From positions 1 to 49,208 of IMG/VR virus record IMGVR_UViG_3300031885_003861: a DNA stretch of 49,208 bases; one strand, written 5' to 3'. Under the pieces are notes generated by a model, which saw only the letters and a list, made by a program, of their open reading frames with translations, made no database searches and was not told the origin of the DNA. Source of the DNA: a virus. Below, piece after piece: positions 1-49,208 of the stretch. The position numbers and the translations under genes were made by a program. The first letter of the stretch is position 1. Each line of letters begins with the position of its first letter.

Positions 1-1533
1 CTACTGATAGAGAAACTGGATGTCGACGATCCTGCCTTCGCGGTCGACCGTGGCCTGGCGCACCAGGCCGTGGATGATCGTCCAGAGCTCGTCGCCCGTG
101 GCGTGCGGCAGCAGTCCGGCCACATCGCGCAGCCGCCCCCTGACCTCCTCGGCCCGCGCCACCAGGCGGTCGCCGGCGGCCAGGGCGACCCGCAGCTCGT
201 CGGCCCTGGCGCGCAGTTGGCGATCCTCCTCCTGGAGGGTAGCGACCCGGCCCTTGAGGTCGCCGAGGTCCAATGTCTCGTCCTCGAACGCCGCGTACCA
301 ACGATCTAGCTTCTTGGCTATCTCGGCCCGCCGCGCCTCGACCTCCGCGAGGTCGTCGGCCAGCCGGCCGCCAGCCGCGCCCAGCTCGCCCACCGCCTTG
401 GCCACCGCCTGCTCCGCCATCGCTTCGTCGGCGACGTACTCTCCCAGGGCGGCCATGAACGTCGCCTCGACCCGGGGGCCGTTGCGGTAGCCGGCGCGGC
501 AGGGGGCCGTCACCATGTGGCGGGGTTCGCCCAAGTGATTGTAGCAGACGTAGTGTCGCAGGTGCTTCTTTGGCCGATCCGGGTAGTTCGACCAGGCCCG
601 CTTCGAGCGCATCCGCCCGCCGCACTCGGCGCAGCGCAGGATGCCGGAGAGCAGCGCGGCGCGCTTGGGCGCCCAGCCGCCCTTGCGCTCGCGGGCCGTC
701 TCCTGGGCGCGCGCCCAGGTCGCCTCCGTCACCAAGGCCTCGTGCTTGCCGGGGTACACCTCGCGGGCGCTGTGCACCAGGTGGACCGAGCGACCGGCGT
801 ACATGGGGTTTTTGAGGATGTAGCGCACGGTGGCGCAGTGCCAACCCAGCTTGGCGCCCTGGGGAGGAGGGTGGCCCTCGTCGGTCAGGCGCTGGGCGAT
901 GGTGTCGTGCCCCAGACCCTCGCCGATGTAGAGCTGAAAGATACGGCGCACCACGGGCGCCGTGACCGGGTCGGGCACGAGGTACGGCGTGCCGGCGGCC
1001 TTGCGGTAGCCGTAGGTGACGCGGCCCGAGCCGTGCCAGCGCCCCTGGCGAGCCGCCTCGCGCTTGCCCATCCTCACGCGCTCGGCGATGGTCTCGCGCT
1101 CGAGCTGCGCGAAGACCGACAACAGACCGACCATGGCCTTACCGAAGGGGATCAACGTGTCAAAGGGCTCGGTGGCGCTCTTGAACCCTACGCCAGCGGG
1201 CTCGAACACCTCCTCCAGGAGGTGGAGCACATCGCGCTGGCGGCGGCTGAGGCGGTCGAGCTTGTACACCAGCACGAGGTCGAGGCGGCCGCCGGCGACA
1301 TCCTGCAGCAGGCGCTGCATGGCGGGGCGCTTGAGGTTTTTCCCCGAGTAGCCGTCATCGATATACACTTCGGCGACGTCCCACCCCTGCGAGCGACAGA
1401 ATGCCACCAGCGCCTCGCGCTGGGCAGGCAGCGAGACGCCCTCACGCGCCTGCTCGTCCGTCGAGACGCGCAGGTACAGGCCGGCGCGCGCCGGCCCCTG
1501 GTTTGTTGTGTTGTCCGCGCGCTTCGACACCAT
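1..1533 (-). CDS. Large serine recombinase (prophage integrase)
   Basis: A 510-residue large serine integrase that would carry out site-specific integration and excision. The N-terminal resolvase domain (about residues 16-160) has the catalytic serine at Ser24 in LRVSTDEQ and the conserved YKLDRLSR segment (residues 90-97). A recombinase domain follows, then a zinc ribbon with Cys301, Cys304, Cys330 and Cys345, and a long Ala/Glu/Arg-rich coiled coil at about 385-465, the usual order for phage large serine integrases. The start is ATG and the stop codon is the first three bases of the window, so the gene is complete but anything downstream, including an att site, is out of view. It is the distal gene of the leftward lysogeny module. 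Family assignment is secure; the attachment site is unknown. Confidence 0.97.
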   Translation of the reverse strand: MVSKRADNTTNQGPARAGLYLRVSTDEQAREGVSLPAQREALVAFCRSQGWDVAEVYIDDGYSGKNLKRPAMQRLLQDVAGGRLDLVLVYKLDRLSRRQRDVLHLLEEVFEPAGVGFKSATEPFDTLIPFGKAMVGLLSVFAQLERETIAERVRMGKREAARQGRWHGSGRVTYGYRKAAGTPYLVPDPVTAPVVRRIFQLYIGEGLGHDTIAQRLTDEGHPPPQGAKLGWHCATVRYILKNPMYAGRSVHLVHSAREVYPGKHEALVTEATWARAQETARERKGGWAPKRAALLSGILRCAECGGRMRSKRAWSNYPDRPKKHLRHYVCYNHLGEPRHMVTAPCRAGYRNGPRVEATFMAALGEYVADEAMAEQAVAKAVGELGAAGGRLADDLAEVEARRAEIAKKLDRWYAAFEDETLDLGDLKGRVATLQEEDRQLRARADELRVALAAGDRLVARAEEVRGRLRDVAGLLPHATGDELWTIIHGLVRQATVDREGRIVDIQFLYQ

Positions 1534-1556
1534 TGCCTCCGGTCACCTCAGTTGTC

Positions 1557-2099
1557 CTACTCCGACGTGACCCTGTTGCTGGAGCAGTTGTCGGTGATGA
1601 TCTGCCATTCGATTGTTTGTCCTTCTTCGGAGAGAAGGACCATGAATTTGAAGGCGCACCGGAGGTGGACCGGCATATCTTCCAGGAACTGACCGACCGG
1701 ATGTTCGACCTCATCGGCCACAAGGGCCCCGTTGGCTCGATCAAACACCGTTAGATGCAACGTGGGGTTGTAGATTGCCTCGTCGCCATCGTTGACGACA
1801 GTACCGGCGATGGTCAGGAAACCCCACTCGTGCTTGACGGAGTCAACCGTGATAGTCAGATGCTTCACGCGTGTCGGCGCTGGCGTTAGCGCAGGCGAAC
1901 TTGCCGGCGTTGCCGGCGTCGCCGGCGTGGTGTCGCTCCCGCCGCTGAGGACGGCCGCCGTCACGATGCAGACGGCCACCAGGAGCGTAAAGGCACACCC
2001 AATCGCGCACCCCTTCGACACCTTCTTGGACTTGGGTTTGGCCTCGGGCTTGGCGACGACCTCGCCGGCCCCGGCTTCTTTCTCCTCGGGCACTTGCAT
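1557..2099 (-). CDS. Membrane-anchored FxLYD-like protein
   Basis: A 180-residue protein with a charged N-terminal cytoplasmic stretch, one transmembrane helix at about residues 31-52, a Thr/Pro/Ala linker and a C-terminal beta domain (about 75-150, with LTITVDSVKHEWGFLTIAGTV) that resembles the FxLYD class of extracellular domains. I place the start at ATG 2099 because AGGGGAGAG lies just upstream; an in-frame ATG at 2126 would overlap the preceding protease gene. It sits between the protease and the integrase in the leftward lysogeny operon, so it is probably expressed in the lysogen and exposed at the cell surface. A conversion or superinfection-exclusion role is possible, but only the position supports it. 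Confidence 0.75.
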   Translation of the reverse strand: MQVPEEKEAGAGEVVAKPEAKPKSKKVSKGCAIGCAFTLLVAVCIVTAAVLSGGSDTTPATPATPASSPALTPAPTRVKHLTITVDSVKHEWGFLTIAGTVVNDGDEAIYNPTLHLTVFDRANGALVADEVEHPVGQFLEDMPVHLRCAFKFMVLLSEEGQTIEWQIITDNCSSNRVTSE

Positions 2100-2110
2100 A
2101 TCCTCTCCCC

Positions 2111-2548
2111 TCATGCGAGTTTCCACCGTTCCAGCGCCTGAAAATGCTGGTAGAACGGCAATTCGAGCACCGCCCTGACGAACCCCGGCGTGACCCAGTA
2201 CGCCTCCGCAACCTCCTGGATGCTGTGAGCTTGTCCCAGGGCCTCGCCTAGCGAGACGCTGGGCATCAACGCCTCGGCCGCCCAGGCCAGGGCGCGTTTC
2301 TCGGTGCGGCCCAGCAGCACACGCCCCAGGTACGTCCGGTACGGCGTCGCCACGTGGTCCCCGATTGAGGTATAGTGGTGCCCCAGCTCCTCTGCCAGGA
2401 CGCAGCGCATGAGGCGCTCATTGGTCGGGAGGGTGGCATTCAGGCCGATGGTGGGCGGTAGTGGTGGTTCAGCAAAGTAGTAGCCGAGCAAGGGCTCGGC
2501 GAAGGGATGGAATTCTACGATGACGCCCGCTTGATCGGCCAGGTCCAA
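2111..2548 (-). CDS. ImmA/IrrE-type metallopeptidase
   Basis: A 145-residue protein of the ImmA/IrrE (DUF955) family. In ICEBs1-type elements such proteases cleave the partner repressor to start induction, and the gene next to it here is a CI-like repressor. The active-site helix reads VLAEELGHHYTS, so the usual HExxH appears as EExxHH: the first zinc-binding histidine is replaced by glutamate, and a second histidine follows. I recall the same EELGH form in other Bacillota phage members, so it is not obviously dead. The start is TTG 2548 with GGGGCGG just upstream; an in-frame stop about 30 bases further upstream rules out a much longer protein. Confidence 0.85.
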   Translation of the reverse strand: MDLADQAGVIVEFHPFAEPLLGYYFAEPPLPPTIGLNATLPTNERLMRCVLAEELGHHYTSIGDHVATPYRTYLGRVLLGRTEKRALAWAAEALMPSVSLGEALGQAHSIQEVAEAYWVTPGFVRAVLELPFYQHFQALERWKLA

Positions 2549-2593
2549 CAGCCGCCCCGTGGTGACAATTGAAGGTCACCTCTGTCAGCCTGG

Positions 2594-2944
2594 CTATTTG
2601 CCTGTTTCTGGGTCCTTCTTCGGGCCGTACTTCCGCCGGATGAACTCCTTGAACTCCTCGATGGACTTGAGCGCCGCAGGGGGAAGTTCCTTGTCGTAGC
2701 CGTCAGAGCGGGAGGTGGCGGCGGTCTGGATGGAGCCGCGGACCTCGGTGCGGCCGAGGAGGTAGTCAATTGACACGCCGAAGAGGTCGGCCATTTTCCC
2801 CAGCATCTGTGAGTCAGGCTCGCGTTTCCCCACCTCGTAGCCGGCGACGGTGGGCCGCCCAATCCTCAGCCGTTCGGCCAGCTCCTTCTGTGTCCAGCCG
2901 GCCTCCAGCCGCAACTGCTTTAGTCGCAGGGCGAGCGTACTCAC
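2594..2944 (-). CDS. CI-like HTH repressor (XRE family)
   Basis: A 116-residue protein with an XRE-type helix-turn-helix at about residues 5-65 (RLKQLRLEAGWTQKELAERL, then IGRPTVAGYEVGKREP), ending in a charged C-terminal tail with no LexA-type peptidase domain. That short form, followed by an ImmA-like protease gene, matches ImmR/ImmA-type lysogeny switches in which the repressor is inactivated by proteolysis in trans. The start is GTG 2944 with AGGAGG eight bases upstream. It is transcribed leftward from a promoter overlapped by a candidate operator, so autoregulation is likely. It is probably the master repressor of the rightward early promoter. Confidence 0.9.
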   Translation of the reverse strand: MSTLALRLKQLRLEAGWTQKELAERLRIGRPTVAGYEVGKREPDSQMLGKMADLFGVSIDYLLGRTEVRGSIQTAATSRSDGYDKELPPAALKSIEEFKEFIRRKYGPKKDPETGK

Positions 2945-2964
2945 CGCATCAACCTCCTGGGTCG

Positions 2965-2993
2965 ATCATAGCAGGACGTGTTCCATGGTGCAA
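2965..2993 (-). promoter_or_regulatory. Leftward lysogeny promoter
   Basis: On the minus strand TTGCAC (2993-2988) and TATGAT (2970-2965) are separated by 17 bases, a good sigma-70/sigma-A promoter. Transcription would begin close to the AGGAGG of the repressor gene, giving a very short leader. A 15-bp operator-like palindrome covers the -35 element and part of the spacer. Confidence 0.75.
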
Positions 2994-2994
2994 C
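2980..2994. promoter_or_regulatory. Operator-like palindrome, leftward promoter
   Basis: GTTCCATGGTGCAAC is an imperfect inverted repeat of the form GTTCC-N5-GCAAC. It has the same length and half-sites as the perfect palindrome in the rightward promoter (3040-3054), differing by one base in the outer arms. Its place over the -35 element suggests repressor autoregulation. Confidence 0.6.
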
Positions 2995-3032
2995 TGTTTG
3001 TGGCGCGAAGGAACTTTTCTTCGCAAAACCCC

Positions 3033-3062
3033 TTGACAAGTTCCGGTACGGAACATTATAAT
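3033..3062 (+). promoter_or_regulatory. Rightward early promoter
   Basis: TTGACA at 3033-3038 and TATAAT at 3057-3062, both perfect consensus, are separated by 18 bases. It drives the early operon starting at 3098. The spacer holds a perfect operator-like palindrome, so the promoter should be strong when free and shut in the lysogen. Confidence 0.9.
3040..3054. promoter_or_regulatory. Operator-like palindrome, rightward promoter
   Basis: GTTCCGGTACGGAAC is a perfect inverted repeat with 6-base arms and a 3-base centre, lying wholly between the -35 and -10 elements. A further half-site CGGAAC occurs at 3075-3080, just before the first early gene. It is the likely binding site for the repressor and/or the Cro-like protein. 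Confidence 0.75.
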
Positions 3063-3097
3063 TAAGTCGCAAAGCGGAACATCGGAGGTGTGGGCCA

Positions 3098-3355
3098 GTG
3101 AACCGAGTACTCGCCGAGCTACGCCGAGACAGGCGGCTCACCCAAGCTGATGTCGCCCTGGCGCTTAAGCTTTCCCGGTCATATTATGCGAACATCGAGC
3201 GCTCGCGCCGCACCCCCAGAACGGCAGACGCAGTCCGCATCGCGCAATTTTTCGGCACCACCGTAGAACACCTTTTTGCGCCTTGCGATGTTCCGCAGTG
3301 CGACATGGATGCTCAGCTTGCTCCCGAGGAGGCCATCGTCGATGGCGTCGCCTGA
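3098..3355 (+). CDS. Cro-like HTH protein (XRE family)
   Basis: An 85-residue protein that is almost entirely an XRE helix-turn-helix: ELRRDRRLTQADVALALKLS followed by YYANIERSRRTP (residues 6-43). It is the first gene of the rightward operon, directly downstream of the perfect-consensus promoter, which is the standard place for a Cro-type regulator opposing the divergent repressor. The start is GTG 3098 with GGAGG nine bases upstream. Its C-terminus has three cysteines near C-DVPQC, with no clear role. Confidence 0.85.
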   Translation: MNRVLAELRRDRRLTQADVALALKLSRSYYANIERSRRTPRTADAVRIAQFFGTTVEHLFAPCDVPQCDMDAQLAPEEAIVDGVA

Positions 3356-3498
3356 CGTCTTCGCCGCCCTGTGCGTGCTTGCGCGGATCGCCGTGCGCCT
3401 TTCCGCCCGCCCCGCCAAATCAGCATAGCACGCGGGGCGTGGCGGCGGAAGTTGGTATCAGTATCCAGCATGAAGCACCAAAGGAGGTGATACCCATC

Positions 3499-4074
3499 GT
3501 GCAATACAGCAACGCCCGCAGCATCCTCCTGGCCGCGATAGCCGAGGAGCGCCAGGCCGCTGGCAAGAGCCAGGAGAAGATGGCCGGCGAGCTCCACGTC
3601 AGCCGGGCCGCCTACGGCCTGTACGAGACCGGCCAGCGCGAGTGGCCGCCGGGGGTGCTGGAGCGGACCATTGAACTCATCGGCTCCCCGCGCCTGCGCG
3701 TCCTCGCCTGCACCGCCTGCGGCACCGGCATCCTGGCCGGGATGCCCTGGCTTGACGGCGTCGACTACCACCCCGTCGTCCAGCGCGCGGTTTTCGTTGC
3801 CGAGGCCGAGGAGGCCCAGGGGAAGCTCGCGGCGCTGCGGCTCGTCAACAAGCTCACTCCTGGCGACCTGGACGCGCGCGACCGCCGGGCCGTGCTCGAG
3901 GCAGCCGTCGAGATCGAGGACGTCCTGGTCGCGGCCGTAGCCCTCAAGTGCGAGCTCGCCCGGCGTTTTGGGACGGCTCTGCTGGCCGAGGCGCGCCGCC
4001 TACATAATCAGAAGCTCTTGGATCGCGGCTACTGGTCCGCCCGAGGGGCGGTGGCGGCCAAGAAGAGTGCGTAG
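3499..4074 (+). CDS. HTH domain protein, early regulator
   Basis: A 191-residue protein. An XRE-like helix-turn-helix lies at about residues 8-60 (EERQAAGKSQEKMAGELHVS, then YGLYETGQREWPP), followed by a Cys pair (CTACG) and a largely helical Ala/Leu/Glu-rich C-terminal half. The reading frame is open upstream to 3283, but the start is clearly GTG 3499: a perfect AAGGAGGTGAT (3481-3490) sits eight bases before it. It follows the Cro-like gene after about 140 bases. It may be a second early regulator or antirepressor; the target is unknown. Confidence 0.75.
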   Translation: MQYSNARSILLAAIAEERQAAGKSQEKMAGELHVSRAAYGLYETGQREWPPGVLERTIELIGSPRLRVLACTACGTGILAGMPWLDGVDYHPVVQRAVFVAEAEEAQGKLAALRLVNKLTPGDLDARDRRAVLEAAVEIEDVLVAAVALKCELARRFGTALLAEARRLHNQKLLDRGYWSARGAVAAKKSA

Positions 4075-4121
4075 GCAACAAGTGTTCGAGTGTTCGACGG
4101 GGCAGGGAGGAGGTGGCGACC

Positions 4122-4328
4122 TTGGACAGCCAGCGGGTTTTGATGATCACGATTGACTGTGCCGAATGCAGGCGCGGCCAGCCATGCAAAGAATGGCAGG
4201 TGGGCCGCGCCGACCGCTGCGCTCATGAGCTCGAGGCGCCGGTCGTCGACAGGGAGCTTGTCGACCTGAGCGTCATGCGGCTGAGGCTGGATCCCGTGCT
4301 GGTCAGCATCGGGGGTGTGGCGGCGTGA
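4122..4328 (+). CDS. Small Cys-rich protein, unknown
   Basis: A 68-residue protein with a Cys cluster near its N-terminus (DCAECRRGQPC plus a later Cys in RCAHE), suggesting a small zinc-binding fold. I prefer TTG 4122 because GGAGGTGGCGACC immediately precedes it; the same block precedes starts at 24082 and 24240. GTG 4113 is the alternative. Its stop overlaps the start of the following gene. I do not recognise a family. Confidence 0.55.
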   Translation: MDSQRVLMITIDCAECRRGQPCKEWQVGRADRCAHELEAPVVDRELVDLSVMRLRLDPVLVSIGGVAA

Positions 4329-4633
4329 AGGTCTCGCACGGTGTTGCCATCAACCAATATGACCTCGAGACGACGGGACGTGCGGTCGCCGAGATCGCCT
4401 GCGCGCTCGAAGTCACTGACGGCGGCGACCCGAACTACGACATGTTCTTGCGGCGCGGCCAGGTCGAGGCCCAGGGGCTGTTCGACGCGCTCATCGAGGA
4501 CCTGGTGACGGGCGGTTACGCCGCATCACTCGTCGCGCGCATGGTCCTGGACGGCTGGCGGGCCGAGCGGAACAGGGCGGCGGTGGCAGGGACCATGACG
4601 GAACGGCTCTTTGAGGCCCTGGGGATCAAGTAG
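4325..4633 (+). CDS. Hypothetical early protein
   Basis: A 102-residue, mostly helical acidic protein with no motif I recognise. The start GTG 4325 overlaps the preceding stop (GTGA arrangement), so it is translationally coupled. Base composition and codon use match its neighbours. The gap that follows holds two perfect G+C hairpins. Confidence 0.65.
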   Translation: MKVSHGVAINQYDLETTGRAVAEIACALEVTDGGDPNYDMFLRRGQVEAQGLFDALIEDLVTGGYAASLVARMVLDGWRAERNRAAVAGTMTERLFEALGIK

Positions 4634-4637
4634 ACGA

Positions 4638-4664
4638 GGGCCGGCGGATGGACCCCGCCGGCCC
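4638..4664. other. Perfect intergenic hairpin, 10-bp stem
   Basis: GGGCCGGCGG (4638-4647) pairs perfectly with CCGCCGGCCC (4655-4664) across a 7-base loop. No T-tract follows, so it is not a classical terminator. It lies just after the stop of the gene ending at 4633. Confidence 0.6.
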
Positions 4665-4706
4665 CCAGACCGGGACGCATAGCTGAATGCTTCGCATCCA
4701 TCATAC

Positions 4707-4726
4707 ACCCCGGCGCCAGCCGGGGT
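4707..4726. other. Perfect intergenic hairpin, 8-bp stem
   Basis: ACCCCGGC (4707-4714) and GCCGGGGT (4719-4726) pair perfectly around a 4-base loop, shortly before the ribosome binding site of the gene at 4746. No T-tract follows. Confidence 0.55.
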
Positions 4727-4745
4727 CAAGGGGGGACCAGGGAGC

Positions 4746-5234
4746 GTGAAAGGCGTAGAGAGGCTGCTGGCTCAGTACGAGACAGCCGCGATCAGGCAGG
4801 AACTGCGGACGTTGCCGGCGCGCATCGCGGAGGCGCGATATGTGGTCAACCAGTACCGTGCCCGGGTCGACGACGCCCAGGACAAGGTCGGCCTCGCCGA
4901 GGCAGAGCTGAGCCTGGCCATCTCCGCTGAGATGAACGGCAACGGCAAGCCCCTCTTTTCGAACGCCGAGGCGCGGGCGGCCGAGCTCGTGCGCCGCAGG
5001 GCCAGCGATTCGGCGTGGCTGGTCAACAGCCGTAGCTTGCAGGCGGCGACTAACGACCTCGCCGAGCACCAGGGCCGGCTCGACGAGCTCATCGACCTGT
5101 TCCGCGCCTACCGCGTCGTCGCGCGGCTGACCGCGGCCGAGCTCGCGCTCCTGGCCGAGGCCGACGAGGATGCCGACGATGTCTCCGAGGCCAAGACCGA
5201 CGTGGTGCAAGGCAAGAAACAGGAACCATTCTAG
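4746..5234 (+). CDS. Coiled-coil protein of the recombination cluster
   Basis: A 162-residue protein dominated by heptad-like helices (about residues 5-55 and 75-120), ending in an acidic segment (ADEDADDVSEA) and a basic tail that finishes KKQEPF. The start is GTG 4746 with GGGAG upstream. It directly precedes the candidate ssDNA-binding protein, in the place where Gram-positive phages often carry accessory recombination proteins. No catalytic motif is visible, so a scaffolding or DNA-transaction accessory role is only inferred. Confidence 0.7.
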   Translation: MKGVERLLAQYETAAIRQELRTLPARIAEARYVVNQYRARVDDAQDKVGLAEAELSLAISAEMNGNGKPLFSNAEARAAELVRRRASDSAWLVNSRSLQAATNDLAEHQGRLDELIDLFRAYRVVARLTAAELALLAEADEDADDVSEAKTDVVQGKKQEPF

Positions 5235-5252
5235 CCGGGGCGCGGCCCCGGC
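5234..5252. other. Perfect intergenic hairpin, 8-bp stem
   Basis: GCCGGGGC (5234-5241) and GCCCCGGC (5245-5252) form a perfect stem with a 3-base loop, starting at the last base of the preceding stop codon and followed by GGGAGG of the next gene. No T-tract follows. Confidence 0.6.
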
Positions 5253-5272
5253 GAATCAGGGAGGTTATCATC

Positions 5273-6133
5273 GTGGCGGCAAAGGGGCAGGGTGCTGCAA
5301 CACAGATCGCGCTTGTCGGCGACGGGGCCGGGGGCGAAGGCGGGTTTAAGTTGGCCGTCCTCGACGACACGGCTGGCGCACTTGAAGTGGTCCAGGCGAA
5401 TCTCAAGGACATGCCCGTGGAGTTCGAGCGTATCACGATCCCAGCGGGCGGCGGACTCGCGTTCGAGCTGCCGTCGGACCAGGGGGCGACGACGGAAACC
5501 GAGATCGTCGGCGTCATCCTGAACCATCACGCTGTCAACGCCTACTTCCCCGGGAAGTACGGCGGCGGCAACAACCCGCCGCAGTGCTCGGCCCTCGACG
5601 GCGTCGCCGGCGTCGGCAACCCGGGCGGGGCCTGCGCCACCTGCCCGCTTAATGCTTGGGGCAGCGAGGCGCGGGAGGACGGCGCCGCCGGCGGCGAGCG
5701 CGGCAAAGCGTGTAAGAACCTGCGCAGGGTATACATCCTGCGCGCCGGCGAGATACTGCCGCTGCTGCTGGCGCTGCCGCCCACATCGCTCAAGCCGTTC
5801 CGACGCTTTGCGCAGCAGCTCACCACTCGTGGTAAGCCGTTCTACTCCGTGATCACCAAGGTTTTCCTTACCAAGGTCGCCAACGCCGCCGGTATCCCCT
5901 ACTCCCAGGCGACCTTCGCGCGGACGGAGGACATCGAACCCGCCGAGGCAGTCAAGGTCAAGCAGTACGCCGAAAAACTCCGGCCCTACATGCGGGCCAT
6001 CGGCGTGCAGGCCGCCGACTACAAGAACGACGGCGACGTAGATAACAACGGCCACGACGCGGTGGACGCCGGCGGAGGGGCGGCTGCCGCGACGGGCGCC
6101 GCCGCAGCGACCGACGACAGCGACCCGTTCTAG
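5273..6133 (+). CDS. Candidate ssDNA-binding protein with SSB-like tail
   Basis: A 286-residue protein. The middle has a conserved-looking Cys cluster (QCSALDG, then GGACATCPLNAWGS, then KACKN, about residues 108-150), suited to zinc binding. The C-terminus is a disordered Asp/Gly/Ala-rich tail ending DDSDPF, very like the acidic DDDIPF tip by which bacterial SSB recruits repair proteins. It sits directly before the Rad50/Mre11-like genes, which fits a recombination role. The start is GTG 5273 with GGGAGG. I infer ssDNA binding from tail and context, not from a recognised OB fold. Confidence 0.6.
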   Translation: MAAKGQGAATQIALVGDGAGGEGGFKLAVLDDTAGALEVVQANLKDMPVEFERITIPAGGGLAFELPSDQGATTETEIVGVILNHHAVNAYFPGKYGGGNNPPQCSALDGVAGVGNPGGACATCPLNAWGSEAREDGAAGGERGKACKNLRRVYILRAGEILPLLLALPPTSLKPFRRFAQQLTTRGKPFYSVITKVFLTKVANAAGIPYSQATFARTEDIEPAEAVKVKQYAEKLRPYMRAIGVQAADYKNDGDVDNNGHDAVDAGGGAAAATGAAAATDDSDPF

Positions 6134-6142
6134 CATCCATCC

Positions 6143-6176
6143 GGGCGGGGCCTGGACCAGTACCCAGGCCCCGCCC
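6143..6176. other. Perfect intergenic hairpin, 13-bp stem
   Basis: GGGCGGGGCCTGG (6143-6155) pairs perfectly with CCAGGCCCCGCCC (6164-6176) across an 8-base loop. AAGGAGG of the following gene comes right after, and no T-tract is present. It may act in mRNA stabilisation, attenuation or termination without a U-run. Confidence 0.7.
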
Positions 6177-6195
6177 ACACAAGGAGGTTGAGGGC

Positions 6196-7635
6196 GTGAA
6201 CCAGATCGAGAGCATCAGCGTCGAGGATTTCCAGTCCCACCACCGCTCGCGCGTCGACCCCGCACCGGCAGGGCAGTTGACCGTCCTCGTGGGCCCCACG
6301 GACTGCGGGAAAACGGCGGCGATCCGTGCGCTGAAGTGGCTGCTCTACAACAGCCCGCAGGGCGTGGACTACGTCCGGGTCGGCGCGGCGCGCGCGGTCG
6401 TCGCGGCTGTCTACGCCGACGGCAGCCGCGTCGTGCGCGAGCGTTCCCGCGGCGGCGTCAACCGCTACAAGATCGTGGACGCCGGCGGCGCGGAGCAGGT
6501 CTTCGAGGGCTTCGGCACCGCGGTGCCTTTGGAGGTGCGGGAGCACACCGGGGTGGGCGCGGTCGAGATCGCCGACCTCACGCTGACGCTGAACCTCAGC
6601 GAGCAGCTCGACGGCCCCTTCCTGGGCAGCGCGGTGTCGGCCGGCGCGCGCGCCCGTGTGCTGGGCAAGCTCGCCGGCACGGAGGAGATCGACGTAGCGG
6701 CGCGCGCGCTCAACACCGACCTGCACCGCGCCGGCCAGGAGCAAACGCGCCTGGCCGCCCGGGTCGCCGACCTCGAAGCCCAGGTCGCGGGTTACGCCTG
6801 GGTCGACGACCTGGCCGCCCGGGTCGCGGCGCTCCAGGGCATCCTGGGACAGGTGCGGGCGGCGGAGGAGCGGCTGGGGCGCCTGGAGGCGCTGGCCACG
6901 AGGCTCACCCACGTCGAGGCGGAGACTGTGCGTTGCGGGCGAGCCGTCGCCCGGTGGCGGAAGCTCCCCGCCGCCGAGGACCGCGCCGCCCGGGTGGCGA
7001 CTGGCATGGAGCGCGCCGCCAGCCTCGCGGGCCTGCGCAACCGGCTGGCGCTGATCGAGGTCGACCGCGCCGCGGCGGGGCGGACGGCGGCGCGCTGGGC
7101 CGGCGTCGAGGAGGCGGCCGGCAGCTACGAGGCCGCGACCGCCGCCCATGCCCGGGCCGAGCGCCTGGCGCGCCTCCGCTTGGCGGAGCTCGAGATCACG
7201 GCGTACTGGTCTGTCACCCGGCGCACCATATCCCGCCACGCCGGGGTCGACCGCGCCGCCGAGGTCGTTGCCCGGGCGGCCGCGACGATCGACCGCGGGC
7301 GGGCGCTCGTGGCCCTCGCCCGGCGGGACGTAGCGCCCCAGATCGCGGAGGGCTATCGCGCTGTCGCCCGCTGGCGGGGGCTGGGCACCGCCGCCGGCGC
7401 GCTCGTCCAGGCCGAGGCGGCGGCCGGCCGGCTGGCGGCCGTGACCTCGCTGGCCGCCCGGCGCGAGCAGAACGCCAGGGCCGCAGCTGCGGCCTACGTC
7501 ACCCAGGAGGCGGCAGGCACGAGCCTTGCTGCCGCCGTCCGCGAATACAATGACACCCTGGTCAGGCTGAGGCGCTGCCCGACGTGCGGGCAGTCGATCC
7601 CGGCAACCGGGGTGCGAGTAGAGGAGGTTGCGTGA
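6196..7635 (+). CDS. Rad50/SbcC N-terminal half with zinc hook
   Basis: A 479-residue SMC-like ATPase half. It begins with the Rad50-type N-terminal lobe (SISVEDFQSHHRS) and a Walker A motif GPTDCGKT (residues 33-40), continues as a long Arg/Ala/Glu-rich coiled coil (about 165-450), and ends with CPTCGQSIP, in which Cys461 and Cys464 form a Rad50 zinc-hook motif. No Walker B or signature motif is present; these are on a separate polypeptide at 7915-8565. The start is GTG 6196 with AAGGAGG. With the nuclease at 8562 it would form an Mre11-Rad50-like complex acting on DNA ends in replication or recombination. Confidence 0.85.
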   Translation: MNQIESISVEDFQSHHRSRVDPAPAGQLTVLVGPTDCGKTAAIRALKWLLYNSPQGVDYVRVGAARAVVAAVYADGSRVVRERSRGGVNRYKIVDAGGAEQVFEGFGTAVPLEVREHTGVGAVEIADLTLTLNLSEQLDGPFLGSAVSAGARARVLGKLAGTEEIDVAARALNTDLHRAGQEQTRLAARVADLEAQVAGYAWVDDLAARVAALQGILGQVRAAEERLGRLEALATRLTHVEAETVRCGRAVARWRKLPAAEDRAARVATGMERAASLAGLRNRLALIEVDRAAAGRTAARWAGVEEAAGSYEAATAAHARAERLARLRLAELEITAYWSVTRRTISRHAGVDRAAEVVARAAATIDRGRALVALARRDVAPQIAEGYRAVARWRGLGTAAGALVQAEAAAGRLAAVTSLAARREQNARAAAAAYVTQEAAGTSLAAAVREYNDTLVRLRRCPTCGQSIPATGVRVEEVA

Positions 7636-7637
7636 CC

Positions 7638-7940
7638 ATGACGACCGCGACGCAGTCCCCGAGTGAGCGCCTCGGCGCCGTCAAAACGTCCATCGAGCGG
7701 GGGCGCACCGAGCTTGCGCGTGCCCAGGCCACCCTGGAGAGCCTCGAAAAGCAGGCGGGCGAGATCAACAAGGAGCTTGAAACCCTCGGCGTAAAGCCCG
7801 AAGACCTCGCCCAGACCATCGTCGACCTGCGCACCGACGTCGACCGCCTCCTGGGTGAGGCGGAGAAGCTCCTGGCCGAGCCCCAGGCCCAGGAGGGAGA
7901 GGCGGCGACAAGCAATGGCGCTGACCAGCACGCAGCTTGA
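7638..7940 (+). CDS. Small coiled-coil protein inside the split Rad50 cluster
   Basis: A 100-residue protein, nearly all coiled coil (about residues 12-85, for example LESLEKQAGEINKELETL). It lies between the two halves of the split Rad50-like ATPase, overlapping the start of the second half. I chose ATG 7638 (GGAGG ten bases upstream); GTG 7632, overlapping the previous stop, is equally possible. It could bridge or extend the coiled-coil arms of the split ATPase, inferred from position and helical character only. Confidence 0.7.
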   Translation: MTTATQSPSERLGAVKTSIERGRTELARAQATLESLEKQAGEINKELETLGVKPEDLAQTIVDLRTDVDRLLGEAEKLLAEPQAQEGEAATSNGADQHAA

Positions 7941-8565
7941 GTTCAGGCTGGCCGACGCGCGGTCCCGCCTCGAGCAGGGCCGCGGAGCCCGCGCCGTGCT
8001 CGAGGAGCAGCGCGCCGCGGCGGCGGACGAGCTGGCCGGCGTGCGCCAGTCCGTCGATCTCTGGCGCCAGGTGCAGGCGCTCCTGGGCCGCGTGAGCGAG
8101 TTCGCCCGCATCCAGCTGCAGCGCCGCCTTGAAGAGACCGTGACCGCGGCCCTGCAGAGCATCTTCGGCGAGGACGGCCTGCGCTTCGAGATCGAGCTGC
8201 GTGACCTCGGCGGCCGGCCGGCGGCTGACTGGCGGGTGGTGTCGCGTTACGGCGAGACCGAGGTCGCGGGCGCCCCGGAGGACGCGCGCGGCGGCGGCAT
8301 CGTCGACGTGGTCAGCCTGGCGCTGCGCCTGGCGCTCCTGGAGCTGTCGCGGCCGCGCCCAGGCGGGCCGGTCATCCTTGACGAGCCGGGCAAGATGATC
8401 TCAGCCGAGTACGCGCCGGCGTTGGCGGCGTTCCTGCGCGCCTACGCGCAGCGCACCGGCCGCCAGGTCGTCATGGTGACCCACAACGCCGCCCTGGCCG
8501 AGGCCGCCGACCGCGCCTTTAGGGTCAGCCAGGCGGGCGGGATAAGCGAGGTGACGCCGGCATGA
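7915..8565 (+). CDS. Rad50/SbcC C-terminal half (Walker B lobe)
   Basis: A 216-residue protein made of a short N-terminal coiled coil (about residues 5-80) and the C-terminal ABC-ATPase lobe of Rad50/RecF type. The signature region is degenerate (ARGGGIVDVVSLALRLALLE, about 124-143), the Walker B motif is PVILDEPGK (152-160) and the switch histidine lies in VMVTHNAAL. It needs the Walker A lobe of the 6196 gene to build a working ATPase site. The start is ATG 7915, inside the end of the previous gene in another frame. Its stop overlaps the start of the nuclease gene. Confidence 0.85.
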   Translation: MALTSTQLEFRLADARSRLEQGRGARAVLEEQRAAAADELAGVRQSVDLWRQVQALLGRVSEFARIQLQRRLEETVTAALQSIFGEDGLRFEIELRDLGGRPAADWRVVSRYGETEVAGAPEDARGGGIVDVVSLALRLALLELSRPRPGGPVILDEPGKMISAEYAPALAAFLRAYAQRTGRQVVMVTHNAALAEAADRAFRVSQAGGISEVTPA

Positions 8566-9599
8566 GCGCACAGTTGGGCTTTCTGATCGCCGGGGACTGG
8601 CACTTCAGGGGCTCGAACCCCCGCGCCCGCACCGACGACTTCAAGGCGTCGCTGACCGCCAAGGTGCGCGAGGCCTACGCCCTGGCGCGCGCCGGCCAAG
8701 CCGACGGCATCATCATTCCCGGGGACGTGACAGACTCGCCCGGGCTGGCGTATTCCACCCTGGGCGACCTGGCGGCACTGCTGCACGAGGCGCCCTGCCG
8801 GGTGTACGCCATCGCCGGCAACCACGACATATACGGCGCCAACCCGGAGACGCTGCCGCGGTCGGCGTTTGGACTCCTGGAGCGGGTGGGCCTAGTGTGC
8901 CGCCTGGGCGCCGAGCCGTACGACGGCAACGCCGCGGCCCACGGCCTGGGCTGCGTGTTGTTGTTCGGGCGCAACTATGACGCCGAGACCGACCGCGGCC
9001 CCGGCGCCTACCTCGTCCCCGAGGACGCGCTGACGGATAGGCCGGCGGATGCATTCTCGATCCTGGTCGCCCACGGCATGTTGTTGCAGGAACCGCCCGG
9101 TTTCGACCTGCGCCACACCCTCCTGCGCGACGTCGCCGCCAGCCCGCGCTGCCCTGACGTGTTGGTCGTCGGCCACGAGCACCTCGGGTTCGGCGTGCGC
9201 CGCCTCGAGGCGGCCAACCAGCGGGGCGAGCTCCTGGCCATCAACCCCGGCGCGCTGGCCCGGCTGACGGCGCACCCCGCCGAGATCGAGCGCGCCGTGC
9301 AGGTATGCCGCCTCACCATCGGCTACGGGGGCGCCGAGGCCGAGCTTATTTCCGTGAAATGCGCGCGGCCCGGACACGAGGTCCTCTCGCGCGAGCACCT
9401 CGAGGCGGCCGCGGCGCGCGAGGAGCAACTCAGCAAATTCCTGGCGCTCCTGACCTCCGAGGGCGAGGCAACGTTTTTGGAAGTGCAGCAGATCATTGAC
9501 GACATCGCCCGCCGCGAGGGGCTGCCGGCCGAGGTCGTCGCCGAGGCCCTGCGCCGCATCGGGGCGGCCAGGGAGCAGATGGGGGGCGAGGCGGCGTGA
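8562..9599 (+). CDS. Mre11/SbcD-like nuclease
   Basis: A 345-residue calcineurin-like metallophosphoesterase. All phosphoesterase motifs are present: GDWH (11-14), GDVTDS (54-59), GNHD (86-89), VAHG (169-172) and GHEH (204-207). A helical C-terminal region (about 280-345) would be where Rad50 partners dock. It starts at ATG 8562, overlapping the stop of the Rad50 C-half by four bases. Mre11/SbcD proteins are Mn-dependent exo/endonucleases that process double-strand ends and hairpins. Together with the split Rad50 it is probably the phage's own end-processing complex. Confidence 0.9.
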   Translation: MSAQLGFLIAGDWHFRGSNPRARTDDFKASLTAKVREAYALARAGQADGIIIPGDVTDSPGLAYSTLGDLAALLHEAPCRVYAIAGNHDIYGANPETLPRSAFGLLERVGLVCRLGAEPYDGNAAAHGLGCVLLFGRNYDAETDRGPGAYLVPEDALTDRPADAFSILVAHGMLLQEPPGFDLRHTLLRDVAASPRCPDVLVVGHEHLGFGVRRLEAANQRGELLAINPGALARLTAHPAEIERAVQVCRLTIGYGGAEAELISVKCARPGHEVLSREHLEAAAAREEQLSKFLALLTSEGEATFLEVQQIIDDIARREGLPAEVVAEALRRIGAAREQMGGEAA

Positions 9600-9850
9600 C
9601 GTTCAAGGAGGAACTTGAGGCGTTCGCCGCCGAGGTGGCGGCCAAGATCAAGGCCAAGGAGCCGCAGTACGGCGACTCTTACGCAGATATGACCCTTAAA
9701 GAGCACACGATCCGCCTCGGGACCGAAGTCCTTGAACTCTTCGGGACGTCCCAGGCGGAGGCGCCGGCTGAAGCGGTGGACGTTGCCGCCTGCGCGTTTC
9801 TCCTGTGGCGGCGGTTCCGCCGGCCGGCGGCGGGGAGCGAAACCCCATGA
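9596..9850 (+). CDS. MazG-like small protein
   Basis: An 84-residue all-helical protein. It contains KEPQYGDSY, then LGTEVLELF and EAVDVAACAFLLW, which fit the E-x2-E ... E-x2-D pattern of MazG-like nucleotide pyrophosphohydrolase domains seen in phages. It starts at GTG 9596 overlapping the nuclease stop, and its own stop overlaps the helicase start, so it is tightly coupled. Role in dNTP pool control is inferred from the family; similarity is modest. Confidence 0.55.
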   Translation: MTFKEELEAFAAEVAAKIKAKEPQYGDSYADMTLKEHTIRLGTEVLELFGTSQAEAPAEAVDVAACAFLLWRRFRRPAAGSETP

Positions 9851-12171
9851 CCGCCATGCAGCAGGGGGCTCTGGCACTGCAGACCTCGACCGAGGCGCTG
9901 CGCGGCCGCATCGCGCAGGTCAGGTTTCGCAACCCCGATACCGGCTACTGCGTACTCCGCCTCGACGGCCCCGGCGAGGCCGAGGGCGCGATCGCCGTCG
10001 GCCACCTGCTGCGGGCGCGCGAGGGCGACGAGTACGCGTTCAGCGGCGCCTGGCGCGAGCACCCCAAGTTCGGCCGCCAGTTCACGTTCACCGCGGCTGA
10101 GATGGTCATGCCCAGCGACCGCCGCGGCATCATCGCCTACCTGGCGAGTATCGCCGAGGGCGTCGGGCCGGCACGCGCCGGCCGCATCGTGGACGCCCTG
10201 GGCGAGGGTTGCCTGGACCAGCTCCAGGCAGACCCCGCCTGTCTCGAGCGCGTCGAGTGCCTGACGCCCGACCAGCGCGAGGAGATCGCCAGGGCGATCA
10301 CGTCCAATCGCGTCCTGGCGGAGCTCTCGGCGCTGATCTGCACACAGGGCTGCTCGCCGGCGACCGCCGCGCGCATCCATCAAATCTACGGGGCGCGCGC
10401 GGTCGAGGTCGTGCGCGAGAACCCTTACGTCCTCGCGGAGGACGTCTGGGGTATCGGTTTCAAACGCGCGGACGTCATCGCGCGCTCGACGGGCATCGCG
10501 CCCGACAGCCCATTCAGGGTCGAGGCAGGGGCGAGTTACCTGCTCCAGGACGCCGCCAGCGGTGAGGGCCATTGCTACCTCCGGCCGCGCGACCTCGTGG
10601 GGCGCAGCAAAAAGCTTCTGGGCCCCGCGGTCGGGGTGCGCGACATCGCGGCGGCGGTGGACCGCCTGTGCGGGGCCGGCAAACTCGTGCGCGAGGGCCA
10701 CGCCATCTACCCCATGTGGCTGCGCGACGCCGAGGTGCGGGTCGCGGCCGCGCTGCAGGCCCTGCAGTGCTACCCCGTCGACCAGGACGCCGCCGCCCTG
10801 CGCGAGGCCGTCGAGCGCGCCGCGGCCGCCCAGGAGGTCACGCTGAGCGAGCGCCAGCGTGTAGCCGTCGAGACGGCGCTGGGCCGGCGCGTCTCGATCA
10901 TCACCGGGGGTCCTGGCACCGGCAAAACGACCGTGACGCGGGCCATCTGCCAGGCGTACCACGAGCTCGAGCCCGGGCGGCCTATCCACCTGGCCAGCCC
11001 CACGGGGCGGGCCGCCAAGCGGTTGGGCGAGGCGACGGGGCTCGAGGCACGGACGATCCACCGCTTGCTGGGGTTTGGGGTCAACGGCGAGTTCAGGTAC
11101 GACGAGAGCAACCCGCTGCCCGGCGGCCTGCTGATCGTCGATGAGGTCTCAATGTGCGACCTCGACCTCACCGACCGGCTGCTGGGCGCGTGCCGCGCCG
11201 ACATGCGGATCGTGCTCGTCGGCGACGCCGACCAGCTCCCCTCGGTCGGCCCAGGCAGCGTGCTGCGCGACGTCATCGCCTCGGGCGCGGTGCCTGTAAT
11301 CGAGCTCGACTACGCGTACCGGCAGGAGGCGGGCAGCGAGATCAGCCTGTGGGCGCAGCTCGTTAGGGCGGGCCAGGTGCCGAGCCTCGTGACCGGCGAC
11401 GACGTCGAGGTCGTCCTCGTCGCCGACCAGGAAGAGGCGGCCGCGCGGGCGGTCGAGGCGGCGGTCACTGCTCACGCCACCCTGGGGCCGCTGGGCTACC
11501 AGGTCCTCGCGCCCATGCGCCGCGGGGTCGCCGGCGTCACGAGCCTCAACCAGGTCGTGCGCGACCTCGCCAACCCCGCCGTCCCGGGTGGCGACGAGGT
11601 GCGCGCCGGCGCGACGAGCTACCGCCTGCGCGACAAGGTCATGGTGGTCCACAACGCCTATGATTTGGACGTTTATAACGGCGACCTGGGCGTCGTCACC
11701 GGGCTGCGCCACAACCCCTCGAGCGTGACTGTGTGGTTCGAGGACCAGCACGGCGGGCGCGAGGTCTCGTTCGTCGCCGACAACCTGAGCCTCTTGGTGC
11801 TGGCCTATGCCACCACCGTTCACAAGGCGCAGGGGGGCGAGTGGCCCACGGTGATCGTCGTCTTGACGAACAGCCACTACATCATGCTGCAACGCAATTT
11901 GCTTTACACTGCGCTCACGCGGGCGCGCCAGCGCCTGGTGGTCGTGTGCCAGCCCGAGGCCATCAAGCGGGCGGTCAACAACGACCGCATCGCCGAGCGG
12001 TACTCGAAGCTGGCCGAGCGGCTGCGGGGCGAGGAGAAGAAGGAGGGCGAGACCATGCAGGAGACGACGGCGACCGGGCCGTGCACGGCGACAACGGAGC
12101 CAGCGGCCGCGGCCACCGGCGCGACGAGCACGGCGGCGACGGGCCACTGCAGCGGGGAGGGCCAGGCATGA
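9847..12171 (+). CDS. RecD2-like superfamily 1 helicase
   Basis: A 774-residue helicase of the RecD2/TraA (SF1B) group. An N-terminal OB-like and helix-hairpin-helix region (to about residue 200) precedes the motor. Walker A is ITGGPGTGKTT (about 350-360), the Walker B region LLIVDEVSM (about 429), motif III GDADQLPSVGPG, then a DYAYRQ segment, VHKAQGGEWP (about 657) and YTALTRARQRLVV. The C-terminus is a Thr/Ala-rich tail. RecD2 unwinds DNA 5' to 3'. The start is ATG 9847 overlapping the previous stop; the frame is open upstream to 9805, but the overlap makes 9847 more likely. Confidence 0.92.
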   Translation: MTAMQQGALALQTSTEALRGRIAQVRFRNPDTGYCVLRLDGPGEAEGAIAVGHLLRAREGDEYAFSGAWREHPKFGRQFTFTAAEMVMPSDRRGIIAYLASIAEGVGPARAGRIVDALGEGCLDQLQADPACLERVECLTPDQREEIARAITSNRVLAELSALICTQGCSPATAARIHQIYGARAVEVVRENPYVLAEDVWGIGFKRADVIARSTGIAPDSPFRVEAGASYLLQDAASGEGHCYLRPRDLVGRSKKLLGPAVGVRDIAAAVDRLCGAGKLVREGHAIYPMWLRDAEVRVAAALQALQCYPVDQDAAALREAVERAAAAQEVTLSERQRVAVETALGRRVSIITGGPGTGKTTVTRAICQAYHELEPGRPIHLASPTGRAAKRLGEATGLEARTIHRLLGFGVNGEFRYDESNPLPGGLLIVDEVSMCDLDLTDRLLGACRADMRIVLVGDADQLPSVGPGSVLRDVIASGAVPVIELDYAYRQEAGSEISLWAQLVRAGQVPSLVTGDDVEVVLVADQEEAAARAVEAAVTAHATLGPLGYQVLAPMRRGVAGVTSLNQVVRDLANPAVPGGDEVRAGATSYRLRDKVMVVHNAYDLDVYNGDLGVVTGLRHNPSSVTVWFEDQHGGREVSFVADNLSLLVLAYATTVHKAQGGEWPTVIVVLTNSHYIMLQRNLLYTALTRARQRLVVVCQPEAIKRAVNNDRIAERYSKLAERLRGEEKKEGETMQETTATGPCTATTEPAAAATGATSTAATGHCSGEGQA

Positions 12172-12407
12172 ACATCCAAGTGGACGTTGACGGCCAGCGA
12201 ACTGAGGCCTCGGCCGAGGCGGAGGCGGACAAGCCTTGCGGGGCCAAAGGCAGCTGGGCCACGGCGTTCGACCGGCTTGACGATAAGTTGCTTTTCGGCG
12301 GGAATCGGCCCGCTTGGGTCTGGTGGGTCATCGCGGCGGCAATGTTCTACCTTGCCGCCCATGTGGCCCTGGCGTTCGCGCGCGGATGGTTCCCAGTCGG
12401 GCCGTAG
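12168..12407 (+). CDS. Small single-pass membrane protein
   Basis: A 79-residue protein with an acidic N-terminal half and one hydrophobic helix near the C-terminus (AWVWWVIAAAMFYLAAHVAL, about residues 48-67). It starts at ATG 12168 in the overlap with the helicase stop. No family is recognised. Its place between helicase and primase suggests a minor early protein, perhaps tethering replication to the membrane, which is speculation. Confidence 0.6.
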   Translation: MNIQVDVDGQRTEASAEAEADKPCGAKGSWATAFDRLDDKLLFGGNRPAWVWWVIAAAMFYLAAHVALAFARGWFPVGP

Positions 12408-12427
12408 TCGCAGGACGCGAGGGTGAG

Positions 12428-15400
12428 GTGGGGGCGGTGGGGGCGGGGGTGCGGCTCGAGGAACTGCTGCCACGGCTCAACATCATCGACATCGTCCGCG
12501 CCGCCGGGGTCGAGGGTGGCCGGCAGCGGGGGGATCAGCTCGAGCAGTGCTCATGTCCGTTGTGCAATGACCGCTCGCACTTCGGCATCAACGTCAAGAG
12601 CAGCTTGTGGAAGTGCCACAAGTGCGGCGAGGGCGGCAACATCATCACGTTCGTGGGCAAGGTGCGCGAGCTCCCGACAGGTGCCGCCTTCCGCGAGGTG
12701 ATGAAGATGGCTGGCATGGAGGTGAGGCCCGAGCCCAAGCCGCGCGTTGCCAAGACAGTTAAGCCCAAGGCCGGGGCAGCGACGGCGGCAGCATCAGTCC
12801 CAGGCACCGCGCAACGGACGCCCGCGGCCGCCGAGTCCAAGGCGACGGACCCGGCGCGCGATGCGGACGCGGCGGCGGTGTACGAAGAGTTCGTTCGGCG
12901 CCTGACCCTGACGGATGCCCATCGGCAGGAGCTCAAACAGAAGCGCGGATTCACCCAAACAACCATCGAGACATTCAGGCTTCGCTCCGGTGGCACGTAC
13001 GTAGTAGAGATACTCACTCAACTCGCAGCAAGTTTTGGTGAAGCTACCCTTCTCAACGCAGCTCTAATGGTCACTCTTAGCGGACACAGCCAGCACAACC
13101 CACAGCTCCTTGAAGACCGGGTCATCATCCCGTACCTGGACGAGCAAGGAGCGGTCTACCACGTCCGGCCGCACAAACTGGGCCTCACGGGCCTGGCAAT
13201 ACAAGCGTATTGCCGCTATATGCTCAAGGAGCAACCCGCAACTGTCGTTCTCAGCGAGGGTGAGTTCAAAACGATGGCGCTCCAGCAATGGGGCATCCCG
13301 GGCATCGCGTTGCCCGGCGTGAGCTCGTTCGGCGGTCGGTACTTCGAGGCCTTGGTCGCGCTGCTCAAGGAGCACGGCGTCAAGACCGTCACTATCGTGT
13401 TCGACAGCGAGGACAAAGGCGATCCTGCGCTCCCCAACTACAAGGCCAAAGCCGAGGACCGCTACGGCACCGAAGCTTGGGCCTACATCATGGCGTGGAA
13501 GTTGGGCCGCGAGGGCCTGGTCGCCCGTATCGGCGAGCTGCCGGCCGAGTGGCGCCAAAATGGCAAGGTCGACCTCGACGGCGCCCTGGCCCAGGGCCGC
13601 ACGCGCCGGGACATCGAGGCGGTGATCGCCGCCGCCCGGCTGCCGCGCGAGTACCTGGACGGCCTGCCCGGCGAGGCGAGCATCGTCGTCCGCCGCCAGG
13701 TGGACCGCCATTTCGCCAAGTCGAGGCTGTCGGTGCGCCGTGAGTTTTCAAAGTACATCGCCACACGCACCAGGGGCGGCCAGACCTACGAGCAGGTGAT
13801 TTCGAACTTCGTGATCGAGATCCGCTCCTCGTTCGTCACGGCTGAAGGGATCATCCGCATGGTGCAGTTTGTCAATGAGTACTCGGAGCGCTCGACGGTC
13901 TTCCCCCTGGACCCTGGGGAGATGGCGGGCTTGAACGAGTTCCGCCGATTCGCGTTCGGCCACGGTAACTACACCTTCATGGGTACGATGAACGACCTGA
14001 CCGAGCTCTGGCAGCTCGAGTTCCTGCGCGACAGCAGTGAGTTCATCCTCATGCCCGACCGTATCGGCCGCGTTGAACCCAACTTGTGGCTCTTCGGTAA
14101 CTGTGCCGTGTACAAGGGTCGCCTCTACCGTCCTGACACCGACGGCATTGTCTGGCTCGGGGGCGAACGCGGCGGCCGCGCGCGGGGGTACAAGCCTCAG
14201 AGCTTGCAGCTCGGCCCGCGTGATGAGCCAGTCGAGGATGCCATCCCGGCGCTGTCGGCGCACAAGGCGGACGCCGTAGCCATTGCCGGCCGGCTGCGCG
14301 CCGCTGTAGGTGGCTACGAGGCCTATGTGGGCATGGGCTGGGTCATCGCGTGCTTGTTCGGTGAGGACATCTTCCGCGAGTACAAGTGCCTGCCAATCTT
14401 GTTCGCGCACGGCAAGCGCGAGAGCGGCAAGAGCACCTATCTTAGGTGGCTGATGCACTTTTTTGGCATAGAGACGGAAGGGTATGGCATCAGCGAGAGC
14501 ACCCAAAACTTCATCGCCCGGGCCCTGAGCTACTATTCAGGCCTCGGCGTCTGGTTCGACGAGTATCGAAATGAGCCACGCGTGACGATGAAGGACGGGT
14601 ATTTCCGCAGTGCCTATAACCGTCAGCTCTCAGGCAAGGGGACGCCGACCGCGTTCCAAGCGCGCGGGTTCGCCGTTCACGCGGCGGTCGCACTATCGGG
14701 CGAGGAGTTGCCAAGGGACAACGGACTTTACACTCGCCTGGTGCCATTGCAGCTCTCGGCGCACAAATGGAACCGCGCCGAGTTCAACTGGCTCAACCGC
14801 CACTGCGTAGAGTTCTCAGCCATCACGCGTGACATCCTGACGCGCTACGATGAGCTGCGCGACCCGGTCCTGCGAGCCATCGCCGAGCTCAAGGCGGCAC
14901 TCGTCGAGCGCGACATCAGCGACAGGACGGCCGAGAACTGGGCGATCTGCGCCGGTGCGTTCGAAGCCGTCGTGGTTCAGGACGAGGGATTCATCCACTG
15001 GGTCCTGGAGGCGTGTCAGGAGGTGCGCCGCGCCGCCGAGAGCGAGCACGCCCTCAGCATCTTCTGGGACGACATCAACGCGCTCCTGGCCACGCGCGAG
15101 CTCGACGGCCGCTACCTCAAAGTGGACGTCGACGAAAACAAGCTCTGCCTGTGGTTTCCCGGCATCTACAACGTCTGGGCGACCCACTTCCGCCGGCGGA
15201 CTGGGCGCGAGCCGTTTGACCGCACATCGATCCGCAAATATTTCGAGGATGAGCCGTACTATGTCGGGGAAGCCAACCGCCACCTGGACGGTCCCCAGCG
15301 CCGCTGTTGCATCGTCGACCTTGCCAAGACAACTATTCCCAGTATCCAAGAAGTGGCAGAAAGTGCCCTGACTGCAGAAGCGGCGCGTGCCGCCGAGCAC

Positions 15401-15439
15401 GCAAAACGCGAAACCAGCTCCGCGCCTCCCTATTTCTAG
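12428..15439 (+). CDS. CHC2/TOPRIM primase-helicase
   Basis: A protein of about 1003 residues that should prime and drive phage replication. The N-terminus has a CHC2-type zinc finger (CPLC ... WKCHKCGEGG, about residues 40-75), then an Ala/Pro-rich linker, a TOPRIM domain with SEGEFKT (about 275) and FDSED (about 324), and a C-terminal ATPase with Walker A HGKRESGKST (about 660) and Walker B VWFDEYR (about 708). The ATPase looks like the DUF927/D5-like class rather than DnaB. The frame is open from 12314; in-frame GTG codons at 12428, 12437 and 12449 follow G-rich stretches and the exact start is unsettled. An iteron-rich non-coding region lies directly downstream. Confidence 0.85.
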   Translation: MGAVGAGVRLEELLPRLNIIDIVRAAGVEGGRQRGDQLEQCSCPLCNDRSHFGINVKSSLWKCHKCGEGGNIITFVGKVRELPTGAAFREVMKMAGMEVRPEPKPRVAKTVKPKAGAATAAASVPGTAQRTPAAAESKATDPARDADAAAVYEEFVRRLTLTDAHRQELKQKRGFTQTTIETFRLRSGGTYVVEILTQLAASFGEATLLNAALMVTLSGHSQHNPQLLEDRVIIPYLDEQGAVYHVRPHKLGLTGLAIQAYCRYMLKEQPATVVLSEGEFKTMALQQWGIPGIALPGVSSFGGRYFEALVALLKEHGVKTVTIVFDSEDKGDPALPNYKAKAEDRYGTEAWAYIMAWKLGREGLVARIGELPAEWRQNGKVDLDGALAQGRTRRDIEAVIAAARLPREYLDGLPGEASIVVRRQVDRHFAKSRLSVRREFSKYIATRTRGGQTYEQVISNFVIEIRSSFVTAEGIIRMVQFVNEYSERSTVFPLDPGEMAGLNEFRRFAFGHGNYTFMGTMNDLTELWQLEFLRDSSEFILMPDRIGRVEPNLWLFGNCAVYKGRLYRPDTDGIVWLGGERGGRARGYKPQSLQLGPRDEPVEDAIPALSAHKADAVAIAGRLRAAVGGYEAYVGMGWVIACLFGEDIFREYKCLPILFAHGKRESGKSTYLRWLMHFFGIETEGYGISESTQNFIARALSYYSGLGVWFDEYRNEPRVTMKDGYFRSAYNRQLSGKGTPTAFQARGFAVHAAVALSGEELPRDNGLYTRLVPLQLSAHKWNRAEFNWLNRHCVEFSAITRDILTRYDELRDPVLRAIAELKAALVERDISDRTAENWAICAGAFEAVVVQDEGFIHWVLEACQEVRRAAESEHALSIFWDDINALLATRELDGRYLKVDVDENKLCLWFPGIYNVWATHFRRRTGREPFDRTSIRKYFEDEPYYVGEANRHLDGPQRRCCIVDLAKTTIPSIQEVAESALTAEAARAAEHAKRETSSAPPYF

Positions 15440-15478
15440 GTGGGGTGCTACGGAATTCCGGGGTCCATGTAGCGCAAA

Positions 15479-15496
15479 TGTAGCACCCTTTGTAGC
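15479..15496 (+). repeat. 18-bp perfect inverted repeat, left arm
   Basis: TGTAGCACCCTTTGTAGC, itself two TGTAGC iterons spaced 12 bases apart start to start. Its exact reverse complement is at 15691-15708. Confidence 0.9.
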
Positions 15497-15690
15497 GGGG
15501 TTCCGGCTAGTAGCGACGCGGGTTTCCGAGAGCGTGCTACAACGCTACGCGAATTTGGGGTCCAAAGTTCTTTAGCAGGCGCCCGACTCGTGATCCCGGT
15601 CAGAAGTTGCGCAAAAACCTATATGGGGGTCAAAATCTTGTAGCGTTGTAGCGGGGGGTTGTGGATGCAGTCGTGACGCGACGAAACGGT

Positions 15691-15708
15691 GCTACAAAGG
15701 GTGCTACA
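15691..15708 (-). repeat. 18-bp perfect inverted repeat, right arm
   Basis: GCTACAAAGGGTGCTACA, the exact reverse complement of 15479-15496, followed by a further GCTACA at 15714. Confidence 0.9.
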
Positions 15709-15786
15709 AACCCGCTACATTTACGCTGAAAAAAACGTAGCACATAAAGCCTGGCAGACTTGCCATAGAAAGGAAGGCGGAGGGCC

Positions 15787-16305
15787 ATGAGCCGATACGG
15801 TCACATCCTGTCCGGCAAGAAGGAGACCTCGGCGCCCCCAGCCGCCGCCCGCGACCCCGACGGCCTGTGGCCGCGCCTCTTGTGGTTCGCCCGCGGCGCC
15901 CCCGAGGTCCTGGCGCTCCTGGAGGAGGTCAGGGCCGCCGGCGCCGCCGTCGAGCGCCGCGCCCCAGAGCGCGCGAAGCTGGTGGCCGGCGCCATGCCGG
16001 CCGAGGCCTGGGAGGGGTATCGCGCCCGGCTTGAGCCCCACCGGGAGGCCCTGCGTGACCTGCTGTTCCAGGCCGCACTGGGGGCAGCGCCAATCGCAGC
16101 GGGCGCCCTGGGCGGCGAGGTGATACTCTACGCCCATCATGAGACCTGGGTGGACGACGCTGGCCGGCGGCGGTGGGGGCGAGGCGGCGCGCTGGCGATG
16201 GTGTACAGCGCGGCCGAGGTGGCGCGGCTGGCGGGGCGGACGCCGGCCGAGCTGCAGCGAGTGCATGAGCTCAAAAAGACATTTCGAGGAAGGGTGATAG
16301 CGTGA
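15787..16305 (+). CDS. Hypothetical early protein
   Basis: A 172-residue, Ala/Arg/Glu-rich protein, mostly helical, with a hydrophobic patch near VILYAHHETWVDD and a C-terminal segment (YSAAEVARLAGRTPAELQRV) that could be a helix-turn-helix-like or MerR-like end. It starts at ATG 15787 after a purine-rich leader (AAAGGAAGGCGGAGGG) and is the first gene after the iteron region. No family recognised. Confidence 0.65.
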   Translation: MSRYGHILSGKKETSAPPAAARDPDGLWPRLLWFARGAPEVLALLEEVRAAGAAVERRAPERAKLVAGAMPAEAWEGYRARLEPHREALRDLLFQAALGAAPIAAGALGGEVILYAHHETWVDDAGRRRWGRGGALAMVYSAAEVARLAGRTPAELQRVHELKKTFRGRVIA

Positions 16306-16739
16306 ACGAGCCAGAGGGCAAGGAGGTCAAGGACGTCAAGCGGGACGCAAATGCCGACCTGGCGCTGTGCGTCAACGTGCCCGCGGGTCCTTACAAGGTC
16401 GAGCTCGATGTCGTCGGCGCGCCGTGTGAAGACGACGAGCGCGCCGACCGGGGCGGCTGCCTGGAGTGTGACGAGTTCGGCGCCTGCGAGATCGCGGTCA
16501 TGGGCCACACCATCAAGATGGCGTCGGCCCTGGAGAGCAACGCGACGTACCAGCCCCATCACCGCATCGAGTACGACCACGGGGCCGACCCCCGCGGCGG
16601 CAAGGGCGAGCGCGAGCAGTTCACCGAGGCGGCGGCCATCGCCGCGTTCATCGCCATGGGGCCCGAGCCGCTGAGGTACTGGATCGTCCGTGCCCTGGCA
16701 GCGGAGGCCAATGTAGCCGCCTTACATCAACCGCGTTGA
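16302..16739 (+). CDS. Ea22-like family protein (first copy)
   Basis: A 145-residue protein whose plan resembles the phage Ea22-like family: an N-terminal ADLALCVNVPAGPY segment (compare A-TPGPW) and a C-terminal AAFIAMGPEPLRYWI segment (compare NAxFIAxAR-LP). A Cys-rich middle (GGCLECDEFGAC) is an addition. It starts at GTG 16302 overlapping the previous stop. The gene at 16988 has the same plan, so the two look like diverged duplicates. The family's biochemical role is not established. Confidence 0.6.
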   Translation: MNEPEGKEVKDVKRDANADLALCVNVPAGPYKVELDVVGAPCEDDERADRGGCLECDEFGACEIAVMGHTIKMASALESNATYQPHHRIEYDHGADPRGGKGEREQFTEAAAIAAFIAMGPEPLRYWIVRALAAEANVAALHQPR

Positions 16740-16984
16740 CGTTGTTGAGCAACTGCGCCAATGTCGCGCGAGAAGGCGGCTTGCGCATCCGCCAGGGCTG
16801 GAACGGCGCCGTCTACGCCTTCTCGCGCGACAGGGCGCCGGTCGTGGAGGCGGCGCAAGCGATAGGCAAGTCCCCCAGGGCGGTGCGCTTCCATCAGAGA
16901 CTCGGCGTGTGGTTCGTGCGGTGCAGGAGCGGGGCGCACAGGACGGCGCTGCTCGCTCTCAAACAGAAGCAGGGAGGAGGCTGA
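16736..16984 (+). CDS. Small hypothetical protein
   Basis: An 82-residue basic protein with RIRQGWNGAVYAFSRDRA and a predicted strand-rich end (LGVWFVRCRSGAHR). The start TTG 16736 overlaps the previous stop by four bases; without it there is no better in-frame start nearby, so the start is uncertain. It lies between the two Ea22-like genes. No family recognised. Confidence 0.5.
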   Translation: MTLLSNCANVAREGGLRIRQGWNGAVYAFSRDRAPVVEAAQAIGKSPRAVRFHQRLGVWFVRCRSGAHRTALLALKQKQGGG

Positions 16985-16987
16985 AAG

Positions 16988-17371
16988 ATGGTAGACGCAC
17001 CCCAGGTCAAGCTCGCCCGGCTTGAACGCCGCATAGCAACGCGCAACGCGAAGGCCGACCTGGCCATCTGCGACGCGGCGACGCCGGGGCCGTGGTACGA
17101 GTTCTGCGAGGACGACAGGGATTGCAGCAATGTCGTGGGCGTCGCCACGGTGCCCAATCCCGATCCCGCTGACCTTGATGACGCGGGCAAGCTCATCGCC
17201 GTGACGCTCGACAACGGCCTGGTGACCTTCCCCGTCACCGTGGCCGACGACAAGTGGCACGAGAACGCCGCCTTCTGCGCCATGGCTCGCGAGGCCTTGC
17301 CCTACTGGATCAGGCTGGCGCTGGTACGAGAGGCAGCGCTTTACCAGCTTCGCAGCGGCCGCAGCCGGTGA
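16988..17371 (+). CDS. Ea22-like family protein (second copy)
   Basis: A 127-residue protein with the Ea22-like signature in clearer form: ADLAICDAATPGPWYEF at about residues 23-39 and ENAAFCAMAREALPYWI at about 92-108. The start is ATG 16988 with AGGAGG just upstream. It shares its plan with the gene at 16302. These proteins are common in early and accessory regions of temperate phages; the function is unknown. Confidence 0.65.
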   Translation: MVDAPQVKLARLERRIATRNAKADLAICDAATPGPWYEFCEDDRDCSNVVGVATVPNPDPADLDDAGKLIAVTLDNGLVTFPVTVADDKWHENAAFCAMAREALPYWIRLALVREAALYQLRSGRSR

Positions 17372-17400
17372 AGAGAGGTGTGAAGGAAGGAGTGACGACC

Positions 17401-17661
17401 ATGGACAGGCCCCAGTTCATCATCATTGACCGCTTCGAGGGCAGGTGGGCGGTCGTCGAATGCTCCTGGGCCGACGGCAGGCAGTCCACGGAAAATCTGC
17501 TGCGCACGCAGCTGCCGCCGGAAGCCAAAGAGGGAGATGTGCTCACGGTCACGTTCGCGGTCGACACCGAGGCCACGGCGGCCCGCCGCCAGCAGGCCAG
17601 CGAGGCTGTCGCGCGGCTGATGAGAGAGAGGAACTGCGGCGCCCAGGAAAGGAAGGGATGA
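17401..17661 (+). CDS. DUF3006 protein
   Basis: An 86-residue protein that matches the DUF3006 pattern: IDRFEGRWAVVE at about residues 9-20, then LPPEAKEGDVLTVTF and an Arg-rich helix. DUF3006 is a small beta-rich domain frequent in Bacillota, where it often lies beside ComEC-like metallo-hydrolase genes; here the only such hydrolase is 31 kb away at the right end. The start is ATG 17401 after AAGGAAGGAG, and the stop overlaps the next gene's start. Confidence 0.75.
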   Translation: MDRPQFIIIDRFEGRWAVVECSWADGRQSTENLLRTQLPPEAKEGDVLTVTFAVDTEATAARRQQASEAVARLMRERNCGAQERKG

Positions 17662-18431
17662 GCCCCATGCGCTGGACGCCTGGCCGCCAAGTAGCCCTGT
17701 GTCTGCTGACGCTGCTGGCCATCGTGTTGCTGACGGCCGTAGGACGGGCCCTGCTGGAGTCGGCCCAGTCGCCCGGCTCGCCCAGGCCACCCACGCCGCC
17801 AGCGCCCACCTTGGCGCCGCGGGCCGAATGCACGGTTGCCGGCGGGCCCGTCCTGGCAACCAAGGCCTCGCCGCCGGCGCCGCCGACCCGCCGGCCGCCC
17901 CTGACCGCCCGCGGCGCCCGGGCCCTGGACCCCGCCACCTGGGACCTGCGGCGCCCGGTGGCCGTCCCCCTGGTCGTGCTCAGGGCGTGGTTTCACGGCA
18001 CGCCTCTGGCCCAGGACGGCATCCCCGAGGCGATCCTGGCGGCGCAGGAGGAGTACGGCGTCAACGCCCTGGTGCTGGCGGCCATCATCATCCACGAGTC
18101 AGGCTGGGGGCGGTCGAGGCTGGCGCGCGAGAAGTGCAACCTGTCGGGATACGGCGCCGGCGACCTCGACCCCTACAGGCGGGGGCGGTCGTTCGCGAAC
18201 CCCGCCGCCTGCGTCGACGCCACGGCGCAGCTTCTGGCCGGGGACTACCTGACGCCGGCGGGCCGCTACTACCACGGCGTCACTCTCGCGGCGGTCGGCG
18301 TGTGCTACGCCAGCAACCCCCGCTGGGCCGCCGGGGTGGACGAGCTCGTGCGCGAGGGCCTGGCGGTGTGGGCGGCCCTGGAGGCGGGTGGGGTCGTGGC
18401 GGCCGCCGGCGGCGGCGGAGAGGCGGCATGA
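17658..18431 (+). CDS. Membrane-anchored glucosaminidase (GH73-like)
   Basis: A 257-residue protein with an N-terminal transmembrane anchor or uncleaved signal (residues 11-29), a Pro/Ala-rich linker (35-90) and a C-terminal glucosaminidase domain of the FlgJ/LytD type (about 118-235). The expected catalytic glutamate is Glu147 in IIIHESGWGRS, followed by NLSGYGAGD. It would cleave peptidoglycan glycan strands outside the membrane. It starts at ATG 17658 overlapping the DUF3006 stop. Its place in the early operon, far from the lysis cassette, is unusual; a DNA-entry or surface-remodelling role is possible. Confidence 0.8.
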   Translation: MSPMRWTPGRQVALCLLTLLAIVLLTAVGRALLESAQSPGSPRPPTPPAPTLAPRAECTVAGGPVLATKASPPAPPTRRPPLTARGARALDPATWDLRRPVAVPLVVLRAWFHGTPLAQDGIPEAILAAQEEYGVNALVLAAIIIHESGWGRSRLAREKCNLSGYGAGDLDPYRRGRSFANPAACVDATAQLLAGDYLTPAGRYYHGVTLAAVGVCYASNPRWAAGVDELVREGLAVWAALEAGGVVAAAGGGGEAA

Positions 18432-18454
18432 ATCAGAAGGAGGGGGAGGAGAGG

Positions 18455-18625
18455 GTGAACAGCAAGCAAGAGCGCACCGCGAAGAATGAGGTAGCGCGCG
18501 AGATCGTGCACCTCGCCGGGCGGCGGATGGACAACCTCACGAGGTTGACGCTGCCGGAGCTGCGCGCCCTGCGCAACGCGCTGGAGATGGCTGACGTGAA
18601 GCGAGTCGAGCAGAAGGGAGCGTGA
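18455..18625 (+). CDS. Small hypothetical protein
   Basis: A 56-residue helical, basic protein (VNSKQERTAKNEVAREIV then LTLPELRALRNALEMADV). I chose GTG 18455 because GGGGGAGGAGAGG directly precedes it; ATG 18428, overlapping the previous stop, is the alternative. Its stop overlaps the start of the ParB-like gene. No family recognised. Confidence 0.55.
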   Translation: MNSKQERTAKNEVAREIVHLAGRRMDNLTRLTLPELRALRNALEMADVKRVEQKGA

Positions 18626-20271
18626 ATCAGATGACGGCAGCAGAAGGAGCGAAGCTGCTTGAGGTCCTGGGCGACCAGGGCGCCGGGCCCGACGAGCCCG
18701 ACGAGCCGGCGCTGGCGCCGCGAGTGTTGAACCTCGCCCTGGACCTGATCCGCATCGACCGCAACGTGCGCCAGCGTTTCGACGAGGCCGCCATGGAGCA
18801 GCTCACCGACAGCATCAAACGGGTTGGCGTGCTGCAGCCCATCGTAGTGCGCGTCGACGTCAAGGCCAACGTCCAACACTACGTCCTGGTATGCGGCGAG
18901 CGCCGCGTGCGCGCCGCCAGGGCCGCCGGGCTGACGCACATACCGGCGGTGCTGCGCGACCTGGACGAGCACCAGGCGCGCGAGGCGCAGCTCGTCGAGA
19001 ACCTCGTGCGTCGGGACCTCGACCCCATCGAGGAAGCGGAGGGGCTCAGGGAACTCCTCGACCAGCACGAACGCACGCAGCAGGAGCTCGGCGAGCGCAT
19101 CGGCGTGAGCCAGCCGTACATCTCCAACCGGCTGCGGCTGCTCAAGCTCCCCGAAGAGGTTCAGGGGCACATTTCACGTGGAATGCTCACCCCCGGGCAC
19201 GCGATGGCGCTGCTGGTGCTGGAGCCGGCGCCGGAGATGCTCGTCAGGGCGGCTCACCACCTGGAGACGCAGAAAACGTCGGTAGCCGGGGCTGCTGAGG
19301 CCATCGACAATTTCCTGCGGTACAAAGGCAAGTACCTGGGCAAGTACGCCATCCACTTCGACGCCGCCGGGTGCGCGAACTGCGGGCGCACCCGGCAGGT
19401 CACCCAGTATTCGGGCAGCAAGATCAAGGAACCCATTTGCCTCGACGTCGCTTGCTGGCAGCGCAAGGAGAACGAGGCATTGGCGGCCCGGGCGGCGGCT
19501 GAAAAGAGCCACCTGGAGGAGCTCGGAGCGACAGGCGTTGTGGTCCTGCAGCGCCAGGACCTCCCCGAGGACCGTAACGCCTGGCGGCACCTCTCCTACG
19601 GCCTTGGCGACATCCCGGAGTGCGCGGCCTGCGCCAACCGCGTGCAGGTCATGCTGTACCCGGGCAACGAGTCCTCGCCGGTGTGCCTCGATACCAAGTG
19701 CTTGGACGCCAAGATCGCTGCGGCTGACGAGAAGGTGAAGAAGGAGCGCGAGGAACTCGCCGCCGCCCAGGCCAAGGAGGCCCACGACTGGGCCGTTATG
19801 CAGGCGACCGACGGGGCGGGGTCAACCGGCGATCCAGATCCAGCCGCCATCAGCATCTTTACGATCCTGGCGGGCGTGATCCTCGTCGGCGTCGCCTGGG
19901 ACTGGCGTACCAACGCGAAAAACCAATATGTTGTCGAGTTCTTGCGCGCACGCGGCCACGACCTCGGCATGGACGAGCAGGACCTGGTGGAGGGGGACGG
20001 CTGGCCCAAGCTCCAGGCGATCCTCAACGACCTCGGTGAGTGGGAGCGCTGGGCGCTGGCCCTGGAGTGGGCCGCGAACGCGCTGTGGGACACGCCCGTG
20101 ATGTGCGCGATGATGGGCCGGCCGGCGCCGAGGGACGAGGAAGACGAGGAGGGCGACGGCGGCGATGATGAGGAGAGTGGCGGCGCGCCCGCCGGCGAGG
20201 CCGCTAACGACGACGGCGCGGCCGCCGTGACCGCGCCCAACGACCCCTTGACGAAGGAGGAAAACGCATGA
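18622..20271 (+). CDS. ParB-like DNA-binding protein
   Basis: A 549-residue protein. Residues 35-130 form a ParB/Srx-type domain with the CTP-binding box CGERRVRAAR (91-100) and VENLVRRDL; residues 150-195 form the ParB HTH domain (LGERIGVSQPYISNRLRLLKL). The C-terminal half is unlike chromosomal ParB: it has two Cys clusters (CANCG ... CLDVACW and CAACANR ... CLDTKCLD), suited to zinc binding, and an acidic tail. No ParA gene is near. Such phage ParB-like proteins may act in transcription, replication or DNA spreading rather than partition. A parS-like palindrome lies inside the gene at 19170. The start is GTG 18622 overlapping the previous stop. Confidence 0.85.
   Translation: MNQMTAAEGAKLLEVLGDQGAGPDEPDEPALAPRVLNLALDLIRIDRNVRQRFDEAAMEQLTDSIKRVGVLQPIVVRVDVKANVQHYVLVCGERRVRAARAAGLTHIPAVLRDLDEHQAREAQLVENLVRRDLDPIEEAEGLRELLDQHERTQQELGERIGVSQPYISNRLRLLKLPEEVQGHISRGMLTPGHAMALLVLEPAPEMLVRAAHHLETQKTSVAGAAEAIDNFLRYKGKYLGKYAIHFDAAGCANCGRTRQVTQYSGSKIKEPICLDVACWQRKENEALAARAAAEKSHLEELGATGVVVLQRQDLPEDRNAWRHLSYGLGDIPECAACANRVQVMLYPGNESSPVCLDTKCLDAKIAAADEKVKKEREELAAAQAKEAHDWAVMQATDGAGSTGDPDPAAISIFTILAGVILVGVAWDWRTNAKNQYVVEFLRARGHDLGMDEQDLVEGDGWPKLQAILNDLGEWERWALALEWAANALWDTPVMCAMMGRPAPRDEEDEEGDGGDDEESGGAPAGEAANDDGAAAVTAPNDPLTKEENA
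19170..19185. promoter_or_regulatory. parS-like palindrome within the ParB-like gene
   Basis: CATTTCACGTGGAATG is a 16-base palindrome with one mismatched pair and shares the TTTCACGTG core with the bacterial parS consensus TGTTNCACGTGAAACA. It encodes HISRGM in the HTH region with codons (att, tca, cgt, gga) that are atypical for this G+C-rich gene, suggesting selection on the DNA sequence itself. Confidence 0.5.
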
Positions 20272-20735
20272 CCCAGGAGCCTATCATCAGGTTCAACCTG
20301 GCGCCGCCGCCAGGCAAGGACTGGGCGCGCGAGAACATCGAGCTCTACCTGCTGCAGGTCATTGCCCAGGGCGTGCAGCACATCGCGGAGCACGTCGGCG
20401 CCCTCGCCAGGACCTCCGACTTTGCCGAGCGTAAGAGCGTCGAGTTGCGCGTCGCGGAGGGCGCGCTGGAGCTGCAGCAGTACCAGGCCGAGATCCGGAC
20501 CATCTTCGCGGCGCATGGCCAGGACACGATGCGCGCCAGCAAATTCCACGACGCACTGTACCGGCTCAGGCTCTATATCGGCGCGAGAGAGTTGCAGGCC
20601 ATCATCGCCAAGACGGACTTCCTCGTTATGAAGCCCGTCGGCGGCGGCCATCGGGTGCGCCTGATCGCGGTGGAGCCGGCCGCGCTGGTGGCGGGGGAGG
20701 GCGCGGCGGCGACAGAGGAGGCGGCGACGAAATGA
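20268..20735 (+). CDS. Hypothetical early protein
   Basis: A 155-residue, mainly helical protein, starting at ATG 20268 in a four-base overlap with the ParB-like stop. The central part (ELRVAEGALELQQYQAEIRT and FHDALYRLRLYIGARELQAI) suggests a helical bundle; the C-terminus is Ala/Glu-rich. No family recognised. Confidence 0.65.
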   Translation: MTQEPIIRFNLAPPPGKDWARENIELYLLQVIAQGVQHIAEHVGALARTSDFAERKSVELRVAEGALELQQYQAEIRTIFAAHGQDTMRASKFHDALYRLRLYIGARELQAIIAKTDFLVMKPVGGGHRVRLIAVEPAALVAGEGAAATEEAATK

Positions 20736-21295
20736 ACCTCGCCACGATACAGCACCAGGCGGTCCCGGCGTCCTCGATGAAAGCCATCACCCTCTGGCAG
20801 CCGTGGGCCTCACTCGTGGCTGCCGGCGAGAAGCACTTCGAGACCCGCGCCTGGTACACTGCGCACCGCGGTCTCCTGGCGATCCACGCCGGCGCCGCCC
20901 TGTGCCTGGAGCACCGGGCGTTGTGCGCGGAGGAGCCGTTCAGGTCGGCGCTGCGGCGGGCCGGGATCACCGACCCGCGCGCCCTGCCGCTTGGGCGCGT
21001 GGTAGTCATCTGCAAGCTCGTCAACTGTTACAAGATCAGGCCCGGGTTCAACGCCGCCAGCGCTGATGCCGTGGCCCAGGAGCGCGCCTTCGGTGATTGG
21101 ACGCCCGGGCGCTACGCCTGGCACTTGGCCAACCCACTGCAGTTGGTGACGCCGATACCTGCCCAGGGCCACCAGGGCCTGTGGGAGTGGGAGCCGCCGG
21201 CCGAGTTCAAAGCCGCCGTGAGCGACTTTGCCGAGAGGTTGACGGTGCTGTTCAGCGATGCTGTTGCCGGCGCTGAGCGAGGGTCAGTCCCATGA
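20732..21295 (+). CDS. ASCH domain protein
   Basis: A 187-residue protein with a clear ASCH fold signature: KAITLWQPWASLVAAGEKHF (residues 17-36), ETRAW, HRGLLAIHA and a late WEWEPP. ASCH domains belong to the PUA-like superfamily and bind RNA or modified bases; in phages they are small accessory proteins of unknown target. The start ATG 20732 overlaps the previous stop; an internal ATG at 20777 begins directly at the domain and cannot be excluded. The stop overlaps recU. Confidence 0.85.
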   Translation: MNLATIQHQAVPASSMKAITLWQPWASLVAAGEKHFETRAWYTAHRGLLAIHAGAALCLEHRALCAEEPFRSALRRAGITDPRALPLGRVVVICKLVNCYKIRPGFNAASADAVAQERAFGDWTPGRYAWHLANPLQLVTPIPAQGHQGLWEWEPPAEFKAAVSDFAERLTVLFSDAVAGAERGSVP

Positions 21296-21834
21296 CGACC
21301 CTGGGTTCGCCGCACGCCAACCGGGGCAGGACCCTCGAGCTCGTGCTCGAGCAGTCCAACGCGGTCTACCGCGAGCGCGGCATCGCCTTGGTGCACAAGG
21401 TTCCCACGGCCTGGCTGCCCATCCGCGGCAGCTCAGGCAAGATCATCACCGCCAAGGTGGATGAGCCGACGTGCGTCGACTTCCTAGGCGTGTACAGGGG
21501 CCGCGCCATCGCGTTCGACGCCAAGGAGACGCGGCAGCAGCGCTGGCCGGTGTCGGCCGTGACAGGCCTTCAGCTGCGCTGGCTGGAGGACTGGGACCGG
21601 GCCGGCGGCACGGGCTTCCTCGTCGTCCAGTATGTCCTGGAAGGCGACGAGGCGTACCTGGTGACGTTCAACCAGCTCGCAGTGTGGTACCACCGTGCGT
21701 GCTGGCCGCGCGGCGAGAAGTCGGTCCATGTGGACGAGGCGCGGGCGACCTGCCGGCGCGTCGTGTCGGCGCGCGGCGTGTTGCTCGATTACCTGGTGGC
21801 GCTGGACGAGGCGACCGCCGCCAGCGCGGCGTGA
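21292..21834 (+). CDS. recU: RecU-like Holliday junction resolvase
   Basis: A 180-residue RecU-family nuclease, the resolvase of Bacillota and their phages. It has NRGRTLELVLEQSN near the N-terminus, KVPTAW, and the catalytic core VDFLGVYRGRAIAFDAKET with Asp63, Asp76, Lys78 and Glu79, followed by the Q-x2-WL helix. It would resolve Holliday junctions and process concatemers before packaging. It starts at ATG 21292 overlapping the ASCH stop and is the last gene of the early operon; a terminator lies 75 bases downstream. Confidence 0.92.
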   Translation: MTTLGSPHANRGRTLELVLEQSNAVYRERGIALVHKVPTAWLPIRGSSGKIITAKVDEPTCVDFLGVYRGRAIAFDAKETRQQRWPVSAVTGLQLRWLEDWDRAGGTGFLVVQYVLEGDEAYLVTFNQLAVWYHRACWPRGEKSVHVDEARATCRRVVSARGVLLDYLVALDEATAASAA

Positions 21835-21908
21835 GGGAGAGGAGGGAGAGGGGGGATGAGGGAGGAGGAGACGAGGACGGTGAGCAGCTCGCACAACTGA
21901 ATAGCCCG

Positions 21909-21943
21909 CCCCGCGCTCGAGGAGGCCTCTGCGCGGGGTTTTT
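21909..21943 (+). terminator. Early operon terminator
   Basis: CCCCGCGC (21909-21916) pairs with GCGCGGGG (21931-21938), with an inner GAGG/CCTC pairing, and is followed by TTTTT. It closes the rightward early operon after recU. Confidence 0.9.
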
Positions 21944-22012
21944 CCATATCGGCAAAGGAGTAACACAGGTCAGTAGAGAAGGATGTGACCAGCAAACACT
22001 TAGGTTGCCTGA

Positions 22013-22642
22013 ATGGAGATGGGATGGGTGAGCGACCTTTGGATGATCGGCGGAAGCAGCCTTCGAGTTATGACTGGCCCTTCGCCTTGGCTCCAGTTGA
22101 TCATTGGCCCAATCATGGGCGCGGCTGCTGGCGCTATGGCGTCTTGGTTGTGGGATATCGTCAAGAGTTGCAGGACAAACAGGAGGGTGATGAGAAGTGC
22201 CGCGCAAGCGGTAGGCATAGAGCTGATGCACGCCAAAGATACGGTACTAGGACAAAAAGCGCTACTAAAGGAGCAGCCCACAACCGTCATACCGAGCCCC
22301 GTATTGGCATACCCCGATCTGTGGTATGAGCATCGCTTGACGCTGAACGGCTGTTTGTCGAGTTATGAGTCTGCCATCATCGATGGATACTTCTTGAATG
22401 CTCGGGAGTTCGACCAAGCTGCAAGAACAGCATATCAGAACCGTTGGTTGGGCAGCAATGATGAACAGCTAATCGACGAGATCTGCAAGTTGTCTCGTGT
22501 GCCATTCAGGCGTCTACTAGAGGATGATGAGGCAATTGATAAGGTAGCCAAGAAGCTCTGCAGAATCGCCGGCGTGACACACCTGGGCGCCGTCAAGGTA
22601 AGCAGCAAAGATGGGGTGCCACACGATGTTGGGGGTACTTGA
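22013..22642 (+). CDS. Orphan membrane-anchored protein (moron candidate)
   Basis: A 209-residue protein with one hydrophobic helix near the N-terminus (WLQLIIGPIMGAAAGAMASW, about residues 26-45) and a soluble, mainly helical remainder. It is a single-gene unit between two terminators (21909 and 22737), and its bases and codons are much poorer in G+C than its neighbours, the pattern of a recently acquired moron. The start ATG 22013 is the first after an in-frame stop; GTG 22028, with GGAG upstream, is an alternative. No family recognised. A prophage-expressed anti-phage or exclusion role is an inference. Confidence 0.65.
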   Translation: MEMGWVSDLWMIGGSSLRVMTGPSPWLQLIIGPIMGAAAGAMASWLWDIVKSCRTNRRVMRSAAQAVGIELMHAKDTVLGQKALLKEQPTTVIPSPVLAYPDLWYEHRLTLNGCLSSYESAIIDGYFLNAREFDQAARTAYQNRWLGSNDEQLIDEICKLSRVPFRRLLEDDEAIDKVAKKLCRIAGVTHLGAVKVSSKDGVPHDVGGT

Positions 22643-22736
22643 TAGGTCAAATGCATTCAGTCTGTAGCGTTTCACTCCAATGACCGAACCATTGGCCAAA
22701 GAAGGGTCTGGCGACTTGGTGTAGAATCAGCTCGTC

Positions 22737-22764
22737 AGAGGCTCTCCAAGGGCCTCTTTTTCTT
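22737..22764 (+). terminator. Terminator after the orphan gene
   Basis: AGAGGC (22737-22742) pairs with GCCTCT (22752-22757) across a 9-base loop and is followed by TTTTCTTTT. It isolates the 22013 gene from the late control region. Confidence 0.8.
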
Positions 22765-22780
22765 TTGGGGGGCAACGAGG

Positions 22781-23398
22781 GTGGGCGGCGACGGGCGCAG
22801 GAGGATGCCCGAGTCGGTGGTCCGAGAGCTCCTGGGTGACGCCTGGGAGCCGGGCCTGGGTGGGCTGCGGCCGGCGACGAGCGACGTCACGCGGGAGATA
22901 CGGCCACCGTTGTTCTCGAGGCGGCGATGGCCGCGTCGTCCTGCCGGCGCTGCCGGGGTGGCTTTCTCCCCGGCGGCGGCGCCGGCGACCCCCGCCCTGG
23001 CGGAGACCTCGCCGCAGCCGACGACCCCCGAGCTCGCCCCGGCCGACGTCGTCTTCGAGGCGGCACCCACTGCGGAGGTCACCATGGAGGTCAACTCGGA
23101 AGCCGTTGCGGCACCCACCGCGGAGGTGGTTGCGGATCTGGTTGCGGAGGCCGTTGCGGATCCGGTCGCCGAGGTCGTCGCGGCGCCTGGGGCGGAGGTC
23201 GTCGGGGCGCCCCGCCCGCCGGCCGCTACCATGCCGCGCCACCGGGGCCGCCCGTGTCGCCGGCGTCGTCCCCGGCGGTATGCACCCAGGCGCGTGGCAC
23301 TGCCGCCGTCGCCTGCGGCCCACGTCATACTGATGACCCTGGCGCGCCTCGACCGCGGGCTCGCCCGCGTCGCCAGGCGGCGGGGGAGGTGTGCGTGA
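22781..23398 (+). CDS. Low-complexity protein upstream of the late regulator
   Basis: A possible 205-residue protein. The first 50 residues look ordinary (MPESVVRELLGDAWEPGLGG), the middle is a degenerate Ala/Val/Glu/Pro repeat (units like VAEAVADPVAEVVA, built on GTTGCGGA-type DNA repeats at about 23100-23180) and the C-terminus is Arg-rich. The stop overlaps the ATG of the regulator gene (TGATG), which supports a coupled gene. GTG 22781 or ATG 22805 could start it. Several other frames on both strands are open here, so the call is tentative. Confidence 0.4.
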   Translation: MGGDGRRRMPESVVRELLGDAWEPGLGGLRPATSDVTREIRPPLFSRRRWPRRPAGAAGVAFSPAAAPATPALAETSPQPTTPELAPADVVFEAAPTAEVTMEVNSEAVAAPTAEVVADLVAEAVADPVAEVVAAPGAEVVGAPRPPAATMPRHRGRPCRRRRPRRYAPRRVALPPSPAAHVILMTLARLDRGLARVARRRGRCA

Positions 23399-23889
23399 TG
23401 GAGGCGGAGGCGGCGGCAACCCCCACGCCCAGGCTCGACCCCGTGAGAGCCAGCCAGATCGAGCGCGAGCTGCGCGAGTACCCGCGGCTGACAGCTCGCC
23501 TCGAGTGGTTGGTCGAGTACCTCGCCGAGCCGCCGATGCCGGCGCCAAGACGGTTCGGCCGCGGCGGGCGCGCGGGTGTGGCTATGGGCGTCCAGGACAG
23601 CGGCGTCAACGACCCCACGGCGATGGTCGGCATCTACCGGCCGCGGATGGTCGAGGAGAGCTGGGAGATCCGGTTCAGGGTCAAGCCAGTAGAGTACTTC
23701 CTGTTGTTCCTGACCCCGCCACAGAAGGCGTTCACGCAGTTTCGATACTTCGAGGACATGGCCATGGACGCGGTGGCGATGGCCATGAGCGTGAGCCGCG
23801 CCGGTGTCTACCGGCTGCGCGAGGAGGTCCTTTTGGCGGCCGACGCCGCGGGGGTGGCTCGCCGTCCCAATGTCGCCCAGGGGGCGTGA
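23398..23889 (+). CDS. ArpU-like late transcription regulator
   Basis: A 163-residue protein with the layout of ArpU/RinA-type phage late activators: an N-terminal helix (QIERELREYPRLTARLEWLV), a Gly/Arg-rich loop with NDPTAMVGIYRPRM, and a C-terminal sigma-region-4-like HTH (FRYFEDMAMDAVAMAMSVSR then VYRLREEVL). Such proteins sit just before the terminase genes and activate packaging, structural and lysis genes. The start ATG 23398 overlaps the previous stop. Five 11-bp direct repeats begin at the last codon-stop of this gene and abut a promoter, making them its likely target. Confidence 0.75.
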   Translation: MEAEAAATPTPRLDPVRASQIERELREYPRLTARLEWLVEYLAEPPMPAPRRFGRGGRAGVAMGVQDSGVNDPTAMVGIYRPRMVEESWEIRFRVKPVEYFLLFLTPPQKAFTQFRYFEDMAMDAVAMAMSVSRAGVYRLREEVLLAADAAGVARRPNVAQGA

Positions 23890-23942
23890 GACGATCTTGA
23901 GACACTTTTGAGACGTTTTTGAGACGTTTCTGAGACACTTTT
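23888..23942 (+). repeat. Five tandem 11-bp GAGAC repeats (activator site)
   Basis: GAGAC recurs at 23888, 23899, 23910, 23921 and 23932, exactly 11 bases apart; each is followed by six mostly T-rich bases (for example GAGACACTTTT, GAGACGTTTTT). One helical turn per unit places all copies on one face of the DNA. The last copy covers the -35 position of the promoter whose -10 is at 23958. Confidence 0.9.
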
Positions 23943-23963
23943 TCCGGCTTTTCGTGATATGAT
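23935..23963 (+). promoter_or_regulatory. Probable late promoter with extended -10
   Basis: TATGAT at 23958-23963 is preceded by TGA (23955-23957), giving an extended -10. The -35 window at 17 bases (23935-23940) is ACACTT, a poor match, and lies inside the last GAGAC repeat. A weak -35 with tandem upstream repeats is the architecture of an activator-dependent promoter. Confidence 0.7.
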
Positions 23964-24081
23964 GGTAGTCAGATAGGTGGGGCGGGGTGGGCGCGAGGCG
24001 GGTGGGCAAGCGAAAAGGGCGGGCAAGCGAGGGCGGCCGATGACGGCCGCTTCTTCATTTGACGGGGGAGGAGGTGGCGAC

Positions 24082-24195
24082 GTGGGCGGCAAGGCCCAGG
24101 AAGGTCTCGAAGGGATATACATCGGCGGTGGCGGCGGCAAGGTGTCGGACGACCTTTACAACTTGCTGAAGGACAACGATCCTCCTTCGCGTTAG
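24082..24195 (+). CDS. Very small protein, unknown
   Basis: A possible 37-residue protein (GGKAQEGLEGIYIGGGGGKV then DDLYNLLKDND). GTG 24082 follows GGGGGAGGAGGTGGCGAC, nearly the same block that precedes the next gene and the gene at 4122. ATG 24040 would give a longer form. It is the first possible gene after the late promoter. Coding evidence rests mainly on the strong ribosome binding site. Confidence 0.4.
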   Translation: MGGKAQEGLEGIYIGGGGGKVSDDLYNLLKDNDPPSR

Positions 24196-24239
24196 ACACC
24201 CTGACAGCTTCATTTGGCGAGGGCGGGGAGGTGGCGACC

Positions 24240-24530
24240 GTGCTGATGCCGACGACCCTGAAGCTCGGCTCCCTGGTTTTTCAGGTCGAGCAGCACGACC
24301 GTGTCCCAGACAAGGAGCACCCTGAGAAGGAGCTCTACGGCCACATCAACCACGCTGGCCAGGTCATCAAAGTCGCCACCGCCTACGGCCCGGCGCGGGC
24401 CGAAATAACGCTGGTGCACGAGGCGATCCATGCAGTCGATGATTTCTTCATGCTGGAACTGAGCGAGCGCCAAGTCGAGTGCCTCGCCAAGGGGCTTTGC
24501 ATGATGGCGCGCGACAGCGGGATGGTGTAG
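24240..24530 (+). CDS. Small zincin-like metallopeptidase
   Basis: A 96-residue protein with an HExxH zinc motif in TLVHEAIHAVDDF (about residues 57-69), followed by LSERQVECLAKGLCMMARD, a conserved pattern in small phage zincins found near terminase genes. The N-terminal half is beta-rich (LGSLVFQVEQHD, then LYGHINHAGQVIKVA). The start is GTG 24240 after GGAGGTGGCGACC; GTG 24231 is less likely. The substrate is unknown. It is the gene before the small terminase subunit. Confidence 0.75.
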   Translation: MLMPTTLKLGSLVFQVEQHDRVPDKEHPEKELYGHINHAGQVIKVATAYGPARAEITLVHEAIHAVDDFFMLELSERQVECLAKGLCMMARDSGMV

Positions 24531-24534
24531 GGCG

Positions 24535-25071
24535 ATGTCTGCCGCGAAGCAATACTCAGCCGCCCAGAGGGCAAAGGCGATGGCAATTGCTGCCAGCATC
24601 GGGGCCGCGGAGGCCGCCCGGGCGACCTCGATCCCTGTGGGGACGATCCGCTGTTGGATGCACAGGGAGCGTTGCAGCAACGGCGAGGCGCAGCGCAACG
24701 GCGTAACGCAACGCCGCACGTCAAAACTCAAGGCCCTGGAGGAAAAGGTCGTCGCGCAGGCCGTTGCAGAAGCCGGCGACTACGTCCGCGACCGGCTGAA
24801 GCAGTTGGTCGACGAGTTCTACGGCCTGGCCGAGGACGGGGTCAAGGAAGCTCGTGCCTTCATGGCCAAGCCCGGCGAGAAGGACCGCGATTCCGCCCAG
24901 TGGCTGCGCGCAGCGGTGGGGGCCATGCACTATGGCCTCCAGGACGCCCAGCTCCTCGCCGGCGGGCCGACTGAGCGTCACGAGGTGAACGTGGACGATG
25001 CTAGAAGCCGACTCGCTAGCCGCATCGATGAGCTCGCTGCCCGCCGAGCAGCGCGCCCGGCTGCTGGATGA
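24535..25071 (+). CDS. Terminase small subunit-like protein
   Basis: A 178-residue protein with an N-terminal HTH (KAMAIAASIGAAEAARATSIPVG-type, about residues 13-45), a central helical region and a C-terminal segment that overlaps the large subunit gene by 74 bases in another frame. Position directly upstream of the large terminase and the HTH-plus-helices layout fit a small terminase subunit that recognises the packaging site. It starts at ATG 24535. Confidence 0.75.
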   Translation: MSAAKQYSAAQRAKAMAIAASIGAAEAARATSIPVGTIRCWMHRERCSNGEAQRNGVTQRRTSKLKALEEKVVAQAVAEAGDYVRDRLKQLVDEFYGLAEDGVKEARAFMAKPGEKDRDSAQWLRAAVGAMHYGLQDAQLLAGGPTERHEVNVDDARSRLASRIDELAARRAARPAAG

Positions 25072-26320
25072 GCTGAGCGACGCCGAGGCCGAGGCCCTGC
25101 TTTTCGACTGGCAGTTCTGGGCGCGGCCGAGCCAGCTCCCGCCGCCAGGGCCGTGGATAGCATGGCTCCTGCAGGCGGGACGCGGGTTTGGCAAGACGCG
25201 CACCGGTGCCGAGTGGGTCAGGACCGAGGTCGAGGCCGGCCGCCGCCGCCGCCTGGCGCTGGTGGCGCCCACCGCGGCCGACGCCCGCGACGTGATGATC
25301 GAGGGCGAGTCGGGCATCCTGGCGATCTCGCCACCGTGGTGCCGCCCCCTGTACGAGCCCTCGAAGCGCCGGTTGACCTGGCCGAATGGCGCCCAGGCGA
25401 CGACGTATTCAGCGGACGAGCCCAACCGCCTGCGCGGGCCGCAGCACGATGGCGCGTGGGCGGACGAGCTCGGCGTGTGGCGCCACCCCGAGGCGTGGGA
25501 CATGCTGATGCTTGGCCTGCGCCTGGGCGATGACCCGCGCGTGGTCGTGACCACCACGCCAAAGTCGGTGCGGACGATCCGCGAGCTGCGCGCAGCGTCG
25601 ACCACGGTCATCACGCGCGGGTCGACGTTCGACAACGCCGACAACCTGGCGCTCCCGTTCTTGAGCTTCATCGTAACACGCTACAAGGGCACGCGCTTGG
25701 GCCGCCAGGAGCTCGAGGGCGAGATGCTCGACGACGCGCCGGGGGCGCTGTGGAAACGAGCACGCATCGACGAGCTGCGGGCGGTCAAGCACCCTACCCT
25801 GGTGCGCATCGTCGTGGGCGTCGACCCCGCCACCACAAGCGACGAGGACTCGTCCGAGACGGGCATCGTCGTCGCTGGCCGCGGCGTTGACGGCCAGGGC
25901 TACGTCCTGGACGACCTGTCGCTGCAGGCCTCGCCCGGTGAGTGGGCCAAGGCTGTAATGACCGCCTACAACAAGTTCAGCGCCGACCGCGTCATCGGCG
26001 AGGCAAACAACGGCGGCGACCTGGTCGAGTTCACGATCAGGACGGTCGACCCGAACGTGTCGTATGCCAAGGTCCACGCGGCGAGGGGCAAGCAGACGCG
26101 GGCCGAGCCCATCGCTGCGCTCTACGAGCAGGGCCGCGTGCACCACGTCGGGACCTTCGCCGCCCTGGAAGACCAGATGTGTACCTGGACGCCCGGCGAG
26201 GTGTCGCCCGACCGCATGGACGCCCTGGTGTGGGCGCTAACCGAGCTGATGCTCGACGCCGGCGCCCCACTCGACCCGGTGACCAGAGAGAGGCTCAAGG
26301 GGGCATCGCTTTATGGCTAG
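24998..26320 (+). CDS. terL: Terminase large subunit
   Basis: A 440-residue packaging motor. The ATPase has Walker A GRGFGKT (61-67), Walker B GAWADEL (about 151) and a TTTPK coupling motif. The nuclease domain starts with VVGVDPATTS (first catalytic Asp at about 275), followed by GEANNGGDLV and PDRMDALVWAL, the RNase H-like acidic residues. The start at ATG 24998 lies inside the small subunit gene; the stop overlaps the portal start. It cuts and translocates concatemeric DNA into proheads through the portal encoded next. Confidence 0.95.
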   Translation: MLEADSLAASMSSLPAEQRARLLDELSDAEAEALLFDWQFWARPSQLPPPGPWIAWLLQAGRGFGKTRTGAEWVRTEVEAGRRRRLALVAPTAADARDVMIEGESGILAISPPWCRPLYEPSKRRLTWPNGAQATTYSADEPNRLRGPQHDGAWADELGVWRHPEAWDMLMLGLRLGDDPRVVVTTTPKSVRTIRELRAASTTVITRGSTFDNADNLALPFLSFIVTRYKGTRLGRQELEGEMLDDAPGALWKRARIDELRAVKHPTLVRIVVGVDPATTSDEDSSETGIVVAGRGVDGQGYVLDDLSLQASPGEWAKAVMTAYNKFSADRVIGEANNGGDLVEFTIRTVDPNVSYAKVHAARGKQTRAEPIAALYEQGRVHHVGTFAALEDQMCTWTPGEVSPDRMDALVWALTELMLDAGAPLDPVTRERLKGASLYG

Positions 26321-28238
26321 CCTGCGGCGCACCCCGCGCCCCAACGTGCTCCAGCGCCTGGCCCGCGTGGCGGCAGGCGTGGTGGGCGAAATCTCCGTCC
26401 TGCGCGACAGCCGCGTCATGGCCTGGGGGCGGCAGTTCTGGGTGCCCTACACCCTGAACTCTACGCGGGTCAACTACACCCTGGCGCGTGCCCTCTATGC
26501 CAACACGGAAGACGGGTACAAGCTAGGCGCGGGGTTCGCGAAGCCCATCGTCAACACCACCGCTGGGTTCATGGGCGCGCCGAGTTTCACGCACGCGGAC
26601 CCCGAGGCCGACCAGGCGTTGGAGGCGCAGTTCAGGCGCTGGACGGGGCGGCTGCTGCAGGCAAACCGCAACGCGCTCAGAGACGGCGACGTGTTCGCCC
26701 GCATCGTGCGCGTGCCTGACAAGTTCGACCGCGGCCGCGAGGTCTTCGACTTGATGCTGGTGCCCCCGGAGTGGGTGGCGCCCGTGCGCGACCCCCTGAC
26801 GGGCGGCTGGCAGGAGGTCGTGATCACCTCGCCGATGCGGATCGTCGATGCGGACGGCCGTGAGCAGGCGGCGTACACGGTCAAGGAGACGCTGCGCGCC
26901 GACTCGCGCGAGATCGAGTACGACGGCCGCGCGCCGGCCGACCTTCGCGCGCAGAACAGCAAGCAGGACAACCCCTGGGGGTTCATCCCTCTGGTCCACG
27001 TCCGCAACGAGGCCGAGGAGCACCTGGTCTACGGCTGCAGCGATCTCGAACCTGTGGAGCCGTTCTTGAAGGCGTACCACGACATCATGTTGATGAGCGC
27101 CCAGGGCGCCAAGCTGTTCGCCAGGCCCAAGGTCAAATTCGCCCTAAAGAACGTCGCGACGTTCCTGAGCGACAACTTCCCGGCCGAGGAAACCAGGGGG
27201 GGCAAGCTCAAGTTCGCTGACAAGGAGCTCTTCCTCATGCGCGAGGGAGAGGACGTCTCGTTCATCACCGCCGACAGCGGCCTCGCGGGCATCACCACGC
27301 TGCTGAAGTTCCTCTTCTTTTGCATCGTCGACGTGTCGGAGACCCCCGAATTTGCGTTCGGCACGGCGGTGGCGAGCTCGAAGGCGAGCGTCTCCGAGCA
27401 GATGATTCCCCTGGAGCGCAAGATACAGCGCAAGCGCGGTTTGTTCGAGGACCCCTACGGCGAACTCGCCAGCATATACCTGGCGATGCGCGCCCAGGTC
27501 GAGAACCAGCCCCTGGACACCTACCAAGTCGACGTCGACTGGGACGAACTCAGCCCGAAAAACGACGCCGAGGTAGCCACGACCATCAAGACCTTGGTCG
27601 AGGGCCTGGTCACTGGCGTCGAGTCGGGCCTGGTATCGCTGGACGCCGCCGCCGAGTCCCTGCGCCAGTACATGCCTTCGATGCTGTCCTGGCTGGACAA
27701 GGACGCCGAAGACGACGAGCAGCGCCGCGTCGCGCGCGGGCTGATCCTGCTCCAGCGGCTGAAGGACGGGCAGGAGCTGGGTGAGCCGAGCGGGGTTAAA
27801 CCTGGGGCTGGGCTTGAGCCTGCGCCCGCCTCTGTGCCGGCGGTGCCGCCCCCGCCTGGGGATGCTGGTGCTGCCGGGGAGCAGCGCACTGAGCCGGACG
27901 ACCTCGCTGGTGCGCAGGACCCGTTCATATACCTCATCCACCACGTTCACCACCTGGCGGGCAAGGGCCGCCAGGTGCGCGAGGAGTTGCACCACTGCCC
28001 GCTGTTCGCCCGGCCCGGCGAGCAGGGGGCCGAGTTCACGGTCGACGACCTGCGTGACGGCGAGCGCGTGCTGCACGTGGTGCAGGTTGAGGGTGCAACT
28101 CAGGTTCCAGACACGCTGTACGACCACCTCGGCAACGCCTACCGCATCGTGGCCCGGCAGGTCGCCGGTCGGCGTGTGTGGGTAGTCGCCGGTCTCAAGC
28201 CGGGCCAGAAGGTAGCGTGGTCTGATGCAGAAGCCTAA
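26313..28238 (+). CDS. Portal protein with C-terminal extension
   Basis: A 641-residue portal of the SPP1 gp6-like type. The core (to about residue 485) includes the wing/stem helices, PWGFIPLVHVRNE and the region FAFGTAVASSKASVSEQMIPL typical of this family. Beyond it a Pro/Ala/Gly linker (about 490-530) leads to a roughly 105-residue domain (IYLIHHVHHLAGKGRQ, then LPDTLYDHLGNAYRIVARQV-like strands) not usual for portals. The start ATG 26313 overlaps the terminase stop. The 3' end overlaps the asparagine-synthetase-like gene by 14 bases. Confidence 0.9.
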   Translation: MASLRRTPRPNVLQRLARVAAGVVGEISVLRDSRVMAWGRQFWVPYTLNSTRVNYTLARALYANTEDGYKLGAGFAKPIVNTTAGFMGAPSFTHADPEADQALEAQFRRWTGRLLQANRNALRDGDVFARIVRVPDKFDRGREVFDLMLVPPEWVAPVRDPLTGGWQEVVITSPMRIVDADGREQAAYTVKETLRADSREIEYDGRAPADLRAQNSKQDNPWGFIPLVHVRNEAEEHLVYGCSDLEPVEPFLKAYHDIMLMSAQGAKLFARPKVKFALKNVATFLSDNFPAEETRGGKLKFADKELFLMREGEDVSFITADSGLAGITTLLKFLFFCIVDVSETPEFAFGTAVASSKASVSEQMIPLERKIQRKRGLFEDPYGELASIYLAMRAQVENQPLDTYQVDVDWDELSPKNDAEVATTIKTLVEGLVTGVESGLVSLDAAAESLRQYMPSMLSWLDKDAEDDEQRRVARGLILLQRLKDGQELGEPSGVKPGAGLEPAPASVPAVPPPPGDAGAAGEQRTEPDDLAGAQDPFIYLIHHVHHLAGKGRQVREELHHCPLFARPGEQGAEFTVDDLRDGERVLHVVQVEGATQVPDTLYDHLGNAYRIVARQVAGRRVWVVAGLKPGQKVAWSDAEA

Positions 28239-28989
28239 AGCGCTTGACATGCCTGTCTTCAAGTGGGGGCCTGTGCCGACCGACGCCGAGGTGGAAGCGG
28301 CCGTCGAGCGCGCCGTCAGACGGGCCGTGGGCGGGGCGCCGCGGGTGGGCGTCTTCCTCAGCGGCGGCGTCGATTCCTCGCTGCTACTGGCTCTGGCCCG
28401 CCGCGAAGCCGACGTGGTTGCGTTCACCATCGCCGCCTCGGCCGAGCATCCCGACCTAGTGGCAGCCGTGCGCTTGGCGGCGGAGTGGGGGATCGAGCAT
28501 CACGCCCTTGTCCCCGGCGCAGGAGTGGTCGACGAGGCGCGGGCGGCCATCGCTAGGCGCCCGGTCCTGTACCCTGGCGACGAGGCGGTATGGCTCATTT
28601 GCCAGGCGGCTTTTGCGCGACACGTTGATCTTGTCCTGGCCACCGACGGCATCGACGAGCTGGCGGGCGGCTACTGGTGGCACGCCAACCCCAGCGGGCG
28701 ATTCCCTAACCAGAACCAGGCGGCCGCGTTCGGCTGCTTCTGGGCGCAGCTGTGGCGCGCGCACCTGGAGCCCCTGCTCCTGAGTGCGGAGACCGTGGGC
28801 CTCGAGCTGCGTTTTCCATACCTCGATCCTGAGCTCGTCGAGGTCCTCTCGCGGGTCCCCTTCCACTTTCGCGCCGGCGAGGGCGAAACCAAGCGCCAGT
28901 GGAGGCGCGTTGCGGCGCGGCATGTGCCCGCCTGGGTTGTGGAGCGCCCGAAGCTGGGCTTCTGCGACGCCCTCCAGCAAGGGAAATAG
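28225..28989 (+). CDS. Asparagine synthetase C-domain-like PP-loop enzyme
   Basis: A 254-residue stand-alone synthetase domain. It has the PP-loop SGGVDSS (46-52) for ATP pyrophosphatase chemistry, ATDGIDELAGGY (139-150, compare SGEGADELFGGY of AsnB), RFPYLDPELVEVLSRVP and RPKLGF near the end, all in the AsnB order. The glutaminase domain is absent, so it would use ammonia or a partner. Such domains adenylate carboxylates and form amides or lactams. It lies between portal and minor head genes and overlaps the portal stop. The start ATG 28225 has a weak ribosome site; ATG 28249 is possible. The substrate is unknown. Confidence 0.85.
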   Translation: MQKPKALDMPVFKWGPVPTDAEVEAAVERAVRRAVGGAPRVGVFLSGGVDSSLLLALARREADVVAFTIAASAEHPDLVAAVRLAAEWGIEHHALVPGAGVVDEARAAIARRPVLYPGDEAVWLICQAAFARHVDLVLATDGIDELAGGYWWHANPSGRFPNQNQAAAFGCFWAQLWRAHLEPLLLSAETVGLELRFPYLDPELVEVLSRVPFHFRAGEGETKRQWRRVAARHVPAWVVERPKLGFCDALQQGK

Positions 28990-28992
28990 CCC

Positions 28993-30588
28993 ATGGCCGC
29001 CATCAGGCGTGAAGAACTTGAGCGCCTATCGGGGTCGGCGAGCTACGCCGATTCCCTTGTGCGCGCCCGCCAGCGCCTCCTCCAGGGCCAGACGGCCACC
29101 GCCGCCGAGGTGCGGCGCGTGTACCGGCGCGCCGCCGAGTCGCTGCGGCGCGACATCGAGGGCCTGACGGCGGGCACCCTGCGCCGCGGCCACCTCGCGG
29201 CGCTGGCGAAGGCGCTCGAGCAGCGCGCGCTCGAGCTCAACCAGGGCATCCTGGAGGCCGCCCGCCGGGGCGTCTACCTAGGCGCCGAGGCTGGCGTGGC
29301 GGGCCCGGCCGGCGTGGCCGAGGACCTCCTGGCCGGGACCTTCGCGCGCGCCGACGTGCGGCGCCTGTTCGCCGGCATCAACGAGCGCGCGGTGCTGGCG
29401 CTGCTGTCGCGGACGCGCACCGACGGCCTGGCGCTCTCCGACCGCGTCTGGCGCATCAGCCAGCGGGCGCGCACAGCGCTGCAGCGCCTGGTCGAGGACG
29501 GTGTGGCGCGGGGCCTCGACTCGCGGCGGATGGCCCGCGAGGCCCAGCGCTACCTGCAGCCCGGGGTGTGGACGGCGCACAAGGCGGAGACCCGGTTGCG
29601 CCTAGGCGTGCCGGCCGACGTCAGCTATGAGGCGATGCGGCTGGCCAGGACCGAGATCACCGCGGCGTTCCACGAGGGGATGATAGCGGCGAACCGGGGG
29701 ACGCCCGGCTACCGCGGCATCTACTGGCGCCTCTCGGGCAGCCACCCCCTGGGGGACGTGTGCGACAGGATGGCGTCCACGACGGAGCATGGTGAGCCCG
29801 GCTTCTACCCGCGCGGCAAGGAGCCGCAGCGGCCCCACCCGCAGTGCATGTGCAACGTGGTGCCCGCGTTTGACTCACCCGAGGCGATGGCCGAGCGCCT
29901 GCGGGACTGGACGCGCGACCCGGAGTCGCAGCCCGAGCTCGAGGCGTGGTATAATGGTGACGCGGGCTCCTTCCTGGCGCGTCCAGGCGGCGCTTTCGGC
30001 GGGCCGGCCGGCGGCGGTGCTGGTGGCGGCTTCCCGGGTGGCCCGCCTGGTGGCGCGAGGTCGCCGGCGGACGCGCTCATCAGCCGGGCTATAGCTGAGC
30101 AGGCAAAGTTGACCCCTGACGAGGTCAACCTGGTTATCAGCCACGTGGCGGGGGCGCCGTTCAGTGCCCAGCCGGTCAAGGCCGGTAAGCTCGCTGGACT
30201 GAGATACGAAGGGCGGATCTTGGAACGCAACACCAGGCTGCCGTCGGACGCGCAGCACTGGTTGACGCACACCATCGGCGACCAGCAGTGGCCCGCGGGC
30301 ACGACCAAGGACCAGTACATCGCCGCGGTTCGCGCGGCGGTCACGCACCCCAGGGCCCAGGTCGCTACGTACCGCTATCGGGACGAGGACTGCGCCGGCT
30401 TTTTCGCGCCGAACGAGATGCCGCAGCTCGCGCCCGGCTCCAGGCCCTACGTCTGGGTGACGTACTCGGCCACCTGGGGCGGCATCAGGACGGGGTTCCA
30501 GACCGACGCCGTGTTTGCGCCGGCTGGCGGCGCCGGCCGGTACGTGTTCGGCAACCTGCTCCCCGAGCTATTCCTGCGGCAGAGGTGA
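28993..30588 (+). CDS. Minor head protein (SPP1 gp7/Mu F-like) with C-terminal extension
   Basis: A 531-residue protein. The N-terminal two thirds form an SPP1 gp7/Mu gpF-like head morphogenesis domain with the typical end (SGSHPLGDVCDRM, then FYPRGKEPQRPHPQCMCNV, about 250-300). A Gly/Pro-rich linker (about 325-355) joins it to a C-terminal domain of about 170 residues with LPSDAQHWLTHTIGDQQWP, YRYRDEDCAGFF and WVTYSATWGGIRTGFQTD. Gp7-type proteins are carried in the head and act at DNA ejection. The extra domain resembles the small nuclease domains often fused to this family, which is an inference. Confidence 0.85.
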   Translation: MAAIRREELERLSGSASYADSLVRARQRLLQGQTATAAEVRRVYRRAAESLRRDIEGLTAGTLRRGHLAALAKALEQRALELNQGILEAARRGVYLGAEAGVAGPAGVAEDLLAGTFARADVRRLFAGINERAVLALLSRTRTDGLALSDRVWRISQRARTALQRLVEDGVARGLDSRRMAREAQRYLQPGVWTAHKAETRLRLGVPADVSYEAMRLARTEITAAFHEGMIAANRGTPGYRGIYWRLSGSHPLGDVCDRMASTTEHGEPGFYPRGKEPQRPHPQCMCNVVPAFDSPEAMAERLRDWTRDPESQPELEAWYNGDAGSFLARPGGAFGGPAGGGAGGGFPGGPPGGARSPADALISRAIAEQAKLTPDEVNLVISHVAGAPFSAQPVKAGKLAGLRYEGRILERNTRLPSDAQHWLTHTIGDQQWPAGTTKDQYIAAVRAAVTHPRAQVATYRYRDEDCAGFFAPNEMPQLAPGSRPYVWVTYSATWGGIRTGFQTDAVFAPAGGAGRYVFGNLLPELFLRQR

Positions 30589-30594
30589 ATGTAG

Positions 30595-30942
30595 GTGGGC
30601 GACCGGCGTGAGTTCTACGACAACCTGATACGGCTCGTCGTCGCGGGCTTCGCGCACCTGCGCGCCGAGGCCGCGCAGTGGCACGCGCTGTCGTACTTCG
30701 ACCAGGTGGCCGCCCTCGAGCAGGTCGACGACTGCTGGCGCGATCTGGGCGTCCTCAAGGGGGCACTCCAGGAAGGGAAGCTCGACCCCGGGGCGGCTGG
30801 TCAGGTCGAGGAGCTGCTGAAGGCTGCCGAAAAGATCGAGCCGCTGGTGAGGGCGCTCGAGCACCGGCTCAAGCCGACGCCGTCGCGCGAGGAGTACCTG
30901 AAGGAGCTTGCCAAAGGGCGGTTCGTAAAGGAGGTGGAATGA
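30595..30942 (+). CDS. Hypothetical head-region protein
   Basis: A 115-residue helical protein (LVVAGFAHLRAEAAQWHAL, then QVEELLKAAEKIEPLVRALE). GTG 30595 follows GAGGTGAATGTAG, which overlaps the previous stop. It belongs to the head cluster by position; no family recognised. Confidence 0.65.
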   Translation: MGDRREFYDNLIRLVVAGFAHLRAEAAQWHALSYFDQVAALEQVDDCWRDLGVLKGALQEGKLDPGAAGQVEELLKAAEKIEPLVRALEHRLKPTPSREEYLKELAKGRFVKEVE

Positions 30943-30946
30943 CAAC

Positions 30947-31198
30947 ATGCCCGAAGACCCAGCTCGGCTGGACGGTGAGGTACAGATGACCCGCAGCCAC
31001 GTGACAGCGCTCATTCAGCGCTATCCGGGCGCTACCTTGGAACAGCTTAGAGAACACCTGCGCCCCGTCCTGAACGAGTACCATGAGAGACGCAAGAAGT
31101 TCTGCGACAGGTTCCTAAGCAAGACTCCGGAACAATGGACAGAGCACTTGCTTAGCGATCTTTCAAGCTACTTGCCCACTCCAGGGAACCTAAAATAG
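30947..31198 (+). CDS. Small hypothetical protein
   Basis: An 83-residue helical protein with TRSHVTALIQRYPGATLEQL and a basic stretch HERRKKFCDRF. AAAGGAGGTG lies nine bases before ATG 30947, inside the end of the previous gene. It is poorer in G+C towards its 3' end than its neighbours, and the 110 bases after it are also atypical, so it may be an insertion in the head cluster. Function unknown. Confidence 0.6.
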   Translation: MPEDPARLDGEVQMTRSHVTALIQRYPGATLEQLREHLRPVLNEYHERRKKFCDRFLSKTPEQWTEHLLSDLSSYLPTPGNLK

Positions 31199-31308
31199 GC
31201 GCTATCTTTGAGTCTTGCGTAGAGGGGGCCGGGCATAGTGCCTGACCCTTTCTGCGTGCCGAGGGTTACGACGCCTATGACAACGCACTGACTTTGGGGG
31301 GACAATGG

Positions 31309-31608
31309 ATGCATCGCGGCACGCCTCCGCTGCCTAAGGGAATGGAATTGCCGATGGTTAGGGCAACGCATGAGTCCCGGTTTGTGACCCTCGCCGACGG
31401 CAACTACGCCGGTGCGATCCGCCACGCGCTCGACGTCCTCCCTGTCGAGGTGAGGGTCGACCGCCTGGTCGTGCTCGAGCGCGCCGGCCAGCCGCCCCAG
31501 GTGCGGCTGTCGCTGACCATCTTGGGCGAGAAGGGGGGTGACGGGGATGAGCGGAACGGTTCTGAAATACTCGGCGCAGGCGAGGGGCTTCGTGCCTCGC
31601 GCGGCTGA
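31309..31608 (+). CDS. Hypothetical protein
   Basis: A 99-residue protein whose core (ESRFVTLADGNYAGAIRHAL and VEVRVDRLVVLERAGQPPQV) looks beta-rich. I prefer ATG 31309 after GGGGGGACA; ATG 31342 and ATG 31354 are alternatives. Its last 62 bases overlap another small frame with a strong ribosome site. No family recognised. Confidence 0.55.
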   Translation: MHRGTPPLPKGMELPMVRATHESRFVTLADGNYAGAIRHALDVLPVEVRVDRLVVLERAGQPPQVRLSLTILGEKGGDGDERNGSEILGAGEGLRASRG

Positions 31609-31711
31609 CGGCGGCTTCGCCCCGCGGGGGCTCACGGTGCTGAGCCAGCGGGGCGGGACGGAGGTCGTGCCGCCGACTGGGCTGGGGCCCAGGGTACTGG
31701 GGCAGAAGTAG
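31547..31711 (+). CDS. Small overlapping protein, unknown
   Basis: A possible 54-residue protein (MSGTVLKYSAQARGFVPRAA and ending TGLGPRVLGQK), in a frame different from the gene that ends at 31608. AAGGGGGGTG (31531-31540) lies six bases before ATG 31547. It ends 33 bases before a terminator. The strong ribosome site and position favour a real gene; no homology is recognised. Confidence 0.45.
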   Translation: MSGTVLKYSAQARGFVPRAADGGFAPRGLTVLSQRGGTEVVPPTGLGPRVLGQK

Positions 31712-31743
31712 GGCGTAGAAGCGAGGCCATATAGCTCCAAGCG

Positions 31744-31764
31744 ACCGCCGCGAGGCGGTTTTTT
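31744..31764 (+). terminator. Terminator inside the head cluster
   Basis: ACCGCC (31744-31749) pairs with GGCGGT (31754-31759) across GCGA and is followed by five more T residues. It separates the portal/minor-head genes from the protease-scaffold-capsid genes, so it may act as a partial terminator setting relative expression. Confidence 0.75.
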
Positions 31765-31785
31765 CGTGCCTGGAAAGGGGTGGGG

Positions 31786-32931
31786 GTGGTGGCGTTCAAG
31801 GACGGCGAGATGGTGCGCCTCACGGCGGCAATCGCCGGCGAGGTCCGGGTCGAGGACGTGCCCGTGGGCGCCGGCGTCGACCTGGCGGCCCTGAAGGCAG
31901 GGGACACCGACCCTCTGGAGGTCGTGGTCGAGGTCCCAGCCGGGCGCTCGAAGCGCGGTTGGAACTACACGCCGGCCGCCCTGCAGCGCATCGTGGGCGA
32001 GGTGATGAAGCAGGGTCTGCCCGGCTTCCTGGGCCACCAGAAGGCGGAGGATGTCGCCCACGAGTTCCCGCGCCCAGTGACGCACTGGGTGGGGGCGGCC
32101 TGGCGTGATGGCAAGGCGTACTTCCGCGGCGTGGTGGACGCCGCCGCCAGCGACCTGAAGCGCTGGATACGGGCGCGCACGGTGCGCACCGTCAGCATCT
32201 TCGGAGCGCCCACGCTGGCCACCGCGGGTGGCGAGACCCAGGTGGTCGACTACCACGCCCTGAGTATCGACTGGACGCCGCTGGGGCGTGCGGGGATGCC
32301 GACGGCCGTGGTGGCCCTGGGCGAGATGGACAGCATCGAGACGGCGGGGGCCGCCCCGGGTGGCGCCCCGCAACATCCTGGAGGTGAGCTGAAGGTGGAT
32401 CCTGTCAAAGAACCTGTGACGTTGAAGGACGCCCTTGCCGCCCTGAAGGCGGCGGGCACGTCGGCCAAGGTCGTGGCCGGCGAGATGGGCTGGACGTTTG
32501 CGAACCTCGCTACCGAGATCGGCGGCGAGGTGTACACCGGGCTGCAAGCCCAAGCGAAGGCGGTTGGCGAGATCGCCGCGGCCCTGGGCCTGGCCGCGGA
32601 TGCCAAGCCGGCCGACGTGGTCGTGGCAGCGAAGGCCGCCCACGAGACGCAGGTCAAGGCGGCGGGGGCCGAGCACCAGGCGCTGATCAACAAGGTCATC
32701 GGTGAAATGGTCGTCGCCGAGACGGCGCGGCCGCTCGTCATGCGGATGCTGCGCGTGGCGGACAACGCTGATGAAGTGGCCATCCGCAAGGCCGTCGGCG
32801 AGATGTTGGGGTCCGACGATGTCAAGAAGGCTGTCGCGGGGCTGTTCCGCGAGCCCCTCATCCGCCCCTTGGTCGACAACCACGCACAGGACGGCGGTAA
32901 CGGCCTGAAGGCGCGGCGCGCGGCGATCTAG
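31786..32931 (+). CDS. Prohead protease with scaffold domain
   Basis: A protein of about 381 residues. The N-terminal half resembles head maturation serine proteases of the herpesvirus-assemblin/U35 kind: GRSKRGWNYTPAAL, a candidate catalytic His in FPRPVTHWVGA and candidate Ser in VRTVSIFGAP, then VVDYHALSIDWTPLG. The C-terminal half (from about residue 204) is helical, Ala/Lys/Glu-rich and typical of a scaffold. An internal in-frame GTG with a strong ribosome site at 32395 would make the scaffold alone. In-frame GTGs at 31780, 31786 and 31789 follow AAAGGGG; 31786 is my choice. Confidence 0.8.
   Translation: MVAFKDGEMVRLTAAIAGEVRVEDVPVGAGVDLAALKAGDTDPLEVVVEVPAGRSKRGWNYTPAALQRIVGEVMKQGLPGFLGHQKAEDVAHEFPRPVTHWVGAAWRDGKAYFRGVVDAAASDLKRWIRARTVRTVSIFGAPTLATAGGETQVVDYHALSIDWTPLGRAGMPTAVVALGEMDSIETAGAAPGGAPQHPGGELKVDPVKEPVTLKDALAALKAAGTSAKVVAGEMGWTFANLATEIGGEVYTGLQAQAKAVGEIAAALGLAADAKPADVVVAAKAAHETQVKAAGAEHQALINKVIGEMVVAETARPLVMRMLRVADNADEVAIRKAVGEMLGSDDVKKAVAGLFREPLIRPLVDNHAQDGGNGLKARRAAI
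32395..32931 (+). CDS. Nested scaffold protein (internal start)
   Basis: In-frame GTG 32395 inside the protease gene follows CTGGAGGTGAGCT (32378-32390). The identical 13 bases precede the start of the next gene (32956-32968), so this is a real late ribosome site. The product would be 178 residues (VDPVKEPVTLKDALAALKAA ...), that is the scaffold half alone. This is the nested protease/scaffold arrangement known from lambda C/Nu3. Confidence 0.7.
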   Translation: MDPVKEPVTLKDALAALKAAGTSAKVVAGEMGWTFANLATEIGGEVYTGLQAQAKAVGEIAAALGLAADAKPADVVVAAKAAHETQVKAAGAEHQALINKVIGEMVVAETARPLVMRMLRVADNADEVAIRKAVGEMLGSDDVKKAVAGLFREPLIRPLVDNHAQDGGNGLKARRAAI

Positions 32932-32971
32932 CCGGCGCGGTCCGGCAAGTAAATTCTGGAGGTGAGCTCGA

Positions 32972-33910
32972 GTGGGTAGGCGCGTTTCAGACGGCCAGTC
33001 CGTCAGGGTCGCGGTGCCGGTGAGCACCACGATCATTCAGGGCCAGTTTGCGCTCCTGGACGGCGTCCTGGGCATGGCCGTCCAGGGCATCGTTACAAAC
33101 AGCGACGGTCTCGTGACCTCGGTCAATGGCAACACGGTCCCGGCGGGCCTCGTGGCCGCGGAGGTCGTCCTGGCCATCGACGACGCGGAGATCGAGACGT
33201 CCCAGATCGACACCGATGACAATTTCGCCGTCGGTGACAAGGTCTACTGGGACGCTGTCAACGTGCGGTTCACGACCGTGGCCGGCGCCGGCCCGTACTG
33301 CGGCGTCGTGACGGTCGCGAAAGATGCCAACGACGTCATCTGGTTCCGGTTCGTGGCACTCATGCGCAGCGTCGAAACCGACGTCGTCGGCGAGCTCGAC
33401 TCCCTAACCACGACCGCCAAGGGCTCCTGCGTGGCGGCCGTGAACGAGGTTGATGCCCACGCCGACACGGCGCAGGGAGACGCCGACGCGGCGCAAGCGG
33501 ATGCCGATACCGCGCTGGCGGGCATTGGCACGCTGGCGAACCTCACGACCGCCGAGAAGGGCAGTGCGGTCGGTGCCATCAGCGAGGTAGACGGCCACGC
33601 AGATGCAGCTCAGGCGGATGCCGACACCGCGCAGGCGGCTGCTGACGCGGCGCAAGCGGATGCCGACACTGCCTTGGCGAGTATCGGCATCCTGGCCAAC
33701 CTGACGACCACCGTCAAGACCGACCTGGTGGTCGCCGTCAACGAAGTAGATGCCAACGCGGATGCCGCACAGGCCGACGCCGACACCGCCCTCGCGCGCG
33801 TGGCGGTGCACCAGGCGGACAGCGCCGCCGTCGATGTCGCAGGCATCGTCGCCGACTTCAACGACTTGCTGGCCGCGCTGGAGACCGCGGGGTTGATAGC
33901 CACCCAGTAG
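32972..33910 (+). CDS. Capsid decoration / head fibre protein
   Basis: A 312-residue protein. Residues 1-130 form a DUF2190-like decoration domain (SDGQSVRVAVPVSTTI, then VGDKVYWD and YCGVVTVAKDA). Residues 135-290 hold repeated units of the type LTTxxKxxxVxAVNEVDAHAD followed by AQADADTAL, at least three copies, predicted to form a trimeric fibre. It lies between scaffold and major capsid genes, the usual place for head decoration proteins. GTG 32972 follows CTGGAGGTGAGCT. Confidence 0.75.
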   Translation: MGRRVSDGQSVRVAVPVSTTIIQGQFALLDGVLGMAVQGIVTNSDGLVTSVNGNTVPAGLVAAEVVLAIDDAEIETSQIDTDDNFAVGDKVYWDAVNVRFTTVAGAGPYCGVVTVAKDANDVIWFRFVALMRSVETDVVGELDSLTTTAKGSCVAAVNEVDAHADTAQGDADAAQADADTALAGIGTLANLTTAEKGSAVGAISEVDGHADAAQADADTAQAAADAAQADADTALASIGILANLTTTVKTDLVVAVNEVDANADAAQADADTALARVAVHQADSAAVDVAGIVADFNDLLAALETAGLIATQ

Positions 33911-33956
33911 CTGGGCGGTCGCCTGTCGCGAGAACGTAATCACGGAGGTGAGTTCT

Positions 33957-35003
33957 GTGCGAATTATCAGCATTGAGGGCCTGCTCGCCGAGAGGCGCAA
34001 GCAGACTATCGAGACCGCGGTGCCGTATATCGGCGCCGACGGCAAGGAGCGCACCGTTCCCAAGAAGCTCATTGCCGGCGAGATGGAGGTCTTCGACTTC
34101 GCGCGGCCCATCGGCGAGATGTTGACCACGCCGGCGGGCCTGGAGTCGATCATCCAGAAGACGGTCATCGACCTGGAATTGGGGCGCGAGACCGTGCCCC
34201 TGCTCTACCAGCCGATCTACCGCCGGCTGGAGGACCTCAATTTTACTGAGCACGTTGACGTGACCCCGTTCATCGGCTCCCGGGTCATTTTCCTGGCGCA
34301 CGCCGAGCTCGAGGAGGTCAAATTCGGCACACGCAAAATCGGTGTGAAGGACACGGTACCCATCATCACGTACACGGCCGGCTTCCAGTGGACCGAGGAC
34401 ATGACAATGTACGACAAAACCTGGGAGGTTGCCGAGAACAACCGCGCCATGGGCGAGGCGTACAACGCTTTGCTCAATTACCTGCACCTGAACCCCGTCT
34501 TGGCGTATACCTACGCCGCGAAGAACAAGACGGCGGCGAGCGCCGAGGGCACGACGCAGCTCGAGAAGTTGCGTAACACGATCAAGGCGGCGTTGATTCA
34601 CGCCAGCCAGGACAAGCACGTCGACACCGGGGCGCCCAGGCGCCCGACGATCCTGCTGACGCAGTCGGCCAACCGCTGGGACATCGAGGAGTGCTTGCAG
34701 CGGATGCAAATTGGCGGGACGATCTATCCCGCCATTTCGCAGGTGGATACGTTGATCTTCTACGACGGGTGGTCGGTGACCGTCGGCGAGAAGACGTACA
34801 CCTACGACGGCTGCAACAGCGGCAAGGCCTACCTCATCGAGCCCCAGAGGTGGTTCCGCGAACTCGTCAAGCACGACCTGCGCGTGGACGCCGGCGGCGC
34901 TGACATCACGCGGTTGATCGAGAACGCCATCGTCGGCCGGGCGCGGCGCGGCCTGGTGGCCAGCCCGGCGAACGCGGTCGAAGAGATCACCCTGCCCGCG
35001 TAG
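33957..35003 (+). CDS. Major capsid protein
   Basis: A 348-residue protein with the length and position of an HK97-fold major capsid protein: it follows the protease-scaffold and decoration genes and precedes the neck genes. The N-terminus (RIISIEGLLAERRKQTIETA) may be the delta-like region; TVPLLYQPIYRRLEDLNF and the late WFRELVKHDLRV segment fit capsid E-loop and P-domain strands. GTG 33957 lies after GGAGGTGAGTT; GTG 33948 overlaps that ribosome site and is unlikely. Confidence 0.8.
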   Translation: MRIISIEGLLAERRKQTIETAVPYIGADGKERTVPKKLIAGEMEVFDFARPIGEMLTTPAGLESIIQKTVIDLELGRETVPLLYQPIYRRLEDLNFTEHVDVTPFIGSRVIFLAHAELEEVKFGTRKIGVKDTVPIITYTAGFQWTEDMTMYDKTWEVAENNRAMGEAYNALLNYLHLNPVLAYTYAAKNKTAASAEGTTQLEKLRNTIKAALIHASQDKHVDTGAPRRPTILLTQSANRWDIEECLQRMQIGGTIYPAISQVDTLIFYDGWSVTVGEKTYTYDGCNSGKAYLIEPQRWFRELVKHDLRVDAGGADITRLIENAIVGRARRGLVASPANAVEEITLPA

Positions 35004-35018
35004 AGGGGGTGACAACAC

Positions 35019-35420
35019 GTGACCCCCACGGTTGAACTGAGGACGACACTGAGGCGGGCGCTGGATGAGGCCATCCCCACCAACGGGACGGCGGACAGCA
35101 CCCGCTTCTCGGATGCGGAGATCGACGAGCTCCTGGCCGAGGCCGCGAGCCTCCCGGCGGCCGCCGCCGAGGGCTGGACGCGCAAGGCTGCCCGCGCGAT
35201 GAGCGAGCGCGGCGGCCTCGAGGAAAACCAGGCCGGCGACCAAAAGCTCAAGTTCGTGAGCATCGGGGAGTACCGCGACCACTGCCTGGCGATGGCACGG
35301 CTCTACGCCGACAGGGTGGCCGGGGCCGGCTCGCGCGCCCTGGAGCTTGACCCGCCTGACGTGCTGGGGACGACGGCGACGGCGGCCGACGTCAGCCGCC
35401 TGCTGGGGTACGACACATGA
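35019..35420 (+). CDS. Head-tail adaptor-like protein
   Basis: A 133-residue helical protein (LRRALDEAIPTNGTADSTRF, then FSDAEIDELLAEAASLPAAA and GDQKLKFV), resembling head-tail connector proteins encoded directly after the major capsid gene in Gram-positive siphophages. It would join the portal ring to the stopper. GTG 35019 follows AGGGGGTG; its stop overlaps the next start. Confidence 0.65.
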   Translation: MTPTVELRTTLRRALDEAIPTNGTADSTRFSDAEIDELLAEAASLPAAAAEGWTRKAARAMSERGGLEENQAGDQKLKFVSIGEYRDHCLAMARLYADRVAGAGSRALELDPPDVLGTTATAADVSRLLGYDT

Positions 35421-35803
35421 GGGCCCTGGAGGCGCTGCGCGCGGCAAACCAGCAGGCGATCAGTGAGGATCCGGTCGAGGTTTCGATTCAGCGGGTCAGT
35501 CTCGTGGACGACGGCGCCGGCGGCCGGCTCAAGGAGGAGTCGGCGCCGGCGCCATTCATCGGGCGCATCTACACTGGCCAGGGGCGGGGCACGCTGCCGC
35601 GCGTCCTGCTGACCGAGGCCGCCGGCGCCCGGCTGGCCACCCTGGGCCTTCTGGCACCCTGGGACGCCGACGTCCAAGCTGGCTCCGACGTCGAGGATGC
35701 GTTCGAGGCCGCGGGGCGGCGCTACCGGGTACGCCAGGTCACTCCGCGCCTGTGGCGGGGCGAGGTCTACGCGCTGCACTGTGTTTTGGAGGAGGTCGCC
35801 TGA
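35417..35803 (+). CDS. Head closure (stopper)-like protein
   Basis: A 128-residue beta-rich protein (VEVSIQRVSLVDDGAGGRLK, then FIGRIY and GRRYRVRQVTPRLWRGEVYA), of the size and gene order of SPP1 gp16/HK97 gp7-like stopper proteins. ATG 35417 overlaps the adaptor stop. Assignment is by order and fold character. Confidence 0.6.
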   Translation: MRALEALRAANQQAISEDPVEVSIQRVSLVDDGAGGRLKEESAPAPFIGRIYTGQGRGTLPRVLLTEAAGARLATLGLLAPWDADVQAGSDVEDAFEAAGRRYRVRQVTPRLWRGEVYALHCVLEEVA

Positions 35804-35804
35804 C

Positions 35805-36143
35805 GTGCCCGGCGCCGACGAGGTGACGCGCAACCTGCGGGACTGGGCGGCCCGGCGGCGGGCCGAGGTCATCGCCCTCGCCCAGGTCTGGGCCGGGACC
35901 CTGGAGGCGCAGGCCAAGGTCAACGCGCCATGGGTGGACGATACCGGCCACGCGCGCGGGGGCCTCACCGGCTCGACGTATGTGGCGGGCAGCAAGGTGC
36001 TCATCGCGCTTGGCCATACCATGAGCTACGGCGTGTTTCTGGAGCTCGCGCGCGATGGCAAGTACGCGATTTTGAAGCCGACCTTGGACGCGGCGGTGCC
36101 GGAGATTTACCAGACCTACAAGCGCCTGTGGGAGGGGGAGTAG
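35805..36143 (+). CDS. HK97 gp10-like tail joining protein
   Basis: A 112-residue protein with the gp10-like pattern: Ala-rich N-terminal helix, APWVDDTGHARGGLTGSTYV, YGVFLELARDGKYAILKPTL and a final helix. This family completes the head-tail joint or tail. GTG 35805 follows GGAGG in the end of the previous gene. The frame is open upstream to 35697 but has no comparable start. Confidence 0.75.
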   Translation: MPGADEVTRNLRDWAARRRAEVIALAQVWAGTLEAQAKVNAPWVDDTGHARGGLTGSTYVAGSKVLIALGHTMSYGVFLELARDGKYAILKPTLDAAVPEIYQTYKRLWEGE

Positions 36144-36147
36144 GCCG

Positions 36148-36549
36148 ATGCTGCGGCGGGCGGTCATCGAGCGGCTCCGCGGCCAGGTGAGCACGCTGGG
36201 CGGCCGCGCCTACCAGGCGTTCGTCGCGCCGCCCAACGCCGCCAAGCCGTACGTCACGGTCAAGGTCCCAGGTGCCCGGGGCAGCGCGGCCATCACCTAC
36301 GCCGGCACCCAGCCGGTCGAGGTGCGGCTGTACGACGATCCCGCATCGTTTGTGGCCCTGGACGCCTTGGAGGCGGCGGTCATCACCGCCCTGCACGGCG
36401 TCGAGGTCGAGGACAGCCACGAGGCGTCGCCGGGGCGGTATAGGCTCGACTGGGTCCCCGGCGGCGGGGACTTCGTGGACGAGGAGCTGAGTCTCATCGG
36501 CCGCCTGGTCACCTTCGAGGCGGCCATCCTGAACGAGAGGGGCGGATGA
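36148..36549 (+). CDS. Tail terminator-like protein
   Basis: A 133-residue protein with an N-terminal helix and beta-rich body (KPYVTVKVPG, VEVRLYDDPASFVALDALEA, RYRLDWVP), matching tail terminator/completion proteins by size, order and the two-residue-alternating strands. It starts at ATG 36148 and its stop overlaps the next start. Confidence 0.6.
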   Translation: MLRRAVIERLRGQVSTLGGRAYQAFVAPPNAAKPYVTVKVPGARGSAAITYAGTQPVEVRLYDDPASFVALDALEAAVITALHGVEVEDSHEASPGRYRLDWVPGGGDFVDEELSLIGRLVTFEAAILNERGG

Positions 36550-36878
36550 GCGTGGCGACCCTTGCGGTTCAGAAGATCGTCCCGGCGGGGTTGAGCCCCA
36601 GCCTGGTGGCGGCGGACGAGGACGGCGACCAGTTCGCCAACGGCGGCCGCGTGTTTTTCCATATCAACAACGCGAGCGCGGCGCCGATCACGGCGACCAT
36701 CGACTCGGTTCAGCCTTGCTCTCAGGGCGTGGACCACAACGTCGCGGTCAGCGTCCCCGCCGGCGCGGAACGGCTCGTTGGCCCCTTCGACCCACGCCGC
36801 TTCAACAACTCGTCAGGCCGCGTGGCGGTGACCTACTCGGCCGTCACGTCGGTCACCGTCGGCGCGTTCGAGGTATAG
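36546..36878 (+). CDS. Beta-rich structural protein
   Basis: A 110-residue beta-rich protein (GGRVFFHINNASAAPITATI, then NVAVSVPAGAERLVGPFDPR and VAVTYSAVTSVTVGAFEV), looking like a small beta sandwich of the Ig-like or decoration kind. It lies in the neck/tail cluster, with ATG 36546 overlapping the previous stop. It may decorate the capsid or tail; position is the only evidence. Confidence 0.6.
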   Translation: MSVATLAVQKIVPAGLSPSLVAADEDGDQFANGGRVFFHINNASAAPITATIDSVQPCSQGVDHNVAVSVPAGAERLVGPFDPRRFNNSSGRVAVTYSAVTSVTVGAFEV

Positions 36879-36880
36879 CG

Positions 36881-37081
36881 ATGAGGGCGCTGGTCAGCAG
36901 GCTGATTCGCGGCCCCGACGGCACGGAGTACCGGCTGGTCGCGGGCGCGGACGCGCCGCCGATGCCCGCCGGCCTGGCCGCCGCCCTGGAGCGTGCAAGG
37001 TACGTCGAATCGCAGCCGGCCGTGGTCGCGCCGCCGGCGCGGCGGCCGCGGCCTAAAAGTAGGAAGAGGGAGGCGCGATAG
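36881..37081 (+). CDS. Small basic protein, unknown
   Basis: A 66-residue protein with an ordinary N-terminal part (RLIRGPDGTEYRLVAGADA) and a very basic C-terminus (RRPRPKSRKREAR). It starts two bases after the previous stop and its stop abuts the next ATG. No family recognised. Confidence 0.55.
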   Translation: MRALVSRLIRGPDGTEYRLVAGADAPPMPAGLAAALERARYVESQPAVVAPPARRPRPKSRKREAR

Positions 37082-37690
37082 ATGGCCCAGTTGGCCCAGA
37101 ACAAGAGGGGTTACATCCGTGGCGTGCGGGGGCTCGTGATTACGGGCCTGAACTCCGACGGCACGATGCCCGTCGGCCCGACGCGCTACGGCATCAAAAC
37201 CGCCCAGGAGGTGAGTGTCGAGGCGGAGGTCGTCGGCGGCAAGGCCGGCGAGCTCAGGGGCGGCGACAAGGTCCTGACCTACGTCAAGGATCCTGACACC
37301 GTCGTCGGCGTCAACCTGGGCGTCAAGGACGCCAGGTTCGACGCCCAGGCCTTGGTCCTCATCGGTGGCGGCACGCTCATCGAGGTCGTCGAGGGCGAGG
37401 AGGAAGACACCCGCATCACCGGCTGGGAAGCTCCGACCATCGAGGACCAGCAGTCGCCGCCCGTGTTCCAGGTCGAGCTCTACGCCCAGTCACACGGCAG
37501 CCGCGGCGAGCTCGAGGGTTACTTGCTGTATACCTTCGCGTTCGCGCGCGGGCGCGTGGGCAACGTGACTCATTCAGACGCTGAATGGAGCACCCCCGAG
37601 CTCGCCTTGTGGTGCGCCGAAAACCCGTCCACGTCGGGCGGCGTGTACCGCAAGGAGTTCGTCGCCGAGCTGCCGGCCGAGCTGCAGTAG
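37082..37690 (+). CDS. Major tail (tube) protein
   Basis: A 202-residue beta-rich protein of the size and position of siphovirus tail tube proteins: after the tail terminator, before the tail chaperones and tape measure. Strands and loops such as QEVSVEAEVVGGKAGELRGG, TYVKDPDTVVGVNLGVKD and YLLYTFAFARGRV fit the tube fold. It starts at ATG 37082. Confidence 0.75.
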   Translation: MAQLAQNKRGYIRGVRGLVITGLNSDGTMPVGPTRYGIKTAQEVSVEAEVVGGKAGELRGGDKVLTYVKDPDTVVGVNLGVKDARFDAQALVLIGGGTLIEVVEGEEEDTRITGWEAPTIEDQQSPPVFQVELYAQSHGSRGELEGYLLYTFAFARGRVGNVTHSDAEWSTPELALWCAENPSTSGGVYRKEFVAELPAELQ

Positions 37691-37729
37691 GCGGCGTCGC
37701 GGGGCGGCGGATATTTTGCGTGAAATGAG

Positions 37730-38134
37730 GTGGCGAACATCGACCAGCCCGCGATCGCTCCCGCCAGCACCCTGGACGAGATCCGCGCGCAGGCAGAGCC
37801 CGAGGTGATCGAGATCCCCGGCTTCCGGCGCGGCACGACCCTGCGTGTGATGGTGCGGCACATCGACCTGACGCCGCACCTGCTGGCATCGGGCATCGGC
37901 AACCCGTTGCTGGCGGCGGCCCAGGGCGGGGCGGCGCCCAACGTTACCGCTGTCGCCATGCCGCCCTTGGAGAAGCTCCTGCCCGTCCTCGGTGCCGTCG
38001 CGCGCGAGGCGCTGGTGCAGCCCACGTTTGACGAGATCACCGCCATCGTGCCCCTGACGTTGCCCCAGGAGATGGCGATTTTCACCGCCGTTGCTGGCAA
38101 GGTCGAGGAGTTGCAGTCCTTTCGCGGCGAGTGA
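37730..38134 (+). CDS. Tail assembly chaperone (upstream frame)
   Basis: A 134-residue helical protein (DEIRAQAEPEVIEIPGFRRG, then MPPLEKLLPVLGAVAREALV), at the position of the lambda G-like chaperone that coats the tape measure protein. GTG 37730 is the probable start; GAGGTGGCGAAC just before 37739 resembles the block used elsewhere, so the true start may differ by three codons. A second frame continues past its stop, and the two are probably joined by frameshifting. Confidence 0.75.
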   Translation: MANIDQPAIAPASTLDEIRAQAEPEVIEIPGFRRGTTLRVMVRHIDLTPHLLASGIGNPLLAAAQGGAAPNVTAVAMPPLEKLLPVLGAVAREALVQPTFDEITAIVPLTLPQEMAIFTAVAGKVEELQSFRGE

Positions 38135-38315
38135 CGGTTTCCGCCGCCTGGTCGCGGTGGCGGCGAGGTGGAATCGAGCCCCGTCAGAGTACCTCGTGGG
38201 CCTGACGGGGCTCGAGCGTTTCTGGGTGGACGAAGCGGCGCTGATCGTCTTGCAGGCTGGCGACAACGGAGGTCGCCCACCGAACGCCGGCTCAGGGTTC
38301 GGGGACATCCTGTGA
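38124..38315 (+). CDS. Tail chaperone frameshift extension (+1 frame)
   Basis: This frame is open from 38058 to 38312 and lacks a good start of its own. It would be reached by a +1 slip at TTT-C (38120-38123), where tRNA-Phe can move from UUU to UUC, four codons before the stop of the upstream frame. The fused product would be about 194 residues and end with FRRLVAVAARWNRAPSEYLV ... FGDIL. Fused chaperones of this kind (lambda G-T) are a general feature of long-tailed phages; the shift is usually -1, so +1 (or -2) is unusual. Confidence 0.6.
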   Translation, partial: AASDGFRRLVAVAARWNRAPSEYLVGLTGLERFWVDEAALIVLQAGDNGGRPPNAGSGFGDIL

Positions 38316-38325
38316 GATGGGCGGC

Positions 38326-38817
38326 CTAGAAGTCAAGGCTCTCGAAAACCTCTTGATATTCGGCGGCCTGAGCCGGCGTGAGTCCGTGGTCGAGGCGCAA
38401 GAGTGCGTTGCCCTTGGCGTAGATATACTCCGCCAAGGGTGGAAAGGCCTGGATCACGGTCTCTATATACTCCTTGCGCTTCCGCAAATCACCTTGGGAC
38501 TTGAACAGCTCCACCGTGCCTCCCCTGGGGTCTCCTCCGCTCTGCTCCAGGCGGTCATCTGCCCAGTTGGCCTTGGCTATGTACTGGCCAGGCCGTCCTA
38601 ACAGTTCGTTCGGGTCCGTCTCGGCTGTGTAGACCTCGACCCACGCAATAGGGATGCCGGAGTTCTCGAAGGCGTTCACGATGTCCTCGACCGTGGCGAT
38701 CTTTGGCTTCTTGGTCGGTTCACTTGTGGCCGTGGGCGCCGAGCTGCACCCCGCCGCCACGGCCACGGTCAGGAGCAAGAGCAAGGTCGGCAACACCTTC
38801 CTGATCGGTCGCTTCAT
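38326..38817 (-). CDS. Antisense lipoprotein before the tape measure gene
   Basis: A 163-residue lipoprotein. The signal peptide is KRPIRKVLPTLLLLLTVAVA with lipobox AAGC (Cys24 would be lipidated), followed by a Ser/Thr/Pro linker and a folded domain (VEDIVNAFENSGIPIAWVEV, then KGNALLRLDHGLTPAQAAEY). It is encoded against the late operon, between the chaperones and the tape measure gene, with its own GGAGGTGAT before ATG 38817. That makes it likely to be expressed in the lysogen and displayed outside the membrane. By position it recalls the TP-J34 Ltp lipoprotein, which blocks DNA entry by acting on the tape measure protein, but I see no sequence link. Confidence 0.85.
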   Translation of the reverse strand: MKRPIRKVLPTLLLLLTVAVAAGCSSAPTATSEPTKKPKIATVEDIVNAFENSGIPIAWVEVYTAETDPNELLGRPGQYIAKANWADDRLEQSGGDPRGGTVELFKSQGDLRKRKEYIETVIQAFPPLAEYIYAKGNALLRLDHGLTPAQAAEYQEVFESLDF

Positions 38818-38887
38818 GGTGTATCACCTCCAGCGCAGGCAGTTCTCCGTGCGTGGTCGCTCCACCTTCCGCCTGGGAGGGCTTGCC

Positions 38888-41626
38888 ATGTCGTCTCTGG
38901 GCACCATATGGGCCGAGCTCGGCATAAGCCTGGACAAGTTCGATCAGGGCCTGCGCAGCGCCGAGGCCTCGATCAAGACCACCGAGGACAAGCTACTTAA
39001 AGGCTTCAACGACATCGGCAAGCGCATGACCCAGGCTGGAAAGCAGCTCTCGATGACGGTGACCCTGCCCCTGACCCTAGCGGCGGGTGCGGCCGTCAAG
39101 CTGTCGACCGACTTTGAAACCACGATGACTCGCCTGGTGACTCTCGCCGGCGTGGCCGAGGGGCAGATGAACGAGTGGGCCGACTCGCTGCGCGCGCTGG
39201 CGCCGGCGGTCGGTCAGACGCCGCAGGCGCTGGCGGAGGCCCTGTACGCCGTCACCTCGGCCGGCCTGCGCGGCGCCGAGGCCCTCGACGTCGTGAGGGC
39301 GTCGGGCCAGGCGGCCGCGGTCGGGCTCGGCGACGCGACCACCATCGCCCGCACCCTCACCGCCGCCATGGCGGCCTACGGCGCCGAGAACCTCAGCGCC
39401 GGCGAGGCGGCGGACATCCTCGTCGCCGCTGTGCGCGAGGGCAACATGGAGGCCGATGCCCTCTCAGGCTCGCTGGGCCGCGTGATCGGCATCTCAGCCC
39501 AGGTGGGCGTGTCGTTTGCCGACGTGAACGGATTCATCGCGACCTTCACGCGCCTGGGGGTCGACGCCGAAGAGGCGACCACGGCGCTCCGCGGCGTGCT
39601 GACCACGATCCTGAAGCCGTCCAAGGAGGCCGGCGAGGCCCTGGCGACGGTGGGGCTGACGGTCGAGGACCTGCGTATCTCCATCAAAGAGAAGGGGCTC
39701 ACCGCCACCTTGATCGACTTGGTGGCGGCGTTCAAAGGCAATGAAGAGGGCCTGGCCTTGGTCATCCCGAACGTCCGCGCCCTGGCCGGCGTGCTCGGCA
39801 CCGCCGGGTCGCAGGCCGGCGCCTTTGATGAGGTAACGCGCAAGATCACGAACTCCCAGGGCACGCTCGCCGAAGCCTTCGCGAGGGTGAGCGAGACCGC
39901 GGGCTTTCAGTTCGCGCAGCTGAAAAGCGAACTCGCCAATTTGTCGATAGCGGTAGGCGGCGTGCTGACGCCCGTCCTGCTTGATCTGATCAATAACTAT
40001 GTCAAGCCGCTCGTCGTCGAGTTCGCCGAGCTTGACGAGGGCACCAAAAAGACCATCCTCGTGCTGGCCGGCGTGGCTGCCGCCGCCGGCCCGGTCCTCG
40101 TCGTGCTCGGCCTTCTCGCCCAGACGGTGGTGGTCGTCAGCGCGGCGAAGGCGATCTTGTCGGGCATCATGACCAAGAGCCTGATACCTGCCCTGGCTCG
40201 CGTTCTGGCGGGCATCCAGTCCGTCTTTGTGGGCATGGGCCCCATCGGCTGGGCCCTGCTTGCCCTGACCGCCGTGGTGACCCTGGTGGCGACGGCGTGG
40301 ACGAACGACTGGGGCCACATCCGCGAGGTCACCGCCGGTGTTGTTGACTGGCTCAAGGGCGCGTGGGCCGCCTTCGCCGATTGGTTTGCCGGCGCGTGGG
40401 TGGCGTTCAAGGCCTTCTTTAGAGAGTGGGGGCCGTACCTCCTGGCTGCCCTGGCGGGCCCCCTCGGCCCTATCGTCCTCGCAGTTGTCAGAAACTGGGA
40501 CGCGATCAAGGAGGGCGCGGTCGCCGCCATCACCGCCACCCTGGGCTTTTTCCGCGAGCTGCCGGGCCGCATCTGGGAGTACATCTGCGGCCTGCCCGCG
40601 CAGCTCGCGTCCTGGGCCTCGAACCTGGGTTCGGGCATCTGGCAGGGCTTCAAGGACGCGATGGGGATCCACAGCCCGTCGCACATCGAGCAGGCCCTCA
40701 CTGACATGGCGGACACGGCCAGCTTCGAGTTCGACCGCATGCTCCAGCTCATGGGGCGCTGGGAGGCACCCGCGCGGGAGGCGGCCCTGCGGGCGGCGAG
40801 CGTGTTCAAGCTCATCCCCGAAGAGGTTAAAAAGGCGGTCGACGCCACACTGGCCACCCTCGACTACCTCGGCAGCGAGGCCGAGCTGGCGTTCAAACTC
40901 TGGCAGCTCACCGTGGGCACGACGGCGACCGAGACCGCCAAGCTCACCCGGGAGCTCGCGTACCAGCAGGAGCGCCTCCAGGAGCTTGCCGCCGCCATCC
41001 CCGACCTCGAGGCCAAGCTCAGGCTCGTCGAGCAGGCGTTTGGGGCCGACTCGGAGGAGGCGCGCAAGCTCCGTCTCGAGCTGCTGAGCCTCAAGATCGA
41101 GCAGGCTGAGTTCCAAATAGCGACGACCGCGACGACCGAGGCGCTCGAAAAGCAAGTCGGGGCGCTCAAGGACCTGGTGATCCAGGGCGACCGGGTGAGG
41201 CTGTTGGTCGAGGGCGCCGGCGGCAAAAACGTCTGGCTTGACATCCCGCGACAGGCGAAGCGCGAGTACTCCGCCGACGAGCAGGCCGAGATCGCCGCCA
41301 TCGCCACGAGGCAGGGCGTGGACCTGTCCGTCGCCGAGTCCATGTTTGCCGCGAACAAGGTCGCCCAATGGTCGGACGAAGTGCCGGCATACGCCGCCGG
41401 CGGCATCCTCAACAGCCCCACCCTGGCCTGGATCGCCGAGACGCCGCGGGCGCGGCCCGAGGTCGTGGCGCCCCTGGGCGACCTCCTGGGCATCATCCGC
41501 CAGGCCGTGGCGCCGCTGCAGGCGGGGCCGGTCACGATGATCGTTGAGCTCGACGGGCGGGTCATCGCTCGCATGACCGCGCCGCACCTGGTGCGCGAGC
41601 TGCGCCTGAAGGGGGTGCCGGCGTGA
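38888..41626 (+). CDS. Tail tape measure protein
   Basis: A 912-residue tape measure protein. The N-terminus (LGISLDKFDQGLRSAEASIK) and the TP901-type core (about residues 55-380, with YAVTSAGLRGAEALDVVRAS) are followed by hydrophobic helices (about 390-470), a Trp-rich region and coiled coil (about 680-770), and a C-terminal end near AAGGILNSPTLAWIAE. It sets tail length and helps DNA entry. The frame is open upstream through the antisense lipoprotein region, but ATG 38888 after GGGAGG is the start. The stop overlaps the next gene. Confidence 0.92.
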   Translation: MSSLGTIWAELGISLDKFDQGLRSAEASIKTTEDKLLKGFNDIGKRMTQAGKQLSMTVTLPLTLAAGAAVKLSTDFETTMTRLVTLAGVAEGQMNEWADSLRALAPAVGQTPQALAEALYAVTSAGLRGAEALDVVRASGQAAAVGLGDATTIARTLTAAMAAYGAENLSAGEAADILVAAVREGNMEADALSGSLGRVIGISAQVGVSFADVNGFIATFTRLGVDAEEATTALRGVLTTILKPSKEAGEALATVGLTVEDLRISIKEKGLTATLIDLVAAFKGNEEGLALVIPNVRALAGVLGTAGSQAGAFDEVTRKITNSQGTLAEAFARVSETAGFQFAQLKSELANLSIAVGGVLTPVLLDLINNYVKPLVVEFAELDEGTKKTILVLAGVAAAAGPVLVVLGLLAQTVVVVSAAKAILSGIMTKSLIPALARVLAGIQSVFVGMGPIGWALLALTAVVTLVATAWTNDWGHIREVTAGVVDWLKGAWAAFADWFAGAWVAFKAFFREWGPYLLAALAGPLGPIVLAVVRNWDAIKEGAVAAITATLGFFRELPGRIWEYICGLPAQLASWASNLGSGIWQGFKDAMGIHSPSHIEQALTDMADTASFEFDRMLQLMGRWEAPAREAALRAASVFKLIPEEVKKAVDATLATLDYLGSEAELAFKLWQLTVGTTATETAKLTRELAYQQERLQELAAAIPDLEAKLRLVEQAFGADSEEARKLRLELLSLKIEQAEFQIATTATTEALEKQVGALKDLVIQGDRVRLLVEGAGGKNVWLDIPRQAKREYSADEQAEIAAIATRQGVDLSVAESMFAANKVAQWSDEVPAYAAGGILNSPTLAWIAETPRARPEVVAPLGDLLGIIRQAVAPLQAGPVTMIVELDGRVIARMTAPHLVRELRLKGVPA

Positions 41627-43062
41627 GCGCGATGCGGGTGATGATCGCCGGCGCCGACAGGACCGACGTCGTCGACCTCGCCACCCTCAGCGTCCAGGAC
41701 GCCGTGGGCGAGCGCTCCACAGCGCGCTTTGTGGTCAGCGATCTCGACGGCACGCTCGCGCTGCAGCCCGGCCAGGTCGTCGAGCTGACCCTCGACGGCG
41801 CGGCGGTGTTCGGCGGCAGTATCGACCGCATCGAGCGCCGCCGCCCGGGCGTGGCCAAGCCTTGCCGCGTGTTGGGCGTTGAGTGCTGTGATTGGCACCA
41901 GCTCTGCGACCGCCGCATCGTAAGCGAGGCGTACCAGGCGACCCTCGCCGGCGACATCGTGCGCGACCTCGTCACCAAGTACCTGGGCGCCGAGGGCGTC
42001 ACCGAGGGCGCGCCGTCCACCATCCAGGACGGCCCCCAGGTCGTCGAGGCCGTCTTCAACTACGTGCCGGCCACCAACGTTTTGGACTCGCTGGCCGAGA
42101 AGGCCGGCTTCGCTTGGTGGATCGACGCCGGGAAGGTCCTGCACTTCGTCGAACGTGCGACTTACGAGGCGCCCTGGGCGCTCGACGACGACGACCTGGT
42201 CAATGACCTGGTCGTCATCGATGGTCGCGAGGGTTACAGGAACCGTCAGTACATCAGGGCTGGCAAGGACCTCACCGACTCCCAGGTGGAGAGTTTCAAG
42301 GGGGACGGCCTGACCAGGACGTTCGTGGTAGGGTTCCCGATGGCCACCCAGCCGACGGTCACGGTCAACAGCGCGCCCCAGACCATCGGTATCAAGGGCG
42401 CTGAGACCGGCTGCGACTGGTACTGGAACAAGGGCGACCCCATCCTCACCCAGGACGGGGCCGGAACGCCCTTGGGCGCCGCCGACACCCTGGAGGTGAC
42501 CTACCAGGGATGGTTCGACATCGTGGTGCTGAGCACAGATGAAGCGGCCATCGACGAGCGCAAGGTCGCCGAGGGCGGCACCGGCTACTACGAGGCTGCC
42601 GAGGACGAGCCGTACCTTGGCAGCCTCGACGCCGCGATACAGTCGGCCAACGCCAAGTTGCGGCGCTACGCCAAATTGTCGCGCACCATCATGTTCAACA
42701 CCTTCGAGCCCGGCCTGCGCCCTGGCCAGCTCCTGGAGGTTACCCTGTCCGAGCGCGCCTTGGTCGGCGACTTCTTGGTCGAGAGCGTCGAGCTTGCCGC
42801 CGCCGGTGGGGGTCTGTGGCGCTGGGATGTGAAGGCCGTCGGCGGCGAGGCAGTCGGTGGGTGGGTGCAGTTTTTCAAGACCTTGGCCACTCGCGGCCAG
42901 GCGTTCGTCGTCCGCGAGAACATCCGCGAGGACCAGGTGCTGATCCGCCTGGTGCAGACCTCGGAGGAGTACGGCTGGACCGAGGCCACGCCCGTCAGCG
43001 TTTTTGCGTGCCCGGTAGCGTCGGAGACGCTCTATCCGTCGACAATCTTGTACCCGTGCTGA
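41623..43062 (+). CDS. Tail hub / baseplate protein
   Basis: A 479-residue beta-rich protein with the layout of tail hub (gp27/Tal-like) proteins: DRTDVVDLATLSVQDAVGER and FVVSDLDGTLALQPGQVVEL at the start, DIVRDLVTKYLG, FNYVPATNVLDSLAEKAGFA and WWIDAGKVLHFVE in the middle, LRPGQLLEVTLSERALVGDF near the end. It would close the tail tube below the tape measure. GTG 41623 overlaps the tape measure stop; ATG 41632 is possible. Confidence 0.8.
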   Translation: MSAMRVMIAGADRTDVVDLATLSVQDAVGERSTARFVVSDLDGTLALQPGQVVELTLDGAAVFGGSIDRIERRRPGVAKPCRVLGVECCDWHQLCDRRIVSEAYQATLAGDIVRDLVTKYLGAEGVTEGAPSTIQDGPQVVEAVFNYVPATNVLDSLAEKAGFAWWIDAGKVLHFVERATYEAPWALDDDDLVNDLVVIDGREGYRNRQYIRAGKDLTDSQVESFKGDGLTRTFVVGFPMATQPTVTVNSAPQTIGIKGAETGCDWYWNKGDPILTQDGAGTPLGAADTLEVTYQGWFDIVVLSTDEAAIDERKVAEGGTGYYEAAEDEPYLGSLDAAIQSANAKLRRYAKLSRTIMFNTFEPGLRPGQLLEVTLSERALVGDFLVESVELAAAGGGLWRWDVKAVGGEAVGGWVQFFKTLATRGQAFVVRENIREDQVLIRLVQTSEEYGWTEATPVSVFACPVASETLYPSTILYPC

Positions 43063-43077
43063 CAGGAGGTGAGCCGG

Positions 43078-43563
43078 GTGACAATCTTGAGGAGGCTGGA
43101 GTCCATGGGTCTGCTATGGACGGGCACCTTCGAGATTGAGATCGTAACGGCGAATCGGCGGCGGGTCATCAGCGTGCCTAACCTGATCACCGATGTTGGC
43201 CTGAACTACATGCGCGACCTGCTGACCGGCGACGTGGTGCCGCCGACGGCCATCGCCTACATCGCCCTGGGGTCGTCGAGCACGCCCCCGGCCAACGGCG
43301 ACACTCAACTCGGCGCAGAGACATCCCGCAAGGCGGTGACCAAACAGGAGGTCAACGGACCTGGCCAGGTGCAGACCACCTGCTACGTCGCGCCATTTGA
43401 GGCCAACGGCCAGATCGAGGAGATCGGCGTGTTTGCCGGCCCTGGCGCGACTTCGGCGCCCAACACGGGCATCCTGATCGCCCGCGTACTATGGTCGCAC
43501 CTGAAGACTGAGCTCGAGAGCTTGCAGATCGTCAGGACCGACACCATCAGCCGGGCTGTATAG
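43078..43563 (+). CDS. Tail fibre / baseplate-associated protein
   Basis: A 161-residue protein with PNLITDVGLNYMRDLLTG, AYIALGSSSTPPANGDTQLG and EEIGVFAGPGA, a pattern seen in phage tail fibre N-terminal or baseplate upper proteins. GTG 43078 lies after AGGAGGTGAGCC; GTG 43069 overlaps that ribosome site. It precedes two fibre genes. Confidence 0.65.
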   Translation: MTILRRLESMGLLWTGTFEIEIVTANRRRVISVPNLITDVGLNYMRDLLTGDVVPPTAIAYIALGSSSTPPANGDTQLGAETSRKAVTKQEVNGPGQVQTTCYVAPFEANGQIEEIGVFAGPGATSAPNTGILIARVLWSHLKTELESLQIVRTDTISRAV

Positions 43564-43578
43564 TGGGGAGGGGCTGTC

Positions 43579-44457
43579 GTGGGTTACACGAAGAACGACC
43601 CGGCCTGGCAAAACGGCGGCGCGCCAGGCATTTCGGCGGAGCGGCTCAACCATGCGGAGACACAATATGACGAAGCGAACGAGGACCTGAATGCACATGC
43701 GGCCCTGACCACGGTGCACTCGGCCACCTCGGCCGCCACCCCCAGCCGCATCATCGTCCGCGACGCGGCGGGGCGGGCCAAGGTTGTTGCTCCCTCAGCG
43801 GTGGACGACATCGCCCAGAAAGCGCAGGCAGATGCGGTGCAGACCGACCTGAATGCACATGCGGCCCTGACCACGGTGCACTCGGCCACCTCGGCCGCCA
43901 CCCCCAGCCGCATCATCGTCCGCGACGCGGCGGGGCGGGCCAAGGTTGCGGACGGCGCCGCGGCCGACGACATGGTGACCAAGGGACAGGTTGATACCCA
44001 CGCCGCGCTGACCACGGCCCATGGGGCCGTCGCCACGGCTACCGCCAGCAAGATGGTGGTTCGAGATGCGAGCGGCAGGGCGGCATTCGCCGACCCGTCA
44101 GCGGCGGGCGATGCGGCGACCAAGAATTACGTGGACGCGCCGAAATATCTTTCGTTCAACGAACAAATTGGCGATACCTACGCACTGGTCATCGCCGATG
44201 ATGGTAAGCTGATCGACATGAACAAAGCCACCGCCCAGACGCTTACGGTCCCGGCGAACGCTAGCGTGGCGTTCCCTATCGGTACCCAGATCCTCGTCCG
44301 CCAAAAGGGCGCGGGCCAGGTGACCGTCAGTCCTGCGGCCGGCGTTACACTGCAATCCGGGGGCGGTCTGGTCAAAACCTACGTCCAGTATAGCGTCGTG
44401 GGGCTTCTCAAGACCGCCGTGAACACGTGGAACCTGCTCGGCGACCTGGGGGGATGA
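43579..44457 (+). CDS. Tail fibre protein with duplicated repeat
   Basis: A 292-residue fibre. Residues 1-35 form a docking segment; residues 36-185 hold three copies of a roughly 54-residue unit (LNAHAALTTVHSATSAATPS, IIVRDAAGRAKV, a D-x2-K-x-QVD linker), the first two nearly identical; residues 195-292 form a beta-rich C-terminal domain (YALVIADDGKLIDMNKATAQ, then GTQILVRQKGAGQVTVSPAA). GTG 43579 follows GGGGAGGGG. It would project from the baseplate and bind the host or carry the next protein. Confidence 0.8.
   Translation: MGYTKNDPAWQNGGAPGISAERLNHAETQYDEANEDLNAHAALTTVHSATSAATPSRIIVRDAAGRAKVVAPSAVDDIAQKAQADAVQTDLNAHAALTTVHSATSAATPSRIIVRDAAGRAKVADGAAADDMVTKGQVDTHAALTTAHGAVATATASKMVVRDASGRAAFADPSAAGDAATKNYVDAPKYLSFNEQIGDTYALVIADDGKLIDMNKATAQTLTVPANASVAFPIGTQILVRQKGAGQVTVSPAAGVTLQSGGGLVKTYVQYSVVGLLKTAVNTWNLLGDLGG
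43684..43786 (+). repeat. 103-bp direct repeat, copy 1
   Basis: Identical to 43846-43948; the copies are 162 bases (54 codons) apart in the fibre gene, so unequal crossing over would keep frame. Confidence 0.95.
43846..43948 (+). repeat. 103-bp direct repeat, copy 2
   Basis: Exact second copy of 43684-43786. A third, diverged unit follows in the fibre gene. Confidence 0.95.
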
Positions 44458-44460
44458 GAA

Positions 44461-45366
44461 ATGGGTATACTTGTCATGCCCGCAGTGGCCACGCGCCGTC
44501 GACTTGTCAAGGTCGCCGAGTCCGCCGCTTATGGTGGCATCATCTTCGCCTTGGCTGCTCTTGATGGTTTCATTTACTGCGCCGGCGCCACAACACGGAC
44601 AGTATGGAAGATCAACCCCGCCGACATGAGTAAAGTTGCCGAGTCCGCCGACTACGGCGGCACCATCTGCGCCCTAGCTGTGCTTGACGGCTACATCTAC
44701 TGCGGCGGTCAGACAACAGAGAAAGTCTGGAAGATCAACCCTGCCGACATGAGTAAGGTTGCTGAGTCCGCCGACTACGGCGGCACCATCCTCGCTTTAG
44801 CTGTGCTTGACGGCTACATCTACTGCGGCGGTGGCGGACAACAAAAAGTATGGAAGTTAAATGCCAGCAACCTAGTTACAGTTGCTATATCCGCCGCTTG
44901 TGACGACGACATCTGGTGCTTGGCCGCTCTCAACGGCTACGTCTACTGCAGTGGCGGCATAACCGAGAGGGTTTGGAAGCTCAACGCCAGCAATTTGGTC
45001 AAAGTCGACGAGTCCGCGAATTTCGGCGGCTACATCCGTGCCTTGGCTGTTCTTGGCGGTTACATCTACCACAGCGGCGGCCACTACGTCAGCGCAACGG
45101 AGCCGGTCTATAAGATCGACCCTGCCTTCATGAACACGGTTGGCCAGTCCGTCGAAGGCGGCTATGTCCGTGCCCTGACTGTTCGCGATGGTTTCGTCTA
45201 CCGCACTGACTATGCAACCTCCAGCGCCTGGAAACTAAACGCTGGTGACTTGGCCAAGGCGGCTGCGTCTGGTGACTGTAGCAGCACCATGTATGGCCTG
45301 GCTGCGCTTGATGGTTTCATCTACTACGGCGGCAGCGCCGGCAAGGTCGGGAAGCTGACTAGTTAG
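44461..45366 (+). CDS. Seven-repeat propeller-like fibre protein
   Basis: A 301-residue protein made of seven units of about 40 residues, each like SKVAESADYGGTICALAVLD plus GYIYCGGQTTEKVWKINPAD. Each unit ends in a VWKIN/VWKLN strand, so the whole chain fits a seven-bladed beta propeller. The first units are almost identical and the later ones diverge. It is poorer in G+C than the fibre gene before it, suggesting separate acquisition. ATG 44461 follows the fibre stop directly. A receptor-binding role is inferred from place and fold. Confidence 0.75.
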   Translation: MGILVMPAVATRRRLVKVAESAAYGGIIFALAALDGFIYCAGATTRTVWKINPADMSKVAESADYGGTICALAVLDGYIYCGGQTTEKVWKINPADMSKVAESADYGGTILALAVLDGYIYCGGGGQQKVWKLNASNLVTVAISAACDDDIWCLAALNGYVYCSGGITERVWKLNASNLVKVDESANFGGYIRALAVLGGYIYHSGGHYVSATEPVYKIDPAFMNTVGQSVEGGYVRALTVRDGFVYRTDYATSSAWKLNAGDLAKAAASGDCSSTMYGLAALDGFIYYGGSAGKVGKLTS

Positions 45367-45379
45367 AGGAGGGACTGCC

Positions 45380-45706
45380 GTGATCATCGTCTTTCCCGGT
45401 CCTGGAGGCTACTGCTCCATCCATCATCGCCCCGACATCCTCACTCCAGGAGAGCGGGCGCGGGGAATAGAACTGGCGCAACTACCCGCCCCCGAGGCCG
45501 TAGCCGGCCAGCGGGCACAACTCATGGGGGACCTTGCAACGGGAGAGGTCTGGTATGAGTATCAGTACATACCGCCCGACCCGTTGGGGGGACGAGTGGA
45601 GGCGCTCGAAAGAGCAACTGGCACGGGTGGCAATCCGGGTGAGAAGGGCATCGCGAAGCGGATGGACAGCCTGGAGGAGCGAGTAGGGCTCCTGGAAGGC
45701 GCCTAG
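45380..45706 (+). CDS. Small tail-region protein
   Basis: A 108-residue protein beginning IIVFPGPGGYCSIHHRPDIL and ending in a coiled coil (IAKRMDSLEERVGLLEGA). GTG 45380 follows AGGAGGGA. Small proteins after fibre genes can be fibre chaperones or baseplate parts; no family recognised. Confidence 0.6.
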   Translation: MIIVFPGPGGYCSIHHRPDILTPGERARGIELAQLPAPEAVAGQRAQLMGDLATGEVWYEYQYIPPDPLGGRVEALERATGTGGNPGEKGIAKRMDSLEERVGLLEGA

Positions 45707-45777
45707 TCAAGCGCCCGCGCCCGGTGTGGGATGCGCGGTTATTCTGCGTGTAATATCCCCGCGAGTATGCCTGATCG

Positions 45778-45798
45778 GGCCGCCCAGGACGGGCGGCC
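45778..45798. other. Perfect hairpin before the lysis genes
   Basis: GGCCGCCC (45778-45785) and GGGCGGCC (45791-45798) pair perfectly around a 5-base loop. Only TT follows, so it is not a typical terminator. It separates fibre and lysis genes. Confidence 0.55.
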
Positions 45799-45825
45799 TT
45801 CGACGTTGAGGGGAGGCGATCAGCC

Positions 45826-46095
45826 GTGCCGAACGCCGGTCTGGCCGACTACGGCCTGGCCATTTTCGCCCTGGGCGGTCTGTTTTTCGTGCTGGGCCTG
45901 GTACTTCCAAGGGTCCTCGACCGGCGCAACGGCAAGGGCCAGGATGCGGCGCTGACGGCTGTCGTCGACAACAACACGCGCGCCCTGAACCAGATGAGTT
46001 CGTGCGTCCAGGAACTGCGGGAACGGTTGGTCGAGACCTCCGCCCGCCAGGGCGAACAGCTGGCCGAACTGCTGGCCCGGGCGAGGACGGGGTAA
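45826..46095 (+). CDS. Single-span holin-like or lysis accessory protein
   Basis: An 89-residue protein with an N-terminal hydrophobic helix (DYGLAIFALGGLFFVLGLVL, about residues 8-27), a basic turn (PRVLDRRNGKG) and an amphipathic helix or coiled coil (about 40-85). It directly precedes the endolysin gene. The layout fits a small lysis accessory (BhlA/XhlA-like) protein. GTG 45826 follows GGGGAGG. Confidence 0.6.
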   Translation: MPNAGLADYGLAIFALGGLFFVLGLVLPRVLDRRNGKGQDAALTAVVDNNTRALNQMSSCVQELRERLVETSARQGEQLAELLARARTG

Positions 46096-46117
46096 CGCGA
46101 ATCCAAGGGAGAGGTGT

Positions 46118-47146
46118 ATGACGTTGACCAAGCTCCTCCCCGAGTTCACCGCGGCCGGCTCGCGTTGCTGGGCCGCCGAGGCGGCACCGAGCGACCTCGG
46201 CGCGTTCGTGCCCCCTGGGGGGCCGATGGTGGCGGCGAAGGCGGTCGGCCCGGCTGGCGCCCGCCTCGTCATGACCGCCACGTTCTACGACCCCAAGAGC
46301 GGCGCCCTGTGCGGCTTGCTGCGTGGCAGTAGTGGGCAATGGGGCTGGCAGCCCGCGGGCCGGCCGGCCCTGGCGGTGATCGGCGGCCGGGCAGCCATCC
46401 TGCCAGTGGCGGTCGACCCGCCGGGGGCCGAGCTCGTGGTCGGCGGCGGCCCGGTGCTGCTCGCCGGCGGCAGCGTCGTCTGGCGCAACTCCCACACCCA
46501 GGGCAAGTACAGCGGCCTGCGCCCCGATGCGCGCCTGGCCAGAGCGGCGGTGGGCATCCGCGCCGACGGCATGGTCGTCGCCCTGGTGGCCGCCGCGCTC
46601 AGCCTCCAAGGCCTGGCCGAGGTCCTGCGGGACAAGCTGGCCTGTCTCGACGCCATGGCGCTTGACGGCGGCGGGTCGGCGACCATCGCCTGGGATGGCA
46701 AGGTGCTTTTCGGCGGTGCGCGGGCGCTGCCGTGCTACCTGACTGCCGGCCCGTTGCTGGGGGACCCCGCCGCGGCCGTCCCATCGGCGCTCAATCACGT
46801 CCAGCTTTCGCCGCATTTCAGCCTCCGCGAGCTCGAGGACCCGACGACCCACGAGGTCATGGTGCACCCGCTGCTCGTCGCCCGCCTCGAGGCCGTGCGC
46901 GCCCTGGACGGCGGCCCGATCGACATCACGTCGGGCTACCGCACCCCTGAGCACAACCGTGAGGTCGGCGGCGCGCCCGACTCTTGCCACCTCAAGGGCG
47001 AGGCCGCCGACATCAAGTCCTGTAGGCCGGCCGCGCTCGCCGCGCTCTGTGAGAAGGCAGGCTTCGGGGGCATCGGCGTTTACCCCGCCCACGTTCACGC
47101 CGATGTGCGGCCCCGGCCTGCGCGGTGGACGGGCGGGCAGTGCTGA
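46118..47146 (+). CDS. Endolysin: phosphodiester glycosidase-like plus M15 peptidase
   Basis: A 342-residue protein with two domains. The N-terminal part (to about residue 220) looks like the NAGPA phosphodiester glycosidase family (RAAVGIRADGMVVALVAAAL and AMALDGGGSATIAWDGK). The C-terminal part (about 233-342) is a Peptidase M15_3 domain: HFSLREL, ITSGYRTPEHN, SCHLKGEAADI with zinc-binding His and Asp, and HVHADVRP. M15 lysins are D-Ala-D-Ala or L-Ala-D-Glu peptidases that cut the peptidoglycan stem. ATG 46118 follows GGGAGAGG. It sits between two small membrane proteins, as expected for a lysis cassette. Confidence 0.85.
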   Translation: MTLTKLLPEFTAAGSRCWAAEAAPSDLGAFVPPGGPMVAAKAVGPAGARLVMTATFYDPKSGALCGLLRGSSGQWGWQPAGRPALAVIGGRAAILPVAVDPPGAELVVGGGPVLLAGGSVVWRNSHTQGKYSGLRPDARLARAAVGIRADGMVVALVAAALSLQGLAEVLRDKLACLDAMALDGGGSATIAWDGKVLFGGARALPCYLTAGPLLGDPAAAVPSALNHVQLSPHFSLRELEDPTTHEVMVHPLLVARLEAVRALDGGPIDITSGYRTPEHNREVGGAPDSCHLKGEAADIKSCRPAALAALCEKAGFGGIGVYPAHVHADVRPRPARWTGGQC

Positions 47147-47191
47147 GCTGATCCTTGTATCGCAGTCACGCCGAAGGGAGGTGACACAGAG

Positions 47192-47440
47192 ATGGACATC
47201 GAGCTGATAGCGGGCGTTGGCGCCCTGGGTCTCATCGTCGCCGTCGTCCAGCTCATCAAGGCGGCGGGCTTCCCGTCGAAGTTCGCGGGCCTGCTAGCCG
47301 TGCTCCTGGGGCTGCTCCTGGGCCTGGCGTACACGTTCTGGAACGCGACGCCCTGGTACCAGGCGGTTATCCTGGGCTTGGCGCTGGGCCTGGCCGCGGC
47401 CGGTGCCTGGTCGACGGGGAAGAACGTGGCGGGGAAGTAG
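47192..47440 (+). CDS. Holin
   Basis: An 82-residue protein with two clear hydrophobic helices and a possible third: LIAGVGALGLIVAVVQLI (5-22), FAGLLAVLLGLLLGLAYTFW (31-50) and AVILGLALGLAAAGAW (58-73), ending in a Lys-containing tail. Size, spacing and position after the endolysin fit a class I/II holin that permeabilises the membrane. ATG 47192 follows GGGAGGTGAC. Confidence 0.8.
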   Translation: MDIELIAGVGALGLIVAVVQLIKAAGFPSKFAGLLAVLLGLLLGLAYTFWNATPWYQAVILGLALGLAAAGAWSTGKNVAGK

Positions 47441-47461
47441 CCCGGCCCGATCACCGACTGA

Positions 47462-47498
47462 AGGGCCTCCGCTCACCGAGCGGAGGCCCTGTTTCTTT
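47462..47498. terminator. Late operon terminator
   Basis: AGGGCCTCCGCTC (47462-47474) pairs perfectly with GAGCGGAGGCCCT (47478-47490) across a 3-base loop and is followed by GTTTCTTT. The 13-bp stem ends the late operon and separates it from the terminal two-gene unit. Confidence 0.92.
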
Positions 47499-47643
47499 AT
47501 CTATGGCCGGAGGTCAAGCACTCTCGGATATTCGCCGACCCGCTTGTCTTCCCCGACCCCCGTTGGAGGAGACTGCGCGATAATGGCGAATGGTGGACGG
47601 TGATGAACGGTGTTCCATCCCTGACCAGGGAGGAGGGGGCTGG

Positions 47644-48318
47644 GTGAAGACCCCCTTCAACGTGTATGACTTCTTCGCCATCCTCTTCCCGGGGACCCTT
47701 GCGTTGCTCCTGGCTGGCTTGGTCTGCCGGCCTGTCTGGAACTTCATTGCCGGGACCACCTCATGGGCATCGGCCGCAGTGCTGGTAGTAGTTGCATACG
47801 TTGCCGGTGAGGTGGTATCGGGGCTATCCAAGCATATAGTAGGTCGGTTCCGGGCCAAGAAAGATGTATGGGACAAGATGTCGCCCGCAGAGAGTGGTCG
47901 GCTAGAGGCTGCGCTGAGGGAGCACTATGCACTGCAGCTCTCGCCCAAGGAGTTTAGGAAGGCTCGCTTCGACCTGGCGTTCTCGCTGGTATGGAATCGT
48001 ATACCTAATTACTCAGTATTTCTTGCCCGGGCGGATCTCAACAGGTCGTTGTCGCTTCTTTGTGGGATGGCCACGATACTAGGTTTCGCTGGGGCGGTTG
48101 GGCTACCTCTTGGGGTTCAATTATGCAAAGGGCAACTTGGTGCGCTTTGCATCGTATCAGGCCTCGTCGGTGTCCTTTGTTTCTTGCGCGGCCAGTACTT
48201 CTTCGAGCTGTCGAGGAGGGTTGTCTACTACTCGGCGCTCGAGTACTTGGCCGAGAGGCAACATGGTGCAGGCGAGGGCCCGTCGACTCAAGCAAGAATG
48301 GAGGAGAATTGTCCATGA
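47644..48318 (+). CDS. Four-helix membrane protein of terminal cargo operon
   Basis: A 224-residue membrane protein. It starts KTPFNVYDFFAILFPGTLAL and has hydrophobic helices at about residues 8-28, 41-61, 136-158 and 164-181, with a central soluble loop of about 70 residues and a cytoplasmic C-terminal tail. GTG 47644 follows GGGAGGAGGGGG. Its stop overlaps the start of the hydrolase gene by four bases, so the two are coupled. It lies beyond the late terminator at the right end of the element, where cargo genes are common. The NVYDFF-x-LFPG opening recalls membrane proteins of defence islands, but I cannot name the family. Confidence 0.8.
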   Translation: MKTPFNVYDFFAILFPGTLALLLAGLVCRPVWNFIAGTTSWASAAVLVVVAYVAGEVVSGLSKHIVGRFRAKKDVWDKMSPAESGRLEAALREHYALQLSPKEFRKARFDLAFSLVWNRIPNYSVFLARADLNRSLSLLCGMATILGFAGAVGLPLGVQLCKGQLGALCIVSGLVGVLCFLRGQYFFELSRRVVYYSALEYLAERQHGAGEGPSTQARMEENCP

Positions 48319-49208
48319 GCATGGACGTTTTCATCTTTGACGTAGATCACGGGTTTGCCGGCCTTGTCGTAACGCCCACAGGACACGGCTTGATGATAGA
48401 TTGCGGCCGACATTCTTCAGGCTTCTCGCCTGCTAGCTGGATACGCGATAACATTTCCCTTAGGCCTTTTGATGGTAAGCCTCTTGCCGGACTCGTTATT
48501 ACGCATCCGCACAACGATCATATTGAAGATATCGATAACCTCTTCGGAACACCCACCGTGGCTCAGATGATTCTCGGCAAGACCCCATTACGTCCCGCCC
48601 GTGTCTGGGGCCGACAATACCAATGGAGAGAGGTTCAGCCCGTGAATTCTCAGACGAAAGCTTTCAAGACTTGTGCCGCTATGCTCGATGGTTGTGATCG
48701 TACGGTACTTCAAGCACAGCCCTCATGGGGAGTCGATGTTCTTATCTTTGGCCTTACTCCCGAGGAAGCGAAGCAGATTAGAGCATCATTTGTCAATAAC
48801 TCTAGTCTCGTCGTATCAGTCCAAGTTACTTATGGCAAGGAACAGAAGTGGCAATGGCTATTTGGCGGTGATGTGGAAACACTTGGCTGGGAACAGCTTC
48901 TTAAGATTGGATGGGCCAGTACTTTGGCCGGTATTAACTTTCTCGTAGCGCCCCATCACGGCCATGCTTCCGGCTATTGTCCAAAACTACTCCAACAAAA
49001 CCAACTTCTCGATCTCGTGGTTATATCGGCGAGAGCTGGAGACGAAGAAACGTGCGGCGACTACTACGCTAGGCATGTGCCTGTTGGTTTTGAGGTGAAT
49101 CAGAAGGGAAACTTCCGTAAAGTTGTATCCACAAGAAAGGACGGCACCATATGGTTCCACGTTGACGACAATGGGCTATGTACGTGCCGAACTGGGAGAC
49201 TGAAATAA
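48315..49208 (+). CDS. ComEC-like metallo-beta-lactamase-fold hydrolase
   Basis: A 297-residue MBL-fold enzyme. The metal motif is THPHNDHIED (His64, His66, Asp68, His69), followed by NNSSLVVSV (161-169), WLFGGDVE with Asp186 and VAPHHGHASGY (His214, His215), the order found in the soluble C-terminal hydrolase domain of ComEC-type proteins. These act on phosphodiesters, often nucleic acids. There is no signal peptide or transmembrane segment, so it is probably cytoplasmic and paired with the coupled membrane protein. The gene is far poorer in G+C than the phage core, a sign of transfer. ATG 48315 overlaps the previous stop; its stop is the last codon of the window. Confidence 0.88.
   Translation: MSMDVFIFDVDHGFAGLVVTPTGHGLMIDCGRHSSGFSPASWIRDNISLRPFDGKPLAGLVITHPHNDHIEDIDNLFGTPTVAQMILGKTPLRPARVWGRQYQWREVQPVNSQTKAFKTCAAMLDGCDRTVLQAQPSWGVDVLIFGLTPEEAKQIRASFVNNSSLVVSVQVTYGKEQKWQWLFGGDVETLGWEQLLKIGWASTLAGINFLVAPHHGHASGYCPKLLQQNQLLDLVVISARAGDEETCGDYYARHVPVGFEVNQKGNFRKVVSTRKDGTIWFHVDDNGLCTCRTGRLK

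Follow-up and report, generated by a model that had tools for sequence, protein, structure and literature searches.

A probably prophage-carried pair of a ComEC-type metallo-beta-lactamase-fold hydrolase and a four-helix membrane protein as a candidate defence module of the PDC-M48 kind

The closest described counterpart of the gene pair analysed here is PDC-M48, a candidate defence system held in PADLOC-DB 2.0 that consists of a membrane protein (PDC-M48A) and a metallo-beta-lactamase-fold (MBL) protein (PDC-M48B), and a search of the literature other than preprints found no paper describing it. The MBL domain of ComEC is a Mn-dependent nuclease/phosphodiesterase in which Asp takes the place of one motif-II His and Asn the place of the motif-III His, the Asp position being Asn in S. 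pneumoniae (PMC8579336). Hachiman, AVAST, Lamassu and DRT have each acquired a ComEC-type MBL nuclease as a module, together with a protease (PMC12799240). Membrane proteins are likewise known beside enzymes that cut nucleic acids, as Csx27 and Csx28 are accessories of Cas13b, the latter forming a pore that depolarises the membrane (PMC12669027). A preliminary description of the DNA studied here had proposed a new defence or cargo system; since this kind of pair is already in PADLOC as PDC-M48, it is not categorically new, and MBL nucleases of such a type are already known from Lamassu, AVAST, Hachiman, DRT and 6A. The locus instead adds a divergent, probably prophage-carried variant of PDC-M48.

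The window, which is the whole stretch of DNA analysed, comprises 49,208 bases and corresponds to one IMG/VR virus record in full. Its left end, where base 1 onward reads CTA, falls on the stop codon of the gene for a large serine integrase (1-1533, minus strand, phrog_95), its right end, base 49208, on that of the MBL gene, and the phage genes between them include those for terminase, portal and tape measure. Both ends of the record are therefore gene boundaries set by the boundary caller, and the prophage end at which the pair had been placed is the cut point of the record: the two genes are indeed its last, while the attachment site lies outside the view and neither site is visible within the record. 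Searches with the integrase, holin, endolysin and terminase as a route to the attachment site returned distant relatives only. Upstream of the pair on the plus strand are an endolysin gene (46118-47146, phosphodiester-glycosidase-like plus peptidase M15 by profile matches) and a holin gene (47192-47440, phrog_1299), and the lysis operon is closed ahead of the pair by an intrinsic terminator with a 13-pair stem and a T-rich tail (47462-47490, plus strand), in agreement with the strong terminator reported before. The endolysin is an unusual fusion, in which a phosphodiester-glycosidase (NAGPA) domain is joined to the M15 peptidase.

The lower G+C of the pair, first noted as 27 G/C in a stretch of 60 bases, was confirmed by count and extends to the whole genes, with values of 0.566 for the membrane protein gene and 0.499 for the MBL gene against 0.679 for the remainder of the record; the MBL gene lies below the lowest value of any other 894-base segment of the record (0.541). 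This composition, unlike that of the phage, together with a record cut at gene ends and without a visible attachment site, would also fit host chromosomal genes that lay beside the attachment site and were wrongly included by the virus-boundary caller rather than carried as prophage cargo. We consider such an origin unlikely, as the pair is on the same strand as the holin and only about 200 bases from it, and as comparable pairs occur in other virus records: in a second, unrelated prophage a pair of another class directly follows amidase and holin-like genes (L092/L200, roles assigned by eye), and in two further records a few kilobases separate the pair from a serine recombinase (L089) or from an integrase-like gene (L090, by eye). 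A host origin would in any case alter only the carrier and not the nature of the pair.

The second gene of the pair (48315-49208, plus strand) encodes a PDC-M48B-like, ComEC-type MBL-fold protein of 297 amino acids. Motif II, H64-P-H66-N-D68-H69 (48504-48521, plus strand), as well as D186 and H214-H215 were found with the same numbering as in the preliminary description, and Lactamase_B matched the protein at 1.8e-8. The PADLOC models for PDC-M48B matched it at 1.1e-18 (PDLC04674) and 2.2e-18 (PDLC04675), both with partial coverage, and matched its relatives at 1e-64 to 1e-70. Matches to two other specific models fell far under their cut-offs, namely those to ComEC_Rec2 (TIGR00361, 5e-9; 34.8 bits, cut-off 190) and to the 6A-MBL model NCBIfam NF058524 (1.5e-7; 30.9 bits, cut-off 220). 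When a profile of 63 MBL relatives was used, ComEC structures came first (5e-21), and the AlphaFold2 model of the window protein (pLDDT 86, pTM 0.89, with low confidence in the loop 86-101) had as its best structure match the ComEC MBL domain 9ic4 (E 8e-13, TM-score 0.63). By its metal-binding motifs (motif II D/H, NN.S, GD and HHG) and its modelled fold, the protein is thus a ComEC-type hydrolase of predicted activity. It shares with the ComEC MBL domain the motifs DVGxG, HxDxDH-like, NN.S, GD.E-like and HHG; it differs in that it stands alone and cytoplasmic, with HPHNDH in place of HxDxDH and without the competence channel domain, to which its four-helix partner is unrelated. It also differs from the MBL modules of Hachiman, AVAST, Lamassu and DRT, as MBLs of the window type are found without the protease and with a membrane protein or a patatin instead.

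The window MBL keeps both motif-II His. Across the 63-member alignment D68, H69, D186, H214, H215 and G216 are essentially invariant, as is the NN.S motif, whereas position 64 varies between H (34 sequences of the family) and N (56), and position 66 between H (28) and D (62). A catalytic metal site is therefore kept throughout the family, although probably not the same site in all members, and the Asn and Asp at the first two motif-II positions of most relatives imply that part of the family may be catalytically weak or may work differently. The replacement of these two His by Asn and Asp is seen in about two thirds of relatives, and all members of partner class c0 in which the motif was read are of the Asn/Asp type. 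An insertion blocking the active site, as in the HamM proenzyme, was considered and rejected, the spacing from motif II to NN.S being about the same as in ComEC.

Because the MBL has no signal peptide (and no transmembrane, or TM, segment), the enzyme is predicted to be cytoplasmic. This bears on a role in lysogenic conversion or another phage interest outside immunity, either in DNA uptake as for ComEC or on envelope phosphodiesters. The choline esterase CbpE/Pce, which was the second-best fold match of the MBL model, and the position of the pair after the lysis genes are both in keeping with such a role, but a cytoplasmic enzyme with relatives across archaea and bacteria of unlike envelopes makes it very unlikely.

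The first gene (47644-48318, plus strand) encodes a four-helix membrane protein of 224 amino acids, with a GTG start, which we place in a Csx27/PDC-M48A-like family. Its reading frame is open from an ATG at 47590, which would give a 242-aa form; the GTG at 47644 is the better start, since a Shine-Dalgarno-like GGAGGAGG is read just 5′ of it (approximately 47627-47635, plus strand) and only these 224 residues align with relatives. The four-helix description given earlier is borne out by four hydrophobic segments, beginning at residues 10, 44, 136 and 163 of the 224-aa form, and by an all-helical AlphaFold2 model (pLDDT 86). Two helical pairs flank a central loop of 73 residues that carries 15 Lys and Arg, and this loop is therefore predicted to be cytoplasmic with the N and C termini inside. 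Its alignment with the partners of related MBLs brings out a common pattern, in which a Y-D-x6-P-G motif close to the N terminus is accompanied by A-Y-x2-G and, in the second half, by the conserved Arg R134. Searches of Pfam and PHROG gave no family for it, no PADLOC family, PDC-M48A included, was found at E ≤ 1e-3, and comparison with PDB sequences, PDB folds (pores and channels included) and viral folds gave nothing significant. Fold matches of the ExbB/MotA kind had TM-scores of at most 0.3 and were rejected as helix-bundle noise.

The family assignment comes from the relatives. Partners in the same cluster match PDC-M48A (down to 1e-63, in the genome of L077), Csx27 and tm_4, the last being another Cas13b-associated membrane protein, and the Csx27 profile falls below 1e-3 for 10 of 68 partners (best 7e-7) and reaches 0.0012 for the window protein in its 242-aa form. 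The window pair thus has in common with PDC-M48 the adjacent genes and the PDC-M48B match; it differs in that partners of the Y-D-x6-P-G family match PDC-M48A while the window's own membrane protein matches no model, and in having a divergent MBL within a virus record. With type VI-B systems it shares a membrane accessory of an enzyme that cuts, or here is predicted to cut, nucleic acid and a Csx27-like profile among the partners, but no Cas13b-sized reading frame or CRISPR locus was seen beside the window pair, the neighbours of which are phage lysis genes. Csx28 is a different protein from Csx27, and the likeness here comes from the Csx27-like profile and not from structure; by analogy, this profile and the Csx28 pore would point to the partner as a membrane effector.

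The two genes are coupled by an ATGA stop/start overlap of four bases (48315-48318, plus strand), as first reported. To place this arrangement among relatives, the neighbours of the MBL were compared over 92 loci from bacteria, archaea, plasmids and virus contigs, with TM segments counted by a Kyte-Doolittle scan, so that single counts are approximate. A small membrane protein adjoins the MBL in 80 of the 92 loci, 73 by script and 7 by inspection, a few of the latter having a cut partner or a small gene or gap between. Such a partner is present in 18 of 20 MBL clusters formed at 50% identity, and it was present in all five plasmid loci fetched later (Halobacterium, Agrobacterium, Halomontanus, Halobaculum and Sphingobium) with one or no small gene between, although in Halomontanus it is apparently split. 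The membrane protein stands before or after the MBL, and the commonest spacing is the same four-base overlap (31 adjacent pairs). Among control genes from the same genomes, 6 of 120 (about 5%) encode proteins of 140-270 aa with at least two TM segments, so that an abutting partner would be expected by chance in about 10% of loci. Homologues were therefore found together and not apart or beside a known housekeeping partner. Co-inheritance across phyla, together with a ComEC nuclease domain as the nearest solved MBL structure, upholds the earlier claim of a true functional pair, and the pairing of the MBL with a membrane protein is real and ancient. The window's version is divergent, its MBL being 19-36% identical to the relatives aligned; single-sequence searches of IMG/VR with either protein found no close relatives and a profile was needed, tblastn of the MBL against sequenced phages found none, and the relative L017 gave only partial matches there, to distant ComEC-like phage MBLs.

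The membrane partners fall into four clusters of 35, 24, 8 and 3 members, between which hhalign detected no kinship (probability at most about 5%), and a single common origin for all of them was accordingly dropped. The maximum-likelihood tree of the MBLs, obtained by a quick search, has several long branches, including that of the window MBL; along it the partner class switches 16 times where the minimum is 4, and the P-G partner class is scattered over deep branches. Four MBLs from SAR202/Dehalococcoidia, which lack a membrane partner, group together with a support of 89, a value below the starred level. In each of these loci (L016:6857-7960, L027:6884-8071, L047:6871-7983 and L054:6869-7969) a patatin phospholipase with the motifs GGGxR, SGGS and DGG begins 4-19 bases after the MBL. 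In CBASS, patatins and TM proteins classically replace one another as the effectors that attack the membrane, and for this reason no other single argument speaks as strongly as the patatin exchange for the partner, and not the MBL, as effector. The parallel with CBASS carrying patatin (CapV) or TM effectors, which we draw from general knowledge, is that of one constant enzyme with interchangeable membrane-attacking effectors, the difference being that CBASS has a cyclase and the modules described here do not. These results suggest that the MBL is the constant part and the partner an exchangeable membrane-active effector.

The same results bear on the main competing explanation, in which the MBL is itself the effector, a membrane-tethered DNase of ComEC type that cuts entering phage or plasmid DNA, and the partner is an anchor or gate. 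ComEC, the nearest fold, works at the membrane, a loop rich in Lys and Arg on the cytoplasmic side could hold DNA or the enzyme, and anchors could swap freely. An anchor role leaves unexplained, however, why a soluble patatin lipase takes the partner's place in four loci, and the loss of the canonical motif-II His in most relatives would be odd for a plain nuclease, even though ComEC has D and S. pneumoniae N at one of these positions. We regard a tethered nuclease as somewhat unlikely, if the most serious of the alternatives.

The largest partner class has 35 loci, and in 15 of them a long reading frame lies directly before the MBL and is itself preceded in most of the 15 by an MBL of 384-419 aa. 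In L073, the one locus checked, the long frame contains Prok-E2_A, ThiF and Prok-JAB (E2-E1-JAB). L073:2476-7553, L007:1026-6061 and L208:1-4921 each show a 6A-type operon, made up of a long MBL and E2-E1-JAB, with another MBL and a membrane protein behind it. The host of L007 is Polaromonas naphthalenivorans, which we take to be the 'Pnap' in the list of Iyer et al. The L073 operon is the 6a operon that Iyer et al. 2006 (PMC1779556, row 6a) reported with a neighbouring MBL and that NCBIfam now names anti-phage 6A-MBL. In the accessible text of that paper no mention was seen of a second MBL or of a membrane partner, and this additional pair may extend the 6a/6A-MBL system in a way not described before. 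The 6A/6A-MBL ubiquitin-like operon thus contains an MBL related to that of the window, and the pairs of proteobacterial relatives follow such operons, but the E2-E1-JAB gene is absent from the window end and the window MBL is of the second, shorter kind.

The 6A association also bears on a further alternative, that of a toxin-antitoxin-like pair serving mainly the retention of the element, in which the MBL restrains a membrane toxin by binding it or by removing the nucleotide that activates it, until infection or the loss of the element sets the toxin free. In being small, coupled, carried by plasmids and prophages and often neighboured by toxin-antitoxin genes, the two genes have the look of such a pair. 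On the other hand, the partners come from several unrelated families and occur in both gene orders, and the link to 6A operons favours immunity over mere addiction; we judge this reading to be quite improbable.

Other copies of the pair were found on prophages, on plasmids and beside genes of known defence types, and the relatives lie near integrases, resolvases, transposases, toxin-antitoxin genes and type I R-M. In a PADLOC survey of neighbours, 72 families, mostly singletons, were matched by 144 neighbours compared with 40 by 120 control genes; enrichment in defence islands is modest relative to these same-genome controls, as most matches are single genes of generic families. A strong PDC-M48B match was present in 1 of 60 genomes of one order, namely the centre genome of the sample, and such a patchy spread is as expected for a mobile defence gene. 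Near-identical MBLs occur in Alcaligenaceae and Gallionellaceae (L040/L034), one of them beside a TrbI conjugation gene, a likeness that suggests recent transfer.

We propose that the pair is a horizontally mobile, prophage-carried defence module of the PDC-M48 kind, a reading of both role and mechanism to which we give about an even chance. In the lysogen, the cytoplasmic MBL would act on a nucleic acid or nucleotide that arises or is altered upon infection by another phage, and would trigger the four-helix partner through its product or by contact with the 73-residue cytoplasmic loop. The partner would then compromise the inner membrane, so that the infected cell is stopped before the intruder matures (abortive infection). 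A chemical messenger is an easier account than direct contact of how one enzyme family could drive several unrelated effectors; the partner class also tracks MBL clade, however, so that contact may be the route. More tentatively, the family as a whole may be a modular immune system, in which one ComEC-type hydrolase drives at least three unrelated families of membrane proteins, a Csx27-like one among them, as well as patatin, probably via a nucleotide or nucleic-acid product, and which has spread on prophages and plasmids and been captured by 6A operons as an added arm. If this modular reading is true, its signalling logic would be new next to those of CBASS, Thoeris and CARF systems.

For PDC-M48, until now a bare database entry, the survey adds partner exchange, a version with patatin and the link to 6A ubiquitin-like operons, and thereby gives it an anatomy, a constant ComEC-type MBL with a swappable membrane-active partner, and a connection to Csx27-like proteins and patatin effectors. 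Two questions become testable as a result, namely the substrate of the MBL in immunity and whether Csx27-like proteins serve as membrane effectors outside CRISPR.

Several other features were observed along the way. In the second prophage (L200:3767-4998, L092:3759-7353) the pair is followed by an opposite-strand SocA-like (DUF4065-type) protein, and a run of N falls within the MBL gene. Within the window, a gene near the tail genes (44461-45366), also of low G+C (0.57), encodes a repetitive protein with repeats of about 40 residues containing VAESADYGGTI...WKINPADMSK, which resembles a beta-propeller-type receptor or tail protein. A further gene of lower G+C (0.54), at 22013-22642, encodes a protein with a hydrophobic start among phage genes of 68% G+C and is another possible cargo gene.
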